Assembly (NCBI GenBank): GCA_030425705.1
Contig: JAUHZU010000003.1
Span: 1-64,000, forward strand
DNA length: 64,000 nt
Direction: 5' to 3'
Origin: Phycisphaerae bacterium
Lineage (GTDB): Bacteria; Planctomycetota; Phycisphaerae; Phycisphaerales; Phycisphaeraceae
The translations under genes and the position numbers were made by a program. Position 1 is the first letter of the stretch. Each line of letters starts with the position of its first letter. The notes under the pieces were generated by a model, which was given only the letters and a program-made list of their open reading frames with translations, had not been told where the DNA came from and did not search any database. Of this stretch, positions 1 through 64,000 are shown one piece after another.

Positions 1-52
1 CCGCCTGACGCAGCTTCGCGACGATCTGCTCCGCACTGTGACGCTTCTTCAT
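1..52 (-). CDS. IS3-family transposase OrfA, N-terminus (partial)
   Basis: Reading the minus strand from the ATG at 52 gives MKKRHSAEQIVAKLRQA, the typical opening of the OrfA helix-turn-helix subunit of IS3-group transposases, which binds the element ends and is normally joined to the OrfB integrase domain by a programmed frameshift. An AGGA-type ribosome binding site lies about 7 bases upstream. Only 17 residues lie in the window, so whether the copy is intact cannot be judged. Confidence 0.7.
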   Translation of the reverse strand, partial: MKKRHSAEQIVAKLRQA

Positions 53-126
53 CGAGGAATCCTTTCCGGCTCAACGCCGGACGGATTCTCTCATACAAGG
101 TGGATCAAGATTTCAGGAGGGGGTCA
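1..126 (-). mobile_element. IS3-family insertion sequence, left part only
   Basis: The minus strand from 126 downwards starts TGACCCCCTCCTGAAAT, which fits the 5'-TG terminal inverted repeats of IS3-type elements, followed by a 70-base leader and the start of a transposase OrfA at 52. The element is cut by the window edge, so the second end and any target duplication are not visible. The first three bases of the proposed end (TGA) also form the stop codon of the neighbouring Arm-domain ORF, suggesting that the element inserted into that gene. The exact end is inference. Confidence 0.55.
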
Positions 127-555
127 GTTGATGCGCAGTGCCTGCGCCCGAGCGTCGGCCTCGGACAGCCCGTCGCGTTCCGCCTCCACGACCAGCCCGG
201 CCACGCGACGGGCCACATCCTCGGGCATGGCGTGGGCCGGGCTCTTGTGTAGCTCGTGGGCGAGCAGCGCGGCTCGCCGGGCGTCGGCGGGTGGCTCGCC
301 CGCGTCGATGCCGTCGGACATCCACCGCGTGACCGCGCGGACCTCGTCCACGGTAAAGTTCTCGGAGACCTCCGCCACCAGCAGGCGGCGGGGCTTGCCG
401 CCGACCCGGCGGTACAGGACGTAGGACTTGTGCCCGCGTGCCGTGACCCGGACGCCCAGCTTGCGGACCTCCGAGTCGTAGAGGATGCGGTCGCCGCGCT
501 TGGGCGTCGCGAGGGAGGCGATCTTGGCTCTGGTTAGCTTCGTTCGGTCGGGCAT
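124..555 (-). CDS. Arm DNA-binding domain protein, probable integrase remnant
   Basis: This 143-residue ORF opens with about 75 residues that resemble the Arm (DUF4102-type) domain of phage and island tyrosine recombinases: a LTRAKIASLATPKRGDRI start, then YDSEVRKLGVRVTARGHKS, then a basic strand ending in GGKPRRLLV. In the family this domain binds arm sites next to the attachment core. The core-binding and catalytic domains (Arg-His-Arg-Tyr) are absent; the remaining residues are Ala/Arg/Glu-rich helix. The ORF ends exactly where an IS3-type element appears to begin, so it is probably a truncated integrase rather than a stand-alone protein. A tRNA 3' fragment lies about 150 bases upstream of its start, as expected at an island boundary. 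Confidence 0.6.
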   Translation of the reverse strand: MPDRTKLTRAKIASLATPKRGDRILYDSEVRKLGVRVTARGHKSYVLYRRVGGKPRRLLVAEVSENFTVDEVRAVTRWMSDGIDAGEPPADARRAALLAHELHKSPAHAMPEDVARRVAGLVVEAERDGLSEADARAQALRIN

Positions 556-709
556 TCCTAGGCTACGCTCCGGCTACCGGGTGTCCGTGTTTCGCCGTGC
601 GACGGCGTGCTCGAACTATGGAAGCTAGGCGTGGCTAGGACAAGCAAGTCCCTGCAATCAGTGTGGTTGCGTGCGACGAGGTGCGAACTCGTGTCTCCCT
701 CGCAATGCG

Positions 710-760
710 TTGCAAATCCGCTAGCGTAAGCTATCGAGGGTTCGAATCCCTCCGCGGCCT
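710..760 (+). tRNA. 3' half of a class II tRNA, candidate attachment site
   Basis: The segment has an anticodon-loop-like stretch TTGCAAA (710-716), a short variable arm (TAGC, loop GTAA, GCTA), a T arm with stem GAGGG, loop TTCGAAT and stem CCCTC (736-752), and an acceptor strand CGCGGCC (753-759). No matching GGCCGCG 5' acceptor strand, D arm or anticodon stem 5' half exists upstream, so this is not a working tRNA. A tRNA half starting at the anticodon loop is what tRNA-targeting integrases leave at one end of an island. No CCA is encoded directly after the acceptor. Confidence 0.6.
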
Positions 761-772
761 TTCCAGCAACGA

Positions 773-800
773 ACAACCCCCGCGCATCGGCGGGGGTTGT
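773..800. terminator. Perfect 11-bp GC hairpin, probably bidirectional terminator
   Basis: ACAACCCCCGC (773-783) pairs perfectly with 790-800 around a 6-base loop. It lies after the tRNA fragment and 40 bases past the stop of the convergent DUF3467 gene, so it probably ends transcription from the DUF3467 side; the plus-strand T run is weak. Confidence 0.6.
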
Positions 801-839
801 CGTCTTAAGGTCGGGGTAATGTCGGCGTGGGTGGTCCGC

Positions 840-1157
840 TCAGATCGTGTTGCCCTCGGTCTTGATCTCGCCGAACTGTTTCTCGTGCGCCGCGACGAGT
901 TGGCCCAGGAAGCCCGCCAACCGCTTGGCCGTGACGTAGTTCATGACGATGCGGTTGTCGACGGAGAAGAGCATGTCGGCCGCGGGGTCCTCGGCGGTGC
1001 CCTTGGCGTTGGGGTGGTTGACGATCGTGTTGATGCCGAAGTCGAGGATCAGCTCGGTCTGGTTCGCGTTGTGCCGGAAGGCGTTGGCGTACGACGCGCG
1101 GACGTTGTTTTCCTGGATCCGCATGCGGACCTGTTTCTGATGGGCGTTCTCGGCCAT
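840..1157 (-). CDS. DUF3467 family protein
   Basis: This 105-residue soluble protein matches the DUF3467 pattern: a segment near residues 20-45 that reads YANAFRHNANQTELILDFG, a middle with DNRIVMNYVTAKRL, and a C-terminal helix FLGQLVAAHEKQFGEI. The family is small, widespread and of unknown function; members are full length at about 100 residues, so this copy looks intact. It stands alone, facing the island remnant, with a good terminator after it. The C-terminus is rich in acidic and polar residues and there is no signal peptide, so a cytoplasmic location is likely. Confidence 0.8.
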   Translation of the reverse strand: MAENAHQKQVRMRIQENNVRASYANAFRHNANQTELILDFGINTIVNHPNAKGTAEDPAADMLFSVDNRIVMNYVTAKRLAGFLGQLVAAHEKQFGEIKTEGNTI

Positions 1158-1446
1158 GGGCGTGTCCTTGGGCTAAGGGTCGTGGGGGTCGCCACCGGGC
1201 ACACGTCGGCCCGGGCGGGTGGGCCAGTATGCAGAATCCCGTAGGTTCGGCAAGCGGTTCGGAAGCGGGAGTTCCGGCCCTATCAGCTTGCCCAGCTTAT
1301 CACACCCCTATAGCGGGACCCAGGCGGGGCCGATGGCGTGGAATTGCTTCGCGGGGCCTAACCGGGGTGCTAGACTCAACCATGGAGCGGTGATCCCCGA
1401 TCCATACGGAGGAGCAGGGGACCGGCCGGGTACGGAAGGGGCATCG

Positions 1447-2889
1447 GTGTTGATCGAACGCGGCGCACAGCCAGACGACTACGAGACGGACGGGGAAAAA
1501 ACGCCCCGGCCCCGCCGGTACTCGTCGGACCTCCTGCCGACGCACCGCCGGCTGACGGAGATCCACCGCACGTCGCGCGGCACGCTGTCGCTCATGCCCA
1601 AGCTGACGATGCCCGTCGAGACCGAGGACGCCCCGGCGGACATCGCGCCGCCGGTGATCCCGCCGCAGCGTTACCCGCACCTGGCCGTGCACGCCCCGGC
1701 CGTTGAACGCAAGCCCGAGCCCGCCGCCCTCCCGGCCGCGGTTGAGCCGCCCGTGCCGACACCGGCCGCGCAGACGCCCGCCGAGCCGCAGGAGCAACCC
1801 CCGACGGCCGCAGCGGTGGTCGCGTCGATCCATGAGGCGGAGCCCCCTGCAGAACCGGTGAACGAGATGGAAACGGAGTCCGCGCGTCCGCGCCGCAGGA
1901 AGCGGTGGGTCCGCGTCCGGGTGATGTACCGGCGGACCGAGGGCCTGCGGCACTGGCTCTGGCGCGTCGCGCGGCGCGGGCTGGTGATGCTGATGACCGG
2001 CATCTTTATCACCGCCGTCTGGACACCACGGCTGCTGTGGTGGGCCTTGAGCAGCGCGACCGTCCACGGCTACCGCGCGACGCACGCCGCCATCACGTTC
2101 ACCTGGGGCGTGCTCAGCGACGCGGCCCGCGCGACACCCGTGCCCGACCGCAACCCGCTCATGCCTCGGTCGTCCGCAGGACGCGGCGGCCCCGGCGATG
2201 CCGCATCAAACACGGAAGCCGCTGAGCCACGTGCCTGGTCGCAGGACGTCGCGCCGCCGTACCGCCCTGTCGTGTTCATGTACCCGCCCAAGGCGCAGGA
2301 CACGGCCCAAGCCGAGCGCCGGCCCGCGGCGGCCGGCCGCGCTACACGGTTGATGCCCGCCGAACCTTTACGCAAAGCCGACGGACCCGATGCGACGAAA
2401 GAGCCCGCGTTCCCCGGCGGTCTGTTCGAGTCGCTGGAAACGGCCCCCGCAGGTGCCCCGCGTGACCGCCATGCCACGCCGGCCGCGCGTCCGCGCATTG
2501 TCGCCGCGCCGAGTTCGCTCCGCGAGCCGGACCTGGTCGATACCCCGCCGCCGTTCCAGAGCACGGGGTGGGAGATCGGCATCCTCTCGGCCGGGCTGCG
2601 CAACCTGGTCCTCGCCGTGGTGGGCGCGACGCTGGGCTTCATCGTCGGGGCGGTCCTGTTTATGACCACACCCGGCCCCGGGGTCATGGTCGGGGTGCTG
2701 CTCATGATCGCCGGCGTCGGCGGGCTGCTGCTGACCCTGGTCCAGCTCAACGAGTGGCTGACCGGGCTGAAGCACGAGCTGACCCCTTCGACGCGTTTGG
2801 GTATCCGGGCCCTGGGCATCGCGGGCGCGGCCTGCCTGCTCGCGGCCTTCGCGGCGACGACGCTCCCCCGCGGGGTCTGGCCGATCTAG
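1447..2889 (+). CDS. Proline-rich multi-pass membrane protein, function unknown
   Basis: The frame is open from 1219, but GGAAGGGG six bases before the GTG at 1447 makes that start likely, giving about 480 residues. The N-terminal half is Pro/Ala/Glu-rich and low complexity. A hydrophobic, Trp-rich segment (around GLVMLMTGIFITAVW) is followed by a second long Pro-rich linker. The C-terminal 110 residues hold three membrane helices (NLVLAVVGATLGFIVGAVLF, a second with GVLLMIAGVGGLLL, and a third near the end). I recognise no catalytic motif. The layout resembles an envelope-spanning or scaffold protein with long disordered linkers. Single gene, separated by 220 bases from the next. Confidence 0.6.
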   Translation: MLIERGAQPDDYETDGEKTPRPRRYSSDLLPTHRRLTEIHRTSRGTLSLMPKLTMPVETEDAPADIAPPVIPPQRYPHLAVHAPAVERKPEPAALPAAVEPPVPTPAAQTPAEPQEQPPTAAAVVASIHEAEPPAEPVNEMETESARPRRRKRWVRVRVMYRRTEGLRHWLWRVARRGLVMLMTGIFITAVWTPRLLWWALSSATVHGYRATHAAITFTWGVLSDAARATPVPDRNPLMPRSSAGRGGPGDAASNTEAAEPRAWSQDVAPPYRPVVFMYPPKAQDTAQAERRPAAAGRATRLMPAEPLRKADGPDATKEPAFPGGLFESLETAPAGAPRDRHATPAARPRIVAAPSSLREPDLVDTPPPFQSTGWEIGILSAGLRNLVLAVVGATLGFIVGAVLFMTTPGPGVMVGVLLMIAGVGGLLLTLVQLNEWLTGLKHELTPSTRLGIRALGIAGAACLLAAFAATTLPRGVWPI

Positions 2890-3109
2890 GCCGACACCCT
2901 GATACAAAATCGCAGACCGATAAGCGGCAAGGCGAGCGGCGGCTTGGCGGGGGCGATTCGCCGAGAATATGCGTTCCTCCCTCCGATCCGGCCGGGAATG
3001 CCGCGGGCGGGTCGGTTTGGGTTTCCCCAGCCCCCGCGCCGGATTTGCGTTGCGGGCCGATCAGGGAGAAAATAGATGTTTCGCCAATGCCATTGCACAG
3101 GGGCACCGG

Positions 3110-3682
3110 ATGCCTGACCTAAGCTCGCCCGACAACCGACCCGCCGTCCCGGCACCCCCGACCGTGCCGATCGGCGTGCAGCCGTTGTCGGTGCTGTTGG
3201 CTCAGCTTTCGGAGCTGATCGCCCAACTCGAGCCCGAGCAGTACAACGCCAAGCCCGACAGCACCCGCTGCGGCGCGATCGGCGGCCACGTCCGCCACAC
3301 CCTCGACCACGTCATCGCCTGGCTGCACGGCGTCAACGGCGAGTCGATCAACTACGACGACCGCCAGCGCGGCACCGACGTCGAGACCAACCCCCGCACC
3401 GCCGAGCAGGTCATCGCCAGGTGCCTGACCCAGCTCGAAGCCGTGCCCGTCGAGGTCCTGCCCCAGACCGTCGCGGTCTTCACGTCGATGACCAGCGACG
3501 GCGCCCTGGTCCGCCTGCCCTCGACGCACGCGCGCGAGCTGGCGTTTGTCTTCAGCCACACGATCCACCACAACGCGATCATCGGGACGATTGCCCGGGC
3601 GCTCAGCGTCGAGCTGCCCGAGCAGTTCGGCATGGCGCCCTCGACCATCGCCTACCGGGACCGTGACGGATGTGCACAGTAA
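3110..3682 (+). CDS. DinB family protein (putative metal-dependent hydrolase)
   Basis: The 190-residue product has the DinB/YfiT four-helix layout with the histidine triad expected for metal binding: His60 and His63 in the HVRHTLDH segment and His150/His153/His154 in FSHTIHHN. DinB-like proteins bind a divalent metal; many are thiol transferases and others have no assigned reaction. I chose the ATG at 3110 because the conserved first helix follows soon after, although the frame is open from 2969. The stop overlaps the start of the NRDE gene by 13 bases, so the two are translationally coupled. Confidence 0.75.
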   Translation: MPDLSSPDNRPAVPAPPTVPIGVQPLSVLLAQLSELIAQLEPEQYNAKPDSTRCGAIGGHVRHTLDHVIAWLHGVNGESINYDDRQRGTDVETNPRTAEQVIARCLTQLEAVPVEVLPQTVAVFTSMTSDGALVRLPSTHARELAFVFSHTIHHNAIIGTIARALSVELPEQFGMAPSTIAYRDRDGCAQ

Positions 3683-4410
3683 CGATCGTCCCCACGCCCC
3701 GGCCCGGGCAGTGGCGCATGGCGTGCAGCCGGGACGAGCGACACGGCCGGGCCCCGGCCCGGCCCCCCGAACCACGGATCGGCCCCGGCGGACGCGCCTA
3801 CCTCATGCCCGTCGACCCCGTCTCCGACGGCACCTGGGTCGCGGTTAATGACGCTGGCCTCGCGCTCACCCTGCTCAACTACAACCCCAAGCAGCCGCCG
3901 ACCGACCGGACCGTCAGCCGGGGCGGGGTGGTCACGGCCTTGGCGGGCTGCGCGACGCTTGAGGACGCGGTCGCCGCCTGCGCAGCCATCCCCGCCGGCG
4001 ACATGATGCCGTTCCGACTGGTCCTCTGCGACGGCCAACGCTTCGCCGTCTGGCGCAGCGACGAACCCGCCGAGTCGATCCCCATCCAGCCGCTGGATCG
4101 GCCGGTGATGTTTACCTCCTCGGGCCTGGGCGATCACCTCGTCGAGCCCCCGCGACGCGAGCTGTTCGATGGCTGGTTCAGCGAGGAGTCCGAGCCCTGG
4201 GTGCAGCAGCAGGACGCCTTCCACGCCCACCGCTGGGACGACCGCCCACACCTGAGCGTTGCGATGTCCCGTGAAGACGCCCGCACCGTTAGCTACACGA
4301 CGCTCGACATCGGGCCCGACGCGATCACGATGCGCTACCACCCCGATCGGCCGGACCTCCCCGCCCACCCGAGCGTCGCGACCCTCGAACGCACGGCCGT
4401 GACCCCGTGA
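3670..4410 (+). CDS. NRDE family protein (TANGO2-like)
   Basis: The protein starts Met-Cys-Thr, and Cys2 is the hallmark of the NRDE/TANGO2 family, which has an N-terminal nucleophile-hydrolase-like fold. The family motif NRDE appears here as SRDE at residues 20-23. GTWVAVNDAGLALTLLNYN near residue 55 is the second conserved block. At 246 residues it is full length. TANGO2-like proteins have been linked to heme and lipid handling in eukaryotes; the bacterial role is not settled. It overlaps the DinB gene at its start and the fusion gene at its end by 4 bases (ATGA type), so the three form one operon. Confidence 0.8.
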   Translation: MCTVTIVPTPRPGQWRMACSRDERHGRAPARPPEPRIGPGGRAYLMPVDPVSDGTWVAVNDAGLALTLLNYNPKQPPTDRTVSRGGVVTALAGCATLEDAVAACAAIPAGDMMPFRLVLCDGQRFAVWRSDEPAESIPIQPLDRPVMFTSSGLGDHLVEPPRRELFDGWFSEESEPWVQQQDAFHAHRWDDRPHLSVAMSREDARTVSYTTLDIGPDAITMRYHPDRPDLPAHPSVATLERTAVTP

Positions 4411-7205
4411 CGGCCGAAGACCCACCCGCGACCGAGCCGGAGGACAACGCGGTACCCCCAAAGGATCCGCCGTGCCGGCCGTGCCGCCGGCTGCGGTGGT
4501 GGCACCTCTACCTGCCGCTGATGCTCGCGTCGTTCACCGTGCAGGTCTTTACCGACGGCCCCGACCCTGTGCCGGCCGGCTATCACACGCAGATGCTCCC
4601 GCCCCAGGACACCGCCGGGGCGATCGAGCAGGCCGAGATGCCGACCCCGCGCGGCACCGTGAAACGCCCGCCCGATGTCGCGCTCGCCTACCAGTTGTTC
4701 GGGCCAACCGACGGCCCGGCCGTCGTTCTGCTCCACGGCAGCCCCGGCGACGGCAGCAACTTCACCACACCCGTCGAGGACCACGACGGCCACGAACACC
4801 CGCCCCTCGCCCGACGCCTCGCCGACGCGGGCTACTACGTCGTCGTCCCCGACCTGCCCGGCTTCGGCTACTCCGAGCCCTACATCCCCGACTACTCCAA
4901 CATCAGCCACGCCCGCTACCTGCTCGCGCTGATGGACACGTTCGGCATCGAGCACGCCCACCTCGTCGGCTTCTCCATGGGCGGCGGCGTCGCCCTCCAC
5001 GCCTACGACCTCGCACCGCAACGCGTCGACAGCATCACGTTCCTTGCCGCGATCGGGGCGCAGGAAGTCGAAGGAAGTGGTGACTACTATTTTGAGCACC
5101 TCAAGTACGGGCTCGGTTATGCCGCTCAGGTCGCCGTTCCTGAGTTTATCCCGCACTTTGGTGTTCTCGGCGACCGCTCCGAACGCAACGGTTTCATGCG
5201 TAACTTTTGGGACACCGACCAGCGCCCCAACCGTGCGATCCTCGAACGTTTCGATAAGCCACTGCTCATCATCCACGCCGAAGCCGACCCGCTCGTCCCG
5301 GCTCGCGCCGCATATCTGCACCACGATTTGGTCGAACACAGCCATCTGGTCATGATGGCTGATGACGAGATCGAACGCAGCTTTATCAACATCCTCCAGC
5401 ATGCCCTGATCTGGGACCACAACGGGACGACACTTGCTACCGACGCCATTCTTCCCTTCCTTGAAGAACAACAACACACGGGATATCAGCCGACGCGCCG
5501 GACAGACGACCGCGCGGCGGTGACCCCGGTCGATACCCTCCAACTCCCCGGAAATCTTGAGCTCCGCCGGGTCATGAACCCCTGGACGAAGATCGGTGTC
5601 ATCATCATCGGGACGTTCATCCTCGAAGACCCCACGTCCATCGCCGTCGGGCTCTTTATCAAGGCCGGGCAGATCGACCTGTTCCTCGGCGTCTTCGCCG
5701 TGCTCACGGGCATCTTCCTCGGCGACCTGGGGCTGTACATGATCGGCTTCGTCGTCGGCCGACGCGCGCTGCGCTGGAAGCCGGTCGCGCGCTTCGTCCC
5801 GACCCGGCAGGTCGATGCGCTCGGCGCGTGGTTCGACAAGAAGGGGTGGAAGGCCGTCCTCGCCTCCCGCTTCATCCCCGGCACCCGGCTGCCGCTGTAC
5901 GTCGCGGCCGGCGTCACCGGCAACAAGCCCGGGCGGTTTATGCTCTGGACCTTCCTGGCCGTCTGCATCTGGGTCCCCGTCATCCTCTTCAGCGTCATCC
6001 TCCTGGGCAACGCCGCGAAGTCGCCGTTCCAGGCGCTGCTCGACCGCGGCGGGTGGGTCGCCTTCGTCGCGGTGGTGCTGGTCCTGATGTTCGTCATGAA
6101 CACCGCGCTGATGCTGCTCAGCCGGGAGGGCCGACGCAAGCTCGCGATCCGCATCCAGAAGCTCAGCCACCACGAGTTCTGGCCGGCGTGGCTGTTCTAC
6201 GTCCCGCTCGTGCCGTACCTCGTCTACCTGGCGATCCGCTTCCGGTCGACGACCGTCTGGACCCTCGCCGACCCGTGCATGCCCGACGGCGGGGTGGTCG
6301 GCGAGAGCAAGAGCGACATCCTCGCGCAGGTGGACGACCCGGCGATCCTCCCGCACGTCCTGATCCCCGCCGACGAAGACCCCAACGCCCGCATCGCCCG
6401 CGCGAAGCAATTCATGGATCGCACGGAAGAGCGGTTCCGTGCGTTCACCTACCCGGTCATCCTCAAGCCCGACGCCGCCCAGCGTGGGGCCGGCGTCACG
6501 AAGATCGAATGCGAAGCCGGGTTCGCCGACTACTTCGAGCAGAACACCGGCCCCGCCCAGCTCCAGGCCTACCACCCCGGCCCCTGCGAAGCCGGCATCT
6601 TCTACGTCCGCGCGCCCGGCGAGGCCGACGGGTCGATCTTCTCCATCACCGACAAGACCTTCCCCGTCATCACCGGCGACGGCACGTCCGACCTCGAGAC
6701 CCTCATCTGGAAGCACAAACGCTTCCGCTGCCAGCACGACACCTTCCACGTGCGCTTCGCCGACGACCTGCAGCGCGTCCTGGCCAAGAGCGAGACCCTC
6801 CGCCTCGCCGAGGCCGGCAACCACGCCCAGGGCACAAAGTTCACCGACGGCCGAAACCTCATCACCCCGGAGCTTACCGCGCGTGTCGACCAGCTCTGCA
6901 GGAAGATCGACGGCTACCACTTCGGCCGGATCGACGTCCGCTACGCCGACCCGGACGCGTTCATGCGCGGCGAGGGGCTAGCCGTCATCGAGCTCAACGG
7001 CGTGACGTCCGAGTCGACCAACATCTACGACCCGTCCTGGTCGGTCTTCCAAGCCCAGCGCACGCTGCGGCACCAGTGGCGGCTGTGCTTCGAGATCGGC
7101 GCCGCCCACCGCCGGCTCGGCCTGAAGCCCAAGCCCCTCTGGAAACTCCTCCGCGACGTCTTCCGCTACTACCGCGAACGAGAAGTGGCCATGGTGTCGG
7201 ACTAG
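4407..7205 (+). CDS. Fusion: alpha/beta hydrolase, DedA (VTT) membrane domain, ATP-grasp domain
   Basis: The 932-residue protein has three modules. Residues about 30-350: a membrane anchor, then an alpha/beta hydrolase with oxyanion motif HGSPGDG (from 110), nucleophile Ser190 in GFSMGG and Asp294 in HAEADP; I do not see a canonical catalytic His after it. Residues about 390-590: a DedA/SNARE-associated membrane domain starting MNPWTKIG, with the hallmark FxxR-x-IPG as ASRFIPGTRLPLY and several helices. Residues about 620-930: an ATP-grasp domain with Lys687 in ILKPDAAQRGAGV and a metal-binding end VIELNGVTSES. DedA proteins move lipids across membranes, so hydrolysis, membrane transport and ligation of a lipid-like substrate is an attractive but unproven reading. 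The stretch 5080-5480 is less GC-rich than the rest. Confidence 0.8.
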   Translation: MTAEDPPATEPEDNAVPPKDPPCRPCRRLRWWHLYLPLMLASFTVQVFTDGPDPVPAGYHTQMLPPQDTAGAIEQAEMPTPRGTVKRPPDVALAYQLFGPTDGPAVVLLHGSPGDGSNFTTPVEDHDGHEHPPLARRLADAGYYVVVPDLPGFGYSEPYIPDYSNISHARYLLALMDTFGIEHAHLVGFSMGGGVALHAYDLAPQRVDSITFLAAIGAQEVEGSGDYYFEHLKYGLGYAAQVAVPEFIPHFGVLGDRSERNGFMRNFWDTDQRPNRAILERFDKPLLIIHAEADPLVPARAAYLHHDLVEHSHLVMMADDEIERSFINILQHALIWDHNGTTLATDAILPFLEEQQHTGYQPTRRTDDRAAVTPVDTLQLPGNLELRRVMNPWTKIGVIIIGTFILEDPTSIAVGLFIKAGQIDLFLGVFAVLTGIFLGDLGLYMIGFVVGRRALRWKPVARFVPTRQVDALGAWFDKKGWKAVLASRFIPGTRLPLYVAAGVTGNKPGRFMLWTFLAVCIWVPVILFSVILLGNAAKSPFQALLDRGGWVAFVAVVLVLMFVMNTALMLLSREGRRKLAIRIQKLSHHEFWPAWLFYVPLVPYLVYLAIRFRSTTVWTLADPCMPDGGVVGESKSDILAQVDDPAILPHVLIPADEDPNARIARAKQFMDRTEERFRAFTYPVILKPDAAQRGAGVTKIECEAGFADYFEQNTGPAQLQAYHPGPCEAGIFYVRAPGEADGSIFSITDKTFPVITGDGTSDLETLIWKHKRFRCQHDTFHVRFADDLQRVLAKSETLRLAEAGNHAQGTKFTDGRNLITPELTARVDQLCRKIDGYHFGRIDVRYADPDAFMRGEGLAVIELNGVTSESTNIYDPSWSVFQAQRTLRHQWRLCFEIGAAHRRLGLKPKPLWKLLRDVFRYYREREVAMVSD

Positions 7206-7264
7206 CCCCAGCTCGCTGGTGACCTCGGCGACCGTCATTCAGGCGATCCTGGCCCGGCTTCGTT

Positions 7265-7295
7265 GGCTAAGTACCTGCAGTACAGGTGCTTAGTC
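7265..7295. promoter_or_regulatory. Inverted repeat upstream of the sigma factor gene
   Basis: CTAAGTACCTG (7267-7277) and CAGGTGCTTAG (7283-7293) form an 11-bp dyad with one G.T pair and a 5-base spacer, extendable by two pairs on each side. It lies 60 bases after the fusion gene and about 75 bases before the sigma factor start. No T run follows, so an operator or structured leader is as likely as a terminator. Confidence 0.45.
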
Positions 7296-7370
7296 AATGC
7301 GCGGCTTTTCTGTCCTTCCGCGTGTAAGGTTGCCCTATCTCGTGTGGATACCCCATAGAAGAGGTGCCCT

Positions 7371-7931
7371 TTGAGCCCGGACCCTGCCCCCACCCCTGCG
7401 ACCTCAGACCACTCCCCCGGTTCCCCGGAGCAGGTGGCGATGGCGTGGGTGAAGGTCCAGCCGGCCGTCTTCTCGTTCCTGCGCTCCCAAATCACTGGCT
7501 ACCACGACGCGGAAGATGCGCTTCAGCGGGTCGCCGCTGCCGTGATCCAGAAACGCGGGCAGTATGACCCGGCTCAGCCGTTCATCGCCTGGGCCATCGG
7601 CTTTGCGCGTATCGAGGTGATGCGATACAGGGCCACGGCCGGGCGTGACAAGCTCATCTTCTCCGAGAAAGTCGTCGAGCTTGTCGCCGACTCGTACTGC
7701 GCCCAGTCCGACCACCTGCGAGAGATGGGGCAGGCGATGGAGTATTGCATCAAGAAACTGCCGGACCGACAGCGGAAGATCCTGAACCTCCATTACATGC
7801 GTTCCGAGCCCGGTGCCGATATCGCCGAGCAACTGGGGATGACGGCTAACGCGGTCTTCGTGACGCTCCATCGCGTGCGGACCCTGCTCCGCCGATGCAT
7901 CAATGCGCAGATGCAGGAGAGCCAGCGATGA
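7371..7931 (+). CDS. ECF-type RNA polymerase sigma factor
   Basis: This 186-residue protein has a sigma region 2 (about residues 28-95; YHDAEDALQRVAAAVI, then FIAWAIGFARIEVMRYRA) and a sigma region 4 helix-turn-helix (about 125-175; LPDRQRKILNLHYMR, then ADIAEQLGMTANAVFVTLHR). It belongs to the ECF group described in Rhodopirellula and Verrucomicrobium. The start is a TTG at 7371 with GAAGAGGTG upstream. Its stop overlaps the ATG of the FecR/LamG gene, the usual coupling of an ECF sigma with its membrane anti-sigma. Likely targets are the nearby secreted-protein genes. Confidence 0.88.
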   Translation: MSPDPAPTPATSDHSPGSPEQVAMAWVKVQPAVFSFLRSQITGYHDAEDALQRVAAAVIQKRGQYDPAQPFIAWAIGFARIEVMRYRATAGRDKLIFSEKVVELVADSYCAQSDHLREMGQAMEYCIKKLPDRQRKILNLHYMRSEPGADIAEQLGMTANAVFVTLHRVRTLLRRCINAQMQESQR

Positions 7932-9796
7932 GCGATCAACACGGCCCCAAGAAGTTCAGCGAACTGGTCTCCGCCTACCTGCACGGGCAGCTCTCCCCCG
8001 ACGAGGCCGCCCGGCTGGAATCGCTGCTGCGCGACTCCCCTGAACACCGCGACCGCTTCGTGCGCGAGTCCTACATCTATCACCAGGCCGGTGAACTGAT
8101 GCGCGGCGACGCGCGGGCGGACCTGATGGAAGGTGTCACGGCCGACGGCGTCGTCGAGCTGACCGAAGACGACCTGGTCAACGCCGACCCCTCCGACGGA
8201 TCGAACACGATGGCCTTCGTTATCGACCAGGCCCTGTCCGAGCGGCGTAAACACGACCTCGAAGACGCAGCCAACCGCCGGCTCGCCGCGCAGCAGGCCG
8301 AAGACGCCCGCAACCGGCGGTACGAACTGCGGCGTAATGCCGCGCCCGAGCCGTTGAAACGGACCGTGGTGATCCCCAAGTCATTTGTCTGGCTCGGCCT
8401 CGCGGCGGTGCTGGGGCTTATTGCGTGGATCGGTTGGCGCGACACCGCTTCGCAGGAGATTCGCTTGGCAGAGCAGGGTCAGGGCCAGGAACAGAATACA
8501 AAGAAGCCACCAGTTGTTGCGACACTCGCCGATGCGGTCGGAGCGCGATGGTCAGCCGGCCCAAATCTCAACGGTCACCTGCGAGAGGGGCAGCGGGTCT
8601 CACTGTCCGAGGGGTACGCCGAAATTGTCTTTGGGAGCGGAGCAACTGCGGTTATTGAAGCGCCCGCGACGTTCATCCCGACCGGGCCTAACAGCGTGCG
8701 TGTGATCCGTGGCCGGCTGGTCGTATCCGCCCCGCCCTCGGCGGCGGGGTTTGTTGCAGACCTGCCCGACGCGCGGATCGTCGATGTCGGCACCGAGTTT
8801 GGGGTCGAGGCATCCTACAGCCAGCCGAGCTACGTTCAAGTCTTCCGGGGCACCGTCTACGCCACGCGCCGGGGGGGGGGCGTGGTGGAAGACGGTGCCG
8901 AGTCAGCCCCTGCCTCGCTTGTGAAGGGGCAGGCAGTTACGATCGAACCGGGCCACACGCCGCTGGCAGAACTGGTTGAAGATTTCGGGGTACAGACACC
9001 CCGCTTCGCACGGTCGTTGGACAGCGAGGTCTTGGCAGACCTGGCCTATGCAAGGGCCGTGATGGCGGACAAGCCGGTGCTGTATTGGCGCTTTGGTGGT
9101 GCTGATGTGCCCAACGCCCTAAACAGCTTGAAAAACTCCGAGGATCGCTTGCGGCTTTCTGGGGATGTGGCGACCTCATCTGAGGGTGGGCGTGGCTGGC
9201 TGGAGTTCGGCCCACGGCGTGGTGAACGTGCTTACGCGGAACTGGATGGCCCGCTGCCGTACCTTGGTGGGTCTTCGACGTTGACGATCGAGTGCTGGGC
9301 CCGTCCCAACCGTCTCGCAGACAATCCGATCCTAAGCCTCCGCGAGTACGGTGTGGAGCCTAACAATGCCAAATCTGCGCTCCTGCTTGAACTCAACAGC
9401 GGGCGCGAGCCGCAGTACGGCCGTCGTACCGCTCGATTTGTCCACCGCAACCCACCCACCCGGGATGGGTCGGAAGAGGTGGTCGACACCCGCCCCTATC
9501 CGGCAGGGGAATGGGTCCACTTGGTTGCGGTCAAGACCGAAACCCATCGGCACCTGTATGTAAACGGACGGCATGTAGGGTCGGTGGCAGACAGCCGACC
9601 CTTAGCAGATGAACCGCTTGCATTGATCCTCGGCTACCACGCCCATGGCGAAGAGCACTTGGGCGTGCCGCTGCGTCAGTTCGTCGGCGGGCTCGACGAA
9701 CTGGCCATCTACCCCACCGGGCTGACCCCGCAGCAGGTGGCTGACCACTACGCCGCCGGTGCCGTTTGTTTCCAGAGCCAGAGGATACCCAACTGA
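7928..9796 (+). CDS. FecR-domain anti-sigma factor with LamG domain
   Basis: The 622-residue protein has a cytoplasmic N-terminal helical domain (residues 1-55, SELVSAYLHGQLSPDEAARL) typical of planctomycete anti-sigma factors, one membrane helix near residues 154-172, a FecR domain (about 220-340, with DARIVDVGTEFGVEA), and a C-terminal LamG/concanavalin-like domain (about 380-610). The periplasmic part is expected to sense a glycan or surface signal and pass it to the sigma factor encoded just before it. The ATG at 7928 overlaps the sigma stop (ATGA). A run of nine G near 8872-8880 is a potential slippage site. The ending AVCFQSQRIPN is not a sorting signal. Confidence 0.88.
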   Translation: MSDQHGPKKFSELVSAYLHGQLSPDEAARLESLLRDSPEHRDRFVRESYIYHQAGELMRGDARADLMEGVTADGVVELTEDDLVNADPSDGSNTMAFVIDQALSERRKHDLEDAANRRLAAQQAEDARNRRYELRRNAAPEPLKRTVVIPKSFVWLGLAAVLGLIAWIGWRDTASQEIRLAEQGQGQEQNTKKPPVVATLADAVGARWSAGPNLNGHLREGQRVSLSEGYAEIVFGSGATAVIEAPATFIPTGPNSVRVIRGRLVVSAPPSAAGFVADLPDARIVDVGTEFGVEASYSQPSYVQVFRGTVYATRRGGGVVEDGAESAPASLVKGQAVTIEPGHTPLAELVEDFGVQTPRFARSLDSEVLADLAYARAVMADKPVLYWRFGGADVPNALNSLKNSEDRLRLSGDVATSSEGGRGWLEFGPRRGERAYAELDGPLPYLGGSSTLTIECWARPNRLADNPILSLREYGVEPNNAKSALLLELNSGREPQYGRRTARFVHRNPPTRDGSEEVVDTRPYPAGEWVHLVAVKTETHRHLYVNGRHVGSVADSRPLADEPLALILGYHAHGEEHLGVPLRQFVGGLDELAIYPTGLTPQQVADHYAAGAVCFQSQRIPN

Positions 9797-9854
9797 TTGT
9801 CAGGGCACGTGTGTGCCCGTTTTCCCCTTTTCTCCCTACGTAGGAGGTTTCAAG

Positions 9855-10562
9855 ATGAAGAGTCTGACTTGTTTGAGCGGGCTGGCGTTGGCCAGCATTA
9901 CGCTGACGGGTGCCGCTTCGGCGGCGACGTTCAGCGCCACCGTGGGTTCGGACACGTTCACGGTCGTCGAGGCCGACCCGTTCAAGACCGGCGACACGGT
10001 CGGGAATACGGTCGGCGTGGTCAGCCCCGCGACACCGTGGGCCACCCTGGGCACATCGAATGATGACGATCTGTGGCGAGAACGCGAACAGAATGCTTTT
10101 GCAACAGGTTATGAATCGATCGTCGGCGCTACGGACCGCAGCTACGAGATCGCTTCCACCGACCTTGCGGATGCCCCGGAACTTGCCACAACGGTGACCG
10201 GGTTGGCCGCCGGGAACTACGAGGTGTTCGTTGTTTTTGTGACACGCAACGACGGGAATGCATCGAACGGCCGTATCCTGGCGGATCTCAATGGCTCCGC
10301 GACCACGCTCTACGACCACTCGAATGATGATTTCATCCTGGCCGCGGGCACGAGTGTATGGGATACCTCGCTGGCGAGCCTCGGCACCACCGGCGATGGT
10401 GCGACGTCCTTCACGGTGAACGTGGCCGGCTCACCCGATGTCAATGGCGAACTCTTCCGTACGGATTACTACGGCGTCGCCTACCGCCTCGTCCCCGAGC
10501 CCGGCTCGTTGGCACTCTTGGGCCTAGGTGGCCTGATGATCGCTCGGCGTCGCCGCGCATAA
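9855..10562 (+). CDS. PEP-CTERM sorting domain protein
   Basis: A signal peptide (residues 1-23, ending GAASAA) starts this 235-residue exported protein. The C-terminus carries the PEP-CTERM signal [23 protein letters not shown] motif, hydrophobic stretch, Arg-rich tail. Exosortase/archaeosortase-type enzymes are known to process such tails; none is encoded in the window. The body is Thr/Asp/Gly-rich and looks like a beta-sandwich, without a recognised catalytic site. A very strong ribosome binding site (TAGGAGGTT) precedes the ATG at 9855, suggesting high expression. It follows the sigma/anti-sigma pair by 58 bases and is a likely target. Confidence 0.85.
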
Positions 10563-10582
10563 CCCGCTCCTCCTTCACTGCT

Positions 10583-10610
10583 CCCGCCCAACTGGGGCGG
10601 GGGCGGTTTT
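10583..10610 (+). terminator. Probable terminator after the PEP-CTERM gene
   Basis: CCCGCC and GGCGGG form a GC hairpin around CAACTGG, followed by GGCGGTTTT. It sits 20 bases after the stop of the PEP-CTERM gene and before the strong ribosome binding site of the next gene. Confidence 0.5.
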
Positions 10611-10657
10611 GCCCCTCGTCTTCTATGACCCGTCTACATCCAGTTAGGAGTTCTCTC

Positions 10658-11440
10658 ATGTCACGACGTGCGTTCACCCTCATCGAGCTCTTGGTTGTCA
10701 TTTCGATTATCGCCCTGCTGATCGCGATCCTCCTGCCGGCCCTGGCCAAGGCGCGGTTCTCCGCGAAAACCACTCAGTGCCTGTCCAACTACCGCCAGAT
10801 CGGTATCGCCGCGCACGCCTACGCGAACGAGAACGAAGGCGACTTCCCGACGCCGGTCTCAACCTCCAACCGTATGACCAACCCCCAGGTCTTCAACCGT
10901 AACCTGATGGAAAACTGGATTGATTACGGCTTGGAGGATCCGCAATTCTGGTTCTGCCCAACCCGTAACGACGATGTCCACGACAACATCCAAGTCAACT
11001 CCTCCTTGTCAGACCCGGACGACATGTTGGACGAACTGGAGTTGTTCGGCCCGGGCTTCATCATCTTCCCGCATAGCTGGTTCGTGCCCCGGTCCAACGT
11101 GACGTTCGCCGCCGACCTGGTGAAGGATGATGATCTGGACGGGGACCTGGATGTGTACCGTGAGGTTTGGGCGCAATCCACCGATTCGGAAGGCACCGCC
11201 ATGGAGCGGCCGATCATGGCCGACACGCTATTCGCCCGGGCGGGTGAAGCGGGGATGACCGACCCCGCCTTTGCCTGGGGCGGGCACCAGCCCGGACAGC
11301 CGGTCAATGGGGCGGGGTCGGTCGAGTCCCTAAGCAACCTTCACCCGGACGGCAGCGCACAGCTATCTGCGGTCGGGGAGTCAAAGCCGTTTTTGGTATG
11401 GAACAACTGGTACAACTACTACGTCTCGCGTGGTGAGTAG
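10658..11440 (+). CDS. Prepilin-type N-terminal cleavage/methylation domain protein
   Basis: The 260-residue product begins with a type IV prepilin leader and helix: [20 protein letters not shown] with cleavage expected just before Phe6 and Glu10 (the +5 Glu) present. The rest is a soluble globular domain resembling the secreted pseudopilin-like proteins abundant in planctomycetes (DUF1559/type II secretion H-like group), with a short C-terminal segment [13 protein letters not shown]. Such proteins are made in many paralogues, often regulated by ECF systems; what they build is unclear. TTAGGAG lies 7 bases before the ATG at 10658, favouring this start over the long upstream open frame. Confidence 0.85.
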
Positions 11441-11503
11441 CCAGCCCGCTTCCGGGGCCTGCCATTCTTTTGATTTGTTCTTGGCATGTTTGATTGGAGA
11501 AGT

Positions 11504-13981
11504 ATGTCCGCAGATTCTGTTTTGAAATGTGTTGTAAACGTCACAGCTCTGGCCGCAACGCTGTCGATGGGGTTGCCCACGACAACCGCAATGGCGGGTG
11601 ATGTGTCGGACGCCAACGTTGTCTGGACCTCGCCCAGTGCCGATTCCAACGGCTCGATGCCGCTGGGCAACGGGCAGTTCGGCATCAACCTGTGGGTCGA
11701 ACCCAATGGCGACCTGCTGTTCTACCTCAGCGCGACCGATAGCTGGAGCGAGAACAACCGACTTCTCAAATTCGGGCTCGTCCGTGTCAGCGGCCTGCTC
11801 GACCCCGGCCAGTCGTTTTCTCAGGAACTGGACCTCGCCACCGGCTCAATCAACATCCAGGCTGGCACCGGGACGGACGCGACCACGCTATCAGTCTGGG
11901 TCGATGCGAATAACCCGACGGTCCACATCGAGTCGCACAGCGCCCGCGAGCGCACGGCCCAGGTCTTGCTCGGCAGTTGGCGGACCCAGACCCACCAACT
12001 CTCCGGGGCAGAACTCAATGCGGCCTACGGCCTGCACGGCGGCAGCCCCGACACCTACCACGTCACCGCCGACACCGTCCTCGAGAGCGAGGGCGGCCGC
12101 ATCTCATGGTATCACCGTAATGAGTCGTCGATCTACGCCGACAACCTCAGCTACCAGGGGCTTGACCCCGAAACAGATGCCTCTAGCGATCCGCTGATCA
12201 ACCGGACGTTCGGCGCGTGGATCGAGGCCCCGGGCTACTTCAACACAGTCGATGCCGCGATCTGCTCTGAGGCGGCGATGACCGATCATACGATCTCGAT
12301 CCACATGCTCACCGCCCAAACACCCACGGCCCAGGACTGGATCGATCAGATTGCGGGACAGGTCAAGCAGACCAATAGTCAATCCCTGGCCGACCGTCGC
12401 GCCGCCCATGATGCTTGGTGGGCGGAGTTCAATAGCCGCGGCTACATCCGTCTCAGCGGGGATGCCAACGCCGATCGCGTCTCGCGGGCCTACGCAGTGC
12501 AGCGCGCGGTCAGTGCCTTCTCGGGACGGGGCGGCTCGCCGATCAAGTTCAACGGCTCGATCTTCACGGTTGACACTCAGACACACGGCCAGAGCGGGAT
12601 CAGTGGGTTGGATGCTGACACGCGACGCTGGGGCTCCGCATACTGGTGGCAGAACACCCGCCTGCCGTACTGGGCGATGGCCGCCGCCGGCGACGCCGAG
12701 ATGATGTTGCCGTTGTTTGATATGTACCTGGCCGCACTGCCGCTGGCACAGGAAAGGGTACAGACCTACTGGGGCCACGAGGGCGCGATGTTCCCCGAGT
12801 CGATGTATTTCTGGGGTACGTACAACGACGCGAACTACGGCTGGCCTAGCCAGCGCGGCTCGCTCCCCGACGGCACCAGCGTCAACCAGTTCATCCGCTA
12901 TGAATGGCAGGTCGGCATCGAGCTGGTCGCCATGATGCTGGAGTACTACAACACCACGCGAGACGAGCAGTTCCTTACGGACAAACTGCTGCCCATGGCG
13001 GAAGCAATCATCACGTTCTACGACCAGCACTACGACCGTGATGCCCAAGGGCAGTTGGAAATCTCCGGCCACGCACAGGTCCTGGAGACGTGGTGGAACG
13101 CGGTCAACCCGATGCCGGAAATCGCCGGGCTGCACTACATCCTGGACGGCCTGCTCGCGCTGCCCGAAGAACTACTCGCGCTGCAGGCCGTGAAGCACCG
13201 GCCCACACGCGGCGTACGTGGAGGTCAACTCGATGCCCCTCTACGTCAGCAATGGTCGCGCTTGAAGAGCGAGCTGCCCGACCTACCGACACGGATGGTC
13301 GGCGGCACCGAGATCTTCGCTCCCGCAGACCAGTTCAGTGACCACCGCAATACCGAAAACGGCGAGCTATACTGCGTCTTCCCCTACCTCCTGTCGGGAG
13401 TAGGTCAAGACAACCTGCAGATGGGGATTGATACTTTCAATAACCGGTTCACGAAGCGCAACATCGGCTGGGACCAGGAGCCGATCCAGGCCGCCCTGTT
13501 GGGACTGACGAATGTCGCCCAGTCCCAGATCACCAGCCGGGTGAACGCCACCAACAACGGTTTCCGGTTCGACGGGTTCTACGGCCCGAACTTCGACTAT
13601 GCCCCGGATCAAGACCACATCTCGGTCTTCATGATCGCCCTCCAAAAAATGCTGATGCAGGTCAACGGTGACGACGTCGTACTCTTCGCGGCTTGGCCCA
13701 CCGCATGGGACGCCGAATTCAAGCTCCACGGCCCCGCGGGTGCCATCATCATGGGCGAGTTCGCCGACGGTGGCATCGCTTGGATCGATCCCTCCCTGGA
13801 CGGCAGGATCGGTGTCGAAGACTTCGACCTGCTGCTGGCGAATTGGGACTACAGCAATGGCCAGGAAACCGGCGATTACGCTACCCTCCAGCGCGGGGAT
13901 GTGAACTTGGACGGCCGGGTGAATCACCTCGACCTTTTTGCGCTCATAGCAAACTGGGGCAGTGGTGACTCACAAAACTGA
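11504..13981 (+). CDS. DUF5703/GH95-like protein with C-terminal dockerin
   Basis: The 825-residue protein has a signal peptide (about residues 1-31), a DUF5703-type N-terminal beta domain (ANVVWTSPSADSNGSMPLGN), and an (alpha/alpha)6 barrel region like that of GH95 fucosidases (WGSAYWWQNTRLPYWAMAAA; YFWGTYNDANYGW). The last 65 residues form a type I dockerin: two calcium loops DPSLDGRIGVEDFDLLLANW and DVNLDGRVNHLDLFALIANW. It probably acts on a fucose- or galactose-containing polysaccharide outside the cell and docks to a cohesin-like partner. I start at 11504 because GGAG lies just upstream. The stretch around 13170-13260 reads oddly (ALQAVKHRPTRGVRGG) and could be a compensated frameshift. 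Confidence 0.8.
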   Translation: MSADSVLKCVVNVTALAATLSMGLPTTTAMAGDVSDANVVWTSPSADSNGSMPLGNGQFGINLWVEPNGDLLFYLSATDSWSENNRLLKFGLVRVSGLLDPGQSFSQELDLATGSINIQAGTGTDATTLSVWVDANNPTVHIESHSARERTAQVLLGSWRTQTHQLSGAELNAAYGLHGGSPDTYHVTADTVLESEGGRISWYHRNESSIYADNLSYQGLDPETDASSDPLINRTFGAWIEAPGYFNTVDAAICSEAAMTDHTISIHMLTAQTPTAQDWIDQIAGQVKQTNSQSLADRRAAHDAWWAEFNSRGYIRLSGDANADRVSRAYAVQRAVSAFSGRGGSPIKFNGSIFTVDTQTHGQSGISGLDADTRRWGSAYWWQNTRLPYWAMAAAGDAEMMLPLFDMYLAALPLAQERVQTYWGHEGAMFPESMYFWGTYNDANYGWPSQRGSLPDGTSVNQFIRYEWQVGIELVAMMLEYYNTTRDEQFLTDKLLPMAEAIITFYDQHYDRDAQGQLEISGHAQVLETWWNAVNPMPEIAGLHYILDGLLALPEELLALQAVKHRPTRGVRGGQLDAPLRQQWSRLKSELPDLPTRMVGGTEIFAPADQFSDHRNTENGELYCVFPYLLSGVGQDNLQMGIDTFNNRFTKRNIGWDQEPIQAALLGLTNVAQSQITSRVNATNNGFRFDGFYGPNFDYAPDQDHISVFMIALQKMLMQVNGDDVVLFAAWPTAWDAEFKLHGPAGAIIMGEFADGGIAWIDPSLDGRIGVEDFDLLLANWDYSNGQETGDYATLQRGDVNLDGRVNHLDLFALIANWGSGDSQN

Positions 13982-14107
13982 GTGGACCGCAAGCCGGCTT
14001 CTGCCCTCGGGCTGGGCGGGATATCATTGATATGTATGCGGCTTGGAACGCTGTTACCCAGTCACATGGCGATGCTTTTCATGACCTAAGGGATCCTATC
14101 GGGCGCT

Positions 14108-14380
14108 CCGTCAGCCATCACTGACAAGGTTTCAGTGATGGCTGAGATTGCTTCAGTCCTTACTGGAACAGCACCCGGCATGCCGGAAGGGGCGTCAGTC
14201 ATCACTGAAGCCCCCTCAGTGATGACTTAAAGCTTCTCAGTGATGCCGAAAAACTTTTCAGGCATCACTGAGGCGGCTCCAGGCATGTCGGAAATCTCTT
14301 GGGGGATGACTGACTGGGCTTGTGGCATCACTGGAACGGCGTCCGGAGGTACGGGGCGGGTTTCCGGCATGTTTGAAGGC
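14108..14380. repeat. Array of thirteen 21-bp repeats forming nested hairpins
   Basis: Thirteen head-to-tail units of exactly 21 bp run from 14108 to 14380, each with a core close to TCAGTGATG or its reverse complement CATCACTGA. Neighbouring units of opposite sense pair into perfect hairpins: 14111-14124 with 14132-14145 (14 bp), 14197-14208 with 14216-14227 (12 bp), 14237-14247 with 14261-14271 (11 bp, extendable by GAAAA/TTTTC). Unit 3 contains the palindrome CCGGCATGCCGG. In frame the units would encode a degenerate heptad (such as ASVITEA, FSGITEA), but a TAA in unit 6 argues against translation. The last units decay. The preceding 126 bases (13982-14107) hold nothing I recognise. Confidence 0.85.
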
Positions 14381-14624
14381 GGTTTGGGAGCCCTGCACCG
14401 CCGTTTGGGACCTGCCGGGGGCGGGCCTGGAAGTGTTTTGCACTTTTTGGGGTCTGGCGCGGCCGGAGGGGTTAAGTCGGTCGCGCAGGATGCCGACAAC
14501 GGGTCATGGATCACTTCTGCGGGGCACAGCGTGTGCACCGCGGGTGGCCGGGGCCCGGGGGGGTGCTTGTTCTGGGGCCTTTCTTTTTGCACCGCCCGTT
14601 CGGGCGAAAGACAGGAGTATCGAC
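14381..14624 (+). other. GC-rich leader between the repeat array and the next gene
   Basis: About 245 bases without a convincing ORF on either strand. It contains a decayed further repeat unit, a TTTTGCACTTTTTGGGG tract near 14437, a G-rich tract near 14560-14570, and a tight hairpin CGCCCG-TT-CGGGCG close to the ribosome binding site (AGGAG at 14612) of the following gene. It could be a structured 5' leader for that gene. Confidence 0.4.
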
Positions 14625-15053
14625 ATGCCGGATTATGTACCTACCCGTGAGGGCGAGTTGTTGGCGTGGACCAGCAACCTCGCCACCAAGCTGGTCGCGG
14701 ACCCGCCGGGCTACGGCCTGGATGTGCAGGCGGCGGCGGACTACCAGGCCGTCCAGCAGGCGTTCGCCGCGGCGCTGACGGTGGCGCTGGACCCGGCCAC
14801 GCGTTCGCCGACCAATATCCAGAAGAAGAACACCGCCAGGGGCGCGTCGATCGCGGAGACGCGGAAGCTGGTGGACATCATGCAGGCCTGGCCGGGGATG
14901 ACCAACGCGAAGCGGTCGGAGCTGGGCATCTCGCTGCGAGAGAACACGTACACACGCGCGACGATCCCGTCGAGCGCGCCCAAGGTGAGTGTTGATTCGG
15001 TATCGGGTCGGCTGTTCAACATTGCGCTGCGCAAGGACGACTCGACCCGCTGA
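14625..15053 (+). CDS. Conserved two-domain protein, N-terminal part before an in-frame TGA
   Basis: The 142-residue product (MPDYVPTREGELLAW...) has an all-helical N-terminal region with heptad-like Ala/Leu spacing and a conserved ARGASIAETRKLVDIMQAWP core, then the start of a beta domain (APKVSVDSVSGRLFNIALRK). It ends at TGA 15051-15053; the same frame continues open for 84 more codons (to 15308) with a fitting beta-sandwich (FN3-like) sequence, so the stop most likely replaces a TGG (Trp). AGGAG lies 8 bases before the ATG. Proteins of this layout, about 220-230 residues, occur in planctomycetes and relatives as far as I recall; no function is known to me. Confidence 0.65.
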   Translation: MPDYVPTREGELLAWTSNLATKLVADPPGYGLDVQAAADYQAVQQAFAAALTVALDPATRSPTNIQKKNTARGASIAETRKLVDIMQAWPGMTNAKRSELGISLRENTYTRATIPSSAPKVSVDSVSGRLFNIALRKDDSTR

Positions 15054-15308
15054 TCCAAGCCGTCCGGGGTGCGGGCGGCGTGGATCTACACGGCGTTCGG
15101 CGACGAGCAGCCGACCACCCTTGAAACGTTCGACTTCCGTGGCGAGGCACGCAAGACCGACACGCAGTTCGTCATGCCCGAGTCCGTCGCCCCCGGAACC
15201 AAAGTGTGGGTCAGCGCGTGCTGGGTCAATACGGCCGGCAAGCCCGGCCCCGCGTCCCTGCCTATCGCGACGTGGACCACCCACGGCACAATGAAGATCG
15301 CGGCGTAG
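15054..15308 (+). pseudogene. C-terminal FN3-like part of the interrupted gene
   Basis: Directly in frame after the TGA at 15051, this segment reads SKPSGVRAAWIYTAFGDEQP and continues to residue GTMKIAA before a TAG at 15306. It has FN3-like features: AAWIYTAFG strand, TKVWVSACWVNTAGKPGPAS and a final strand. The conserved two-domain layout indicates that it belongs with the preceding ORF as one protein of about 227 residues. Either the gene is broken by a point mutation, the stop is read through, or the base is a sequence error. An ATG-like restart is not evident with a ribosome binding site. Confidence 0.6.
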
Positions 15309-15334
15309 CGCCAAGCGAATCAAGACTCCTGTTG

Positions 15335-15378
15335 ACAAGCCCCCCGCCCCGGAACCCGGCGGGGGGGGCTTGTTTTGT
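15335..15378 (+). terminator. Strong intrinsic terminator
   Basis: ACAAGCCCCCCGCC pairs with GGCGGGG...GGCTTGT around a short loop, followed by TTTTGTT. It ends the transcript of the repeat-array gene 30 bases after its last stop codon. Confidence 0.85.
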
Positions 15379-15403
15379 TGGGTGGCGTTGCGGGGAGAAG
15401 AAG

Positions 15404-15475
15404 GAACCACCGATGCACACGGATGGACACCGATGGGGAAGCGGGAGTTTTTAACCACAGAGGACGCAGAGAGGG
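15404..15475. repeat. Dispersed intergenic repeat of the ACCACCGATGCACACGGAT type
   Basis: Two adjoining motifs, ACCACCGATGCACACGGATG with GACACCGATGG, and AACCACAGAGGACGCAGAGA, match from memory a family of short repeats scattered between genes in planctomycete, verrucomicrobial and other genomes. The function of these repeats is unknown. The following 180 bases (15476-15656) hold no gene I can support; they drop in GC content toward the neighbouring lipoprotein gene. Confidence 0.55.
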
Positions 15476-15656
15476 AGGAGGGAGGCAGATTTGAATTGAA
15501 AGGAACGCTGGGCATAGGATTCTGCACCTCGTCAGTAACTTCCTCACGATTACGGGAAGTTAAGGCAAATGCTTTCAACATGCACCTGCAGGATACGTAT
15601 ATAAACGCCAACCAAATCATCTGATTCGAGTTGGACCACAGGTAGCCACGAACCAG

Positions 15657-16406
15657 CTATTCATTATCAGGCGGCACCCAAAGATCGTCGGTAACGACCA
15701 GTCCCGTTGTTGTTTCAAGTACCCGTTGTATAAACACATCTTCGGTCATTCCGGATTCGTCGAACATTTGATCAAACGCGGCAATCGCAACTTTCATTAT
15801 CTGTAGCATGTCAAGACGCCATATGCCATCTTCTTTGATGAAATGCAGGTAAAGTCCAGTTGGCTGGCCATTCTTTGTGATGTTGGCGCGGGCATGGTCT
15901 CCAGTGATTACAATCGATTCGATTCCTTCATCGGTGGCGCTGTTCTTACCGATCCACCCCTGATCGACGGCGTGTGCAAACAAGTCGCGTCCAGTCATCG
16001 TTCGGAGTTCATCGGCGGGAGTTCGCAGCCTGATGCCGAGCACAGTGATTCGTGTCATTAGCACATGGGTCTCAAGCTCATCTTTGCTTCCGCTAAGTGC
16101 AAGCAATCGGTATTGGTCATATCGTTCGTGAGTTGCAGTTGTGACGCGACCTGCGGCCAAAGATCCTTTCCCCGAAAGAGATGCTTCTTTGAATTCGTCC
16201 CAAGCCGCCTGAACAGCCTCTTCTTCTCCGACTGGATTGGAATTCGTGTTGTCACGCCAGTTTGTACCAAGTGAGTTGGAAACATCGCCTGACACATTTT
16301 TCTCTAGTTCGGAGGTATCCTTGTTGGATTCTGTACATCCTAGGGCTGCGAAAGACATTCCAAGCATTATGCACACGGAGTATCTGAGATGAAGAGAGGT
16401 AGTCAT
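15657..16406 (-). CDS. Putative lipoprotein, function unknown
   Basis: The 249-residue protein begins with a lipoprotein signal peptide ending FAALGC, so Cys24 is the expected lipidated residue. A polar Ser/Asn-rich linker follows, then a domain with an NTF2/SnoaL-like feel: AAWDEFKEASLSGKG, RVTTATHERYDQYRLL and a final strand pair with LYLHFIKEDGIWRLDML. No catalytic residues are evident. The gene is noticeably lower in GC than all its neighbours, which suggests recent acquisition or a different mutational history. It stands alone on the minus strand, bordered by dispersed repeats. Confidence 0.6.
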   Translation of the reverse strand: MTTSLHLRYSVCIMLGMSFAALGCTESNKDTSELEKNVSGDVSNSLGTNWRDNTNSNPVGEEEAVQAAWDEFKEASLSGKGSLAAGRVTTATHERYDQYRLLALSGSKDELETHVLMTRITVLGIRLRTPADELRTMTGRDLFAHAVDQGWIGKNSATDEGIESIVITGDHARANITKNGQPTGLYLHFIKEDGIWRLDMLQIMKVAIAAFDQMFDESGMTEDVFIQRVLETTTGLVVTDDLWVPPDNE

Positions 16407-16541
16407 GTGTAAACTCCGTGTGCTGGGTGATGACGCGTAGCTATCCTGCAGATTGTAGCTTACCTCGTGTGACGGGCAGGACTGTCTGCACCAGGGGGAG
16501 CGGTAGCCCGCGGCGTTGGCTGCGGGCTTGGGAAGGAATCG

Positions 16542-18344
16542 TTAGTCCACCATCCCGTGGTGCTTACGGAACTCCTCGGACGCTTCTTTGCCGAAGTATT
16601 TCTTGAGGATGCGGGGGTCGACGGCGGGGACGTCGATGAGGATCAGGCCGTCGAGCACGTCGCCGAAGTCGGGGTCGACGTTGAAGCCCATGAGCTGGCC
16701 GTTGAGCTTGAGGTACTGTCGCAATAGGACGGGCATGGGTTTGCCGTCGGCTTCGAGCTCGCTGACGAGCTCGTTGATCTCGTCGAGCGAGCCGGCGACG
16801 GTGGAGAAGGCCTTGCGGTCGAACTGCCTTGAATCGCTCAGGCTCAGCGGGTTTCGGGGGCGGATGAGTTTGCCCAGGTCGGGCAGGAAGCGGTTCATGG
16901 TGAGGAAGGCGGTGAGCAGCTGCTTGCTCATCGAGGTGTAGTCTGCGGAGATGCTGACCGGGCCGAAGATGTAGCGGTACTTCGGGTTGGCGGCCATGTA
17001 CGCGCCGATGCCTTTCCACAGGAGCATGAGCGGGGAGAAGGAGCGCTGGTAGTCCTTGGCGACCCAGGACCGGCCGAGCTCGAGGGCGGGGCTGATTTGC
17101 TGAAGCAGGTCCTTGCGGAACTTGAAGAGGGTGGAGGTGTAGAGGCCGTCCTTGCCGTGGGCGGCGAGGAGCTGGTCGGTCTGTCCCATGCGGTAGCCGC
17201 CGACGAGCTCGTTCCTGTCGCGGTTCCAGACGAGGAGCTGGAGGTAGTCGTCGTCGAAGCGGTCGATGTCGAGGGGGAGCCCGGTGCCCTCGCCGACGAG
17301 TCGGAAGGTCTCTTCGCGGAGCCGGCCGACCTCTCGCATCAGCGCGGGGGGGTGGGGTTTGACGGTGTAGAACACATCGAACTCGCCCTGCTGGAGGAGC
17401 AGCCGGTCGTCGGGGAGGTCGGCGATGGCGTCGAGGAGCTGCTCGGCGGGGACCGGGTCGATGATGCGCTGGAGCTTGGGCTTCTCGGTCTCGTCGATGG
17501 GTTCGCGTTTTCGCTCGGGCTTGAGGAGGTAGGTGCGGACGCGGAGGTAGTCGGTGAGGTTGGCCGGATCCTCGAAGCGTTCCATGCGTGTGGCGGAGAT
17601 CGGGCTGCCGATGCGCATGACGACGGGGGCCTTGCGTTTGCGGAGCATCTCGGTAGGGAGCATGACGGTGCGGAGGCGGGGGTGGATGAGGCCGGCGATC
17701 TGGAAGAGCTTGGAGTTGCGGCCGTCGAAGAAGACGGGGACGGCCTGCGCGCCGGTCTTCTGGAGGATGCGAGCGACGGTGGGGGACCAGGGCGGGTCGA
17801 TGACCGCTCGCTGGCGGAGCTTGAGGTGGGAGACCTCACCGGCGGGGAAGACGCCCAGGAGGTGGTCGTCTGCGACCCAGCGCATGGCGTTGCGTGTGGC
17901 GTGGAGGTTGCGCTTGATCGCGCCCGGCCCGCCGAAGGGGTCGACAAAGAAGAAGCTGTCGCGCAGCTCGGGGATCATGGACAGCAGCGAGTTGGCCAGG
18001 AGCTTGGCGTCGGGGCGTCGGCGTCGGAGGATGGAGCAGAGGATGAGCCCCTCGATCCCGCCGAAGGGGTGGTTGGCGACGAGGACAACGGGCCCGGTTG
18101 CGGGGATGCGTTCGAGCTGTTCGTCGATGAGGTCGAGCTCGACCCCGAGCGCGGTGAGGCACTTGTCGGAAAAGTGGCGGGTGTCGTCGCGCCAGGAGTG
18201 GATCTCCTGGTAGATGGCGTTCATGGCGGGGAAGCGGAGGGCGCGCTCGACCAGGGGGCGCGCGGCGCGGACGACGGTATCGCGGACGGGCTTGGTCCGG
18301 CCGACGCTGATGCGGAAGGGTTTGGCGGTGCTGGCGGTTGACAT
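16542..18344 (-). CDS. Bifunctional PlsC acyltransferase / hemolysin-type GNAT N-acyltransferase (OlsF-like)
   Basis: The 600-residue protein joins a PlsC-type O-acyltransferase (residues about 60-310; NHPFGGIEG from 91, a variant of the NHx4D box, and FPAGEVS) to an OlsB/hemolysin-type GNAT acyltransferase (about 345-600; REETFRLVGEGTGLPLDIDR, VWNRDRNELVGGYRMG). This order matches OlsF, which makes ornithine lipids by N- then O-acylation with acyl-ACP. Ornithine lipids are known in planctomycetes, so membrane ornithine- or glycine-lipid synthesis is the likely role. The ATG at 18344 is chosen because upstream residues look like shadow sequence. It diverges from the YwaF-like gene. Confidence 0.75.
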   Translation of the reverse strand: MSTASTAKPFRISVGRTKPVRDTVVRAARPLVERALRFPAMNAIYQEIHSWRDDTRHFSDKCLTALGVELDLIDEQLERIPATGPVVLVANHPFGGIEGLILCSILRRRRPDAKLLANSLLSMIPELRDSFFFVDPFGGPGAIKRNLHATRNAMRWVADDHLLGVFPAGEVSHLKLRQRAVIDPPWSPTVARILQKTGAQAVPVFFDGRNSKLFQIAGLIHPRLRTVMLPTEMLRKRKAPVVMRIGSPISATRMERFEDPANLTDYLRVRTYLLKPERKREPIDETEKPKLQRIIDPVPAEQLLDAIADLPDDRLLLQQGEFDVFYTVKPHPPALMREVGRLREETFRLVGEGTGLPLDIDRFDDDYLQLLVWNRDRNELVGGYRMGQTDQLLAAHGKDGLYTSTLFKFRKDLLQQISPALELGRSWVAKDYQRSFSPLMLLWKGIGAYMAANPKYRYIFGPVSISADYTSMSKQLLTAFLTMNRFLPDLGKLIRPRNPLSLSDSRQFDRKAFSTVAGSLDEINELVSELEADGKPMPVLLRQYLKLNGQLMGFNVDPDFGDVLDGLILIDVPAVDPRILKKYFGKEASEEFRKHHGMVD

Positions 18345-18460
18345 GGTCAGGCGGTGCCCCTGCCCGCGGTGATGCGGCCCCCGGGGCGATTGGCGACCGG
18401 TCCGGGGTGCCGCTAGTTTACCATGCCCACAATCCCGGAACCGGTGGAGCCGAGCCCTTG

Positions 18461-19219
18461 ATGCCCACATTTGCAGTGAGTTCTGTATTTACGCCGGCCC
18501 AGCACGTGGCGATGCTGATGCTGACCGGGGCGGTGATGTTCGCGACGATCGCGCTGGGGCGGGCGGGCGCGGAGCGCGGCGTGCGGTGGTCCCTCGCGGT
18601 CGCGGGGGTATTGATCTATATCGGGTCGGGGCTGTACTTCGTGCTGTCGCCGATCGAGATGTACCAGTCCGGGCCGAAGGTGGGGCAGATCAAGCTGGAG
18701 GAGAGCCTGCCGATCCAGGCGTGCGACGTGTTGGCGCTGGTCGCGCCGCTGTCGCTGCTGCTGCCGACACGGTGGTTGCGGGCGATCACCTACTTCGGCG
18801 CGTTCGGATTGACGACGCAGGCGTTCCTGACGCCGGTGATCGACACGGGCCCCGAGACACAGAAGTTCTGGGCGTTCTGGCTGCTGCATATGTCGATCGT
18901 GACGTGCGCGGTGTTCGACCTGACGGTGGGCCGGTACCGGCCGGCCTTCGGCGACTGGTGGCGGGCGGTCGCCTTCTGGGCGGTGTACGCGGTATCGATG
19001 ATCGTGCTGAACATGAGCACCGGCTGGTTCTACGGCTACCTGAGCGAGACGATCCCGAAGAACGCGGAGGAATCGATCCTCAAGCACCTGGGCCCCTGGC
19101 CGTACCGGCCGATGGTGATGATGGGGATCGTGCTGGTGCTGTTTACGCTGCTGTGGCTGCCGTGGGCGGTGGTGCGGCGGGTCAAGGGCGGATGGGACGA
19201 GGCCAGCCAGCACGTGTAA
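18461..19219 (+). CDS. YwaF/TIGR02206 family integral membrane protein
   Basis: The 252-residue product has seven or so membrane helices and the family's short conserved stretches: TPAQHVAM near the start, PIQACDVLALVAPLSLL in the middle and LNMSTGWFYGYLSE late. This matches the YwaF (TIGR02206) family, bacterial relatives of TMEM164, whose eukaryotic member acts on ether lipids; the bacterial function is unknown. The ATG at 18461 follows a weak ribosome binding site. A perfect hairpin repeat lies 15 bases after the stop. Being next to the OlsF-like gene fits a membrane-lipid theme, though the two are transcribed apart. Confidence 0.72.
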   Translation: MPTFAVSSVFTPAQHVAMLMLTGAVMFATIALGRAGAERGVRWSLAVAGVLIYIGSGLYFVLSPIEMYQSGPKVGQIKLEESLPIQACDVLALVAPLSLLLPTRWLRAITYFGAFGLTTQAFLTPVIDTGPETQKFWAFWLLHMSIVTCAVFDLTVGRYRPAFGDWWRAVAFWAVYAVSMIVLNMSTGWFYGYLSETIPKNAEESILKHLGPWPYRPMVMMGIVLVLFTLLWLPWAVVRRVKGGWDEASQHV

Positions 19220-19234
19220 CCCACCGGGTGGGTC

Positions 19235-19255
19235 CCGCCGCGTGTGACGCGGCGG
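19235..19255. repeat. 21-bp hairpin repeat, copy 1
   Basis: Nine-base arms CCGCCGCGT and ACGCGGCGG around GTG. An identical 21-base copy lies at 31510-31530, also just after a plus-strand gene. It may act as a terminator or mRNA 3' end; a second dyad ACCCACC/GGGTGGGT sits directly before it at 19219-19233. Confidence 0.7.
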
Positions 19256-19266
19256 ACGCGTGGCCA

Positions 19267-19884
19267 TCACACCTTGCGCTGCAGGCGCATGTCGTTGAGG
19301 CCGTGATAGGTGAGCAGCAGGGCCCCGCTGGCGGCGAAGCGCTCGAAGAGTGCATCGATGAGTTCCTCTTCGCCGGGCCAGGGGTAGGCGAAAAAGAGGT
19401 CGAAGTCCTCGGCATCGGTCTCGAGTTCCTCGTAGCCGGGCGTCTCGCCGGTGCGCAGCCAGGCCTGCTGGGCGAGCGCATCGACGAGCGCATCGCCGCC
19501 CTCGGGGATCATGCTGCCGTGCGCGATCGGGACGTCCAGGCCGTGGTCGTCCATCAACGCGCGTGCCGCCTCGGCCAGCCCGCGGTGCGCCTCGATGCCG
19601 CAGGCGTCCTGCCCGAGCAGCGCCGCCAATCCCGCGACCACGCCGAAGCCGCAGCCCCACTCACAGAACCGGCCGCCCGTCGACAGCCGGCGGTCGACGA
19701 CCTCCGCCAGCGCGTGGTAGACCATGACAAAGTCGCTGGTGACAAAGCCGGTGATCGGCTCGTCGTGGCGCTGCGAACGCAGGAACCGCTCGACACGTTC
19801 GTCCGCGTCGGCGAGGAACGCGTGCACCGCATCGTTCGGCTCGGGCAGCCGGTCCAGCGTCAGCGTGATCTCCTCCAGCGGCAT
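19267..19884 (-). CDS. Class I SAM-dependent methyltransferase
   Basis: The 205-residue protein carries the SAM-binding motif I as FCEWGCGFGVVAGLAALLG (residues about 76-94) followed by an acidic strand end (ACGIEAH) typical of class I methyltransferases. The later DLFFAYPWPGEEE segment resembles the motif IV region. The substrate cannot be told. The start at 19884 fits AAGGA about 5 bases upstream; an ATG at 19890 in the same frame is the alternative. It points toward the YwaF-like gene and shares the intergenic hairpin repeat. Confidence 0.72.
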   Translation of the reverse strand: MPLEEITLTLDRLPEPNDAVHAFLADADERVERFLRSQRHDEPITGFVTSDFVMVYHALAEVVDRRLSTGGRFCEWGCGFGVVAGLAALLGQDACGIEAHRGLAEAARALMDDHGLDVPIAHGSMIPEGGDALVDALAQQAWLRTGETPGYEELETDAEDFDLFFAYPWPGEEELIDALFERFAASGALLLTYHGLNDMRLQRKV

Positions 19885-20006
19885 AGGCATCCTTGATCGC
19901 GGTTGTGCGGTGTCGGGACCGGCCGCACCGATGAAGATAGCGTACGGGAATAGCCGGGCGGCGGGGCGGGTTCTTGTCCTAACCACAAGTGCTGGCTGAG
20001 GGTGTG

Positions 20007-20228
20007 ATGGCGGACCTCCTAAACATGCTTCTGGTCCTGGCCGTGGGATACGCCGCGCTGGGTATCGTCGTGGCGGTCCCGATCGCGGCGTTCGGGCTGG
20101 GGCGGATCGACCCGGCCGCGCAGGGCGCCCCCTTCGCGTTCCGGCTGCTGGTATTGCCCGGATTGGTCGGGCTCTGGCCGGTGATGCTTATGAAATGGGT
20201 ACGAGCCGGGAAAGGGGCCAGCCAATGA
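20007..20228 (+). CDS. Small membrane protein of the redox cassette
   Basis: About 73 residues with two hydrophobic helices (LLNMLLVLAVGYAALGIVVA and FRLLVLPGLVGLWPVML) separated by a short loop GLGRIDPAAQG. I do not recognise a family. The start may be 19989 or 20007; the latter has GAGGG just upstream. The stop overlaps the next gene's ATG (ATGA), as do the following genes, so this is the first gene of a coupled four-gene cassette with a Rieske/ferric-reductase protein. It is probably a membrane accessory subunit. Confidence 0.65.
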   Translation: MADLLNMLLVLAVGYAALGIVVAVPIAAFGLGRIDPAAQGAPFAFRLLVLPGLVGLWPVMLMKWVRAGKGASQ

Positions 20229-20413
20229 CGCGGACGCAGCGGAAGGTGCACGTCTTGCTGTGGCTCGTTCTCGGGCCGGTGGTGCTGATCATGTTCTTGC
20301 TCGTGGTGCTGGCCCGGCCGACGGTCCCGGTTCAGGCCGACGGGCTGCCCGGGGTCGAGCCGGATTCGCCGGCGCTGACACCCAACAACGACGCGGGGCG
20401 GCGCGATGAGTAA
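20225..20413 (+). CDS. Tiny single-pass membrane protein of the redox cassette
   Basis: A 62-residue protein: basic N-terminus, one strong membrane helix (VLLWLVLGPVVLIMFLLVVL), then a Pro/Asp-rich tail of about 30 residues expected outside the membrane. ATG overlaps the preceding stop, and its own end overlaps the start of the Rieske gene at 20406 by 8 bases. No family is recognised. The tight coupling suggests fixed stoichiometry with the neighbouring redox protein. Confidence 0.6.
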   Translation: MTRTQRKVHVLLWLVLGPVVLIMFLLVVLARPTVPVQADGLPGVEPDSPALTPNNDAGRRDE

Positions 20414-21482
20414 TCAGTACACCTGGGTCCAGTGGAACCGGCACAAGAAGGCCTACGACCTGATCGCGGTCGGTGGCGTGCTCGCCTACCTCGCGGTGTT
20501 TGTTGGTATCAGTTCAGTGGTGTGGTCCGGCGAACACGCGTTGAGCCCGATGACGCTGCTGATCCGCGCGACGGGGACCTGCGCGATCGTCATGCTGCAC
20601 CTCATCCTGGCGATCGGCCCGCTCGCCCGGCTGTACCCGACGCGGTTCGCGCCACTGCTCTACAACCGCCGGCACCTGGGTGTCACGATGTTCTGCGTCG
20701 CGCTGGCCCACAGCGTCCTGGTCCTCATCTGGTACGGCGGGTTCGGCACGATCAACCCGATCAGTGCCGTGCTCACGCTCAACAGCAACATCACGTCGCT
20801 CAGCGCATTCCCCTTCGAGTTGCCTGGCGTACTGGCGCTGGTGATCCTGTTCTACATGGCCGCGACCAGCCACGACTTCTGGCTCAAGAACCTGTCGCCC
20901 CGCTGGTGGAAAGCGCTGCACATGGGCGTCTACGCGGCCTACGCCCTGCTGCTCATGCACGTGGCGCTGGGCGCACTGCAGAGCGAGCGCAGCCCGGCGT
21001 ACCCGGTCCTGATCGGTGTCGGCGCGGTGGGCCTCCTGCTGCTCCATATCACCGCAGGCCTCTTGGAGACCCGGCGGGACCGTCACATCGACGGCCAACC
21101 CACACACACACCGAGTTGGATTGATGTCGCGGCGGTCGCGGACATCCCCACCGACCGCGCGAAGGTTGTCATCCCACGCAAGGGATGTCCCAAGGTCGCG
21201 GTGTTCCGCTATGGCAACACGCTCTCCGCCGTCGCGAACGTCTGTGCGCACCAGGGCGGGCCGCTCGGCGAGGGCAAGATCATCGACGGCTGCATCACCT
21301 GCCCGTGGCACGGCTACCAGTACCGTCCACACAACGGCCAGTCGCCGCCCCCCTACACCGAGATGATCCCGACGTACGAGTTGCGTATTGACGGCGAGCG
21401 TGTCCTGCTGAACCCAACGCCCAAGCCGCCGGGCACTACCGTTGAACCGGTGACCATTGGAGCGCCGCATGATGATCGATGA
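20406..21482 (+). CDS. Ferric-reductase-like membrane protein fused to a Rieske [2Fe-2S] domain
   Basis: The 358-residue protein has about six membrane helices (residues 15-225) with paired histidines typical of the ferric-reductase/MsrQ heme b fold (LHLILAIGP, RRHLGVTMFCVALAHS, LHMGVYAAYALLLMHVALG). The C-terminal 110 residues are a Rieske domain with ligands Cys280 and His282 in CAHQGG and Cys299 and His302 in CPWHGYQY. Electrons could therefore pass between a membrane heme and an iron-sulfur cluster. The Rieske domain follows the last helix directly. The reaction partner is unknown; the flanking coupled genes probably supply it. Confidence 0.85.
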   Translation: MSNQYTWVQWNRHKKAYDLIAVGGVLAYLAVFVGISSVVWSGEHALSPMTLLIRATGTCAIVMLHLILAIGPLARLYPTRFAPLLYNRRHLGVTMFCVALAHSVLVLIWYGGFGTINPISAVLTLNSNITSLSAFPFELPGVLALVILFYMAATSHDFWLKNLSPRWWKALHMGVYAAYALLLMHVALGALQSERSPAYPVLIGVGAVGLLLLHITAGLLETRRDRHIDGQPTHTPSWIDVAAVADIPTDRAKVVIPRKGCPKVAVFRYGNTLSAVANVCAHQGGPLGEGKIIDGCITCPWHGYQYRPHNGQSPPPYTEMIPTYELRIDGERVLLNPTPKPPGTTVEPVTIGAPHDDR

Positions 21483-22263
21483 CGGAGCGAACACAACGCA
21501 CGATCGTCCTTTCTACGTCGGCTACCTCCCGCTGCCGCCGGCGATCCGACGGTTCCTGCTGCCCTGGCTGATAGCGAACGGCGTGTTGGTCCTCGCGGTT
21601 GCCGCGGTGCTGGCGGGGCAGCAGCGCAGCCCCGGCGACGGGACCTGGGACACATCGCACGCGCTGACCTTGACCGGCGTGCTCGAGGCCGAGCCCTACC
21701 CGATGCTGCGCGTGCCCGACCCTGATGCGCCGGACGGCGTGGCGACGTACCTGCTGGTGCAGCAGAGCAAGGCCGGGGCGCAGCCGATGGTGCAGGGGAT
21801 GGATGGTCAGGTGGTCGATGTGCACGGCTACGTGATCGAGCGCGACGGCCGACGCGTCCTTGAGCTCGACGGTGCGCACCCCCAGCCGGTTAGCCCGCGG
21901 GAGGCGCAGGCGTCCTTCGACCGCGCGTACCTGCCTGAGCCGCAGGACCTGGGCACACACGTGCTGGTCGGCGAGATCGTCGACCCCAAGTGTTACCTCG
22001 GCGCGATGAAGCCCGGCGATGGTAAGCCGCACAAGGTCTGTGCGACGCTGTGCATCCGGGGCGGTATCCCGCCGGTCTTCGTTGTTCGTGATACGGCTGG
22101 CCGTACTGCTGCGTACCTGCTGCTGACCGCCGACGGCAGCGCGCTGCCGGCCTCGCATTTTTCCTATATCGCGGACCCGATCCGCCTCACCGGGCGGATC
22201 GAGCGGCGGGGCGACCTGCTGGTTCTGTTCGCCGATCTCGACCGGTTCGAGCGGCTGGACTAG
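21469..22263 (+). CDS. Membrane-anchored Cys-motif protein of the redox cassette
   Basis: About 264 residues with one N-terminal membrane helix (FLLPWLIANGVLVLAVAAVL) and a beta-rich extracytoplasmic domain. The striking block IVDPKCYLGAMKPGDGKPHK and the following VCATLCIRGGIPP (residues about 178-210) carries three Cys and a His and looks like a metal or heme site. Two halves with similar endings (LTGVLEAEP and LTGRIERRG) suggest an OB-like repeat. The start overlaps the Rieske gene. I know of no characterised member; the context points to an electron acceptor or assembly partner of the Rieske protein. Confidence 0.7.
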   Translation: MMIDDGANTTHDRPFYVGYLPLPPAIRRFLLPWLIANGVLVLAVAAVLAGQQRSPGDGTWDTSHALTLTGVLEAEPYPMLRVPDPDAPDGVATYLLVQQSKAGAQPMVQGMDGQVVDVHGYVIERDGRRVLELDGAHPQPVSPREAQASFDRAYLPEPQDLGTHVLVGEIVDPKCYLGAMKPGDGKPHKVCATLCIRGGIPPVFVVRDTAGRTAAYLLLTADGSALPASHFSYIADPIRLTGRIERRGDLLVLFADLDRFERLD

Positions 22264-22302
22264 CGATGCATAGGTAGACAGAGTTGATGCGCAGCCCGGC
22301 CG

Positions 22303-23703
22303 CTACTCGTCGTTGCCCAGCGGATGAGCGGTCAGCTTCTCGATCACGATAACCGCGAGGTGGTAGTCGCTGACCGCTTCCAGTCGGCGTTCGCGGATGT
22401 CCAGCAACGCGCGTTCGGCGTCGAGCACCGTCAGGTAGTCGCTCAGCCCGGCCGCGTAGGCCTCGACGGCCGCGTCGTAGGCGCGCTGTGACGCGGGGAG
22501 CGCTTCGTTATCCAGCGAGCGGACCGTGTAGTCAGCCGCCAGTGCTTCGGCGTGCGCGCGGGCGAGCAATCGGCCCGCCTCGGCGTAGGCGTGGTCACGC
22601 TGCGCGACGGCCTGCGAGACGTGCAGCCGGGCCGCGAGCACCGCGTCTCGGTTGTCGTCAAAGAGCTGCAGCGGTAGCCCCAGCTCGAACACCGCCGCGG
22701 CGTCGTCCGCATCCGGGAAAAAGCGCACCCCCGCGCCGACGGTCGGGTCCGGCGTGGCGTTCGCCCGCGCGAGGTCCACCACCGCCTCGCGCTGCGCGAT
22801 CTCGTCGTCCCAACGCGCCAAGGCGGGGCTCTGTTCAAGTCGTTCGCGTACGGCATCCAGCGCGGGGAGACCGACACGGGAATCGAGGTCGCCCACCACC
22901 TCGGCGAACACGGCCTGCGTGGAGCCCCAACTCGCGGCGAGGTCGGCACGGTCGGCGCTGAGCCGCTGCCTTGCCTGTTCGAGCGCAATGCCCCGCAGCG
23001 CGACACGGGCCGACGCACGGTCACGCTCCAGCCCCGGGGCGCTGCCGTTGCGCACGCGGTCGTCGGCGATCGCCAGCCCCGCCTCCGCCAGCGCGAGTTG
23101 TTCCTCGGCCAGCACCACGCGCTGCTGCGACACCGCCACCGCGACATACCGGGACGCCGCGGCCGACGCCGTCGCCAGCCGCTGCGCTTCGTAATCCCAG
23201 GCACGCAGACGCTGCGTCGCGTAGCCAAACGATTCCCGACGCGCTCGCTTGCCCGACAGCTCGATGACCTGACTGAGACGAAGCGTGTACCGCTCGAACG
23301 TATCGCCGCTGTCCGGTCCGCCGAGGTTCTCCGCGGCGATGGAGGCACGCGGGTTGGGCGCTCGGCCACGCTGCCGTGCCTCGGCTTCGGACGCGGCGAC
23401 CGCCCACCCGGCCGAGGCGAGCGCGGGGTCGTGCTGCAGCGCCAGCGCGACCGCCTCGCGCAGTGTGACGGAGCCGGTCGGGTTGTCCGCCCGTCCCTCG
23501 GCGGTCGTCTGGCTCGCCGACCCTTCAGCCGGGTGCACCGCGGGCAGCCCGGCGTGGTACGGCCGCGGCGCGACCCAGAGGTCGGCGTACGGCCGGTGCT
23601 GGACACACCCCGTGAGCCCTAGCGCAAGCGCCGCAGACACCAAGAGCGCAGGGTGACAAGAGCGCAGCACTTGCATCGACAAAACCGGCTTGAAACACTC
23701 CAT
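22303..23703 (-). CDS. TolC-family outer membrane efflux lipoprotein
   Basis: The 466-residue protein has a lipoprotein signal ending LGLTGC and the two-fold repeated alpha-helical layout of TolC/OEP proteins: VTLREAVALALQHDPALASA opens the first repeat and a second begins around ALDAVRERLEQSPALARW. It resembles the CusC/CzcC branch. TolC-like trimers form the exit duct of tripartite pumps. It is the last gene of a seven-gene minus-strand operon with an ABC transporter and adaptor; its ATG overlaps the stop of the lipoprotein gene. Confidence 0.85.
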   Translation of the reverse strand: MECFKPVLSMQVLRSCHPALLVSAALALGLTGCVQHRPYADLWVAPRPYHAGLPAVHPAEGSASQTTAEGRADNPTGSVTLREAVALALQHDPALASAGWAVAASEAEARQRGRAPNPRASIAAENLGGPDSGDTFERYTLRLSQVIELSGKRARRESFGYATQRLRAWDYEAQRLATASAAASRYVAVAVSQQRVVLAEEQLALAEAGLAIADDRVRNGSAPGLERDRASARVALRGIALEQARQRLSADRADLAASWGSTQAVFAEVVGDLDSRVGLPALDAVRERLEQSPALARWDDEIAQREAVVDLARANATPDPTVGAGVRFFPDADDAAAVFELGLPLQLFDDNRDAVLAARLHVSQAVAQRDHAYAEAGRLLARAHAEALAADYTVRSLDNEALPASQRAYDAAVEAYAAGLSDYLTVLDAERALLDIRERRLEAVSDYHLAVIVIEKLTAHPLGNDE

Positions 23704-24263
23704 CAGTTCGTGCCTTGTTCGATGTAGATGCCGGTTGCGTTGATCGTCAGGACCTGCGGGTCGGGCCGCGGGCCGACGGTGCCGCGGATCGTGAGCACGG
23801 CCAGGGGCGGGAGCTGTTCGGCGAGGTCGACCGCGAGCGGCCGGCCGTCAGAATCCACGATCTGCAGCGTCGCGAGGTTCGCGGTGATGTCTTCCTGCGG
23901 CGTGCAGCAGTAGTCCCACGGCGTCTGGCAGTGGTCGTCTTCGCTGGTGCACGGGTTGTCGAGCCCGGCGTCGATGATCGCCGCCGACGCGCGGCCGGCA
24001 ACATGCGGCTGCATCTTCCCGCCCACGATGACGTGGACAACGACCTCGTCGCCTTCCTCGGCGGTTTCCTTGAGCGCGGTGATCGGCTGCGCGCCATCCG
24101 GTGCGGTGTCGAGGAACAGCCCGGCGGGCAGGGCCGCGGCGTTGCCCGCGTCGGGGCCGGGGGTGTTGCTGTTGCTGCCGGACTGGCCGCAGCCTGCAAA
24201 AAGCATGACGGTGGCGGTGAGCAGCAGCGGGCACAGCGCGTGTTGGAAGGGGATGCGTGGCAT
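23703..24263 (-). CDS. Periplasmic lipoprotein with a Cys-rich loop, efflux operon
   Basis: The 186-residue protein begins with a lipoprotein signal ending LFAGCG. The mature part is beta-rich; a central segment with CTSEDDHCQTPWDYCCTP holds four cysteines plus a histidine, suggesting metal binding. The pattern GDEVVVHVIVGGKMQPHVAG and the final TIRGTVGP strand look like an OB-type fold. I do not know a characterised family. Its place between ABC permease and TolC genes suggests a periplasmic substrate-binding or chaperone role in the pump. Confidence 0.65.
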   Translation of the reverse strand: MPRIPFQHALCPLLLTATVMLFAGCGQSGSNSNTPGPDAGNAAALPAGLFLDTAPDGAQPITALKETAEEGDEVVVHVIVGGKMQPHVAGRASAAIIDAGLDNPCTSEDDHCQTPWDYCCTPQEDITANLATLQIVDSDGRPLAVDLAEQLPPLAVLTIRGTVGPRPDPQVLTINATGIYIEQGTN

Positions 24264-24305
24264 GGTGTTCCTTTCAGGAAAAGGGAGGAGGATGGGTTTG
24301 GCGGG

Positions 24306-25472
24306 TCACGCCGCTTTCAGGGATTCGGCGATGGGCATGCGCAGGCATCTCAGCGTCGGCGGGATCGAGCCAAAGAGCCCGAGCCCCAGCCCCGCGGCGA
24401 TGCCGAAGCCGACGGTCGGCCCGTCGAGCAGCAACCCGAACGCGCCCATGGAGAACTTGATCGAGACACCGTCTAACAGCAGCAGGGCGATCAACGCGCC
24501 GAGCACCGCGCCGGTCGCGGCCGCGAGCATGGACTCCTGCACGAAGCTCAGCATCACCGCCCGGCGCGGGTAGCCCAGCGACTGGAGTGTGCCGACCTCA
24601 CGGATGCGCGAGGCAAACGCGGCGTACATCGTGTTCAGCCCGCCGAGCAATCCGCCGACGCCGATGAGGATCGCGGTGACCCAGATCATCATCTTCACGG
24701 GCTTGTAGAAGTTGCTGAGCTGTCGGTAGTAGTCCCGCTCGGTGATCGCCGCGAGCTCGAGGTCGACCCGGCTCTTCACGAAGACGTCGACATCCGCGAA
24801 CTCACCTTCGTCCAGCGTGAGCACGACGCACGACACGCCGTCGCGCTTGGTCATGATCTGCAGATTGGTGAGCGGGGCCCAGACCTCGGCGTTCATGACG
24901 GTGTTGGGCGCGGCGAACCGGCCGACGATCGTGAGCGGTCGGCCATCGACGTAGACCACCTGCCCGAGCGCGAGGCGCTCGTTGGGGACGCCCAGCCGGG
25001 TCGCTGCCAGCTCACCGACGATGACCTCGTCCGCGCCGGGTCGGAAGGACCGGCCCTCGGTGATGCGGACCTGCGGGTGGACCTGGAACGCGGCGGGGAC
25101 GACCCCGCGGAACACGGCCTGGCCGACGGGCTCGGCGTCGGGTTCGAGCGCGACGCCCAGCGCGGCGTGGACCTCGGGCGAGACGAAGGCCCGGCCCGCC
25201 TCGGACCGGATGCCGAAGATGCTGGCCTCCGCCTGGCCCGCGACGTTGGGGCGGACCTCGCTGCGCTCGATCGATTCCTCGCTGCCCGCGCCCATGAGGA
25301 TGACGTTGTCGGCCGAACCCGAGTCGGCCAGCGACCGGTCCATGCCGCGCACGAACGCGAACGCGGCGATCGCCAGCACGACCACCAGCGTGCTGCCCAG
25401 CACACTGATCCCCAGGCGGAGCGGGGAGCGCCCCAGGTTCCGGGCGGCGTATTCAAACGGGAGCAGTCGCAT
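24306..25472 (-). CDS. ABC transporter permease, MacB/FtsX family (second)
   Basis: This 388-residue protein has the MacB/FtsX topology: one N-terminal helix (LGISVLGSTLVVVLAIAAFA), a large periplasmic MacB-PCD-like domain (residues about 45-255), and three C-terminal helices with the FtsX hallmark IREVGTLQSLGYPRRAVML. It pairs with the similar permease encoded just upstream (9-base gap) to form a heterodimer. MacB-type pumps use a mechanical transmission to push periplasmic substrates out through TolC rather than carrying them across the inner membrane. Confidence 0.85.
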   Translation of the reverse strand: MRLLPFEYAARNLGRSPLRLGISVLGSTLVVVLAIAAFAFVRGMDRSLADSGSADNVILMGAGSEESIERSEVRPNVAGQAEASIFGIRSEAGRAFVSPEVHAALGVALEPDAEPVGQAVFRGVVPAAFQVHPQVRITEGRSFRPGADEVIVGELAATRLGVPNERLALGQVVYVDGRPLTIVGRFAAPNTVMNAEVWAPLTNLQIMTKRDGVSCVVLTLDEGEFADVDVFVKSRVDLELAAITERDYYRQLSNFYKPVKMMIWVTAILIGVGGLLGGLNTMYAAFASRIREVGTLQSLGYPRRAVMLSFVQESMLAAATGAVLGALIALLLLDGVSIKFSMGAFGLLLDGPTVGFGIAAGLGLGLFGSIPPTLRCLRMPIAESLKAA

Positions 25473-25481
25473 GGTGTTCCT

Positions 25482-26633
25482 TTATACGGCTCGGAAGCAG
25501 GTGGCGATCGGGCGGCGCGCGGCCTGGATCGCGGGGACCAGCCCGGCGAGCACACCGAGGGTGACGGCGATCAGCAGGCCCGTCGCGAGCAGGTGTAGGT
25601 CGGCGTCGATCGGGATGCTCAGCCCGTCCACCGAGAAGCTGACGCGCGTCAGCCGGATCGTCGCCAGCGCGCCGGCCGCGCCGACCAGCCCGCCCAGCAC
25701 GCCGAGCACGACCGCCTCCGTGACGATCAGCCGGCCGATCAACGCGCCGGAGTAGCCCAGCGTCTGCAGGATCGCGTGTTCCTTAATGCGGTCCTGCACG
25801 GAGAGCACGATCGCGTTGCCCACCAGCGCGAGCACCGCGATCAGGCAGCCCCAGCCCAGGTACCGCGTGAAGCCGATCAGCTCGATCATGTCGCCGGCCA
25901 CCTGCGCGACGAACGCCTTCTCCGAGCGCGTCGTGGTCGGCTGCTCGGCGGCGTCGAAGAGCGCGTCGATTTCTGCGGCGACCTGCTCGAGCTTGGCCGG
26001 GTCGTCGACCTTGACGTTGAACTGCGTCACGGTGCCCAGCTTCTTGTCGGTCTGCTGCTGGAGGTAGTCGAGGTGGACGTAGGCGACGTTCTGGTCCTGC
26101 GGCTGGTCGGAGGTGATGATGCCGGCGACGTAGGCGGTGATGCCCGCGGCGTCGAACTGGTCGCCGACCTTGAGCCCGCGCCGTGCGGCGAGGGTCTCGC
26201 CCAGCAGCGCCGCGTCGGAGCGGCGCTGCCAGCCCTCGAGCGTGCCCGAGGTGATGTTGGCGTCCCGGCCGATGGTGTCGGCGAAGCGCTCGTCGGGCAC
26301 GCCGCGGAACGTGACGACGTCCAGCGAGGCGCGGCAGTTGTTCACGACCACCCGCACGGGTACGGCCGAGGTGACGCCGTCGATCCGCTCGATCTGCGGC
26401 AGGTAGTACTCGGGCAGCCGGCTGGTGAACGGGCAGAACCGGTCCTCGCGGTAGACGACGAGCGTGGTGTCGGCGGCGCTCGCCTCGGTGGCCTCGGCGA
26501 CGCCGCGCTGCATCGCCTGGATCGCGACGAAGAGGTACATCGCCGTCGCCACGCCCGCGACGGTGAGCAGCGTCCGCACGCGGTGGCGCCAGACCTGCTT
26601 GAGCACGAAGGGCCAGTACCTGAGACTGATCAT
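25482..26633 (-). CDS. ABC transporter permease, MacB/FtsX family (first)
   Basis: The 383-residue protein has an N-terminal helix ([20 protein letters not shown]), a periplasmic domain of about 220 residues, and three C-terminal helices including [20 protein letters not shown], the conserved FtsX coupling segment. The periplasmic part contains the short Cys pair CPFT and NNCRA. The start overlaps the stop of the ATPase gene (ATGA), and the partner permease follows after 9 bases. Confidence 0.85.
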
Positions 26634-27358
26634 GACGCGGCTCCTTGTGTGGTAGCGGTCTCGCCGGAGAACGCGGCCTGGACCGAGTCATCGGCGAGCC
26701 GGCCCTTGTCGAGGTGGAGGGTCCGGTTGGCGTACTCGGCGGTCTGCGCGTCGTGGGTGACCATGATGAGCGTCTTGCCCAGCTCCTGGTTCAGCCGGGT
26801 CAGCAGGTCCATCACGGCCAGCGCGGACGGCTTGTCGAGGTCGCCGGTGGGTTCGTCGGCGACGAGGATGGCCGGGTCGGTGACGATCGCGCGGGCGATG
26901 GCGACGCGCTGCTCCTGCCCGCCCGAGAGCTGTCGGGGGTAGTGGTCGTGCCGGTCGGCGAGGCCCACGAGCGACAGCGCCGTCGCGACGCGCTCGTGGC
27001 GCTCTTTGCGCGAGATCGGGTGCAGCAGCATGGGCAGCTCGACGTTCTCGTACGCGGTGAGCACAGGCACGAGGTTGTAGAGCTGGAACACGTAGCCGAC
27101 GTTGTCCGAGCGCCAGGCCGCGAGCTTGCTGCGCGAGAGCTTGGCGATGTTTTGGCCGTCGATCGTGAGCGAGCCGGAGGTGGGGTGGTCGATCCCGGCG
27201 ATGAGGTTGAGCAGGGTCGTTTTGCCGCTGCCGCTGGGGCCCATCAGCGCGAGGAAGCTGCCCTGTTCGACATCGAGGTCCAGCCTGTCGAGCGGTTTGA
27301 TCGTGCTCTCGCCCTTGCGGTAGGTCTTGGTGAGTTGTCGGCATTCGATGAGTGCCAT
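26630..27358 (-). CDS. ABC transporter ATP-binding protein, LolD/MacB type
   Basis: The 242-residue ATPase shows Walker [11 protein letters not shown] loop ([10 protein letters not shown]), signature [14 protein letters not shown], Walker [13 protein letters not shown] and the switch His in VTHDAQ. It belongs to the LolD/MacB/FtsE branch that energises FtsX-type permeases. The ATG at 27358 follows an AACGAGAACGACACC leader; the longer open frame upstream is shadow sequence. It energises the two permeases encoded directly after it. The signature motif has QEQ rather than the common QQQ. Confidence 0.88.
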
Positions 27359-27416
27359 GGTGTCGTTCTCGTTGAGGAGTGGGGTTTGTGTTTCCGTAGC
27401 GGTTCGCGGTGACGGT

Positions 27417-28991
27417 CTACGAGGCGTTCGTGATGCGGACACGCTGGCCCTCGGTGAGGGAGGGGGCGGGGTTGTTGACCACCGCGTCGCCGGGGTTGAG
27501 CCCGGACCGGACCTCGACGGCCCCGTCGGCGCGCTCCCGGCCGAGCGTGACCGGCCGACGAGCCAGCCGGCTGTCGGTTGGTGAGACCCACCAGACGTAG
27601 GCCTCGCCGTCGGCATCGAGGATGGCGGACCGGCTGATCGCAACGGGTCCGCCGGTCGAGCCGGTGCTGGCCTGCCCGGTCCCCCCGTTCGTTGGCGTAC
27701 CGCCGGGACGCGGTCGGCCGTAGAACTTCACCCGCGCGAGCATGTCCGGTGTCAGCAGCGGCGAGGGGTCGGTGATCGCGACCTTGAACTGCACGGTGTT
27801 CTTGCCGATGTCCGCCTGATGGACCAGCCGGGTCACGACCCCGCGGAACTCCACGTCCGGCAGGACATCGACCACGATGACCGCCTCCTGCCCGACCCCC
27901 ACCGACGCCACGTCCGCGAGGGGAACGTCGACGCGCACCTGCAAGGCGCTCGGGTCGTAGAGGTGGACGGCATGGGCGGTGTGCATGCCGTCGCCTCCGA
28001 GCATGAGCTTGTCGCCCGGCGCGACCAGCCGGGACATGACCGTGCCCGCCGCGGGGCTGTAGATGGTCATGCGGTCCAGCCGGAGCTGCGCCTCGGCCAC
28101 CCGCACCCGCGCCGCGACCACCCCGGCCGCGGCCTCGTCGCGCGCCCGACGCAGCGCCGTCTTCAGCTCCAGGTCACGCGCCGCCGCGGCCAACTCGGCC
28201 CGCGCCTGCTCCACCCCGGCCTCGAGCACCGGTCGGAGCTGCCGGGTCGCCTCGACCACCGCACGCTGGCTCTGCGCCCGGTACTCGGCCGCCTCGACCT
28301 GCTGCGCCGAGGCCGACTGCGCCCCCACCGATGCCAGCCGGTCGTACGCCGCGGCCAGCTCCGCCAACCGCGCCTCTTCCTGAGCGACCTGCGCGTCCAG
28401 CCGGGCCAACGCCGCCTCGGCCTCCGCGAGCCCCGCCCGCGCGACCGCCTCGGCGCGCACCAGCGCGACCGGCTCGTCGAACTCCGTCTCGGCCGCGGCG
28501 AGCACCGCCTGCTGGCGTGTCAGCGCCGCCTGCGCCTGCGCCAGCGACAGCTCCGCGTCCCTGCGGACCAGCTCGACCAGCGGCTGGCCCGGCTCGACCT
28601 CCTCGCCCTCGAGCACCAGCACCCGCTCCACGATGCCGTCTGCCAGCGCGGTGACGAAGATCGGGTACGGGTCGGGCTCGACCCAGCCCGGGGCCTGCGC
28701 AACGACGGCCGTCGACTGCGAAGGCGCGGACGCGGACACGTCCACCGGGTCCGGGACGCTGCCGCCAACCAGCGCCGTCGCGCGCACCACTTCGACGGGT
28801 GTCGCGGGCAGGATCAGGTCGCGCGCCGCGTAAGCGATGAGCGCAAGGGTCGCAAGCAGGATCGCCAACGGCAGCACGAGGCGGGTGGCCCAGCGCCGCT
28901 TCGGCGCGGGGACGCGTTGCGCGGCCTCGGCGGACGCGGGGGCGTGACCGGTCTCGCCGGCTTGGGTGCGTGAAAGGGTGCGGAGGTCCAT
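27417..28991 (-). CDS. Efflux pump periplasmic adaptor (HlyD/MacA family)
   Basis: The 524-residue protein has one N-terminal membrane helix ([18 protein letters not shown]), a split lipoyl/barrel domain, a long Ala/Glu/Gln-rich coiled coil (residues about 150-330), and a beta-barrel with the adaptor motif [20 protein letters not shown]. The membrane-proximal end carries a Gly/Thr/Pro linker near [15 protein letters not shown]. The coiled-coil hairpin is unusually long and would reach the TolC protein. It is the second gene of the operon, 58 bases before the ATPase gene. Confidence 0.85.
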
Positions 28992-29118
28992 CGCGGTCCG
29001 CTCCGAAAGTCGTGATGATCAAACCCGGCCACGGCGCGGTGTCCGCGCAGCGTGAACCACAAACCGTTCCCGTCATGTCGGAACGCGCTCGGCGCGCAGT
29101 ACCGCTACGGGGTTGCGG

Positions 29119-29547
29119 TCAGGCGATGGGGGGCTGGATCGCGACACGCACCGCGGCGCTGTCGGGGCAGGCCAGGTGCGGGAGGAGAAGGGTGGTCGGC
29201 GTCTGGTCCCAGAACAGGCCGGCGGGTGTCGCCGGCGGGGCCATCGGCGCGACGGTCATGACCTTGCCGCAGCACGGGCAGTCACAGGGGCTGTCCGCCG
29301 GCGGTTCCTGATCGGGTGATTCTTGGTCGTTCGCTGGTGAATGTTCACTCGGGCAGCAAGACTGCCCATCGGCCGCGTGTTCGCAGCAGCCGCAGACATC
29401 CACCGTGCAGCCCTGGCCCACCGCGCCGCAGCCCTCGGCCTCGGCGTGGACCGGGCCGGTGTGCAGGAGCGGCAGCATCGACACCGCCACCACCAGGAGG
29501 GCGACGGCCAGCCGGTGCAGGTTGTCAACGGGCTGCTTCAAGGCCAT
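29119..29547 (-). CDS. Small exported Cys-rich protein, first gene of the efflux operon
   Basis: The 142-residue protein has an N-terminal hydrophobic helix (LAVALLVVAVSMLPLLHTG) acting as signal peptide or anchor, and twelve cysteines in clusters: EGCGAVGQGC, VDVCGCCEH, SCCPSEH and CDCPCCGK. This density suggests binding of a soft metal such as copper, zinc or cadmium. No close family is known to me. It lies 127 bases before the adaptor gene, with a palindromic element just upstream of its start, and could sense or buffer the pump's substrate. Metal specificity is inference. Confidence 0.65.
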   Translation of the reverse strand: MALKQPVDNLHRLAVALLVVAVSMLPLLHTGPVHAEAEGCGAVGQGCTVDVCGCCEHAADGQSCCPSEHSPANDQESPDQEPPADSPCDCPCCGKVMTVAPMAPPATPAGLFWDQTPTTLLLPHLACPDSAAVRVAIQPPIA

Positions 29548-29561
29548 AGCGAAAGTTTAGG

Positions 29562-29579
29562 GGCGCGATCGTGCACGAT
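29562..29579. promoter_or_regulatory. Palindromic element, copy 1 (efflux operon)
   Basis: GGCGCGATCGTGCACGAT contains the palindrome GATCGTGCACGATC (29568-29581) and lies 15 bases upstream of the efflux operon's first ATG. The same 18 bases with one change occur at 33737-33754, and the adjoining TTTA is shared too, so a common operator or promoter element is likely. Confidence 0.5.
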
Positions 29580-29640
29580 CAAGCCCGGATGCACGTCGCC
29601 CCTCAAAATCGGTTGGAAACAGGCCCTACAGGGTGGCGGA

Positions 29641-30555
29641 TCACCGCCCGTGCCGAGTGATCCGCCAGAGCGCACCCAGCGGCGCGGACAGGGCGTAGGC
29701 GGTGAAGCCCACCGCCAGCGACCACTGCGGCGCGATCATGAGTAGCAGCCCGATGATCGCGTACGCGGCGACCGTGCCGACCTTCGCCCGGTCACGGATG
29801 TAGCGGTTCATCACGTGGTTATAGGGCAGCTTGCTCACCATCGCCAGCCCCGTCAGCAGCAGCACCGCGACCATCCCCACCGCCGCGGCATCGACCAGCC
29901 AGGGCTCGGCGTTGATCCCGCTGCCGCCGAAGAACACGTGCTGATGCAGCAGCGCCAGCGCCGCGACCGTCCCCGCCGCGCCGGGCGAGGGCAGCCCCTT
30001 GAACACGTTGGGGTCGGCCCCGCGCTTGACCCGCGCCTCCACCGTGTACCGCGCCAGACGCAACGCCGCGCACGCGACGTACACACACCCGATCAGCAGC
30101 GTTGCCCGGCCGAACAGGTAGTCCGCGTCGCCGGAGATGTACGGCACGCCGGCCCCCACGAGCTGCACCGCGATAAACGCCGGCGCTACGCCGAACGTCA
30201 CCATGTCCGCCATCGAGTCGAGCTGCTCGCCCAGCTCGCTGGTGCTGTGGGTCAGCCGGGCGACCCGGCCGTCGAGCGCATCGAACACCATGCCCAGGAA
30301 GATGAAGCCGCTCGCGAAGGTCAGCGGGGTCCACTCGAACGGCAGGTCCGCCTCCGCCGGGCTGCGCGACGCGAAGAAGATCGCGACGAACCCGCACAGC
30401 ACGTTGCCCAGCGTGAGCATCGTCGGCAGCACGCTCACCGGCAGGCGGCGCACCCGCATCCGGCGGCGCTGGCGACGCCGACGCTTACGCGGCGCCGATG
30501 CCTTCGGCTGGGCGGGCTTGGCGGTCGGCGGGATGTCGGGCAGGCGGGAAACCAT
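29641..30555 (-). CDS. pssA: CDP-diacylglycerol-serine O-phosphatidyltransferase
   Basis: The 304-residue membrane protein carries the CDP-alcohol phosphotransferase motif DALDGRVARL followed by GEQLDSMAD, i.e. DG-x2-AR-x8-G-x3-D-x3-D, which binds two metals and CDP-diacylglycerol. The TLGNVLCGF stretch before it and the helix pattern match PssA, which makes phosphatidylserine, the precursor of phosphatidylethanolamine. The N-terminus has a very basic segment (RKRRRRQRRRMRVRR). Start at 30555 chosen because the upstream extension lacks conservation features. No psd gene is next to it. It diverges from the methyltransferase gene at 30629. Confidence 0.85.
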   Translation of the reverse strand: MVSRLPDIPPTAKPAQPKASAPRKRRRRQRRRMRVRRLPVSVLPTMLTLGNVLCGFVAIFFASRSPAEADLPFEWTPLTFASGFIFLGMVFDALDGRVARLTHSTSELGEQLDSMADMVTFGVAPAFIAVQLVGAGVPYISGDADYLFGRATLLIGCVYVACAALRLARYTVEARVKRGADPNVFKGLPSPGAAGTVAALALLHQHVFFGGSGINAEPWLVDAAAVGMVAVLLLTGLAMVSKLPYNHVMNRYIRDRAKVGTVAAYAIIGLLLMIAPQWSLAVGFTAYALSAPLGALWRITRHGR

Positions 30556-30628
30556 GCCACCATTGTAAGCCACCCCGGCCGAGCCGGATACGCCTGCAGT
30601 TGTCAAACACTGCCGCTACGCTGGCACG

Positions 30629-31459
30629 ATGCCGACCTATGAGCCGTTCGACTGGTACCGGACCCCGCGCTACTACGACATGGTGTTCGACACCGGTACC
30701 GCGCAGGAGGCCGGCTTCCTCGAAGCCGTCGCCCAGCGGCACGCCGTCCCGCCTGCCGAAACCGGTCAACCCCTCCACATCCTCGAGCCCGCGTGCGGCA
30801 GCGGCCGGCTCATGGCCGAGCTGGCGCTACGCGGGCACCGCGTCGCCGGCGTGGACCTCTCCGAGGGCATGCTCGCCTACGCCCGGCAGCGCTTCGCCGA
30901 CCGGCGGGTCCCCACCGGCTCGGCCAAGCTGCTCCAGGGACCGATGCAGGATTTCGACCTGCATGCACACAGCGCCGGGCGGGGCTACGACCTCGCGCAT
31001 ATCCTCGTCAGCTCCTTCAAGTACCTGCTCACCGAGCAGGACGCGGCCGACTGCCTGCGCTGTGTCTGTGTCCACCTCCGGCCCGGCGGGGTGTTCGTGC
31101 TGGGCCTGCACCTGACCGAGTACGACGACCCCAACGCCACGCTCGAGCGCTGGCGTGTCGAGCGCGACGGGCTCGATGTCATCTGCACGATCAAGTCCTG
31201 GCCCGCCGATGCCGAGCAGCGCACCGAGCGTGTGCGCAGCCGGATCGTTGTCCGCTCACCGGATCACAAAGTGCCCAGGCGTTACGAGACGAACTGGCGG
31301 TTCCGCACCTACGACACGCCGCAGCTCTGCGCGCTGCTGGCCCGTGAGCCGCGCCTCCAGCACGTCGCCACCTACACCTTCCACCACGACCCCGCCCGCC
31401 CGACTACGATCGACGGCGACGACCTCGGCGTCGTCCTCGTCCTCCGTCGAACAAACTGA
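30629..31459 (+). CDS. Class I SAM-dependent methyltransferase
   Basis: The 276-residue protein has SAM motif I LHILEPACGSGRLMAEL (residues about 49-65), the acidic VDLSEGML at the end of the second strand, and a late LRPGGVFVLGLHL segment. The C-terminal half (VRSRIVVRSP, YETNWRFRTYD, HHDPARP) resembles methyltransferases that act on small molecules, but the substrate is unknown. Single gene, followed after 50 bases by a hairpin repeat. Confidence 0.78.
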   Translation: MPTYEPFDWYRTPRYYDMVFDTGTAQEAGFLEAVAQRHAVPPAETGQPLHILEPACGSGRLMAELALRGHRVAGVDLSEGMLAYARQRFADRRVPTGSAKLLQGPMQDFDLHAHSAGRGYDLAHILVSSFKYLLTEQDAADCLRCVCVHLRPGGVFVLGLHLTEYDDPNATLERWRVERDGLDVICTIKSWPADAEQRTERVRSRIVVRSPDHKVPRRYETNWRFRTYDTPQLCALLAREPRLQHVATYTFHHDPARPTTIDGDDLGVVLVLRRTN

Positions 31460-31509
31460 GTCGGTGCCCGCGAACACGCCGCTGCCTGTGTAAAACCATG
31501 AACGATTTG

Positions 31510-31530
31510 CCGCCGCGTGTGACGCGGCGG
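31510..31530. repeat. 21-bp hairpin repeat, copy 2
   Basis: Identical to 19235-19255: arms CCGCCGCGT and ACGCGGCGG around GTG. It lies 50 bases after the methyltransferase stop, between convergent genes, as does copy 1. Confidence 0.7.
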
Positions 31531-31573
31531 CTATTCTCGGAGCACGATCGCACGTCTCTGACATGTTCCATGC

Positions 31574-31783
31574 TCACGGCCGGTCGTCGGGCGGCTCCCC
31601 CGCGTCACATTTCCTGCAGTCCAGCACCTCGCCGAGCATGGCGGCCCGCCCGTCCGCCCGCAGCACCCACGGCCGAGACACCAGCGGCGGGTCGTGCCGC
31701 ACGTGCTGGTTGTGCCCACACGCAAGCTGCGCGACCCAATGGCCCTCGTCGTCCCGGTGGTAGCCGGTGATGGGTTGGTGCAT
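31574..31783 (-). CDS. DUF3565 domain protein
   Basis: The 69-residue protein starts MHQPITGYHRDDEGHWVAQL and continues ACGHNQHVRHDPP and RPWVL, ending LDCRKCDAGE. This is the full DUF3565 pattern, with conserved His and Cys residues (CGH, HVRH, CRKC) that suggest a zinc or other metal site. The function is unknown. Family members are about this length. The next gene's start lies just upstream on the same strand. Confidence 0.8.
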   Translation of the reverse strand: MHQPITGYHRDDEGHWVAQLACGHNQHVRHDPPLVSRPWVLRADGRAAMLGEVLDCRKCDAGEPPDDRP

Positions 31784-31785
31784 GG

Positions 31786-32334
31786 TTACCAGTCCAGCCA
31801 ATACTGGCCAGGCTTCTTCTGGTTAATGCGAATCTGGTTTAGATGCTCAATCTGTCCAATCGTGATGCTGACTCGGGGCCTGTACGTGCGACCGCCATAT
31901 TCGTATTGAATAGTAACGTCCGTCAGTCCTTTGTAAACATGTTTGCCTCTATCGATGATTTTGCAAGGCACATCTACGCCGTTCACATGAACGCCTTGGA
32001 TTCGCTGGTATCGCACGAAAAACATGATTGATGCTCCAAGTATGCAGATGGCAGACATCGGTATAAGAAACCAAGTCGAATCTTCATTGCGGCCACCGCG
32101 GCCGGCGGCTTTAGATTCTTCCGCCATGACGTCGATCCCAAACCCGAGGTCAAGTATCAGCAGGCCGACGGGTACCAGCATGACAATGAGAGAAAAGATG
32201 ACCCATTGATCTGACAGTACTTTTAGGAGTAGCGAAACAAACTTTGCGTCATTCGGAACTCTTGGCTTTAGTGCTGTTGAAGCATGAGGCAGATCATCGA
32301 TCGATTCGTCCAGTGCGTGATCTTCATCTTGCAT
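31786..32334 (-). CDS. Two-helix membrane protein with DUF3592-like C-terminal domain
   Basis: The 182-residue product has two membrane helices (VIFSLIVMLVPVGLLILDL and STWFLIPMSAICILGASIMF) and a C-terminal domain VNGVDVPCKIIDRGKHVYKG... ending in a strand-rich YEYGGRTYRPRVSI. This resembles DUF3592-type proteins, with modest certainty. The start overlaps the 3' end of dusB by 11 bases, so it is coupled to that gene. Its GC content is well below that of both neighbours, suggesting a later arrival. Confidence 0.5.
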   Translation of the reverse strand: MQDEDHALDESIDDLPHASTALKPRVPNDAKFVSLLLKVLSDQWVIFSLIVMLVPVGLLILDLGFGIDVMAEESKAAGRGGRNEDSTWFLIPMSAICILGASIMFFVRYQRIQGVHVNGVDVPCKIIDRGKHVYKGLTDVTIQYEYGGRTYRPRVSITIGQIEHLNQIRINQKKPGQYWLDW

Positions 32335-33436
32335 CGGTAAGAACCTGTGGTTCGGGCAGGAATGATGGTGCAAAGCTATCTTCCTCCGCGATCCTAACCA
32401 TCCCCTCCCGCCAATACGCCCGGAACTCCTCCGCCGTCTTCATCGGCTGGACGTTGCGCCGAAGGCCTGGCCAGGGCTGGAGGTGGGGGGAGTACTTCGC
32501 GGTGCGGAAGCGGATGGTGTTGATGGCGACGCGTTCGCCGCGGTACTTGAGCAGGTGCTCGAAGTGGTCCAGCACGAGTTGGGCCCGCTCGACGCGGGGG
32601 AGCGGAGGAGCGGGCTTGCCGGTCTTGAGGTGGTAAGCAATATCGCGGAACAGCCAGGGCTGGCCCATCGCGCCGCGGGCGACCATGACGCCGTCGCACC
32701 CTGTCGCCGCGATCATCGTCGCGGCGTCTTCCGGGGTCTTGATGTCGCCGTTGCCGATGACCGGGATGTCGGGGTAGTGCTTCTTCACCCCGGCGACGGT
32801 CATGGCGATGCCGTCGAGCCGGACGCTCGGGCGGAACTTCATCGCGGTCGTTCGTCCGTGCACCGTGATCATCTGCGCCCCGACGTCGCACAGCATCGCG
32901 GGCAGCGTGTCGGCGATGATCGAGTCGTCGTCCCAGCCCAGCCGGATCTTGCAGGTGACCGGCACGCCGACCGCGTCGACCACGGCCTTGGCGATCTGCT
33001 GCGCGTTGCAGGGGTCGCACAGCAGCTTGCTCCCGCCGTTCTTCTTGGTGACCTTGTCGACCGGGCAGCCCATGTTGATGTCGATCACGGCCGCGCCGTG
33101 TTCCTCGGCCCAGCGCGCGGCCTCGACGAGGATGTCCAGGTCCGCGCCGTAGAGCTGCATCGCGACCGGCCGGTCCTCCGGCGCGGTGGACGCGAGCCAC
33201 ATGGACTTGTCGTTTTCCTTGAGCACCGCCTGCGGGCAGAGCAGTTCGGTACACGTCAGGCCGACCGCGCCGTAGGTGCCATCGCCGATGTCATACCGCG
33301 GGTCGCCCAGGTGTCTCGGCTCGCAGGGGACACCTCGGACCGAGCGCACGACCAGCCGGTTGGCGAGGTCGAAGTACCCGGCGACGGGCGCGAGCAGCAG
33401 GTTGGTCGGCAGCGTCAGCGGCCCGATGCGGAGCAT
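32324..33436 (-). CDS. dusB: tRNA-dihydrouridine synthase
   Basis: The 370-residue flavoprotein has the Dus TIM-barrel pattern: NLLLAPVAGYFDLANR at the FMN end, DINMGCPVDKVTKKNGGSKL with the catalytic Cys, VTCKIRLGWDD, QMITVHGRTTAMKF, VIGNGDI and GVMVARGAMGQPWLF. These match the DusB/Nifr3 branch. It reduces uridines in the D loop of tRNAs with FMN and NADPH. The insertion of about 40 residues near the N-terminus (RGVPCEPRHLGDPRYDIGDG) is longer than in E. coli DusB. The following membrane-protein gene overlaps its end. Confidence 0.87.
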   Translation of the reverse strand: MLRIGPLTLPTNLLLAPVAGYFDLANRLVVRSVRGVPCEPRHLGDPRYDIGDGTYGAVGLTCTELLCPQAVLKENDKSMWLASTAPEDRPVAMQLYGADLDILVEAARWAEEHGAAVIDINMGCPVDKVTKKNGGSKLLCDPCNAQQIAKAVVDAVGVPVTCKIRLGWDDDSIIADTLPAMLCDVGAQMITVHGRTTAMKFRPSVRLDGIAMTVAGVKKHYPDIPVIGNGDIKTPEDAATMIAATGCDGVMVARGAMGQPWLFRDIAYHLKTGKPAPPLPRVERAQLVLDHFEHLLKYRGERVAINTIRFRTAKYSPHLQPWPGLRRNVQPMKTAEEFRAYWREGMVRIAEEDSFAPSFLPEPQVLTDAR

Positions 33437-33474
33437 CCGCGGATTATAGCCGGGCCGGTTGTAGACCTATGCGG

Positions 33475-33615
33475 CTAGAGGACCAGGCCGAGGATGATCC
33501 CGACCATGCCGATGAGCACGGCCGAGAGCAGGATGATGGTAAACGCCATCCAGCCCGGCGGCCCGCCGCGGGTGCTGCGGTCGTTGTCGCGGATGTCAAG
33601 GGGTTCGTGTTGCAC
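33475..33615 (-). CDS. 46-residue single-pass membrane protein
   Basis: Starting at GTG 33615, with AAGGAGC six bases upstream, the frame encodes 46 residues: an acidic/basic N-terminus (QHEPLDIRDNDRSTRGGPPG) and one strong membrane helix that fills the C-terminal half. The excellent ribosome binding site is the main support. It lies between dusB and the mgtC-like gene and has no recognised family. Confidence 0.55.
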   Translation of the reverse strand: MQHEPLDIRDNDRSTRGGPPGWMAFTIILLSAVLIGMVGIILGLVL

Positions 33616-33736
33616 GTCTGGCTCCTTTCGGGTGTCGGGGAGAATGGTGCAACACGCGTGCCAGCGGATCGGCAGTGAAAACCCTGTGCGTTCCGCGGCG
33701 ATGCCCCATAGCTGCGGCGGTTTTGTCAGATTTACA

Positions 33737-33754
33737 GGCGCGGTCGTGCACGAT
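33737..33754. promoter_or_regulatory. Palindromic element, copy 2 (mgtC-like gene)
   Basis: GGCGCGGTCGTGCACGAT differs in one base from 29562-29579. It contains the palindrome TCGTGCACGA (33744-33753) and sits about 40 bases before the mgtC-like start, with TTTA three bases upstream as in copy 1. Confidence 0.5.
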
Positions 33755-33793
33755 TTTCCGGGTCCGGCGCGCATGGGCCGCTACACTCTCGGG

Positions 33794-34276
33794 ATGCACG
33801 CGTTTCTGCACGACCTGCTGACGTTGACTGCACCGCTGGCGATCGCGCTGGTGTTCGGTGCGCTGGTCGGGTGGGAGCGCGAGCACAAGGCGAGGCCGGC
33901 CGGGCTGCGCACGCACATCCTCGTGGCGTTGGGGTCGGCGGGTTTCACGCTGGTCGCGATGCAGATGATCGAGGACTTCCTGGTCACGCCGGGCACGCCG
34001 CTGCCGATCGACCCGGCGAAGATCATCGCGGGGATCGTCGGCGGGGTGGGATTCCTGGGCGCGGGCAGCATCTTCCGCAGCAAGGACGGCGGGGTCGAGG
34101 GCATGACCACCGCGGCGGGCATCTGGGTCGTTGCGTCGGTCGGGGTCGCGGCCGGCGCGGGCTACTACGTGTTGTCGGGCCTGCTCGTCTGCTTCTCGCT
34201 GTTCACGCTGCAGGCGCTGCGGTTCGTGTCCGACCGGATTGAGGAGCAGGCCGAGCACGACAAGCCGGACCGTTGA
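33794..34276 (+). CDS. MgtC/SapB family membrane protein
   Basis: The 160-residue protein has the MgtC family core: ALVFGALVGWEREHKARPAG, then LRTHILVALGSAGFTLV, a third helix with GVGFLGAGSIF and a fourth ending at VRVEGMTTAAG-like VEGMTTAAGIW. MgtC-like proteins act in magnesium stress and virulence in enterobacteria; most bacterial members are uncharacterised. This copy lacks the long cytoplasmic C-terminal domain of MgtC and is the short SapB-like type. A palindromic element shared with the metal-efflux operon lies just upstream, hinting at shared metal control. Start could also be 33773. Confidence 0.8.
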   Translation: MHAFLHDLLTLTAPLAIALVFGALVGWEREHKARPAGLRTHILVALGSAGFTLVAMQMIEDFLVTPGTPLPIDPAKIIAGIVGGVGFLGAGSIFRSKDGGVEGMTTAAGIWVVASVGVAAGAGYYVLSGLLVCFSLFTLQALRFVSDRIEEQAEHDKPDR

Positions 34277-34281
34277 GCGGT

Positions 34282-35715
34282 TCAGAGGTTGTACGCGTTC
34301 AGCCGGTTGTAGAGCGTCTTGACGCTGATGCCCAGCACCTTGGCGGCCTCGGTCTTGTTGCCGTCCAACTCATCCAGCGTCTTGAGGATGAGCTGTTTCT
34401 CGGCTTCCTCGATCGAGGTGCCGACCTCAACATGGACCAGGCGGTCTTCGTCTTCTCCCCCGGCTTCCATGTCTGCGGCGGGTGCCGGAGCCGGCGAGTC
34501 GGCCGGGCGATCGCTTGATGCGCGGTCGGGTTCCGGTGCCGCGTTGACCGCTTCGCCGCAGGTGCCCGCCTCGTCGTTTTCAAGCAGGTCTTCCAGGCAG
34601 TCGAGCGCGACCTGCGCATCCTCGAGGATGTAGGCCCGCTGCACGATGTTGCGGAGCTGCCGGACGTTGCCCGGCCAGTCGTATGCGTTGAGCCGATCGA
34701 TCGCCTCGTCGGTGAGTCGTTTGTCGGTCTTGCCCTGCTTGTTGTGCAGCGAGAGGAAGTGGCTGGCGAGCAGGGCGATGTCGTCACCGCGCTCGCGCAG
34801 GGGCGGCAGCGTGATGGGGAAGACCGCGAGCCGGTACATCAGGTCTTCCCGGAACGTGCCCTGCTTGACGCCGTCCATCGGCTCGCGGTTGGTCGCCGCG
34901 ATGACCCGCACGTCGACCCGCCGGTCCTTCTCGGCGCCCAGCCGTCGGAGCGTGCCGGATTCGAGGACCCGCAGGAAGCGCACCTGCATCTCCAGGGGCA
35001 TCTCGGTGACTTCGTCCAGGAACAGCGTCCCACCGTCGGCCTGCTCGAAGACGCCGGCGTGCTGCTTGTCGGCACCCGTGAACGCGCCCTTCTCGTGCCC
35101 GAACAGCTCGCTTTCCATGAGGTTCTCGGCGATCGCCCCGCAGTTCACCGCGACGAAGGGGGCGTCGCTGCGGTCGCTGCGCTGGTGGATCGCGCTGGCG
35201 ACCAGTTCTTTGCCTGTCCCGCTCTCACCGCAGATCAGGACCGCCGCATCGGTCGGCGCGACCTTTGCGATCATGTTGTAGACCTCGAGCATCTCCGGGC
35301 AGTTGCCCAGCATCTGCTCGAACGACTCGGGCCGGTTGCGTGATGTGCGGTCGGCCGACTGCCGGACCTTCTTGAGGACCCGAAGCAGCTCGGCCCGGCC
35401 CGCGTCGCGGGGGAGCGTCTCGAACATCGCGGAGTCGGCCTCCGCCAGAGACGCGCACAGCGGGCCTCCGGGGTCTTCCATCAGGAAGACCACGGTCTGG
35501 TCTTTGTGCAGCGGCAGGGTCGCGAGGGCCTCGAGCCCGAGCGCGTCATCCACGCCGCAGTCGATCAGCACGGCGGCGAAGGCGACCTTGCCCATCGCGG
35601 CCTGCGCGGAGGCGACCGTTCCGGTTGTGCGCGATGAAAAGCCCGCCTTCTCGACGATCGAGGCGAGGCGGTGGCGGGCCGGACGGCCGAGACCAACGAT
35701 AAGGACACCTAGCAT
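34282..35715 (-). CDS. Sigma-54-dependent transcriptional activator (NtrC family)
   Basis: The 477-residue protein has an N-terminal receiver-like domain (1-115), a sigma-54 AAA+ domain (about 135-370) with Walker A GESGTGKE, the GAFTGA sigma-54 contact loop and Walker B LFLDEVTEMP, a Pro/Ala/Asp-rich linker, and a Fis-type helix-turn-helix (KTEAAKVLGISVKTLYNRL). The receiver lacks the usual acidic pair near the first strand, although Asp52 is present, so phosphorylation is doubtful. No histidine kinase is adjacent. Confidence 0.85.
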   Translation of the reverse strand: MLGVLIVGLGRPARHRLASIVEKAGFSSRTTGTVASAQAAMGKVAFAAVLIDCGVDDALGLEALATLPLHKDQTVVFLMEDPGGPLCASLAEADSAMFETLPRDAGRAELLRVLKKVRQSADRTSRNRPESFEQMLGNCPEMLEVYNMIAKVAPTDAAVLICGESGTGKELVASAIHQRSDRSDAPFVAVNCGAIAENLMESELFGHEKGAFTGADKQHAGVFEQADGGTLFLDEVTEMPLEMQVRFLRVLESGTLRRLGAEKDRRVDVRVIAATNREPMDGVKQGTFREDLMYRLAVFPITLPPLRERGDDIALLASHFLSLHNKQGKTDKRLTDEAIDRLNAYDWPGNVRQLRNIVQRAYILEDAQVALDCLEDLLENDEAGTCGEAVNAAPEPDRASSDRPADSPAPAPAADMEAGGEDEDRLVHVEVGTSIEEAEKQLILKTLDELDGNKTEAAKVLGISVKTLYNRLNAYNL

Positions 35716-35862
35716 CAGAGGCGGTTCCCGCAGGCAGACCCGGTCGTGCCTGCCCGGCAAAGGGCTCGGTGCCGGTCAGGCGTGCGGCAGGATTATAGTG
35801 CCGATGCCAGTGCGGTCTTTACATTTTCGTACCCCGCGGACGTGTAATTTTTTCAACGAAAT

Positions 35863-35893
35863 CCACCCCCCGGCGGTGTCGCCGGGGGGTGTT
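35863..35893 (-). terminator. Hairpin terminator of the small-lipoprotein operon
   Basis: CCACCCCCCGGCG pairs with CGCCGGGGGGTG across a 4-base loop. On the minus strand it lies 60 bases after the lipoprotein stop and is followed by a moderately T-rich stretch. Confidence 0.6.
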
Positions 35894-35950
35894 CGGGCGT
35901 AGCCACACCCTGCTCCGGTCCCCATCGAAGGGGGCCCATCCGTGGGCCGG

Positions 35951-36190
35951 CTATTCGCCGTCCGGGTCGTTGTCTTCCAGGGCCTCGTCGACCTCGTTGT
36001 CGAGGTCTTCGATCCCTTCTTCGATCGCTTCACCGGTGTCCTCGGCCGCCTCGCCAACCTCTTCGCCGGCTTCGTTCAGGTGGTCGCCGGCCTGGTCGAG
36101 GTTCGACCCTTCTTCGCAGCCGAGCACGGCAAAGCCGGCCCCGGACAGGGCGATGGCGGTCGCGAGTGTGAGCATGTGCGGGTATCGCAT
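35951..36190 (-). CDS. Small acidic lipoprotein
   Basis: The 79-residue product has a signal ending FAVLGC (Cys25) and a mature chain made almost wholly of Glu/Asp/Ala/Gly in a helical heptad-like pattern (EAAEDTGEAIEEGIEDLD). AAGGAAC lies upstream of the ATG. Together with the next two genes it forms a group of three small acidic lipoproteins; the third is a clear entericidin relative. An outer-membrane or periplasmic role under envelope stress is likely but unproven. Confidence 0.7.
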   Translation of the reverse strand: MRYPHMLTLATAIALSGAGFAVLGCEEGSNLDQAGDHLNEAGEEVGEAAEDTGEAIEEGIEDLDNEVDEALEDNDPDGE

Positions 36191-36268
36191 GGTGGGTTCC
36201 TTTCTTCTAATCACGGTCAGCATCGGCGCGTTGCGCCGTTGCGTGCCGGTCAGCGTTTTACGTAGCCG

Positions 36269-36454
36269 CTAGTCCAATTCGTCCTCGATGTCGTCCACGG
36301 TGTCTTCGGCGGCTTCGCCCGCGTCTTCGAGGGCCTCGTCCGCGTCTTCGCCGGCTTCTTCCAGGGCGGAGTCCTGCTCGCAGCCGGCCATCATCGGGCC
36401 GACCACGCCGAGCCCGAAGACCGCGGCGAGGGTGTAGGTGGTGGTGGGTCGCAT
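36269..36454 (-). CDS. Small acidic lipoprotein, paralogue-like
   Basis: The 61-residue product has a signal ending MMAGC and a Glu/Asp/Ala-rich tail (EEAGEDADEALEDAGEAAED). It resembles the product of the gene that follows it on this strand in layout and composition, so the two may be tandem duplicates. GAAAGGC lies before the ATG. Confidence 0.68.
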   Translation of the reverse strand: MRPTTTYTLAAVFGLGVVGPMMAGCEQDSALEEAGEDADEALEDAGEAAEDTVDDIEDELD

Positions 36455-36511
36455 AGGGGTTGCCTTTCGTCAGGGTTTCTTGGTGGTTTGGTTCCGGTGG
36501 TGGGATCGGGA

Positions 36512-36646
36512 TCAGTCGGCGGCGTCCTGGATGGAGTCGCCGGCGTCTTCGATGTCCTCGCCGGCGCCCTGCATGGTGTTGCAGCCCGCCAGGGCGAAGG
36601 ACGCGATGCCGAGAAGCAGGATGGACCAGTTGCGTAGCGTTTTCAT
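36512..36646 (-). CDS. Entericidin EcnA/B family lipoprotein
   Basis: The 44-residue product starts MKTLRNWSILLLGIASFALA and continues AGCNTMQGAGEDIEDAGDSI. The AGCNTM-x-GAG-x-DI pattern is diagnostic for entericidins, small lipoproteins tied to stationary-phase envelope stress and programmed lysis in enterobacteria. The lipobox Cys is residue 22. AAGAAAGG precedes the ATG. It heads a run of three small lipoprotein genes. The gene is too short for standard calling thresholds. Confidence 0.85.
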   Translation of the reverse strand: MKTLRNWSILLLGIASFALAGCNTMQGAGEDIEDAGDSIQDAAD

Positions 36647-36757
36647 AAGTTGCCTTTCTTATAGGTTGGGGTCTGGATAAACCGGAAGCCGGCTTACGCC
36701 TGGCCGATGCTTCCCCTCCTTGCATCCGCCTGGCGCGTGCTGTGTTCCGTCAGGCCG

Positions 36758-37123
36758 TTAGTCGGGTTCCTCCTTCAGGACCCGGCCCATGCCACGGCCT
36801 TGTTCGAAGACTTCACGTTGGATGTCGATCTCAATGGTTTTTGTTTCCGGGGTGATCCGCAACGCGTTGTAGGGGATCGCAAACGATTTGTCGTCGTCAA
36901 ACAAGAGCACGGCGTAAGCCACGGTGCCCCGGTCGGTCTCGATCATCAGGTCTTTCAGGACGCCGAGGTTGTGGCCTTCACTGTTGCGCACCGGCATACC
37001 ACGCAGCGATCCCGCGGGGATCAACGGTTTGCCGTCGCGGCTGCGGCAGGAACGCCGCGAGTCTTTCGTGCGTGGGGCGGCGTCACGGGTCCGTTGTCGG
37101 GAATGGCGTGTCTTGGATTGCAT
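36758..37123 (-). CDS. PRC-barrel domain protein
   Basis: The 121-residue protein has a basic N-terminal tail (about 35 residues) and a PRC-barrel domain: AGSLRGMPVRNSEGHNLGVL, a central IETDRGTVAYAVLLF and SFAIPYNALRITPETKTIEI. PRC-barrel proteins occur in photosynthetic reaction centres and as general small stress or RNA-processing factors. Here the setting with entericidin, DUF1328 and four-helix proteins matches the common stress gene group. Start at 37123 is the ATG just before the basic tail; a longer frame to 37249 exists. Confidence 0.78.
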   Translation of the reverse strand: MQSKTRHSRQRTRDAAPRTKDSRRSCRSRDGKPLIPAGSLRGMPVRNSEGHNLGVLKDLMIETDRGTVAYAVLLFDDDKSFAIPYNALRITPETKTIEIDIQREVFEQGRGMGRVLKEEPD

Positions 37124-37527
37124 GGTGCCCAGGTATATGCAACCCCTGTGCCAGAACGCTTGAAGAAGTGGCAGGCCAGGATCGTCGCGTGCTGGATGCG
37201 TTTGCGTGCGGTCTCGGCGGCTATCACGGCATTCGTGTGCAGCATGCATGAGATGAAGAAGTTTTCATCCGAGTCTGCAGGCAGTGCATCCCTGACACGG
37301 TTTGCATTTTTTACACGCGATTCCGGGTAAGCGCTACACGGGCACGGTCGTAGGGGGTGCACCGACTTACGCAGGCCGTTGCCGCGCATTTCCCGCTGAT
37401 GCCGCGGGTTACGGCTGTTTTTTGTTTCGATGCGCCCGTGGCATCGCACTTGCATCTTTGTCCGCCGCATGCGGGATCGTCCCGCAACGCAGTGTCCGAC
37501 ACCAACGTTTTCTAGAAAGGAAACATC
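37124..37527. other. Non-coding interval between divergent stress genes
   Basis: About 400 bases between the minus-strand PRC-barrel gene and the plus-strand DUF1328 gene. I see no ORF with a ribosome binding site. AT-rich tracts (TTTGCATTTTTTACAC near 37300 and TTTTTTGTTTCG near 37420) could hold promoters for either side. No terminator is visible. Confidence 0.4.
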
Positions 37528-37701
37528 ATGCTTCGCCTCGCACTCGCGTTCTTCATCGTCGCCCTCATCGCTGCCGTCTTCGGCTTCGGCGGGATCGCCG
37601 CTGGGGCCGCGTCGATCGCGAAGATTCTGTTCTTCGTCTTCGTCGTGCTGTTCCTGCTCTCGCTGGTCTTCGGGCTGGTGCGCGGTAAGCCGGTGGTCTG
37701 A
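37528..37701 (+). CDS. DUF1328 (YtjA-like) small membrane protein
   Basis: The 57-residue product is two membrane helices: [20 protein letters not shown] then [20 protein letters not shown], ending LFGLVRGKP-like [13 protein letters not shown]. This is the DUF1328 pattern, a very short membrane family common in stress-response gene groups. AGAAAGGAAAC is a strong ribosome binding site before the ATG at 37528. It precedes the four-helix protein gene by 138 bases. Confidence 0.85.
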
Positions 37702-37839
37702 TACGGCCATCAACGAGCACGAATGACGAACAGACAGATTGACTGACCCCCATTCCCCCTCGGGCTTATCCATCACCCGTGCGGCGAGCCGTCCCGCCCG
37801 AGACGCGTTCCGCACAACACACGCTAGGAAGGCAACCTC

Positions 37840-38319
37840 ATGACACGCATGGAAACCATCACGAACCTGAAAGACGAGACGATCCAGCACATCAAGGACC
37901 TGGTCCGCATCAACCAGGACAGCGCCGAGGGCTTCGCGGAAGCCGCGGACGTCGTGGAGAACGACGACCTGAAGGGGTTGTTCAGTCTCATGGCGGGCGA
38001 ACGCCAACAGTTCGCCAACGAGCTGCGCAGCTACGTCATCCTCAACGATGACGACGGCGAGATCTCCGGCTCGTGGAAGGGCATGTTCCACCGCTGGTGG
38101 CTGGACCTCCGCGGCAAGCTGAGCGGCGGCGACGCCTACGCCGTGCTCGCCGAGGCCGAGCGGGGCGAAGACAAGATCAAGGCGATGTACGAAGAGTGCA
38201 TTAAGGAGACGACGGGTAACCCGCTCAACGATGTGCTCCACCGCCAGTACGCGGACGTCGTCAAGGGCCATGACCGGGTCCGCGACCTGCGGGATGCGGT
38301 CAAGGCCGCCAAGGACTGA
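37840..38319 (+). CDS. PA2169/DUF2383-type four-helix bundle protein
   Basis: The 159-residue all-helical protein contains the family core: ITNLKDETIQHIKDLVRIN, GFAEAADVVENDDLKGLF, and GDAYAVLAEAERGEDKIKAM. DUF2383/PA2169 proteins are ferritin-like four-helix bundles; some bind metal, most have no assigned function, and they are often found with PRC-barrel and DUF1328 genes as here. AGGAAGG is 8 bases before the ATG at 37840. A terminator follows 78 bases after the stop. Confidence 0.82.
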   Translation: MTRMETITNLKDETIQHIKDLVRINQDSAEGFAEAADVVENDDLKGLFSLMAGERQQFANELRSYVILNDDDGEISGSWKGMFHRWWLDLRGKLSGGDAYAVLAEAERGEDKIKAMYEECIKETTGNPLNDVLHRQYADVVKGHDRVRDLRDAVKAAKD

Positions 38320-38396
38320 TCACCTGCTCGGGACCGCCGCGCGTCAGCGTGTGCAACCGCAACGCTGCGGCCGCCCAAACAACCCTCCCCCCACAG

Positions 38397-38429
38397 CCGG
38401 CTGCGGGCCTTGCGCTCGCGGCCGGTTTT
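38397..38429 (+). terminator. Terminator after the four-helix protein gene
   Basis: CCGGCTGCGGG pairs with CTCGCGGCCGG (two wobble pairs) around CCTTGCG, followed by TTTTC. Confidence 0.6.
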
Positions 38430-38468
38430 CTTACGTTGAGCCAGCTTCGGCTATGTGCGGGGAATGAA

Positions 38469-38507
38469 AAACCTCGCCGACCGAGGGGGGTGTGGCCGAC
38501 GAGGCTT
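38469..38507. other. Intergenic hairpin between opposing transcription units
   Basis: AAACCTCGCCGACC (38469-38482) pairs with GGCCGACGAGGCTT (38494-38507) with three wobble or mismatched positions. The 390-base gap (38320-38709) between the four-helix gene and folC holds this and two terminators; nothing coding is visible. Confidence 0.4.
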
Positions 38508-38627
38508 AGGGGGATGTGACGGATGTGTTCCTACTATCGCTCGGCCGGCAGGTTTGCGATATACCTATTTTGGGTGTGAATGAGCCGGCCGGCTGCGATT
38601 CACAGGATCGGGTTAGGGTGTTCGCTG

Positions 38628-38660
38628 GAGAAAAACAACGCACGGCGTGAGCCGTGCGTT
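38628..38660 (-). terminator. Intrinsic terminator of folC
   Basis: On the minus strand AACGCACGGC pairs perfectly with GCCGTGCGTT across a 4-base loop (38637-38660) and is followed by GTTTTT. It lies 50 bases after the folC stop. Confidence 0.8.
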
Positions 38661-38709
38661 GAGGTGTGTTCACGTTGTAGGGCATTGACCCCAGGCCGAT
38701 TCAGGGGCC

Positions 38710-40179
38710 TCAGCGCTTGGCCTTCTTCGCCGCATGGTCGAGGAAGTACTTGCGGGCTTCGCCGGCGAGGTAGAAGCTGCCGGTGACGATGATCAGGTCT
38801 TCGCGGCTGACGGCGAGCCCGGCGAGCTTGAGCGCGTCCTGCATGTTGTCCGCCGTCTGTGCCATCTTGCCCGACAGGTCGGTGAACTGCTTGAGCAGGT
38901 CGGTGGGCTCGACGGCGCGGGGGTTCATCTTCGCGCGGGTGAAGATGACCTTGTCGGCCCCGAGCGCGACCTGTTCGAGCATGCCCTTGACGTCCTTGTC
39001 CTGACCGCAGCCGAAGACCATGACCAGCGAGTCGTACTGGATGTGGGCGCCCAAGGACTTGATGAGGGCCTGGATCGAGGCCGCATTATGCGCGCCGTCG
39101 ATGATGACCCGGGGGGTGTCGTGGACCTGCTCCATGCGCGCGGGCAGCGTGGTCGCCGCGAGGCCGGAGATGAGCTTCTGCTCCTCGAAGTGGAAGCCGT
39201 GACGCTTGAGCTTGTCGAGGATCGCCAAGGCAAGCCCGCAGTTGTGCGCCTGGTGCTCGCCCTTGAGGGGGACGGCCAGGTGCTCGAACCGAGAGGTGTC
39301 GGTGGTGATGCACACGCGGGTGTGGGGGCCGAGTTCCTTGTTCGCTTCGAAGCGGTAGGAGAACTCGACCTGCTTGCCGGTGTACTCCAGCGGCGTGCCG
39401 GTCTGGTCGGCACACTCCTCAAGAGCGGCGGCGACCTCGTCGTCCTGCTCGATGGTGAGGGCGGGCACGCCGGGCTTGAAGATGCCGGCCTTTTCGCGGG
39501 CGATCGCGCCTAGGGTGCTGCCCAGCAGGTTGGTATGGTCGTAGGAGATCGAGGTGATCGCGGTGACCAGCGGGGTGACGACGGTCGTGCAGTCCAGCCG
39601 GCCGCCCAGGCCGGTCTCGAGCACGGCGATATCGACGGCCTGATCGGCAAAGTACTTGAAGCAGGCCGCGGTCATGATCTCGAAGAAGGTCGGCGGGCCG
39701 GCATCCAGCTTCTTTTCGACCGAAGCGATCTGCTTGAAGATCTCGGCGCAGTCGGCGTAGCTGATCATGTCGCCGTTGATCGTGATCCGCTCGCGCAGGT
39801 CGATCAGGTGGGGCGAGGAGTAGAGCCCGACGGTGTAGCCGCAGCTCTCGAGCATCGACGCGGTCATCGCGCAGGTCGAGCCCTTGCCCTTGGTCCCGGC
39901 GATCTGGACACACTTGATCTCCTCGTGCGGGTTGCCCAGCAGCTCGAGGAGCTGGCGCATCCGGTCCAGCGAGAAGGTGGCGTCGTCGTACTTGACCAGC
40001 CGCAGCCGCTCGTAGTCCACGTGCTCGTAGAGCCACTTGAGGGCGGTGGTGTAGTTGGTGATCGACGAGGCGGGGGAGAGCTTGCCCCCGCGGTTGGCGG
40101 GGGTGGATTTCCCGGCGGCGCGGCCCCGGGAAGCGGGGGTTTTGGCCTTGCCGGATCGTTTGGTGCGTGTGGTTGGCAT
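38710..40179 (-). CDS. folC: Bifunctional folylpolyglutamate/dihydrofolate synthase
   Basis: The 489-residue Mur-ligase-like protein has the ATP P loop IAGTKGKGST, then YSSPHLIDLRERI, ETGLGGRLDCTT, ISYDHTNLLGSTL, REKAGIFKPG and IDGAHNAAS in order, matching FolC. It adds glutamate to dihydropteroate and to folates. It is about 60 residues longer than E. coli FolC, mainly through a basic Ala/Lys N-terminal extension (residues 1-38, MPTTRTKRSGKAKTP...). An intrinsic terminator follows and the gene stands alone. Confidence 0.88.
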   Translation of the reverse strand: MPTTRTKRSGKAKTPASRGRAAGKSTPANRGGKLSPASSITNYTTALKWLYEHVDYERLRLVKYDDATFSLDRMRQLLELLGNPHEEIKCVQIAGTKGKGSTCAMTASMLESCGYTVGLYSSPHLIDLRERITINGDMISYADCAEIFKQIASVEKKLDAGPPTFFEIMTAACFKYFADQAVDIAVLETGLGGRLDCTTVVTPLVTAITSISYDHTNLLGSTLGAIAREKAGIFKPGVPALTIEQDDEVAAALEECADQTGTPLEYTGKQVEFSYRFEANKELGPHTRVCITTDTSRFEHLAVPLKGEHQAHNCGLALAILDKLKRHGFHFEEQKLISGLAATTLPARMEQVHDTPRVIIDGAHNAASIQALIKSLGAHIQYDSLVMVFGCGQDKDVKGMLEQVALGADKVIFTRAKMNPRAVEPTDLLKQFTDLSGKMAQTADNMQDALKLAGLAVSREDLIIVTGSFYLAGEARKYFLDHAAKKAKR

Positions 40180-40379
40180 AGACGAATCATTGTATCAAAA
40201 CCCATGTTTTCAGTCAATCGTCGCGACGCAAACCCCTTGCATAGCAGGGGTTTATGTCGTTTTGGGGCCGTCGGGGCCGTTGCGTCCCGCCGCGCTGCAC
40301 CCGCAACCGGACCGGGCTGGCGGCGAAGCGATAGAATGGCGGCTGGACCGGATTTCACGGATGAAGAAAGGCCCACCCC

Positions 40380-41414
40380 ATGAACCATCGCAGCCAACCT
40401 TCCCGACCCCGCCCGCTGCGGATAGCGCTGGGCCTGGGGCTTGTGCTGGCCCTCCTTGCCGTCGCCGGGTGTAAGGCGGTCCGGCCGCTGACCCTGCCCG
40501 TGGTCGGCTCGATGGGCGACCCCGGCAACGGCCAACTCTGGGACGACCTGGACATCTACCTCATCGACCCGGCGGGGGGATCGGCCGTCCGCGTGACGAA
40601 CACGCCAGACCTGATGGAAACCGACCCGGACCTGAACAGGGACCGCGACCGGCTGGTGTATGTGGAGCGGGAAGCGAATCGCGGCGTCTCGCTGTGGGAT
40701 GCTCGCAATGACGGGCTGCCTGACAGTGGTAGCGCGTGGACACCCCCAGGGCTGGCCCCTTCGCGGCTGATCGTGTCCGCGACGGATGGCTCAGGCCGGC
40801 GTGTTTTGTATCGGTCTGAGAATATGTGCTTCACCCCGATCTGGTCGCACGACGGCAAGCGCATCGCCTTCACCGAGATGAACAACGAGGGCCGGTTCGA
40901 GGTGCGGATGATCAACGCCGACGGCAGCGGGATGCAGACGCTGGGCTACGGCAGCGGCCCGTCGTGGCGGAAGGACGACCGCGCGGTGTTTTACTCGTCG
41001 CTGGATCGGCCGGACGCGAACGAGGGCACGCTGCAGCTCCGCGAGCTGGGCAGCGGCGTGATCCACTCGGTCGGCCTGCCGGGCACCGGCCACACCAACC
41101 TGCGGGCCGGCGTGTCGATCGCCTACACCTCCACGCCGTACTCCCGCCGCAACGAGACGGTCTGGCTCATGGACGCGAACGGCGGGCAGTTCCGCCTGAC
41201 CGACCCCGGCGAAGCCGAGCACGACATCCAGCCGGTATTTTTCGGCAGCGAGGGCGACCTGGTCTTTACACGCTTCGACGAAGAAGAGGGTACCTACCGC
41301 CTGATGACGATCCACCGCCGGACCGAGGACCGTGTGGCGTCTGCGGTCGAGCAGCCGACCGCCGTCTGCTTCACACGCGGCGGGCTGTGGGTGGCGAAGC
41401 ATTACCCGCGGTAA
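40380..41414 (+). CDS. Lipoprotein with TolB-like beta-propeller
   Basis: The 344-residue protein has a lipoprotein signal ending LAVAGC, followed by WD40/PD40-type propeller repeats (YLIDPAGGSAVRVTNTPD, PIWSHDGKRIAFTEMNN, GQFRLTDPGEAEHDIQPVF). TolB-like propellers are common protein-binding modules in the periplasm. No catalytic residues are evident. An extensive AT-poor leader with a hairpin (AACCCCT/AGGGGTT at 40231-40252) lies upstream. Confidence 0.75.
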   Translation: MNHRSQPSRPRPLRIALGLGLVLALLAVAGCKAVRPLTLPVVGSMGDPGNGQLWDDLDIYLIDPAGGSAVRVTNTPDLMETDPDLNRDRDRLVYVEREANRGVSLWDARNDGLPDSGSAWTPPGLAPSRLIVSATDGSGRRVLYRSENMCFTPIWSHDGKRIAFTEMNNEGRFEVRMINADGSGMQTLGYGSGPSWRKDDRAVFYSSLDRPDANEGTLQLRELGSGVIHSVGLPGTGHTNLRAGVSIAYTSTPYSRRNETVWLMDANGGQFRLTDPGEAEHDIQPVFFGSEGDLVFTRFDEEEGTYRLMTIHRRTEDRVASAVEQPTAVCFTRGGLWVAKHYPR

Positions 41415-41450
41415 GCCGCACCCGGCGGCGCAGCAGCGAAAGGGCACGCG

Positions 41451-41789
41451 ATGTCAGCAGGCCAGGTCTGGTACGAGGTGACGGCGGTGGCCGAGCGTCA
41501 AGACGACTTCGAGGCGTACACGCATTGGCTGACCGAGAAACACATCGGTGATGTGGTCGCGGCCGGGGCGCTGAGCGGGGAGCTGATCGTGCGGTCCGAC
41601 CATGACGACGCGCTGCACGAGGCGGTGTGTGTGTACCGGTTTGCGGATCGCGCCGCGTTTGATGCCTATGTCGCCGGGCCCCAGCCGGGCCTGCGGGCGG
41701 ACACGCTGGCGCACTTCGGCCCCGAGACCGGCCGGGCCATCACTTGGTCGGCGCGCATCGGGCAGGTGCGCTCGGTGTGCAAGGCGTAA
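41451..41789 (+). CDS. DUF4286 family protein
   Basis: The 112-residue protein has a ferredoxin-like (ABM-type) layout: VWYEVTAVAERQDDFEAYTHWL, HIGDVVAAGALSGELIV and a final FGPETGRAITWSARIG. This matches DUF4286, small dimeric alpha+beta proteins of unknown function. It lies 36 bases after the TolB-like gene and converges with the lipoprotein gene at 41817. Confidence 0.7.
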   Translation: MSAGQVWYEVTAVAERQDDFEAYTHWLTEKHIGDVVAAGALSGELIVRSDHDDALHEAVCVYRFADRAAFDAYVAGPQPGLRADTLAHFGPETGRAITWSARIGQVRSVCKA

Positions 41790-41816
41790 GCGCCCTGTCT
41801 CTGATGGCACTGAGTT

Positions 41817-42332
41817 TCAGGGTGTGAGCTCGAACGTATGCCGCGCGGCGGCCTTGCGGTTGTCGTCCCAGTACCAGCAGACGGCGTAGGTGCCGTAGCC
41901 GTGCTGACGCGCCATGCCGGCCCAGTCGATGGTCTCGACCCAGAACATCTGGATGGCGGTGGTCGAGCTGTACTTGCTGGTGAAGACGCCGGCGTTGCCG
42001 CCCGCCTCGCCGTAGCCGATGATGATGGCCTGTTCGCTGCCGGGCGGGAACACGGCGAGGGTGACGCGGGTGCCCTGCCGGATCACCAGCGACCGGTAGA
42101 ACACGCCCGGGTCGTCGGCGACGCTGTACCGGTCGAGCCCGGCCTCCTCGAAGTCGTTGGCCTCGATCTGTTCCGGGTCGCCGGTGCGTGCGGGGTCGAC
42201 GCTGAGGTAGCTGAAGCTGAAGTCCCGGTCCAAGCCGTTGCGCCAGTTCCAGTAGTGCTTGTCGGTGGTGCTGCAGCCCAGGGCGGTGACGCAGCAGAGC
42301 GCGAGGGCGGTGAGGCGTAGCGTGCGGTTCAC
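41817..42332 (-). CDS. Lipoprotein of unknown function
   Basis: The 171-residue protein has a lipobox ending VTALGC and a beta-rich body with two aromatic-rich stretches (HYWNWRNGLDRDFSFSYLS and YAVCWYWDDNRKAA). No family is recognised. It starts 31 bases after serS on the same strand and is probably cotranscribed with it. Confidence 0.6.
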   Translation of the reverse strand: MNRTLRLTALALCCVTALGCSTTDKHYWNWRNGLDRDFSFSYLSVDPARTGDPEQIEANDFEEAGLDRYSVADDPGVFYRSLVIRQGTRVTLAVFPPGSEQAIIIGYGEAGGNAGVFTSKYSSTTAIQMFWVETIDWAGMARQHGYGTYAVCWYWDDNRKAAARHTFELTP

Positions 42333-42362
42333 GGCGGGCTCCGAGGGGTGAGACGCGAAACG

Positions 42363-43850
42363 TCAGCCGATCTGTTCCTGCCCGCCCAGGTACGGCCTTA
42401 GCGCCTGGGGGATCTTGACGCTGCCGTCCTGGTTCTGGTGGACCTCCAGCAGCGGGATCAGGATGCGCGGGCTCGCGGCGACGGTGTTGTTCAGCGAGTG
42501 GCAGAAGACGGTCTGCTTCTTGCCCTGCGCGTCGACCGTTCGGTAGCGCAGCCCGAGCCGGCGGGTCTGGTAGTCGTACAACCGGCTGGCGGAGTGCGTC
42601 TCTCCCCAGCCGCCCGAGGGCGTGCCCGCGTCGTCGTCGGCCGCGGTTCTGCCCGGCTCGGCGCGGGAGGGCATCCAGCACTCGACGTCGATCATGTCCG
42701 CGTTCTTCATCCCCAGGTCGCCGGTACAGCACTGCAGCAGGCGGTAGGGCAGCTCGAGGTGCTGCAGGATCTCCTCGACGTAGCCGATCATCTTCTGGTG
42801 CCAGCCGCGGCTCTCCTGCTCGTCGGCCTTGCAGATCACGACCTGCTCGACCTTGTCGAACTGGTGGATGCGGTAGAGCCCGGCGGTGTCTTTGCCGGCC
42901 GAGCCGGCCTCGCGGCGGAAGCAGGTGCTCACGGTCGTGTAGCACTTGGGCAGGTCGGCTTCGTCGAGGATCTCGCCCTGGTGCACGCCCATGAGCCCGA
43001 CCTCGCCCGTCCCCGTGAGGAACATGTCGTGCCCGCCGCCGCGCTTGGTCTCCTCGATGTGGTAGGCCTGGTCGTGCCCGCCGGGGAAGAACCCCGTGCC
43101 GACCATCAGCTCCTCGCGCACCATGACCGGCACGCTCATGGCCCGGAAGCCTCTGGTCCCGGTCATGTAGTTGAACGCGAATTGGAGCACCGCGTTGTGC
43201 AGCCGCATCCCGTCGCCGGTGAGGATGTAGCTGCGTGAGCCGGCCATCTTCACCCCGCGCTCGAAGTCGAACAGCCCGAGCCGCTCGCCCAGCTCCATAT
43301 GCGACCAGGCGGTGAAGCCCTTGTTGTCCTCGAAGGAGCGGTGCGGGTCGAACCCGCCGGGGTGCCATGTGCGGATCGGCCGGTTGTCCTCGGCCCCCTT
43401 ACCGACGGGCACGTCCGCGTCCGCCGGCTGGGGCACGGTCAGCCACAGCCGGTCACGGATCGCCGTCAGCTCACGGACCCGCCCGTCCAGGTCCTGCTCG
43501 TGGCTCTTGAGCTGCTCGGCCTCCTTCTGGAACCCCTGGGCGAGGACCTGGACCTCGTCGACCTCGCTGACCAGTTGCTGGTATTCGGGGCTTGACTTGT
43601 CTATGCCCGCGGCTTGGGCCTTGTTCAGTTTGCCCTCCAACTGCTTGGCCTGGCCGATCTTCTGGCCCATCAGCTTGCTGATCCGGTTCTTCGAGGCCAA
43701 CAGCTCCTGGTGCTCGGTCAGGGCCGCGCGCAGGGCGGTGTCCGCGGCGAGCAGGCCGTCGATGTCGCAGTCGTAGTTCTTGTCGGCGGCACCCTTGCGG
43801 AAGCTGTCCGGGTCGGCGCGCAGGGCTTTGAGGTCGATCATGGTCGGCAC
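42363..43850 (-). CDS. serS: Seryl-tRNA synthetase
   Basis: The 495-residue class II synthetase has the N-terminal tRNA-binding coiled coil (residues about 35-110), then motif 2 FRREAGSAGKDTAGLYRIHQ and motif 3 with PRILIPLLEVHQNQDGSV. The serine pocket VMVREELMVGTGFFPGGHDQ is also present. It is about 65 residues longer than E. coli SerRS, with an insertion MPSRAEPGRTAADDDAGTPSG in the catalytic domain near residue 400. Good start at 43850. Confidence 0.92.
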   Translation of the reverse strand: MPTMIDLKALRADPDSFRKGAADKNYDCDIDGLLAADTALRAALTEHQELLASKNRISKLMGQKIGQAKQLEGKLNKAQAAGIDKSSPEYQQLVSEVDEVQVLAQGFQKEAEQLKSHEQDLDGRVRELTAIRDRLWLTVPQPADADVPVGKGAEDNRPIRTWHPGGFDPHRSFEDNKGFTAWSHMELGERLGLFDFERGVKMAGSRSYILTGDGMRLHNAVLQFAFNYMTGTRGFRAMSVPVMVREELMVGTGFFPGGHDQAYHIEETKRGGGHDMFLTGTGEVGLMGVHQGEILDEADLPKCYTTVSTCFRREAGSAGKDTAGLYRIHQFDKVEQVVICKADEQESRGWHQKMIGYVEEILQHLELPYRLLQCCTGDLGMKNADMIDVECWMPSRAEPGRTAADDDAGTPSGGWGETHSASRLYDYQTRRLGLRYRTVDAQGKKQTVFCHSLNNTVAASPRILIPLLEVHQNQDGSVKIPQALRPYLGGQEQIG

Positions 43851-44061
43851 AGTTTAGCGAGGGGTCACGGTCCCGCCAGATTCACCGGTCCGCGCCGTTA
43901 CAGACCGGCGTTTCCGCCGCGGGGTCCGGGAATCTTGGGGCTAATCGTTGTGGCCGGGGGGGCGATGCGCTCGATAGGATAGATACCCGGCGGGTGTCTA
44001 GGATGAGTCAAGACCCGGTCTTGGCCCGGACGCCGACCGATAACGAGGCGGACTGATACAG

Positions 44062-46350
44062 GTGGCGGCGATCCGCCGTCCTTCCATACACGTGAGCAGG
44101 AAACCATCCAACCCGGCGTGGATGGGGGTGACGCTTGGGCGTCTGCCCCGGGTGATCGGCTGTGCGCTGCTGGCGGGGGTGCTCTGCGTAGGCACCGCGC
44201 TCCCCGCGTCCGCCGAACGCGACGCGCCCGAGGTCCAGCCCGGCGCACTGCCTCCGGACGTCGCCGCGCCGTTCCAGGAACTCACCGGCCAGGCGGGCGA
44301 CCTCGCTTACCGCACCCAGGCCGCCCACCGGCTCATCGAGATCGGCGGGGAAGACGCCGAGCTCGCCCTCGCGGCCTCGCTGGGCCCGGCCTACCGCGCG
44401 GAGGTCTGGCAGGCCACGCTCGACGCGCTCAACACCACCCGGCTCGAGATGCCCCGCGGCGACCTGCCCGACGTGCTCGTCGGGATGCGGCGTCGGCTCC
44501 CGGCCGACCTCGAACAGTCCTGGGCCGCGGTGCTCGGCCGGTACGAGCTCCAGCGCATCGCCGAGGAGCTGGAGGTCATCGCACGCGACCAGCGTGCACC
44601 CCTCGAGCAGCGCCGTCTGGCGATCATCGGCATCGGGCACCACCGCCGGGCCTTCGCCGCGACCGTGCTGATGGACCTGATCGACCCGGGCCAGCGCGGC
44701 GAGGTACAGGGCTGGGCGTTTGATGCGCTCGCGACGCTCAGCCACCAGCCGCACCTGGGCCGGGACCGCGCGGCCTGGCAGCGGTGGTGGGACCGGGCCG
44801 GGGGGCTGAACCGGACCGAGTGGCAGCGGCAGCTCCACGAGAGCCTGCTCCTGCTGACCGCCGAGCAGCGCGCGATGGACCAGCGGCTGCGCGACCGGCT
44901 GGTCGAGTCGCAGCGGCAGCTCTACCGCGCGACCGCCGAGGAAGACAAGCCCGCGGTCCTGGCGAGCATGATCGCCGACGCGATCGAGCCCATCCGCAAC
45001 CTGGGCATGGACCTCTCCCGCCGACGGCTCGAGGACGGCGGGGTGTTCCCCGAGGTCGTGCGGACGGCGTTGCGGACGGCGCTGCGCGACGCCTCCCCGC
45101 AGGTGCGCGAGCAGGCGGCGATGTTGCTGGGCCAGCTCTCCGACGAGCCGGGCGTGGGCATCATGGCCGACCGCCTGGCCCGAGGTGAAGAAACCTCGGG
45201 AGCGGTGCAGCGGCAGTACCTGCTGGCGCTGCGGCGCATCCCCAACGCGCGGGCGGTCGAGCCGGCGTACGAGATGCTCGCGGACCGCGCGCTGCAGGCC
45301 GAGGCCGCCGGGGCATTAGCCGCTGCGGCACAGGCGGGCCTGGTCGACGAGTCGACCCGCCGCCGGGTGCGCGAACGCGTGCTCGAGGGCCTGGTCGACG
45401 TGCAGATCCCCCGGGCAGACATCGTGCTCTTGCTGGGCCGGGTGCTGAGTGACAGCGACCGGGAGTGGTCGCGGGTAGAGGGCTGGCTGGACAGCAGCGA
45501 CGACCGCGTGCGCGACGCCGCCGCGCGGGTTTGGGCCGGCGCGGGCCGGCCGCTGGAAGCGCTCGCCCGCCGGTGCGACGACCCGGTGATCCGGCCGGTC
45601 GCGCTCCGCGCGATCCGCGAACGTGGGGACCAGCCCGGCACCCTGCTGGCCATCGCGCTCAAGCGGCCCGAGGACAACGCCGCCGACCTCGAGCTCTGGC
45701 ACCAGGCGCTGGTCGCTATGGCCGCGCGCGTCCCGCCCGCCCGGCTGCTCACCGCCATCGAAGAGATCCGGCAGTACGACGCCGATACCCGGCCGGTCCG
45801 GCTGGACATGCTCACCCGCGCGATCGAGCGCGACGGCCGGCCCGACCCGCCCGACGAGCCGTACCTCCTGCTCCTGCTCGCCCGCGCCGAGACGCAGGTC
45901 CTCGCCAACGCCTCGGACCTGGTCGTCCTCGACTACGAGGCCGCGCTGCCGTTCCTTGACACCCTCCGCCCCGAGGACCGCGACCGCCTGTACCGCGGGC
46001 TCACCGCCGCCTACCTCGCCGAGCAGAACACCGACAAGGCCCTGGACACCGCCAAACTCGTCCTCACCGACGCCGACGGCAACCCCCGGCCCGCCGCGAA
46101 CGACGACACGCTCATCCTCGCCTTCGTCGAAGCCATCTCCCGCGCCAACGCCATGGGCGACAAGGCCCTCGCCCGCGACACCCTTGCCGGGCTGCGCGAG
46201 CTCCTGGGCACCGGCATCCCCGCCGAGCTGGGCCTCCGCCTGGCCGACCTCGAACGCGAGATCGACGCCGCCCAGGACCCGCCCCCCGCGCCGGGCAATG
46301 GGAACGGCAACCCCCCGGCCGGCGGCAACGGGAACGGCAACGCGGGATAA
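44062..46350 (+). CDS. Exported HEAT-repeat protein
   Basis: The 762-residue protein has a signal peptide (IGCALLAGVLCVGTALPASA, cleaved near residue 53 with this start), then two blocks of HEAT-like helical repeats (about 75-260 and 310-520; e.g. ALRDASPQVREQAAMLLGQL), a TPR-like region near 600-700, and a Gly/Asn-rich C-terminal tail (NGNGNPPAGGNGNGN). HEAT arrays act as protein-binding scaffolds. Start codon is uncertain: GTG 44062 has no clear ribosome binding site, and ATG 44122 directly before the signal peptide is a good alternative. Diverges from serS; terminator follows. Confidence 0.7.
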   Translation: MAAIRRPSIHVSRKPSNPAWMGVTLGRLPRVIGCALLAGVLCVGTALPASAERDAPEVQPGALPPDVAAPFQELTGQAGDLAYRTQAAHRLIEIGGEDAELALAASLGPAYRAEVWQATLDALNTTRLEMPRGDLPDVLVGMRRRLPADLEQSWAAVLGRYELQRIAEELEVIARDQRAPLEQRRLAIIGIGHHRRAFAATVLMDLIDPGQRGEVQGWAFDALATLSHQPHLGRDRAAWQRWWDRAGGLNRTEWQRQLHESLLLLTAEQRAMDQRLRDRLVESQRQLYRATAEEDKPAVLASMIADAIEPIRNLGMDLSRRRLEDGGVFPEVVRTALRTALRDASPQVREQAAMLLGQLSDEPGVGIMADRLARGEETSGAVQRQYLLALRRIPNARAVEPAYEMLADRALQAEAAGALAAAAQAGLVDESTRRRVRERVLEGLVDVQIPRADIVLLLGRVLSDSDREWSRVEGWLDSSDDRVRDAAARVWAGAGRPLEALARRCDDPVIRPVALRAIRERGDQPGTLLAIALKRPEDNAADLELWHQALVAMAARVPPARLLTAIEEIRQYDADTRPVRLDMLTRAIERDGRPDPPDEPYLLLLLARAETQVLANASDLVVLDYEAALPFLDTLRPEDRDRLYRGLTAAYLAEQNTDKALDTAKLVLTDADGNPRPAANDDTLILAFVEAISRANAMGDKALARDTLAGLRELLGTGIPAELGLRLADLEREIDAAQDPPPAPGNGNGNPPAGGNGNGNAG

Positions 46351-46417
46351 CCCGCGCCGATCCGATCCCCGCATGCTTCTCTGCAACCAGCCGAAGCCCA
46401 CCGATCCATCGGTAGGC

Positions 46418-46442
46418 CCCACCCGTTCAATGGGTGGGTTTC
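46418..46442 (+). terminator. Hairpin terminator after the HEAT-repeat gene
   Basis: CCCACCC pairs with GGGTGGG across GTTCAAT, followed by TTT. It separates the HEAT gene from leuD. Confidence 0.65.
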
Positions 46443-46515
46443 GCGGCAAGCTATACTGCTTCAGTAACCCGAGCCCCAAGCCCCGAAACCCCCGACCCGA
46501 TACCCGACAACCGAC

Positions 46516-47073
46516 ATGAACATCACCGGCACCGCCTTTGTCCTCGGCGACGACATCGACACCGACCAGATCATCCCCGCCGAGTACCTCAGCTACAACC
46601 CGGCCGACCCCGAGGAGCGCAAGTACTTCGGCATGTACGCCTGCGTCGGCGTGCCCGACGCCAAGTCCGGCCTGCCCGAGGGCAACAAGCGTTTCGTCCC
46701 CGAGGGCGCGTTTACCTGCGACTACACGTTCGTCGTCGGCGGCAAGAACTTCGGCTGCGGCAGCTCCCGCGAGCACGCCCCCCTCGCCCTCGCCGAGGCC
46801 GGGGCGAAGGTCGTCATCGCCGAGTTCTACGCGCGTATTTTTTACCGCAACTGCGTCAACGGCGGCTACCTCCTCCCCGCCGAGTGCAGCACCCGCCTGA
46901 TCGACGGCGAGGTCTCGACGGGCGACACGCTTGAACTCAACATCGAGACCAACACCCTCACCAACCAGACCACCGGCAAGTCCTACGACCTCAGCCCCCT
47001 GGGCGACGTCAAACCCATCATCGACGCCGGCGGCGTGTTCGGGTACGCGCGCGAGCAGGGGATGATTGGGTAG
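46516..47073 (+). CDS. leuD: 3-isopropylmalate dehydratase small subunit
   Basis: The 185-residue protein has the swivel-domain hallmarks of LeuD: FVLGDDIDTDQIIPAEYLS, the GGKNFGCGSSREHAPLAL nucleotide-binding-like loop and VIAEFYARIFYRNCVNGG. With LeuC (not in the window) it isomerises 2- to 3-isopropylmalate in leucine synthesis. The length and YLS motif favour the archaeal/thermophile-like short type over E. coli LeuD. The leuC gene is not adjacent, unlike in most bacteria. Confidence 0.87.
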   Translation: MNITGTAFVLGDDIDTDQIIPAEYLSYNPADPEERKYFGMYACVGVPDAKSGLPEGNKRFVPEGAFTCDYTFVVGGKNFGCGSSREHAPLALAEAGAKVVIAEFYARIFYRNCVNGGYLLPAECSTRLIDGEVSTGDTLELNIETNTLTNQTTGKSYDLSPLGDVKPIIDAGGVFGYAREQGMIG

Positions 47074-47136
47074 GAATGACCGTAGGACAGGCATTCCTGC
47101 CTGTTATGGCCGCGGACGAAGTCCGAAGCCACTTGG

Positions 47137-47250
47137 CTAGTTCACTCTGGTGACTTTGGTTCCACATTCCGGGCAGGTGCTGGAAAGCGTGCCGCGCAGA
47201 TCATAGTTGCACACCGTGCAGTATCCGGGTCTATGCCTTCTCTTAGTCAA
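47137..47250 (-). pseudogene. CPECG zinc-ribbon tail, separated by an in-frame TGA
   Basis: In the same frame directly after the TGA at 47251-47253 the minus strand encodes LTKRRHRPGYCTVCNYDLRG and SSTCPECGTKVTRVN. The CxxCxYDLRG...CPECG pattern is a zinc ribbon very common at the C-terminus of small planctomycete membrane proteins, so it most likely belongs to the preceding ORF, with TGA in place of TGG. Alternatively translation restarts at the TTG (47248-47250) touching the stop. It is below usual length limits for gene calling. Confidence 0.55.
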
Positions 47251-47517
47251 TCAGACATACGAGACAATTGCCGAAACGGTAATCAGGCATGTAAGAACCA
47301 CGGTAAGCCAAAAGCCCTCGCCGATCTCATAACCTAGAACTTTGCCCGGCTGACTGCGGTAACTGGTGATTCTGACGAGTGCTTTGAAACATCCGAACTC
47401 TTCGAATGTCACACTACGCCGATAGTTCCCGCTGGGCCATACCCAAAGAAAACCCAGGCCAACGAGCCATATGCTGCCCAGCAGCATGGCCGAGATATCG
47501 CGTCGGAGCTTAGGCAT
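47251..47517 (-). CDS. Small two-helix membrane protein preceding a zinc-ribbon tail
   Basis: From ATG 47517 this gives 88 residues with two helices (MLLGSIWLVGLGFLWVWPSG and WLTVVLTCLITVSAIVSYV). GC content is low compared with both neighbours. The frame continues past the TGA into a zinc-ribbon tail at 47137-47250, so the intact protein would be about 126 residues. No function is known. The Met at 47535 is an alternative start. Confidence 0.5.
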   Translation of the reverse strand: MPKLRRDISAMLLGSIWLVGLGFLWVWPSGNYRRSVTFEEFGCFKALVRITSYRSQPGKVLGYEIGEGFWLTVVLTCLITVSAIVSYV

Positions 47518-47584
47518 GGTGGGCCCATGTTGCACTCATGGCTGACGAGCTATCGTGATTGTACCCACTGGTTATGGCGAACCA

Positions 47585-49129
47585 TCACAAGAGAAACCGC
47601 TCGCGCTCTTCCGGTGTGGGCAGGCGGCAGGCGTCTTTCTTGCCGAACAGCTTGTAGCGGAACCGGGCGATGACGCGGTAGACACCGTCGCGCAGCGGGG
47701 CGGGGACCCAGAGCAGGACCGCCAGCACGCGCCATACCCCGGGGAGCCGGCCGAGTGTCTTCAACGCCGAGGAGGACCGCACGTGCAGCCCGTCCGCGTC
47801 GATCAGCAGCAGCGACTCGGGCGGCAGGTCGGGGTCCAGGCCGGCGACGTGCTGCGCGGCATACGCGCCCTGCAGCGTGGCGAAGCGGAACACGCCCTGG
47901 CGGTCGCGCTTCATCACGAAATCCACCCACCCGTTGCACAGCCCGCACACGCCGTCGAACAGCAGCACCGGCGGCGCTTCCCCGGCTGGGCTGGCGGGTG
48001 TGCTCCCCTCGGGCTTGAGCGTCGGCGCGGGCTTGTCGGGTTCGGGCGCGAGGAAGCGGCAGCACTCGTAGACGAGCCACCCCGTGGCGACGAGCACCGG
48101 CGGCCCGAAGAGCAGGTAGATCAGCGACCCCTCGGGCAGGAGCATGATGGTGTTCTGCCGCTGGGTCAGCCAGTAGAGCCCGGCGAACAGCGGGATCCCA
48201 ACGCCCAGCGCCCAGCCGAGTTGGCGCGCGTGCCGGTCCCACCACGTATAGAACCCCGGCAGGTCCGGTCGGCGGGGGAGCAGCAGCGCCCATGCGACGA
48301 AACCGGCGTAGGTCGGCACGGGCGTGAGGAACCATATCTCAAACAGCAGCAGCACCCCGAAGTGGAACGACACCGCGACGACCAGCACCCACCGGAAGAC
48401 GCGCCGCCAGGGCACGGCACAGAGCATGCCGAACTCGAAGACCACCACGCCCCAGTCCATGACCTCCCAGCCGAAGGCCGGCATGTGTCGGCGGAACGGC
48501 TCGAAGAGCACCGGGTCGCGGCCGCTGCCGTGGATGTTGCTGAACGCGTGGCCGAGCGTCGCGGACGTGTCCAGCGCGAGCCAGCCGGTGTTGGCCTTGA
48601 CGTAGCCGGCGGTGGAAAAGGCGAGGCCGATGCCCAGCGCGAGCAGCGCCAGCGCCCGGCAGGACCAGAGCTGGAGGCGGTCGCGCTGCTCGCCGGGCAG
48701 CGCGGCGTAGCGCTTCGCGTCGATGCTCAGCCGGGCCCCCCAGCCCGACAGGGACATGACGAAGGGCGTGAGCCCGACGAGGATGGTGTGGCTGATCTTG
48801 CCGGTGCTGTACTGCGCGGCGAAGGCGAGGACGATGACCACGCCCAGCAGCAGCGAGACGATGCGCGTCCGCCAGCCCACGAGCAACAGCCCACCGAGCA
48901 CGATGATGGCGGCGTTGATCCCGGCGACCCAGCCCGTGCCCGGCAGCGCGGGGAACACGCGCGGCAGGCCCGGCGGGGGGCTGAACGCGCTGCCCGGCAG
49001 CCCGAGCAGGTTCGTCCCGATCGGCGCGATCAGCAGCAGCAGCAGCGACGCGTACACGATCCGGAAGACCGCCAGCGAGAGGTCCGACGCCTCGTACTCC
49101 CGCTCCATCCATTCGAAGAGCTTGTTCAT
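47585..49129 (-). CDS. HTTM membrane domain protein fused to a DCC1-like thiol oxidoreductase
   Basis: Residues about 1-370 of this 514-residue protein form an HTTM (horizontally transferred transmembrane) domain, the fold of vitamin K-dependent carboxylases, with several membrane helices. Residues about 385-510 are a DCC1/DUF393 domain with DGVCGLCNGW, a thioredoxin-like Cys pair. A Pro-rich linker joins them. Such fusions are common in planctomycetes and their role is unknown. ATG 49129 is chosen; a GTG at 49159 is possible. The neighbouring gene upstream is a likely partner. Confidence 0.78.
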   Translation of the reverse strand: MNKLFEWMEREYEASDLSLAVFRIVYASLLLLLIAPIGTNLLGLPGSAFSPPPGLPRVFPALPGTGWVAGINAAIIVLGGLLLVGWRTRIVSLLLGVVIVLAFAAQYSTGKISHTILVGLTPFVMSLSGWGARLSIDAKRYAALPGEQRDRLQLWSCRALALLALGIGLAFSTAGYVKANTGWLALDTSATLGHAFSNIHGSGRDPVLFEPFRRHMPAFGWEVMDWGVVVFEFGMLCAVPWRRVFRWVLVVAVSFHFGVLLLFEIWFLTPVPTYAGFVAWALLLPRRPDLPGFYTWWDRHARQLGWALGVGIPLFAGLYWLTQRQNTIMLLPEGSLIYLLFGPPVLVATGWLVYECCRFLAPEPDKPAPTLKPEGSTPASPAGEAPPVLLFDGVCGLCNGWVDFVMKRDRQGVFRFATLQGAYAAQHVAGLDPDLPPESLLLIDADGLHVRSSSALKTLGRLPGVWRVLAVLLWVPAPLRDGVYRVIARFRYKLFGKKDACRLPTPEERERFLL

Positions 49130-49167
49130 CCGCCGCCGGGCATCCCGGCCTCCGTTCACGAAATCCG

Positions 49168-49716
49168 TTACCGCCCGGCTGGGTCGGCGTCGCCCGGCGC
49201 TTCATCGGTGACGACAACATCCCCCAGCCGGACCACGGCGGGAGACAGGTCTTTCTGGCTCAGGTCAAACAGCCGGTGGTACAGCACGACGCGGACCGAC
49301 GCGGCGTCCCCCTCGGGCACGGGGCCCTCGGCCGAGGCCCCCATCAGCGCCATCTCCATCAGCCGGGGGTCGACCCGGCGGATACGCATCGTCTCCGGGC
49401 TGTCGCCTTCGAGTTCGACGAGGTGGGCCATCACCGTGGGCACCTCGCCGCGCTTCATGCCGCAGCGCAGCAGCGTGTCGACCAGCGGGGCCTCGACCAC
49501 CCGGCCGTCGGCCAACTCGACCTCGACGCGCTGCTGGTGGTCGTGGTAGACCGAGCCGGTCAGCCCGCAGTTGCCCGCGAACCCGGGCATGGACAGCGCG
49601 GGGTAGGGCTCGGCCCGGTAGCGCTTGTACGCCATGCCCAGCGCCCACCACATCACCATCAGCCCCGCCAGAGCGAGCGCGACCCAGCGGTCCCGTTGGA
49701 GGTGTGTATCGGCCAC
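49168..49716 (-). CDS. Single-pass membrane partner of the HTTM protein
   Basis: A 182-residue protein with one membrane helix (WVALALAGLMVMWWALGMAY) and a soluble domain of strands and charged residues (VYHDHQQRVEVELADGRVVE, MRIRRVDPRLMEMALMG). No family recognised. It ends 39 bases before the HTTM gene on the same strand and starts 21 bases after the aldehyde dehydrogenase stop, so all three may share a transcript. Confidence 0.62.
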   Translation of the reverse strand: MADTHLQRDRWVALALAGLMVMWWALGMAYKRYRAEPYPALSMPGFAGNCGLTGSVYHDHQQRVEVELADGRVVEAPLVDTLLRCGMKRGEVPTVMAHLVELEGDSPETMRIRRVDPRLMEMALMGASAEGPVPEGDAASVRVVLYHRLFDLSQKDLSPAVVRLGDVVVTDEAPGDADPAGR

Positions 49717-49737
49717 GGTCTCTCTATCGGCCAGCCG

Positions 49738-51240
49738 CTACAGCCCGATGCAGACCGACTTGGTCTCCAGGTAGTTTTCCAGCGCGGCGTAGCCCATCTC
49801 CCGGCCCCAGCCCGACTGCTTGTACCCGCCAAACGGCAGGGCGGCGTCGAAGATGTTGTAGCAGTTCACCCACACCGTCCCGGCGCGGATGGACTTGGCG
49901 AGTTTGTGGGCCTTGGCGATGTCGCGGGTCCAGACCCCCGCGGCCAGGCCGTAGTCCGTGTCGTTGGCGCGCTGGGCGATCTCCCGGTCGTCCTTGAAGG
50001 GCATGGCCGTGACGACCGGGCCGAAGATCTCCTCCTTGACGACCTTCATGTCGTCGGTGACGCGGGAGAGCACGGTGGGCTGGACGAAGTACCCGGGCCG
50101 GTCGACCAGCGCGCCGCCGGCGGTCGCGGTCGCGCCGCCGCTGAGCCCGGCGTCGAGGTAGCTCTTCACGCGGTCGTGCTGCTCCTTGCTGACGAGCGGG
50201 CCCATCTCCGTGCCCTCGTCGAAGCCGCTGCCGACCTTCATATTCTTCGCGATCTCGCTGACGCCGGAGACCACGTCGTCGAAGATGTCCTGCTCGACGA
50301 AGAGCCGTGAGCCGGCCGAGCAGACCTGGCCCTGGTTGAAGAAGATGGCCGAGGCCGCCCCGGCGATGGCGGTGTCCAGGTCCGCGTCCTTGTAGACGAC
50401 GTTGGGGCTCTTGCCGCCCAGCTCAAGGGTGACCTTTTTGAGGTTGCCCGCGGCGGCCTGGAGGATGAGCTTGCCCACCTCGGTCGAGCCGGTGAACGCG
50501 ACCTTGTCAACACCGTCGTGCGCGGAGATCGCGGCACCGGCCGTCTCGCCGAACCCGGTGACGATGTTGACCACGCCGTCGGGCAGGCCGGCCTCGAGCA
50601 TGAGTTCGCCCAGGCGGATGGCCGAGAGGGGGGTCTGCTCGGCGGGCTTGAGGACGACGGTGCAGCCCGCGGCGAGCGCGGGGCCGAGCTTCCACGCGGC
50701 CATCAGCAGCGGGAAGTTCCATGGGATGATCTGCCCGACCACGCCGACGGGCTCTTTAAGCGTGAACGCGTGGAACTCGGCGTCGGGCGCGTAGGGCACG
50801 GTGATGGGGAAGGTGTCGCCCTGGATCTTGGTGACCCAGCCGGCCATGTAGCGGAACATGTCCGCGGCGAGCGCGACGTCGGCGACCAGCGCCACGCCGT
50901 ACGGCTTGCCGTTGTCCAGCGTCTCGAGTTGGGCGAGCTCTTCTTTGTGCTGCTCGATCAGGTCGCCGATCTTCCAGATCAGCCGGCCGCGCTCGGAGGG
51001 CGACATGGTCGACCACGGCCCGTCCTCGAACGCCTGTCGTGCGGCTTTCACGGCCTGGTCGACGTCCTGCTTCTCGCCTTCGGCGCAGTGCGCCACGACC
51101 TCGCCCGAGGCGGGGTTGTAGACCTCGAAGGTCTTGCCGGACGCGGCGGCGACCCATCGGCCGTTGATCAGCAGCTGCTTGGGCTTGGCGAGGAACGGCT
51201 CGAGGGCGGCAGGCACGGTCGAGGTCTGGGCGGTAGTCAT
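49738..51240 (-). CDS. NAD(P)-dependent aldehyde dehydrogenase
   Basis: The 500-residue enzyme has all ALDH signatures: PWNFPLLMAAWKLGPALAAG for the cofactor fold, FTGSTEVGKLI, the catalytic Glu in LELGGKSPNVV, the catalytic Cys in FFNQGQVCSAGSRL, and EIFGPVV near the end. It resembles the plant/fungal-type ALDH1/2 and phenylacetaldehyde dehydrogenase group and oxidises an aldehyde to an acid with NAD+. The exact substrate cannot be told from sequence. Good start at 51240. Confidence 0.87.
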   Translation of the reverse strand: MTTAQTSTVPAALEPFLAKPKQLLINGRWVAAASGKTFEVYNPASGEVVAHCAEGEKQDVDQAVKAARQAFEDGPWSTMSPSERGRLIWKIGDLIEQHKEELAQLETLDNGKPYGVALVADVALAADMFRYMAGWVTKIQGDTFPITVPYAPDAEFHAFTLKEPVGVVGQIIPWNFPLLMAAWKLGPALAAGCTVVLKPAEQTPLSAIRLGELMLEAGLPDGVVNIVTGFGETAGAAISAHDGVDKVAFTGSTEVGKLILQAAAGNLKKVTLELGGKSPNVVYKDADLDTAIAGAASAIFFNQGQVCSAGSRLFVEQDIFDDVVSGVSEIAKNMKVGSGFDEGTEMGPLVSKEQHDRVKSYLDAGLSGGATATAGGALVDRPGYFVQPTVLSRVTDDMKVVKEEIFGPVVTAMPFKDDREIAQRANDTDYGLAAGVWTRDIAKAHKLAKSIRAGTVWVNCYNIFDAALPFGGYKQSGWGREMGYAALENYLETKSVCIGL

Positions 51241-51346
51241 GGGGGTCTCCTGGTTGCGGTCGAGAGGCCGGGCGTGTGATCGCGCACGCCTGGTCTATCA
51301 GTGTAGTCGGCTTGCGGGAAAACCCAAGGGATTCGCGGCGGATCGC

Positions 51347-51754
51347 TCAGCCCGCGGGCTCGACGGCGTCGCTGCCGTGCTGGAACAGGGCACAGACCGC
51401 CCCAGCGGGGTCCTCGATCACTGCCATCCGGCTGCCGCCACCCATCGACCGGGGCTCGCGGAGCACCCGCCCGCCCAGCTCCGCCACCGCACAGAGGGAC
51501 GCGTCCAGGTCCGCTACGTTCAGGTAGACCAGCCATTGCGCGGGCAGCCCGGCGTTTTCGCCCTTGCCATGGCAGATGCCGGCCACGGTCTTGCCCGACG
51601 CGTCTTTCATGCAATGGTCGCTGTACCCGCCCATGTCGAACGGCTCGGACGACCAGCCGACTACCCGCTCGTAGAACGTGCGGACCGGTTCGGCGTCGGG
51701 CACGGTCAGGTCGGTCCAGTCGATCCCGCCGATCGTGGGTGAGGGCTTGGTCAT
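51347..51754 (-). CDS. VOC (glyoxalase/extradiol-like) family protein
   Basis: The 135-residue protein has two betaalphabetabetabeta modules of the vicinal oxygen chelate fold: TIGGIDWTDLTVPDAEPVRT, then YLNVADLDASLCAVAELGG and ending IEDPAGAVCALFQ. Expected metal ligands (Asp/His/Glu) are not all obvious, so it may be a binding protein rather than a lyase. AAGGATC precedes the ATG at 51754. It lies upstream of and on the same strand as the aldehyde dehydrogenase gene, with a 106-base gap. Confidence 0.75.
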   Translation of the reverse strand: MTKPSPTIGGIDWTDLTVPDAEPVRTFYERVVGWSSEPFDMGGYSDHCMKDASGKTVAGICHGKGENAGLPAQWLVYLNVADLDASLCAVAELGGRVLREPRSMGGGSRMAVIEDPAGAVCALFQHGSDAVEPAG

Positions 51755-51982
51755 CGGTTGATCCTTATGCAGAAGGTGGGGGAGGGAGTGTCGGGATCGC
51801 AGGGGACTGGAGATCCGAAAAATCTTGCGTGACCGGGGCGCGACCCATTGACTTGAAAACGGAACTTGATGAAATACGCGCAGATGCAACACGGGTCCGG
51901 CCGAGCATGTGCCGTGCCGGAAACACACCTTACCCGCGGCATCGATCCGCCGAGGGATCGGCGAAACCAAAGGAAGGCCGCC

Positions 51983-52063
51983 ATGGCCAGCAAACCTACC
52001 AAACCCCAGCCCAAGCCGTCCGCCCAGCAGACCAAGCCAAAGTCCGGCAAGAAGCTTAAGTAA
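51983..52063 (+). CDS. 26-residue Lys/Pro-rich peptide
   Basis: ATG 51983 is preceded by AAGGAAGG at ideal distance and encodes 26 residues rich in Lys, Pro, Gln (MASKPTKPQPKPSAQQ then TKPKSGKKLK). A perfect terminator follows 32 bases after the stop, so this is a complete small transcription unit. The composition is like the Lys-rich tails of nucleoid proteins. Function unknown. Confidence 0.6.
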   Translation: MASKPTKPQPKPSAQQTKPKSGKKLK

Positions 52064-52095
52064 CCGGCTGTTGGCATCCAGTCCCGATTCATTTG

Positions 52096-52129
52096 GCGGG
52101 GCGTCCTGAAACAGGACGCCCCGCTTTTT
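52096..52129 (+). terminator. Perfect 13-bp intrinsic terminator
   Basis: GCGGGGCGTCCTG and CAGGACGCCCCGC pair without mismatch around AAA, followed by TTTTT. It ends the small Lys-rich gene. Confidence 0.9.
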
Positions 52130-52208
52130 GTATTCGCGGGCGGGCTGTGCCGCTCAGCGGGCCCGGCGGGCTAGAATCACCGGCGAACCCTCACCCGGAG
52201 ACCCCCCG

Positions 52209-52811
52209 ATGCCCACCGACCTGACCCAGGACTGCTCGCTGACCGACGCCGCTTACCTCAAGCTCAAGCACCGCGACGGGCTGGGCTACGACGACTACCT
52301 GGCGACCGGCACGGACGCCCAGCGGGAGGGCTGGGGGAAGATCTACGATCAGGTCACGCTTAGCGCTGAACAGCAGGCACTGGTCGGCGGGTTCGTCCGC
52401 GAGATCAAGGTCCTCGCGGTATCGGGGATGTGGTGCGGCGACTGTGTCCGGCAGGGGCCGATGCTGCAGAAGATCGCCGAGGCGTCGAACGGGAAGGTGG
52501 ACCTGAAGTGGCTGGACCGTGACGAGCACATCGACCTGCAGGAGAAGGTGAAGGTGTGCGGGGGCAACCGCGTGCCGGTGGTGATCTTCGCGGCCGAGGA
52601 CTTCGAGCTGGTGGGGTACGATGGGGACAAGCTGCTGAGCCGGTACCGCGCAATGGCGAAGTCGGCGCTCGGGCCGAACTGCCCGCTACCAGGTGCGCCG
52701 GTGCCACAAGACGAGTTGGACGCGGAGATAGCTGACTGGGTGGACGCGTTTGAGCGGGTCCACCTGCTACTGCGTCTGAGCGGCCGGCTGCGGAAGCGTC
52801 ACGGCGACTAA
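52209..52811 (+). CDS. Thioredoxin-fold protein with CGDC motif
   Basis: The 200-residue protein has a helical N-terminal region and a thioredoxin-like domain with AVSGMWCGDCVRQGPML, i.e. the Cys-Gly-Asp-Cys redox pair, then VDLKWLDRDEH and cis-Pro in NRVPVVIF. The proteins of this type are bacillithiol- or thioredoxin-like reductases of unknown substrate. There is no signal peptide, so it is cytoplasmic. Start at 52209 follows GGAGACCCC. Confidence 0.78.
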   Translation: MPTDLTQDCSLTDAAYLKLKHRDGLGYDDYLATGTDAQREGWGKIYDQVTLSAEQQALVGGFVREIKVLAVSGMWCGDCVRQGPMLQKIAEASNGKVDLKWLDRDEHIDLQEKVKVCGGNRVPVVIFAAEDFELVGYDGDKLLSRYRAMAKSALGPNCPLPGAPVPQDELDAEIADWVDAFERVHLLLRLSGRLRKRHGD

Positions 52812-53010
52812 CGGGCTCAGGGTAGGGTCCGAGACGGGCCTACGGAGACGGCGGACGGGCTTCGCGTTGGCTTGCCAAGGCGGCTTGGCGTCGCTAAACT
52901 CCCGCGTTTCCCGGGGTTAGAAGCGACGGGGCCAGCGTTCGGCACCCGTCTCTAATCCACTGTCTCACAAGTGCTTAGCCCGCATGGGCCGGCCGATCTC
53001 GGAGTGACCC

Positions 53011-53748
53011 TTGGCTAAGACGCGCTCCAAATCCACCCCCGCCAAGAAATCCGCCCCCAAGAAGAAGACCACCAAGAAGAAGGTGGTGCGGAAGTCTGCG
53101 GCAAAGAAGACAGCCGGCAAGAAGAAAACCACCAAGAAGAAGACGACCGCGGCCAAGACGTCGACGAAGAAAAAACCGACGACCCGAAAGAAGTCCGCGT
53201 CCAAGAAAGTCACCCAAAAGAAGTCGGCGGCCAAGAAGCCGACCAGGAAGAAGACGACCCGCAAGCCCGCGGCCGCCGCGAAGCCCGCCGCGCCCGCTAA
53301 GCCCGTCAAGCTCGAGGACATGACCCTCGAGCAGCGGATGGAGCTGGACTGGACCCCCTCGAAGCTCCGGCGGGTGAAGACCGGGCTGAGCCGCAAGGAC
53401 CTGCTGGAGTACCGCGCGTTGCTGCTGGAGAAGCGTGCGGAGATTGTGGGCGATGTGAAAGGCATGGAGAGCGCCCGCAGCGCTTCGCTGGACGATCTGG
53501 CGCACATGCCGCTGCATATGGCCGACATCGGCACGGACACCTTCGAGCAGGAGTTCACGCTCGGCCTGATCGAGTCCGAGCGTCGGCTGTTGAACGAGAT
53601 CAACGACGCCCTGCGCCGCATGGAAGACAAGACCTACGGCGTGTGCATGGCCTCGGGCCAACCCATCGGCAAAGCCCGGCTGGAGTTCAAGCCCTGGGCG
53701 AAGTACTGCATCGAGGTCGCCCGCCTGCGGGAGAAGCGCGGCTTGTAG
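53011..53748 (+). CDS. DksA/TraR-like regulator with histone-H1-like Lys-rich arm
   Basis: The 245-residue protein starts at TTG 53011 (GGAG six bases upstream). Residues 1-100 are a Lys/Ala/Thr/Ser/Pro-rich arm (AKKTAGKKKTTKKKTTAAKT) like eukaryotic histone H1 or AlgP tails. The rest is a DksA-type coiled coil (KDLLEYRALLLEKRAEIV, then LIESERRLLNEINDALRRME) and a TYGVCMASGQPIGKARLEFK finger ending AKYCIEVAR. Two of the four zinc Cys of canonical DksA are missing (CMAS, YCIE). DksA binds RNA polymerase's secondary channel; the arm suggests DNA binding as well. Confidence 0.8.
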   Translation: MAKTRSKSTPAKKSAPKKKTTKKKVVRKSAAKKTAGKKKTTKKKTTAAKTSTKKKPTTRKKSASKKVTQKKSAAKKPTRKKTTRKPAAAAKPAAPAKPVKLEDMTLEQRMELDWTPSKLRRVKTGLSRKDLLEYRALLLEKRAEIVGDVKGMESARSASLDDLAHMPLHMADIGTDTFEQEFTLGLIESERRLLNEINDALRRMEDKTYGVCMASGQPIGKARLEFKPWAKYCIEVARLREKRGL

Positions 53749-53860
53749 CCACGCCGCCAGGTCGTCGTTGTCAGCCAGTCGTAACTCGGCTCCGCAGCGA
53801 ACGGCGGCGGGTCTGTGTTCCTGACCCCCGGTCGGTACACCCAGACGAGTCCTATCCGCG

Positions 53861-54574
53861 ATGCCCGACGCGAACGATACCGCGCAGCCCGAAGACCCAC
53901 CGGTCGTCACCGTGAGTCGGAAGCCCGCGGCGTGGGTGCTGTTCGTCGCGGTCGTGCTCGCGTTCCTGGTCGGCGATCTCTGGCTGAAGGCCTGGTCGTT
54001 CGAGCACATCGCGGGTGTCCCCCTCAGGGTGGCTGCCGGGGACGACGGCCCGCGGGTGTATGTCCCGGAAGGCACAGAGCTCAGGGCGATCGACGGCACG
54101 GTGCTGATCCCCGAGGCCGACACGGCGGACAGCGGCTGGGTCCTTGCGCCGCGTGCAAAGGACGCGCACCCCGCCAGCGCGATCCCGAGGCACGAGCCGA
54201 CGAAGCTGGTGCCCGGGCTGCTGGATCTGCAGCTCACGCTGAACACCGGCGCGGTCTTCGGGCTGGGGCAGGGGGCCCGCTGGCTGTTTGTCGCGGTGAG
54301 TGTGCTGGCGACCGGGGTCATCCTCGTGCTGGTCTGGCGGAGCCCGGCGCGGGCGCGGGTGTACCACGCCGCGCTGGGCATGATCTTGGCTGGAGCGCTG
54401 GGCAACCTCTACGACCGTGTGCGGTTCTCGGCCGTGCGCGACATGCTGCACATGCTGCCCGAGACCGGGCTCTGGCCCTGGATCTTCAACCTCGCGGATG
54501 TCGCGCTGGTGGTGGGGGTCTGCATCGTGCTGGTGCTGAGCTTCTTCGACGGCCGGGGCCGGCCGCCGGCCTGA
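53861..54574 (+). CDS. lspA: Lipoprotein signal peptidase (signal peptidase II)
   Basis: The 237-residue membrane protein has the LspA conserved blocks: LNTGAVFGLG, LAGALGNLYDRVRFSAVRDM with the first catalytic Asp, and FNLADVALVVGV with the second. It is longer than E. coli LspA because of a 70-residue insert between the first and second helices (residues about 45-120, VYVPEGTELRAIDGTVLI...). It cleaves prolipoproteins after lipidation; several lipoproteins in the window are probable substrates. It follows the dksA-like gene by 112 bases on the same strand. Confidence 0.88.
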   Translation: MPDANDTAQPEDPPVVTVSRKPAAWVLFVAVVLAFLVGDLWLKAWSFEHIAGVPLRVAAGDDGPRVYVPEGTELRAIDGTVLIPEADTADSGWVLAPRAKDAHPASAIPRHEPTKLVPGLLDLQLTLNTGAVFGLGQGARWLFVAVSVLATGVILVLVWRSPARARVYHAALGMILAGALGNLYDRVRFSAVRDMLHMLPETGLWPWIFNLADVALVVGVCIVLVLSFFDGRGRPPA

Positions 54575-54591
54575 CCCACGACCCACCACGA

Positions 54592-55371
54592 TTACCCGGC
54601 GACCGATGACGCCTGCGCCGCGTTTTCGATCAGCGCGCGGATGACCCCGCCGTTGAGCTGCGGGCAGTCGGTCGCGTCGCCGCGCTCCGGGTGCCACTGC
54701 ACGCCCAGGTAGAACCGCCGGGCGGGGTCGTCGATGGCCTCGACTGTGCCGTCCTCGGCCCGCGCGACGATGCGCAGCCGGCCGGGCTGGACCACGCGTT
54801 GGCGGTGGGAGGACACGATGCGTCCCGGCATCGTGCCGTCGACCTGGGCGCTGCCCGGCGTGTGCCCGCCGGTCAACACGCTGTCGGTGTGCTCGATAGT
54901 CACGGTGTGTTTGGCGTTGTCCTGGTGGCCGCGGGTCTGGTCTTCGCCGAGGGTGTCGGGCATGTACTGGTCCAGCGTCGCGCCGTTGTGCAAGGCCATG
55001 AGCTGCATCCCCAGGCAGACGCCGAGGACCGGCTTGTCGCCGGCAAAGGGGTCGACCGCCCGGTCGCGGTGCTGGTCGATCTCGTGCAGCAGCGCCAATT
55101 CGAAGGCCTGCCGCTGCTGATCGATCCGCCGGGCCCGGCCGTCGGTCGCGCAGCCGAACTGCTCCATCACCGGGTCGGCCCCCCCGGTCAGGATCAGGGC
55201 GTCACACAACGCGACGTACGCCGCCGCCAGCGCGACCTCCTGGGGCAGCAGCACGGGCAGCCCACCCTGTTCGGCGACGGCCCGGCTGTAGCGGATCCCC
55301 GACTCGTACTGGCCGGAATCGGTCGAGTTGTCCTTGTTATCGGTCGTGATACCGACAATGGGGTACGGCAT
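54592..55371 (-). CDS. Class I glutamine amidotransferase-like peptidase (C26)
   Basis: The 259-residue protein matches the gamma-glutamyl-gamma-aminobutyrate hydrolase/PuuD family: ALILTGGADPVMEQFG, nucleophile Cys in GVCLGMQLMALHNG, and catalytic His/Glu in GVQWHPERGD. It hydrolyses gamma-glutamyl compounds. The start at 55371 fits PYPIVGITTDNKDN as the natural N-terminus; the longer frame is shadow. Convergent with lspA. Confidence 0.82.
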   Translation of the reverse strand: MPYPIVGITTDNKDNSTDSGQYESGIRYSRAVAEQGGLPVLLPQEVALAAAYVALCDALILTGGADPVMEQFGCATDGRARRIDQQRQAFELALLHEIDQHRDRAVDPFAGDKPVLGVCLGMQLMALHNGATLDQYMPDTLGEDQTRGHQDNAKHTVTIEHTDSVLTGGHTPGSAQVDGTMPGRIVSSHRQRVVQPGRLRIVARAEDGTVEAIDDPARRFYLGVQWHPERGDATDCPQLNGGVIRALIENAAQASSVAG

Positions 55372-55483
55372 GGCGGGCTCCTTTGCCGGGTGAGGATACA
55401 CGGCCCCTCCGGCGTAAGCCAAGCTCATCATCCACTAACAAAGCGCGGCTACCCTTCCCGCACGTTCCCCAGAGAGCCCCACC

Positions 55484-56317
55484 ATGACCGCACTGGCTGA
55501 AACCCCCGAACTGACGACCCACACCCGGGCCGCCGAGTACTCCTTCGGCGTCACCCACGAGATGGGCGACCCGATCAAGGTCCGCGACGTGCACGGCTGG
55601 TACGGCTCCTTCAAGGCGCTGCACGGCATCAGCATGGACATGCCCGCGAAGCAGGTCACCGGCCTCATCGGGCCGTCGGGCTGCGGCAAGTCGACCTTCC
55701 TCCGGTGGATCAACCGGATGAACGACCAGGTCGAGGGCGCCCGCGCCGAAGGCGTTATCGAGGTCGACGGCACCAACGTCCTGGCCAAGACCACCGACGT
55801 CGTCGAGCTCCGCCGGCACATCGGCATGGTGTTCCAGAAGCCCAACCCATTCCCGAAGTCGATCTACGACAACGTCGCCTTCGGTGCCCGCCTGCACTAC
55901 AAGCTCTCCAAGTCCGACCTCGACGCGATCGTCGAGCACTCGCTCCGCCGCGCGTCGCTGTGGGACGAGGTGAAGGACCGGCTCAAGCAGAGCGCGATCG
56001 GCCTGTCGGGCGGACAGCAGCAGCGGCTGTGCATCGCCCGCGCCCTGGCGGTCGACCCGCAGGTGCTGCTGATGGACGAGCCCTGCTCGGCGCTGGACCC
56101 CAAGTCCACCGCCCGTATCGAAGAGCTGATCGCCGAGCTGCGTGGCGACTACACCATCATCATCGTCACCCACAACATGCAGCAGGCCGCCCGCGTCTCT
56201 GACGCCACCGCCTTCATGTTCCAGGGCGACCTCATCGAGTACGGCCCGACCGAGCAGGTCTTCACCAAGCCCCGCGTCAAGCAGACCGAAGACTACATCC
56301 ACGGGCGGTTCGGCTAA
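55484..56317 (+). CDS. pstB: Phosphate ABC transporter ATP-binding protein
   Basis: The 277-residue ATPase has Walker [30 protein letters not shown], signature [20 protein letters not shown] and [15 protein letters not shown], all specific to PstB. It powers phosphate uptake with PstSCA, none of which are in the window, so pstB is separated from its partners here or the rest lies elsewhere. An N-terminal extension of about 25 residues precedes the family start. A terminator follows. Confidence 0.9.
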
Positions 56318-56345
56318 GCCAACGCAAGCATTCCAGCGACCTTCC

Positions 56346-56380
56346 GCACGCCGGCCCGCGATGGGCCGGCGTGCTTGTCT
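56346..56380 (+). terminator. Perfect 12-bp terminator after pstB
   Basis: GCACGCCGGCCC pairs perfectly with GGGCCGGCGTGC around GCGAT, followed by TTGTCT. Confidence 0.75.
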
Positions 56381-56433
56381 ACAGGCGTAGCGATCGGGGT
56401 ATAGTGCGTGCAACCCCAACGCGGACCCGTCCG

Positions 56434-58032
56434 ATGCGCATCCGTCTTGTCCTCCCCATCGTCCTGTGGGTGCTCAGTGCCGGCTGCGCGAGCCAAACGG
56501 GGCACGTATCGTCGCGGAGCGCTCGACTAGAGCACCCCAACATCATCCTCTTCCTTGTGGATGACATGGGCTGGCAGGACACCTCCGTGCAGTTTGGTCC
56601 CGAGCGGACGTTCTGGAACGACTACTTCCGCACGCCCAACATGCAGCGGCTGGCCGAGCGCGGCGTCAAGTTCACCAACGCCTACGCCGCCAGCCCCGTC
56701 TGCAGCCCCACCCGCTGCGCCATCCTCACCGGCCAGCACCCCGCACGCACCGGCATCACCGACTGGGTCGGCCACGGCATCAGCGAGAACGACCAACTCC
56801 GCTCCCCCGAATGGACCGAGCAGGGCCTCCAGCCCGGCGACGGGAACATTACACTGCCCCAGGTCTTGAGCGACGCCGGCTACCTCACGGCACACGTCGG
56901 CAAGGCCCACTTCGGCGCGATCAACACGCCCGGTGAAGACCCCACGAACCTCGGCTTCGACCTCAACATCGGCGGGAGCCACGCCGGCTCGCCCCGTGGT
57001 AACGGCGAGCAGGGCGCGTACTTCGCGCCGTTCCCCCGGCGGTTCCACCCCGGGCTTGAGCACTACCCCCCGGGCACCTACCTCACCGACGCGCTGACGC
57101 AGGAGGCGATCCGTGTCATCGACCGCGCGACCGCCGACGGCAAGCCCTTCTTCATCCACCTCGCGCACTACGCCGTGCACACCCCGATCGCCGGGCAGGG
57201 CGACCCGCGCTTCCTTGAGAACTACTCCGACACGCTTCCGGGGGTCGAACGCCAATACGCCGCGATGGTCGAGTCGATGGACGCCTCGCTGGGCGCGGTG
57301 ATGGACCACCTGGAAGAAGCGGGCATCGCCGACAACACGGTCATCATCTTCTTCTCGGACAACGGCGGGCTGAGCAACCACACCCGCGCAAACACGACCG
57401 ACCCCGACGACCCGTGGGCCCGCGATTGGCACAATGCCCCGGCGTTCAGCGGCAAGGGCAGCGGGTACGACGGGGGAGTGCGCGTGCCAATGATCGTGGC
57501 TTGGGCAGATGATGCAAATCTATCGACAGAGATGCAGATTGAGCCGGGCAGTCATGAATCGATGTGGGTATCGGCAGAAGACATATTCCCGACGGTGCTG
57601 GGTTTTGCAAGTGTCGAAAATCCGTTGGACGGCGCAGTACGGGATGGAATGAACATCATCGATGTCCCAGAAGTGCTTTATCAGGGCACGCAACTGATGG
57701 TACGAACCGACCGGTTTTGGCACTATCCGCATCAGTGGTACAACCAGCCACAAGCAACCCGAGAAGCGGGGATCCGCCCTTTTAGCGCGGTTAGTTGTAT
57801 GGGTTGCAAGCTCATCTATTTTTATTCACCCGAAGGTGGGGAGTTGGAGTATTACTATGATCTTGGTGAACGTGAGAACTTAGCGGAAGCAGAAAAAGAC
57901 GACATCTGGTTTCGACTCGCGGCATCCCACTTGCTCAATTGGCTCGAGCACACCGACGCCGCGCTACCGATCGATAAGGCGACCGGCGAGACGGTGGACA
58001 TCTCGAACCTGCTGGAGGCGGCGGGGCGATGA
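56434..58032 (+). CDS. Lipoprotein sulfatase (type I, formylglycine)
   Basis: The 532-residue enzyme has a lipoprotein signal ending VLSAGC, then the sulfatase metal site NIILFLVDDMGWQD (Asp43, Asp44) and the modification motif CSPTR with Cys90, which must be converted to formylglycine. Downstream AKAHFGAIN-like VGKAHFG and FFSDNGGLSNH complete the site. It removes sulfate from a sulfated glycan or similar ester, fitting a planctomycete that degrades algal polysaccharides. Codon use and GC change abruptly between about 57490 and 57950. The stop overlaps the next start (ATGA). Confidence 0.85.
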   Translation: MRIRLVLPIVLWVLSAGCASQTGHVSSRSARLEHPNIILFLVDDMGWQDTSVQFGPERTFWNDYFRTPNMQRLAERGVKFTNAYAASPVCSPTRCAILTGQHPARTGITDWVGHGISENDQLRSPEWTEQGLQPGDGNITLPQVLSDAGYLTAHVGKAHFGAINTPGEDPTNLGFDLNIGGSHAGSPRGNGEQGAYFAPFPRRFHPGLEHYPPGTYLTDALTQEAIRVIDRATADGKPFFIHLAHYAVHTPIAGQGDPRFLENYSDTLPGVERQYAAMVESMDASLGAVMDHLEEAGIADNTVIIFFSDNGGLSNHTRANTTDPDDPWARDWHNAPAFSGKGSGYDGGVRVPMIVAWADDANLSTEMQIEPGSHESMWVSAEDIFPTVLGFASVENPLDGAVRDGMNIIDVPEVLYQGTQLMVRTDRFWHYPHQWYNQPQATREAGIRPFSAVSCMGCKLIYFYSPEGGELEYYYDLGERENLAEAEKDDIWFRLAASHLLNWLEHTDAALPIDKATGETVDISNLLEAAGR

Positions 58033-58961
58033 CGGTGAAGCTGCTGAGTCGTGAGCAGTTCGAGCGGGCGAAGCTGTTTCTGTTTGAGACGGCCCGGCCG
58101 CTGGAGAAACACCTGTTCCTGCACCTGTTTGCCGGGCTCCCCGCCGACCAGGCGGTGGTCGAGCTGGCCCGGTTCGCGAACCCGGACGGCGGGTTCGGCC
58201 ACGGGCTCGAGCCTGACCTGCGCTGCGCCGAGTCTTCGACGCTCGCGACATCGGTGGCGTTGCAGTGGATGCGGCTGTGCAAGCTCGACGCCGGCCACGA
58301 ACTGGTCCAGCACGCGCTGCGCTACCTGCTCGAAGCGTTGGAGGATGACGGGAGGGGCTGGCGGGTTATCCCCGACAGCGCCCGCACCGGCGACGACGAC
58401 AAGGCCCCGTGGTGGTCGGCCCCGCCGGACAAGACAAACACGGCGGCGATGTTCAACCCCACGGCCGAACTGCTGGGGTACCTGATCCAGTGGGGCACCA
58501 GGCCGTCAGAAGTAACAAGCGCCGTCGAAGCGTTCGTTCTCGATCACCTGAACCAACACTCCGACCCGCTCGAGTCGCATGAACTGCTCTGCCTGATGCG
58601 GCTGGCACAGACCCCGAAACTGCCGGGCGATCTCGCGTCTATCGTGGTCCCGCGGCTGCTGCGCGATGCGCCGCTCGTCGCCGCGACCGACCCTGAGCAG
58701 TGGGGCGGCTATGCGCTGATGCCGCTCTGGCTCGCGCCGACCCCGGCCCACCACGCGGCCGAGCCACTCGGCGACGACCTGCTCAACGCCAACCTCGACT
58801 ACGCCATCGACCAGCAGCACGACCACGGCCAGTGGGACCCGTTCTGGGACTGGGGGCCGGACCAACGGGCGGGCTGGGAACTCGCCAAGGCCGACTGGCA
58901 GGGGGTCCTGACCCTGCAGACGCTCCTCACGCTGCGGGCCTACGACCGGATCGCCTCCTGA
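58029..58961 (+). CDS. Terpenoid-cyclase-fold protein, function unknown
   Basis: The 310-residue all-helical protein has a squalene-hopene-cyclase-like alpha/alpha barrel layout with QxxDG-like turns ([38 protein letters not shown]). It lacks the DxDD protonation motif and the QW repeats of true triterpene cyclases, so it is more likely a prenyltransferase-like or binding protein. It is coupled to the sulfatase gene by a 4-base overlap, which suggests a joint role. Confidence 0.6.
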
Positions 58962-59013
58962 ACGTAGAATCGTGATAGACCTGTCAATTTCCCCATCCGA
59001 AATCATTCATCCC

Positions 59014-60507
59014 ATGTCCGCCTACCAACAAGCCATCGACCCCGACGCCCCGCACCGCTATCAGATAGACGAGGTCCATGTCACCTGCCCCAAAGCCGCC
59101 GAGGCCGGCCGCGCGACGCTGCTCGACGTCTGCTACGACTGGGACCGCGTGCCCGTCCCCAAGTCGCTGGGGTTTTTCGAGCACCGCTGGATGACCAAGG
59201 GCGAGCACGGCACCGGCGCGCTGGACTTCTCCGGCGTCTGGCGATTCCGCGAGTTGCTGCCGTTCTTCCGCGACGAGGCGAACATCGTCACGGTCGGCGA
59301 GGGCCGAACGAACCTGCAGGACGCCCGCCTGCTTGCGCAAGAAGTCGGGCTTAAGCCGGGCAACCTGCTGCTGCAGTACGAAGGGCTCAACCCGTCGGGT
59401 TCGTTTAAAGACAACGGCATGACCGCGGCGTTCACCCACGCGAATATGGTGGGGGCCCAGCGCGTCGCCTGCGCCTCGACGGGCAACACGTCCGCCTCGC
59501 TCGCGCTCTTCGCCGCGCAGTCGGAGCGCACCGGGATCGTCTTCATCGGCAGCGGCAAGATCGCCTATGGCAAGCTGTCACAGGCCCTGGACTACGGCGC
59601 GAAAACGCTGCAGATCCGGGGCGACTTCGACACCTGCCTACGCAACCTCCGCACCATCGTTACCCAGCGCCGCGAGCTAGGCATCTACCTGATGAACTCG
59701 TTCAACCCCTTCCGCCTCGAGGGGCAGAAGACGATCATGTACCGCGTGCTCGAGGCGCTCGAGTGGGAGGTGCCGGACTGGATCGTGGTGCCCGGCGGGA
59801 ACCTGGGCAACTGCTCGGCCTTCGGCAAGGCCTTCGCGGAGCTGCACTACCTCGGGCTCATCAAAAAGATCCCCCGCCTCGCGATCATCCAGGCCCAGGG
59901 GGCCAACCCGCTGCACGAGCTGGTTAATGAGCACGGCGTCACCTGGAACGGCGGGCGTTACGACCGCGCCAAGGTCGATGCCTACTTCGCCAAGCTCGAC
60001 GCGGAGGACCAACACGCCCACACGGTCGCCAGCGCGATCGAGATCGGTCGGCCGGTCAACCTGCCCAAGGCGCTGCGTGCCCTGGACGTGATGGACGGCG
60101 TGGTCCGCCAGGTCGACGACGCGACGATCCTTGAGCACAAGGCGATGGTCGGCCGGCTGGGCTTCGGCTGCGAGCCCGCCAGCGCCGCGTCCGTCGCTGG
60201 GGCACGGCTGCTCATCGAGGAGGGCGTGATCGACAAGGGCGAGCGCGTGGTCTGCATCCTCACCGGGCACCAGTTGAAGGACCCCGACGCGACCGTGAAG
60301 TACCACACCGGGATCGACATGAAAGCGGCGCAGGACACCGCGCCGCAAGGCGACCCGATAGGCATGCTCGCCAACCGTCCGATCCCCGTACCCGACGACA
60401 TCGAGGCGATCATCGCGGCGATCACCGGCGGCGCGGGGTCGGCCGCGACGCTCGAGCCGGGCGACGCCCCGCAGCCGGTCACCGAACTGCCGGTGAGTGA
60501 GTACTAG
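59014..60507 (+). CDS. thrC: Threonine synthase
   Basis: The 497-residue PLP enzyme has the Lys in [11 protein letters not shown] (Lys132), the glycine-rich [17 protein letters not shown] phosphate loop and [17 protein letters not shown]. It is the longer type of threonine synthase (about 500 residues) that also has an N-terminal domain. It makes threonine from O-phosphohomoserine. ATG 59014 is chosen; an ATG upstream at 58972 is possible but unsupported. Its 3' end overlaps the convergent ABM gene by 4 bases. Confidence 0.9.
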
Positions 60508-60851
60508 CGTCCGGCTGGCATCGTCGCAGGGACCAGCAGGTCCGCGACCGGCTTCAGGGGGATGTCGGGCAGCGACTCGGCGATCGCGCTGCGCATCTGC
60601 CGGCGTGCGTCCTGCAACGCCGGGTCGTTCAGGGATGCCTGGCCCCACATCGCCCGGCTGGGCCACTGCGCGTAGGCCAGCCACACGCCATCGTCGGTCT
60701 CGTGCAGGCGCGAGCCCAGCCCGCCGCACTGGTCGCGGATCGCGTGCGTGATCACGCCCCAGGCCTCGGTGAAGGCCGCTTCCTGCCCCGGGTGCAGTCG
60801 CCAGCGGTAGATCACCGCGAATCCAAGCGTGGGGGTGTCCTGAATAGTCAT
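60504..60851 (-). CDS. Antibiotic biosynthesis monooxygenase-like (ABM) small protein
   Basis: The 115-residue protein has a dimeric alpha+beta barrel pattern: [40 protein letters not shown], ending with a helix. It matches the ABM fold that includes heme-degrading and quinone-forming enzymes, but the catalytic residues of those are not clear, so the function is unassigned. Convergent with thrC, sharing four bases at their 3' ends. Confidence 0.65.
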
Positions 60852-60935
60852 GCCCGGATCATAGGCGCGGTGGTCCCGCGTGACACAGCTTCTGGAGGTG
60901 CGCTAGGGGCGGCTTTCTGCCATAATCCCGTGCTT

Positions 60936-62483
60936 ATGGCGAAACAGAAAACCGCGATCGTCCCGACCCGTGAAGACAACTACCCCGAGTGGTACCAGCA
61001 GGTGGTCCGCGCCGCCGACCTCGCCGAGAACTCGGACGTGCGCGGCTGTATGGTCATCAAGCCCTGGGGCTATGCGCTCTGGGAAAACATGCAGCATGCG
61101 CTCGACCGGATGTTCAAGGACACCGGCCACAAGAACGCCTATTTCCCGCTGTTCATCCCCAAGAGCTTCCTCGAAAAAGAGGCGGCCCACGTCGAGGGCT
61201 TCGCCAAGGAATGCGCGGTCGTCACGCATCACCGCCTGGAAGACGACGGGCAGGGCGGCCTGAAGCCGGCCGGCGAGCTCGACGAGCCGCTGATCGTGCG
61301 CCCGACCAGCGAGACGATCATCGGCGCGGCGTTCGCTCGCTGGGTGGAGAGCTACCGCGACCTGCCGCTCCTGATCAACCAGTGGTGCAACGTCGTCCGC
61401 TGGGAGCTGCGGACCCGGCTGTTCCTGCGCACCGCCGAGTTCCTCTGGCAGGAGGGCCACACCGCCCACGCGACGCGCGAGGAGGCCGTCGCCGAGACCC
61501 GTCAGATGCACGATGTCTACGCCGACTTCGCCGAGAACTGGATGGCCATGCCCGTCATCAAGGGCGAGAAGACTGCGGGCGAACGGTTCCCCGGCGCGGT
61601 CTCGACGTACACGATCGAGGCGATGATGCAGGACCGCAAGGCGCTGCAGTCGGGGACCTCCCACTTCCTCGGCCAGAACTTCGCCAAGGCCCAGGACATC
61701 ATGTACCTGTCGGACGCCGGCCAGCGGGAGCACTGCTGGACCACGAGCTGGGGCGTGTCGACGCGTTTGATCGGCGGGCTCATCATGACGCACGCGGATG
61801 ACGACGGGCTGGTCCTCCCGCCGAAGCTCGCGCCCGCGCACGTCGTCATCCTGCCGATCACCTTCAAGGCCGACGACCCCGACGCGGTGCTGGCGTACTG
61901 CGAGGCGTTGCGTGACGAGCTGCGCAGCCAGGCATTCGCCGGCCGGGCGATCGAGGTCGAGATCGATACCCGTGATATCCGCGGCGGCGAGAAGACCTGG
62001 GGCTGGGTGAAGAAGGGTGCGCCGCTCCGCGTCGAGGTCGGCCAGCGCGACATGGCGGACAACAGCGTCTTTGTCGCCCGCCGCGACCAGGACGCGAAGG
62101 ACAAGCAGTCCGTGCCGCGCGACCGGTTTGTCGCCGACATCCGCGACACCTTGCAGTCGATCCAGGACAACCTGCTGGCGAAGGCGGCCGCGCACCGGGC
62201 CGAGCACACCCGGGTGATCAACGCGAAGGACAAGTTCTACAAGTTCTTCACCGCGAAGAACGCCGACCAGCCGGAGATCCACGGCGGGTTCGCGCTCGCG
62301 CACTGGAACGGCGACGAACAGATCGCCGAGCAGGTCCAGAAAGACCTGAGCGTCACGATCCGCTGCATCCCGCTCGAGGGCGAGTTGGAGAGGTGCGGGT
62401 TCGGCGACGCCGCGGGCGAGGGCAGGTGTATCTTCACCGGTGAACCGAGCAAGGGCCGTGTCGTGTGGGCGAAAGCGTATTGA
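60936..62483 (+). CDS. proS: Prolyl-tRNA synthetase
   Basis: The 515-residue class II enzyme has motif 2 NVVRWELRTRLFLRTAEFLWQEGHTAHATREEA, the proline pocket VRPTSETIIG and motif 3 TSWGVSTRLIGGLIMTHADD. It lacks the ~180-residue editing insertion of E. coli ProRS and has the C-terminal extra domain of the short archaeal/eukaryote-type ProRS. Such enzymes are found in several bacterial phyla. Start at ATG 60936, 12 bases after a weak ribosome binding site. Confidence 0.9.
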   Translation: MAKQKTAIVPTREDNYPEWYQQVVRAADLAENSDVRGCMVIKPWGYALWENMQHALDRMFKDTGHKNAYFPLFIPKSFLEKEAAHVEGFAKECAVVTHHRLEDDGQGGLKPAGELDEPLIVRPTSETIIGAAFARWVESYRDLPLLINQWCNVVRWELRTRLFLRTAEFLWQEGHTAHATREEAVAETRQMHDVYADFAENWMAMPVIKGEKTAGERFPGAVSTYTIEAMMQDRKALQSGTSHFLGQNFAKAQDIMYLSDAGQREHCWTTSWGVSTRLIGGLIMTHADDDGLVLPPKLAPAHVVILPITFKADDPDAVLAYCEALRDELRSQAFAGRAIEVEIDTRDIRGGEKTWGWVKKGAPLRVEVGQRDMADNSVFVARRDQDAKDKQSVPRDRFVADIRDTLQSIQDNLLAKAAAHRAEHTRVINAKDKFYKFFTAKNADQPEIHGGFALAHWNGDEQIAEQVQKDLSVTIRCIPLEGELERCGFGDAAGEGRCIFTGEPSKGRVVWAKAY

Positions 62484-62531
62484 GCGGTTGGCAGGCATGG
62501 TAGACTCGTGGGACCACCCCGGGAGTGACCG

Positions 62532-63338
62532 ATGCGCTGGACCGCCCTGATCGCCCTAGCCGTTGCCGTGACAGCTTGGCCTGCCGCCGGCCAAGGCAAC
62601 GATCGGTTCGAACTGGAGATCGGCGAGGACACCACCTTCTTCACCGGCCCGATTCGGGACAACGGCACGATCGACTACATCGCCGCGCTCAACGCGCACT
62701 ACGGCGAGGGGATCGCGAACGAGGACAACGCGTTTGCGGTGCTGGTGCAACTCTTTGCCGAGCCCGAGCCGGACCGATGGCTCGACGAAGAATCACACTG
62801 GCAACAAGCGTTCGGAGTCCTCGGGATCGATCCGCCCGCGGATCGGGTGCGATTCATCGATTGGACTTGCTTTGCCGCGGAACTTGGGCTGGATGAACGC
62901 GAGGGGCTTGGCCGGTACAACGCGGTGCTGGATGGACCGTGGATCGAGGCGGACCACCCCGAGATCACGGCTTGGCTCGATGCGAACGACGCCGCGGTGG
63001 CGTTGTTGCGGGAGGGCTTGGAGCGGGAGAGTTTTTTCTCCCCGGTGGTATCCGCCGATGACGACCGATCCGTATTGGGCGCTGTGAATCCCCAACTCGG
63101 GCACTACCGCCGTATCGCCCGGCTCCTGCAGATCCGTTTCTACAGAGCGGTTGCACAGGATGACGTAGGGTTGGCGGTCGAGTTAGCTTGGTCGATCGAT
63201 CGGCTGGGGTATCACGCTACCGCCGAGCCGACCATCATCGGAAAGCTAGTCGGGCTCTCGTGTCGGACATTGGCCTCGGATGCATCCACTACCTGTGCGA
63301 GCAGGGGGCGCTGCGCCATGAGCACGCGCTGCGGCTGA
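62532..63338 (+). CDS. Exported protein of unknown function, N-terminal part (frameshifted)
   Basis: The 268-residue frame opens with a signal peptide (TALIALAVAVTAWPAAGQG) and a helical body with WLDEESHWQQAFGVLGIDPP. Up to about 63258 it reads as a normal protein; then the frame continues 26 codons of nonsense (CRTLASDASTTCASRGRC) to a stop at 63338. In the +2 frame from GTG 63260 the sequence resumes as VSDIGLGCIHYLCEQGALRH and stays open to the window end, so one base appears to be missing near 63258-63260. Either a real frameshift or a sequence error. The family (planctomycete exported, ending ALVYSVGENG-like) has no known function. Confidence 0.6.
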   Translation: MRWTALIALAVAVTAWPAAGQGNDRFELEIGEDTTFFTGPIRDNGTIDYIAALNAHYGEGIANEDNAFAVLVQLFAEPEPDRWLDEESHWQQAFGVLGIDPPADRVRFIDWTCFAAELGLDEREGLGRYNAVLDGPWIEADHPEITAWLDANDAAVALLREGLERESFFSPVVSADDDRSVLGAVNPQLGHYRRIARLLQIRFYRAVAQDDVGLAVELAWSIDRLGYHATAEPTIIGKLVGLSCRTLASDASTTCASRGRCAMSTRCG

Positions 63339-64000
63339 TTCAGGGCCGTGCTCAGACCCACGAATTGCAATCGATCCAGGATGTTATCAACCACTCGGAT
63401 CGCTGCATGGCTCTGGAACAATCGCAGCTCTTGTACCTCAAGCTGGAAAAACAGCGACATGAGTTTGTGCTTGAGCATGGCGACGAGGACTTTGAGGTGG
63501 AGCCGATGTTCGATGTCAATCAGTCGCTGCGTCAGTTGAATGGCTACTACGATCAGCTTCTTTCCATTATGCGCGAGCCGGAAGCCGCTGAGCAGCGGCA
63601 GGCGTGGGATCGGTTCGAGCAGGAGGTTTATGCATCTTATGGCGAGCCCTATCTCGCCCGGGCAATCATCGTTGGGCTTTTTCAGTTGGCGACCGGGCAG
63701 GGCATCCCGACGCGGCTGCTAACCGAGAAGCTGACGCTCAAGCTTGCGCAAACACTACTGCCTACAGCTGGCGCTGCGGAGCGGACTGTGGCACGCAACG
63801 ACACTCGGCGCGTTGTCGATGCGACAGGTCTCGCCCTGCTCGGATACCGCGACCAGCACGGCGAGTTACCCGGATCGATCGATACCCTGGTTCCTACGTA
63901 CCTCGACGCGGTGCCGATGGACCCTTACACCGACCGGGAACTGGTCTACCGCGTCAACGACGATGGCTCGGCGCTGGTCTACAGCGTCGGCGAAAACGGG
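63260..64000 (+). pseudogene. C-terminal part of the frameshifted exported protein (runs off the window)
   Basis: The frame from 63260 encodes 247 residues without a stop: helices rich in Leu/Glu/Gln, then VDATGLALLGYRDQHGELPG and DAVPMDPYTDRELVYRVNDD, a C-terminal pattern common in exported planctomycete proteins (DPYTDxELxYR, YSVGENG). It continues the upstream ORF in a shifted frame. The real stop lies beyond the window. Confidence 0.6.

Follow-up and report, generated by a model that had tools for sequence, protein, structure and literature searches.

What do four genes that overlap head to tail encode when two of them specify only tiny membrane proteins, a third a ferric-reductase-like protein and the last a membrane-anchored, Cys-containing protein, and do the four products belong together? 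Our answer, to which we give a probability of about 0.6, is that A, B, C and D would form one inner-membrane electron-transfer complex, in which a Rieske domain inside the cell would pass electrons, by way of heme, to D outside the inner membrane; the evidence for this wiring comes from sequence and predicted structure. The window, that is, the whole stretch of DNA analysed, comprises 64,000 nt of a Phycisphaerae bacterium (contig JAUHZU010000003.1), and all four genes lie on its forward strand. Gene A (20007-20228; ATG at 20007, stop at 20226-20228) encodes 73 aa with two hydrophobic segments, gene B (20225-20413; ATG at 20225, stop at 20411-20413) encodes 62 aa with one, gene C (20406-21482; ATG at 20406, stop at 21480-21482) encodes 358 aa with a six-helix ferric-reductase-type heme domain and a C-terminal Rieske [2Fe-2S] domain, and gene D (21469-22263; ATG at 21469, stop at 22261-22263) encodes 264 aa. 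The overlaps are 4 nt (ATGA) for A/B, 8 nt for B/C and 14 nt for C/D, and an in-frame TTG is present at 21457, upstream of the D ATG. These start and stop coordinates bear out the head-to-tail overlap claimed in the first-pass annotation, and the hydrophobic segments its two tiny membrane proteins. A promoter scan found no promoter-like site, and searches of the window for tRNAs and Rfam families found none. Two terminator-like sites fall within D.

The first-pass annotation had proposed a search for co-occurrence of the four genes, and had raised the doubt that they might be adjacent only here. Among 294 genomes of the phylum, counting only matches judged full-length, C is present in 20 and D in the identical 20, and in all 20 the two adjoin on the same contig and strand with 8-58 nt between profile matches. 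The pairing of C and D is beyond chance and is not a local accident. D matches in 12 further genomes are all short; 10 are weak (best E 3.9e-12), and two are stronger but partial (G331, ∼5e-46; G075, ∼5e-43). The partial D piece of G075, at locus L121, looks like a cassette remnant. C-profile matches in the other 168 genomes have a best E no lower than 4.6e-27, and little beyond the Rieske part of C is covered among the matches listed for them. Neighbour, A and B counts used 88 of 95 loci, leaving out L019, L020, L021, L024, L025 and L030, taken as duplicates of other loci, and L032; in eight of the 88 the sequence starts only at C or within it, which leaves 80 loci testable for A and B. Both were matched upstream of C in every one of these 80, A at E<1e-3 in 79 and doubtfully in L088 (E 1.0), and B with one doubtful case (L096, E 0.2). 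Of 78 loci measured, 58 show an overlap of exactly 4 nt between the B stop and the C start, and in 75 the two are at most 10 nt apart; the distance from the C stop to the D motif is measurable in 64 loci only. C and D are a single reading frame in L029 and L091, which are natural fusions. Moreover, genomes carrying the set include ones labelled Planctomycetota, Alpha- and Gammaproteobacteria, Acidobacteriota and Verrucomicrobia, Rhizobium plasmids have it too, and the doubt about a merely local adjacency did not hold.

The transmembrane heme domain of C (20439-21092, residues 12-229) matches Ferric_reduct PF01794 at E 6.9e-14 and 52.4 bits (Pfam gathering score 28), and its predicted model contains six long membrane helices. 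In structure comparison, model residues 9-232 fit STEAP2, STEAP4, STEAP1 and csNOX5 with Z 15.7-17.0 and rmsd 3.7-4.0 Å over 188-209 aligned residues. R88, H102, H172 and H185 of C align with R77, H91, H151 and H164 of MsrQ and are invariant in 26 chosen clean C rows, as are H90, H156 and H214; H102 and H185, the counterparts of H91 and H164, are the predicted surface-proximal heme His of TM3 and TM5. A larger, trimmed C alignment of 83 rows, 17 of which lack most of C after trimming and which excludes L088 (C split over two frames), has Gln once at H214. The MsrQ/YedZ signature replaces the first canonical His by Arg and keeps the other three (PMC3591440), and C conforms to it, with Arg88 at the first position and His at the remaining three. 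In the alignment with MsrQ, C thus lacks the full set of four canonical heme His of NOX/FRE enzymes, and H90 aligns with MsrQ L79 and not with the first canonical position; hence the plain NOX interpretation of C, with four His and two hemes, was rejected, and a second heme is uncertain because the first canonical NOX-type heme His is Arg88. Judged by its sequence, C is a YedZ/MsrQ/STEAP-type heme domain protein and a member of the FRD superfamily, with heme predicted.

The Rieske domain of C (21114-21410, residues 237-335) is of the dioxygenase-ferredoxin type and matches PF00355 at E 3.2e-13 and 49.8 bits (cut-off 20.3). C is therefore above the Pfam cut-offs for both domains, and its first description as a ferric-reductase-like membrane protein with a C-terminal Rieske domain stands. 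The ligands C280, H282, C299 and H302 (C-x-H and C-x2-H) are invariant in the 26 C rows, model residues ∼235-345 fit Rieske ferredoxins (best rows Z ∼15, rmsd 1.7-2.0 Å, 103-108 aligned), and the PDB sequence relatives of C are Rieske proteins only (15 sequences). High-potential Rieske proteins of the bc1/b6f type have additional, disulfide-forming Cys next to the ligand loops (C-T-H-x-G-C); C has an invariant G285 at the expected Cys in the 26 rows, and this type was rejected. Pfam matched no flavin domain after TM6, where the Rieske domain is found instead. Lys and Arg are more numerous on the flanks of C taken as cytoplasmic than on those taken as periplasmic in all 26 rows (mean 12.3 versus 1.6), and this excess on the presumed cytoplasmic flanks argues that both ends of C are inside the cell, so that the Rieske domain is predicted to be cytoplasmic. 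Tat export of this domain was thought unlikely, given the six helices and the charge bias; the dual-targeted families described in the available part of PMC5449189 are other ones.

D begins with a conserved FYVGYLPLP and has a one-helix transmembrane anchor (21538-21621, residues 24-51), with more Lys and Arg before the helix than after it in 11 of 15 proteins, a weak positive-inside signal. Two predicted OB-like barrels follow, the first (21664-21867, residues 66-133) without a Cys/His cluster and the second (21943-22254, residues 159-262) with a helical insert that carries the DPKC-H-C-C cluster (21982-22074, residues 172-202). The block with three Cys noticed in the first-pass annotation was confirmed (C175, C191 and C195), and H188, absent from that description, is equally conserved, each of the four residues being present in 87 of 89 aligned rows. 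The pattern C-x(n)-H-x2-C-x3-C also occurs in 13 of 16 short single-domain relatives of the second barrel, and such relatives occur without C in the stretches examined. The predicted strand order fits a five-stranded closed barrel in each half, and OB-fold chains top the fold search (Z at most 7.8, with few rows covering the second half); the matches are general OB folds and other small barrels, such as SSB, RPA, telomere proteins, NlpE and superantigen barrels, and no function was read from them. Neither D nor its scanned relatives reach the cut-off of any Pfam or NCBIfam family, and a PDB sequence search with D gave no match at E 1. Thus the concern that the DPKC protein might belong to a known non-redox family was not borne out, and the second domain represents a conserved Cys-His cluster family that lies below all Pfam and NCBIfam cut-offs in the members scanned. 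Searches of Pfam, NCBIfam and PDB sequences recognised no MsrP-like molybdopterin (Moco), flavin/FMN-binding, c-heme or known metal-binding family in D, and an MsrP-like or other Moco partner identity was rejected in the absence of a Pfam or NCBIfam match. Because no cofactor family was recognised, a redox role of D is argued from conservation and context. The cluster probably binds a metal or serves as a redox centre.

All 80 aligned rows of A have G19, W57 and P58; Y15 is found in 78 of them and R46 in 74. In B, one transmembrane segment comes after an N-terminal R-x-x-H, and His9 is present in 81 of 81 aligned rows (L096 again doubtful, E 0.2); as the B profile was seeded from the window and only the top match at each locus was kept, there may be a bias towards this His in the weakest B rows. 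A and B would be constant small subunits of the complex. The His of B is predicted to lie at the cytoplasmic face of the membrane, where it may complete a heme site.

The homology of C, its invariant His and Rieske ligands, the predicted topology and the C-D fusions support the earlier suggestion that the coupled genes encode a complex moving electrons across the membrane. A soluble donor would reduce the [2Fe-2S] cluster of the dioxygenase-type Rieske domain at the cytoplasmic C terminus of C, from which, by homology to MsrQ, STEAP and NOX, electrons would reach a b-type heme in the six-helix domain and then cross the membrane to D, a putative periplasmic membrane-anchored protein with its Cys3-His cluster on the second barrel; D would in turn reduce, or hand electrons to, some periplasmic acceptor. 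The natural fusion frames of L029 and L091 argue for a physical complex of C and D and fit an end of C and a start of D on the same side of the membrane. In some genomes the donor may be a Rieske-TPP or Rieske-FMN enzyme encoded close by. Of the 88 loci, 9 have Rieske-TPP genes in the flanks covered and 12 have Rieske-glutamate-synthase-type genes there, and since such nearby enzymes occur only in a minority of loci, they do not fix the identity of the donor. A more specific version, which we hold only tentatively and at well below even odds, is a Rieske-driven NOX-like conduit in which His9 of B would be the axial heme ligand lost in C (Arg88), D would carry a Cys3-His metal centre of an undescribed type on an OB-like barrel, shared with small single-domain proteins, and Rieske-tailed TPP or FMN enzymes would feed the system in some bacteria. 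If true, this conduit would be a new, widespread kind of transmembrane electron path.

Other neighbours, namely DinB, TANGO2, VTT, acyltransferase-GNAT, DoxX and AhpC/TSA-YHS genes, are recurrent and not constant, and were rejected as members of the set. TANGO2-family genes are near 26 of 88 loci and DinB genes near 28 of 88, mostly downstream; both are nearly confined to Planctomycetota loci (exceptions being L101, labelled Proteobacteria, with DinB, and L103, labelled ‘bacterium’, with both) and seem to form a block of their own. A fifth small gene, of ∼70 aa, is present in the Rhizobium regions, where it overlaps the last part of D.

The same observations can be arranged differently. The complex might be a metal reductase, C reducing periplasmic Fe(III) or Cu(II) as STEAP and FRE enzymes do, and the cluster of D binding or presenting the metal and not acting as a fixed relay. 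STEAP metalloreductases are the best-ranked solved folds of the membrane part of C, the Cys-His pattern of D could be a Cu or Fe site, its second barrel has the short relatives found without C, and CopD-family genes are near the set in two of the three Rhizobium plasmid regions viewed; however, no iron or copper transporter is among the ten annotated recurrent neighbours (the annotation covered a minority of the neighbour clusters), and we regard this reading as rather unlikely. The set might also do something other than carry electrons through the membrane, handling heme or metal for another protein or sensing redox state. The OB fold also occurs in binding proteins and chaperones, which would suit the two predicted barrels of D, and the mostly downstream TANGO2 and DinB genes could be taken in the same sense; yet their nearly Planctomycetota-only block appears separate, and invariant Rieske ligands together with three MsrQ-type heme His in 26 C proteins are hard to explain without electron transfer, making such a role highly improbable.

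Nothing in the sequence fixes the direction of the electrons, and D might oxidise a periplasmic substrate, with electrons flowing inward via heme and leaving through the Rieske domain to an oxygenase or another reductive enzyme in the cytoplasm; Rieske domains of this type serve ring-hydroxylating oxygenases. The same ten annotated neighbours include no Rieske oxygenase alpha subunit, however, and the FRE and NOX enzymes described in PMC3591440 move electrons outward from cytosolic NADPH; we thus consider inward flow distinctly unlikely. The best reading, by analogy, is outward transfer in a complex that would work like MsrPQ or NOX, with the Rieske domain replacing the flavin domain and D replacing MsrP.

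The first-pass annotation did not know the set as a characterised system. This stood for the four genes together, as no paper on the set was found in the open-access literature searched, and the complex that they encode appears to be undescribed; it did not stand for the combination of FRD and Rieske domains, in print since 2013 (PMC3591440). MsrPQ (YedYZ) of Escherichia coli likewise has a six-helix heme membrane protein encoded beside a periplasmic partner, and the four MsrQ residues aligned above are shared; in contrast, C has a Rieske domain and the extra invariant H90, H156 and H214 and scores 49.5 bits against the MsrQ family NF003831 of NCBIfam, below its cut-off of 130, and the cassette adds two small partner proteins and a membrane-anchored D without a molybdopterin domain. 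Long forms of NOX/FRE share the predicted fold and a cytoplasmic redox domain C-terminal to the six-helix heme domain, whereas C has Rieske [2Fe-2S] in place of FAD/NADPH domains, Arg at the first heme His and a constant partner D. STEAP ranks first among the structural matches of the membrane domain (Z 16-17) and, according to PMC3591440, has the same Arg-for-His signature, with an N-terminal F420-dependent-type NADP oxidoreductase domain in STEAP2-4; the cassette differs by its C-terminal Rieske domain and three partner proteins. MsrQ-like flavinylated systems also have a gene cluster that pairs a membrane protein resembling MsrQ with an electron carrier outside the cytosol, but the carriers described in PMC8238504 are ApbE-flavinylated FMN-binding proteins, whereas Pfam gives D no FMN-binding domain. 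Zhang et al. (2013; PMC3591440), to whose knowledge YedZ was the only characterised bacterial FRD-superfamily member, catalogued the FRD plus Rieske architecture as model M4 (Figure 3 legend), which resembles C; the text available lists it with neither a function nor a gene context and names an FMN domain under the same model, so that the resemblance does not settle membership of C. Because the set spans Planctomycetota to Rhizobium, the question of function can be put to cultured organisms, and one FRD class now has three fixed partners, a recognisable electron entry in the Rieske domain and a candidate exit in D.

The four genes of the cassette lie on the + strand, as A (20007-20228, 73 aa, two hydrophobic segments), B (20225-20413, 62 aa, one hydrophobic segment), C (20406-21482, 358 aa) and D (21469-22263, 264 aa, one hydrophobic segment), and the head-to-tail overlap described in the first-pass annotation is borne out by the window sequence, with 4 nt shared by A/B, 8 nt by B/C and 14 nt by C/D. 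In Pfam, C matched both Ferric_reduct (PF01794) and Rieske (PF00355), at E 6.9e-14 and 3.2e-13 respectively; A had no match, and B and D gave only weak matches below cut-off (two and one, respectively); among the four proteins NCBIfam matched only C, always below curated cut-offs.

A-B-C-D is a conserved unit. In a sample of 294 genomes from the phylum, D was matched in 32; the match was full-length in 20 of these, and exactly the same 20 carry full-length C. In these genomes C and D were always on one contig and one strand, with 8-58 nt between profile matches; the probability of an identical 20 of 294 by chance is about 2e-31 for independent genomes, which these are not, and the figure is a guide only. 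Moreover, D was present in 16 of 61 genomes searched (the window's own included), and C lay beside D in all 14 loci with full-length D among 15 fetched, C being cut at a contig end in L021 and split over two frames in L030; the fifteenth locus, L032, holds a short second-barrel-only relative without C alongside. When genome contigs were searched with alignment A1, 361 relatives were confirmed, and in 78 of the best 80, which were fetched, C or its end adjoined D. In the other two, L073 and L110, D begins <200 bases from a contig end (the Rieske match listed for L110 belongs to another gene). 

The two small proteins belong to the set, and the first-pass grouping of all four genes holds: 80 of 88 loci extend far enough upstream of C to be tested, and A and B were each matched there in 80/80, A at E<1e-3 in 79 and doubtfully in L088 (1.0), and B doubtfully in L096 (0.2). 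A and B overlap or are ≤10 nt apart in 76/77 loci. For the B stop and C start, 78 loci were measured: 58 show a 4-nt overlap, and in 75 the two lie within 10 nt. G19, W57 and P58 of A are conserved in 80/80 rows; in B, all 81 rows have His9, 79 have Arg6 and 72 have Trp13, with the weakest B rows possibly leaning towards His because the profile was seeded from the window.

Among named loci, those closest to the window are of Phycisphaera type (Planctomycetota), which makes this the probable phylum of the window. Labels of the best 80 of 361 were Planctomycetota for 52, 'bacterium' for 4, and for 24 Alpha- and Gammaproteobacteria, Acidobacteriota, Verrucomicrobia, Kiritimatiellales and one unspecified proteobacterium; because 77 of these loci are metagenome-assembled (the exceptions being Gemmata sp. 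IIL30, Planctomycetes Pla163 and Planctomycetes Pla86), individual labels may be wrong. D is also present on five Rhizobium plasmids, and the three regions viewed are annotated hypothetical - hypothetical - Rieske - hypothetical, with sizes as expected. In these three regions the D end is overlapped by a fifth small gene (about 70 aa, + strand; L117 9753-9962, L118 9753-9965, L119 9753-9965), and the one copy scanned had no Pfam match.

Neighbouring genes hint at possible electron donors, and their presence varies between loci. Rieske-glutamate-synthase-type proteins were found in 12/88 loci and Rieske-TPP enzymes in 9/88, a Rieske-FMN-reductase gene lies 49-277 nt downstream of D in three loci, and in Rhizobium a TPP enzyme, CoA transferase, OpgC and SDR adjoin the set. 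For the TPP part of two Rieske-TPP enzymes scanned, the pyruvate oxidase model was nearest, scoring below its cut-off. These N-terminal Rieske fusions on pyruvate-oxidase-like TPP enzymes and glutamate-synthase-type FMN proteins often adjoin each other and the cassette (L081 2644-4731, L067 3858-5834 and others; L105 4838-6463 and others). A DinB - TANGO2 - VTT-domain block also recurs, mainly in Planctomycetota loci and mostly downstream of D (e.g. L033 7802-11855), with DinB in 28, TANGO2 in 26 and VTT in 27 of 88 loci. At 23703-24263 of the window (- strand), a lipoprotein-like gene in which one stretch, CTSEDDHCQTPWDYCC, is rich in Cys and His adjoins MacB/FtsX permease and OEP efflux genes and gave nothing above cut-off in Pfam.

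Modelled from 15 sequences (pLDDT 86.2), D has a predicted helix at residues 24-51, and its strands fit OB-like barrels at 66-133 and 159-262. PDB structure matches were general OB folds and other small barrels, at Z <8 and chiefly over the first barrel. In the model a helical insert of the second barrel carries C175, H188, C191 and C195, each conserved in 87/89 aligned rows, and the i, i+3, i+7 spacing of H188, C191 and C195 on a single helix would suit a metal site.

The second barrel also has short relatives, which occur without C in fetched stretches and look secreted or lipoprotein-like by inspection rather than by signal-peptide prediction. With two full D proteins counted apart, the C-x(n)-H-x2-C-x3-C pattern was found in 13 of 16 short frames, the others being a fragment (L128) and two divergent neighbours in L127 (4505-4930) and L132 (2918-4390), Cys-replaced copies (e.g. 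LTAYL ... AAEAAIRGGAP) that adjoin single-domain Cys-His relatives. In L130 (- strand, 2985-3389 / 3287-3760) a lipoprotein-like relative overlaps a Rieske-type gene that stands alone, and this is a second case in which the domain is paired with Rieske. In L121 (G075:C35, - strand, 3929-4495 / 3976-4383) the start of an A-like protein continues into a D that has the second barrel only; B, C and the first barrel are absent, and a Rieske-glutamate-synthase-type gene follows directly. This piece is possibly a remnant of the set.

The C model (AlphaFold2, 26 sequences, pLDDT 87.6) shows six long helices in the membrane part and, at the C terminus, a beta domain that resembles aromatic-dioxygenase Rieske ferredoxins (Z about 15, rmsd 1.7-2.0 A); a PDB sequence search with C returned Rieske proteins only. 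The Rieske ligands C280, H282, C299 and H302 are invariant in 26 rows. High-potential Rieske proteins carry a disulfide Cys at the position of G285, and the predicted cluster of C is therefore likely of the low-potential type. Charge bias, over flanks that we chose around the predicted helices, places both C ends in the cytoplasm in 26/26 sequences. C and D form a single open frame in L029 and L091, and in genome G231 the C and D matches have equal frame length; such fusion would agree with the predicted topology, because the predictions place the end of C inside and the start of D ahead of its helix.

By analogy with MsrPQ, NOX and STEAP, with ligands and domain order read from sequence, we consider it probable (roughly 60%) that electrons would pass from a donor to the Rieske domain of C inside the cell, to heme b of C within the membrane, to a putative Cys-His centre of D outside, and then to some acceptor. 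The FRD-Rieske combination is known, with Rieske and FMN named under model M4 in the Figure 3 legend of one study (PMC3591440), and another (PMC8238504) describes related systems, MsrQ-like and with flavinylated carriers; neither the four-gene system nor D was described in any paper found by open-access literature search. In fold, the membrane part of the C model is similar to those of STEAP2, STEAP4, STEAP1 and csNOX5 (Z 17.0 to 15.7). A four-His long form is rejected for C, as the first canonical His position is R88. MsrQ of E. coli aligned to the profile of C's membrane part, at 26.9 bits for the best domain, with R88, H102, H172 and H185 of C at R77, H91, H151 and H164 of MsrQ. The YedZ/STEAP mark is an Arg replacing the first canonical His (PMC3591440), and thus C, with R88 at the R77 position, groups by sequence with the YedZ/STEAP side of the superfamily. 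Three further His of C invariant in 26 rows, H90, H156 and H214, have no His counterpart in MsrQ.
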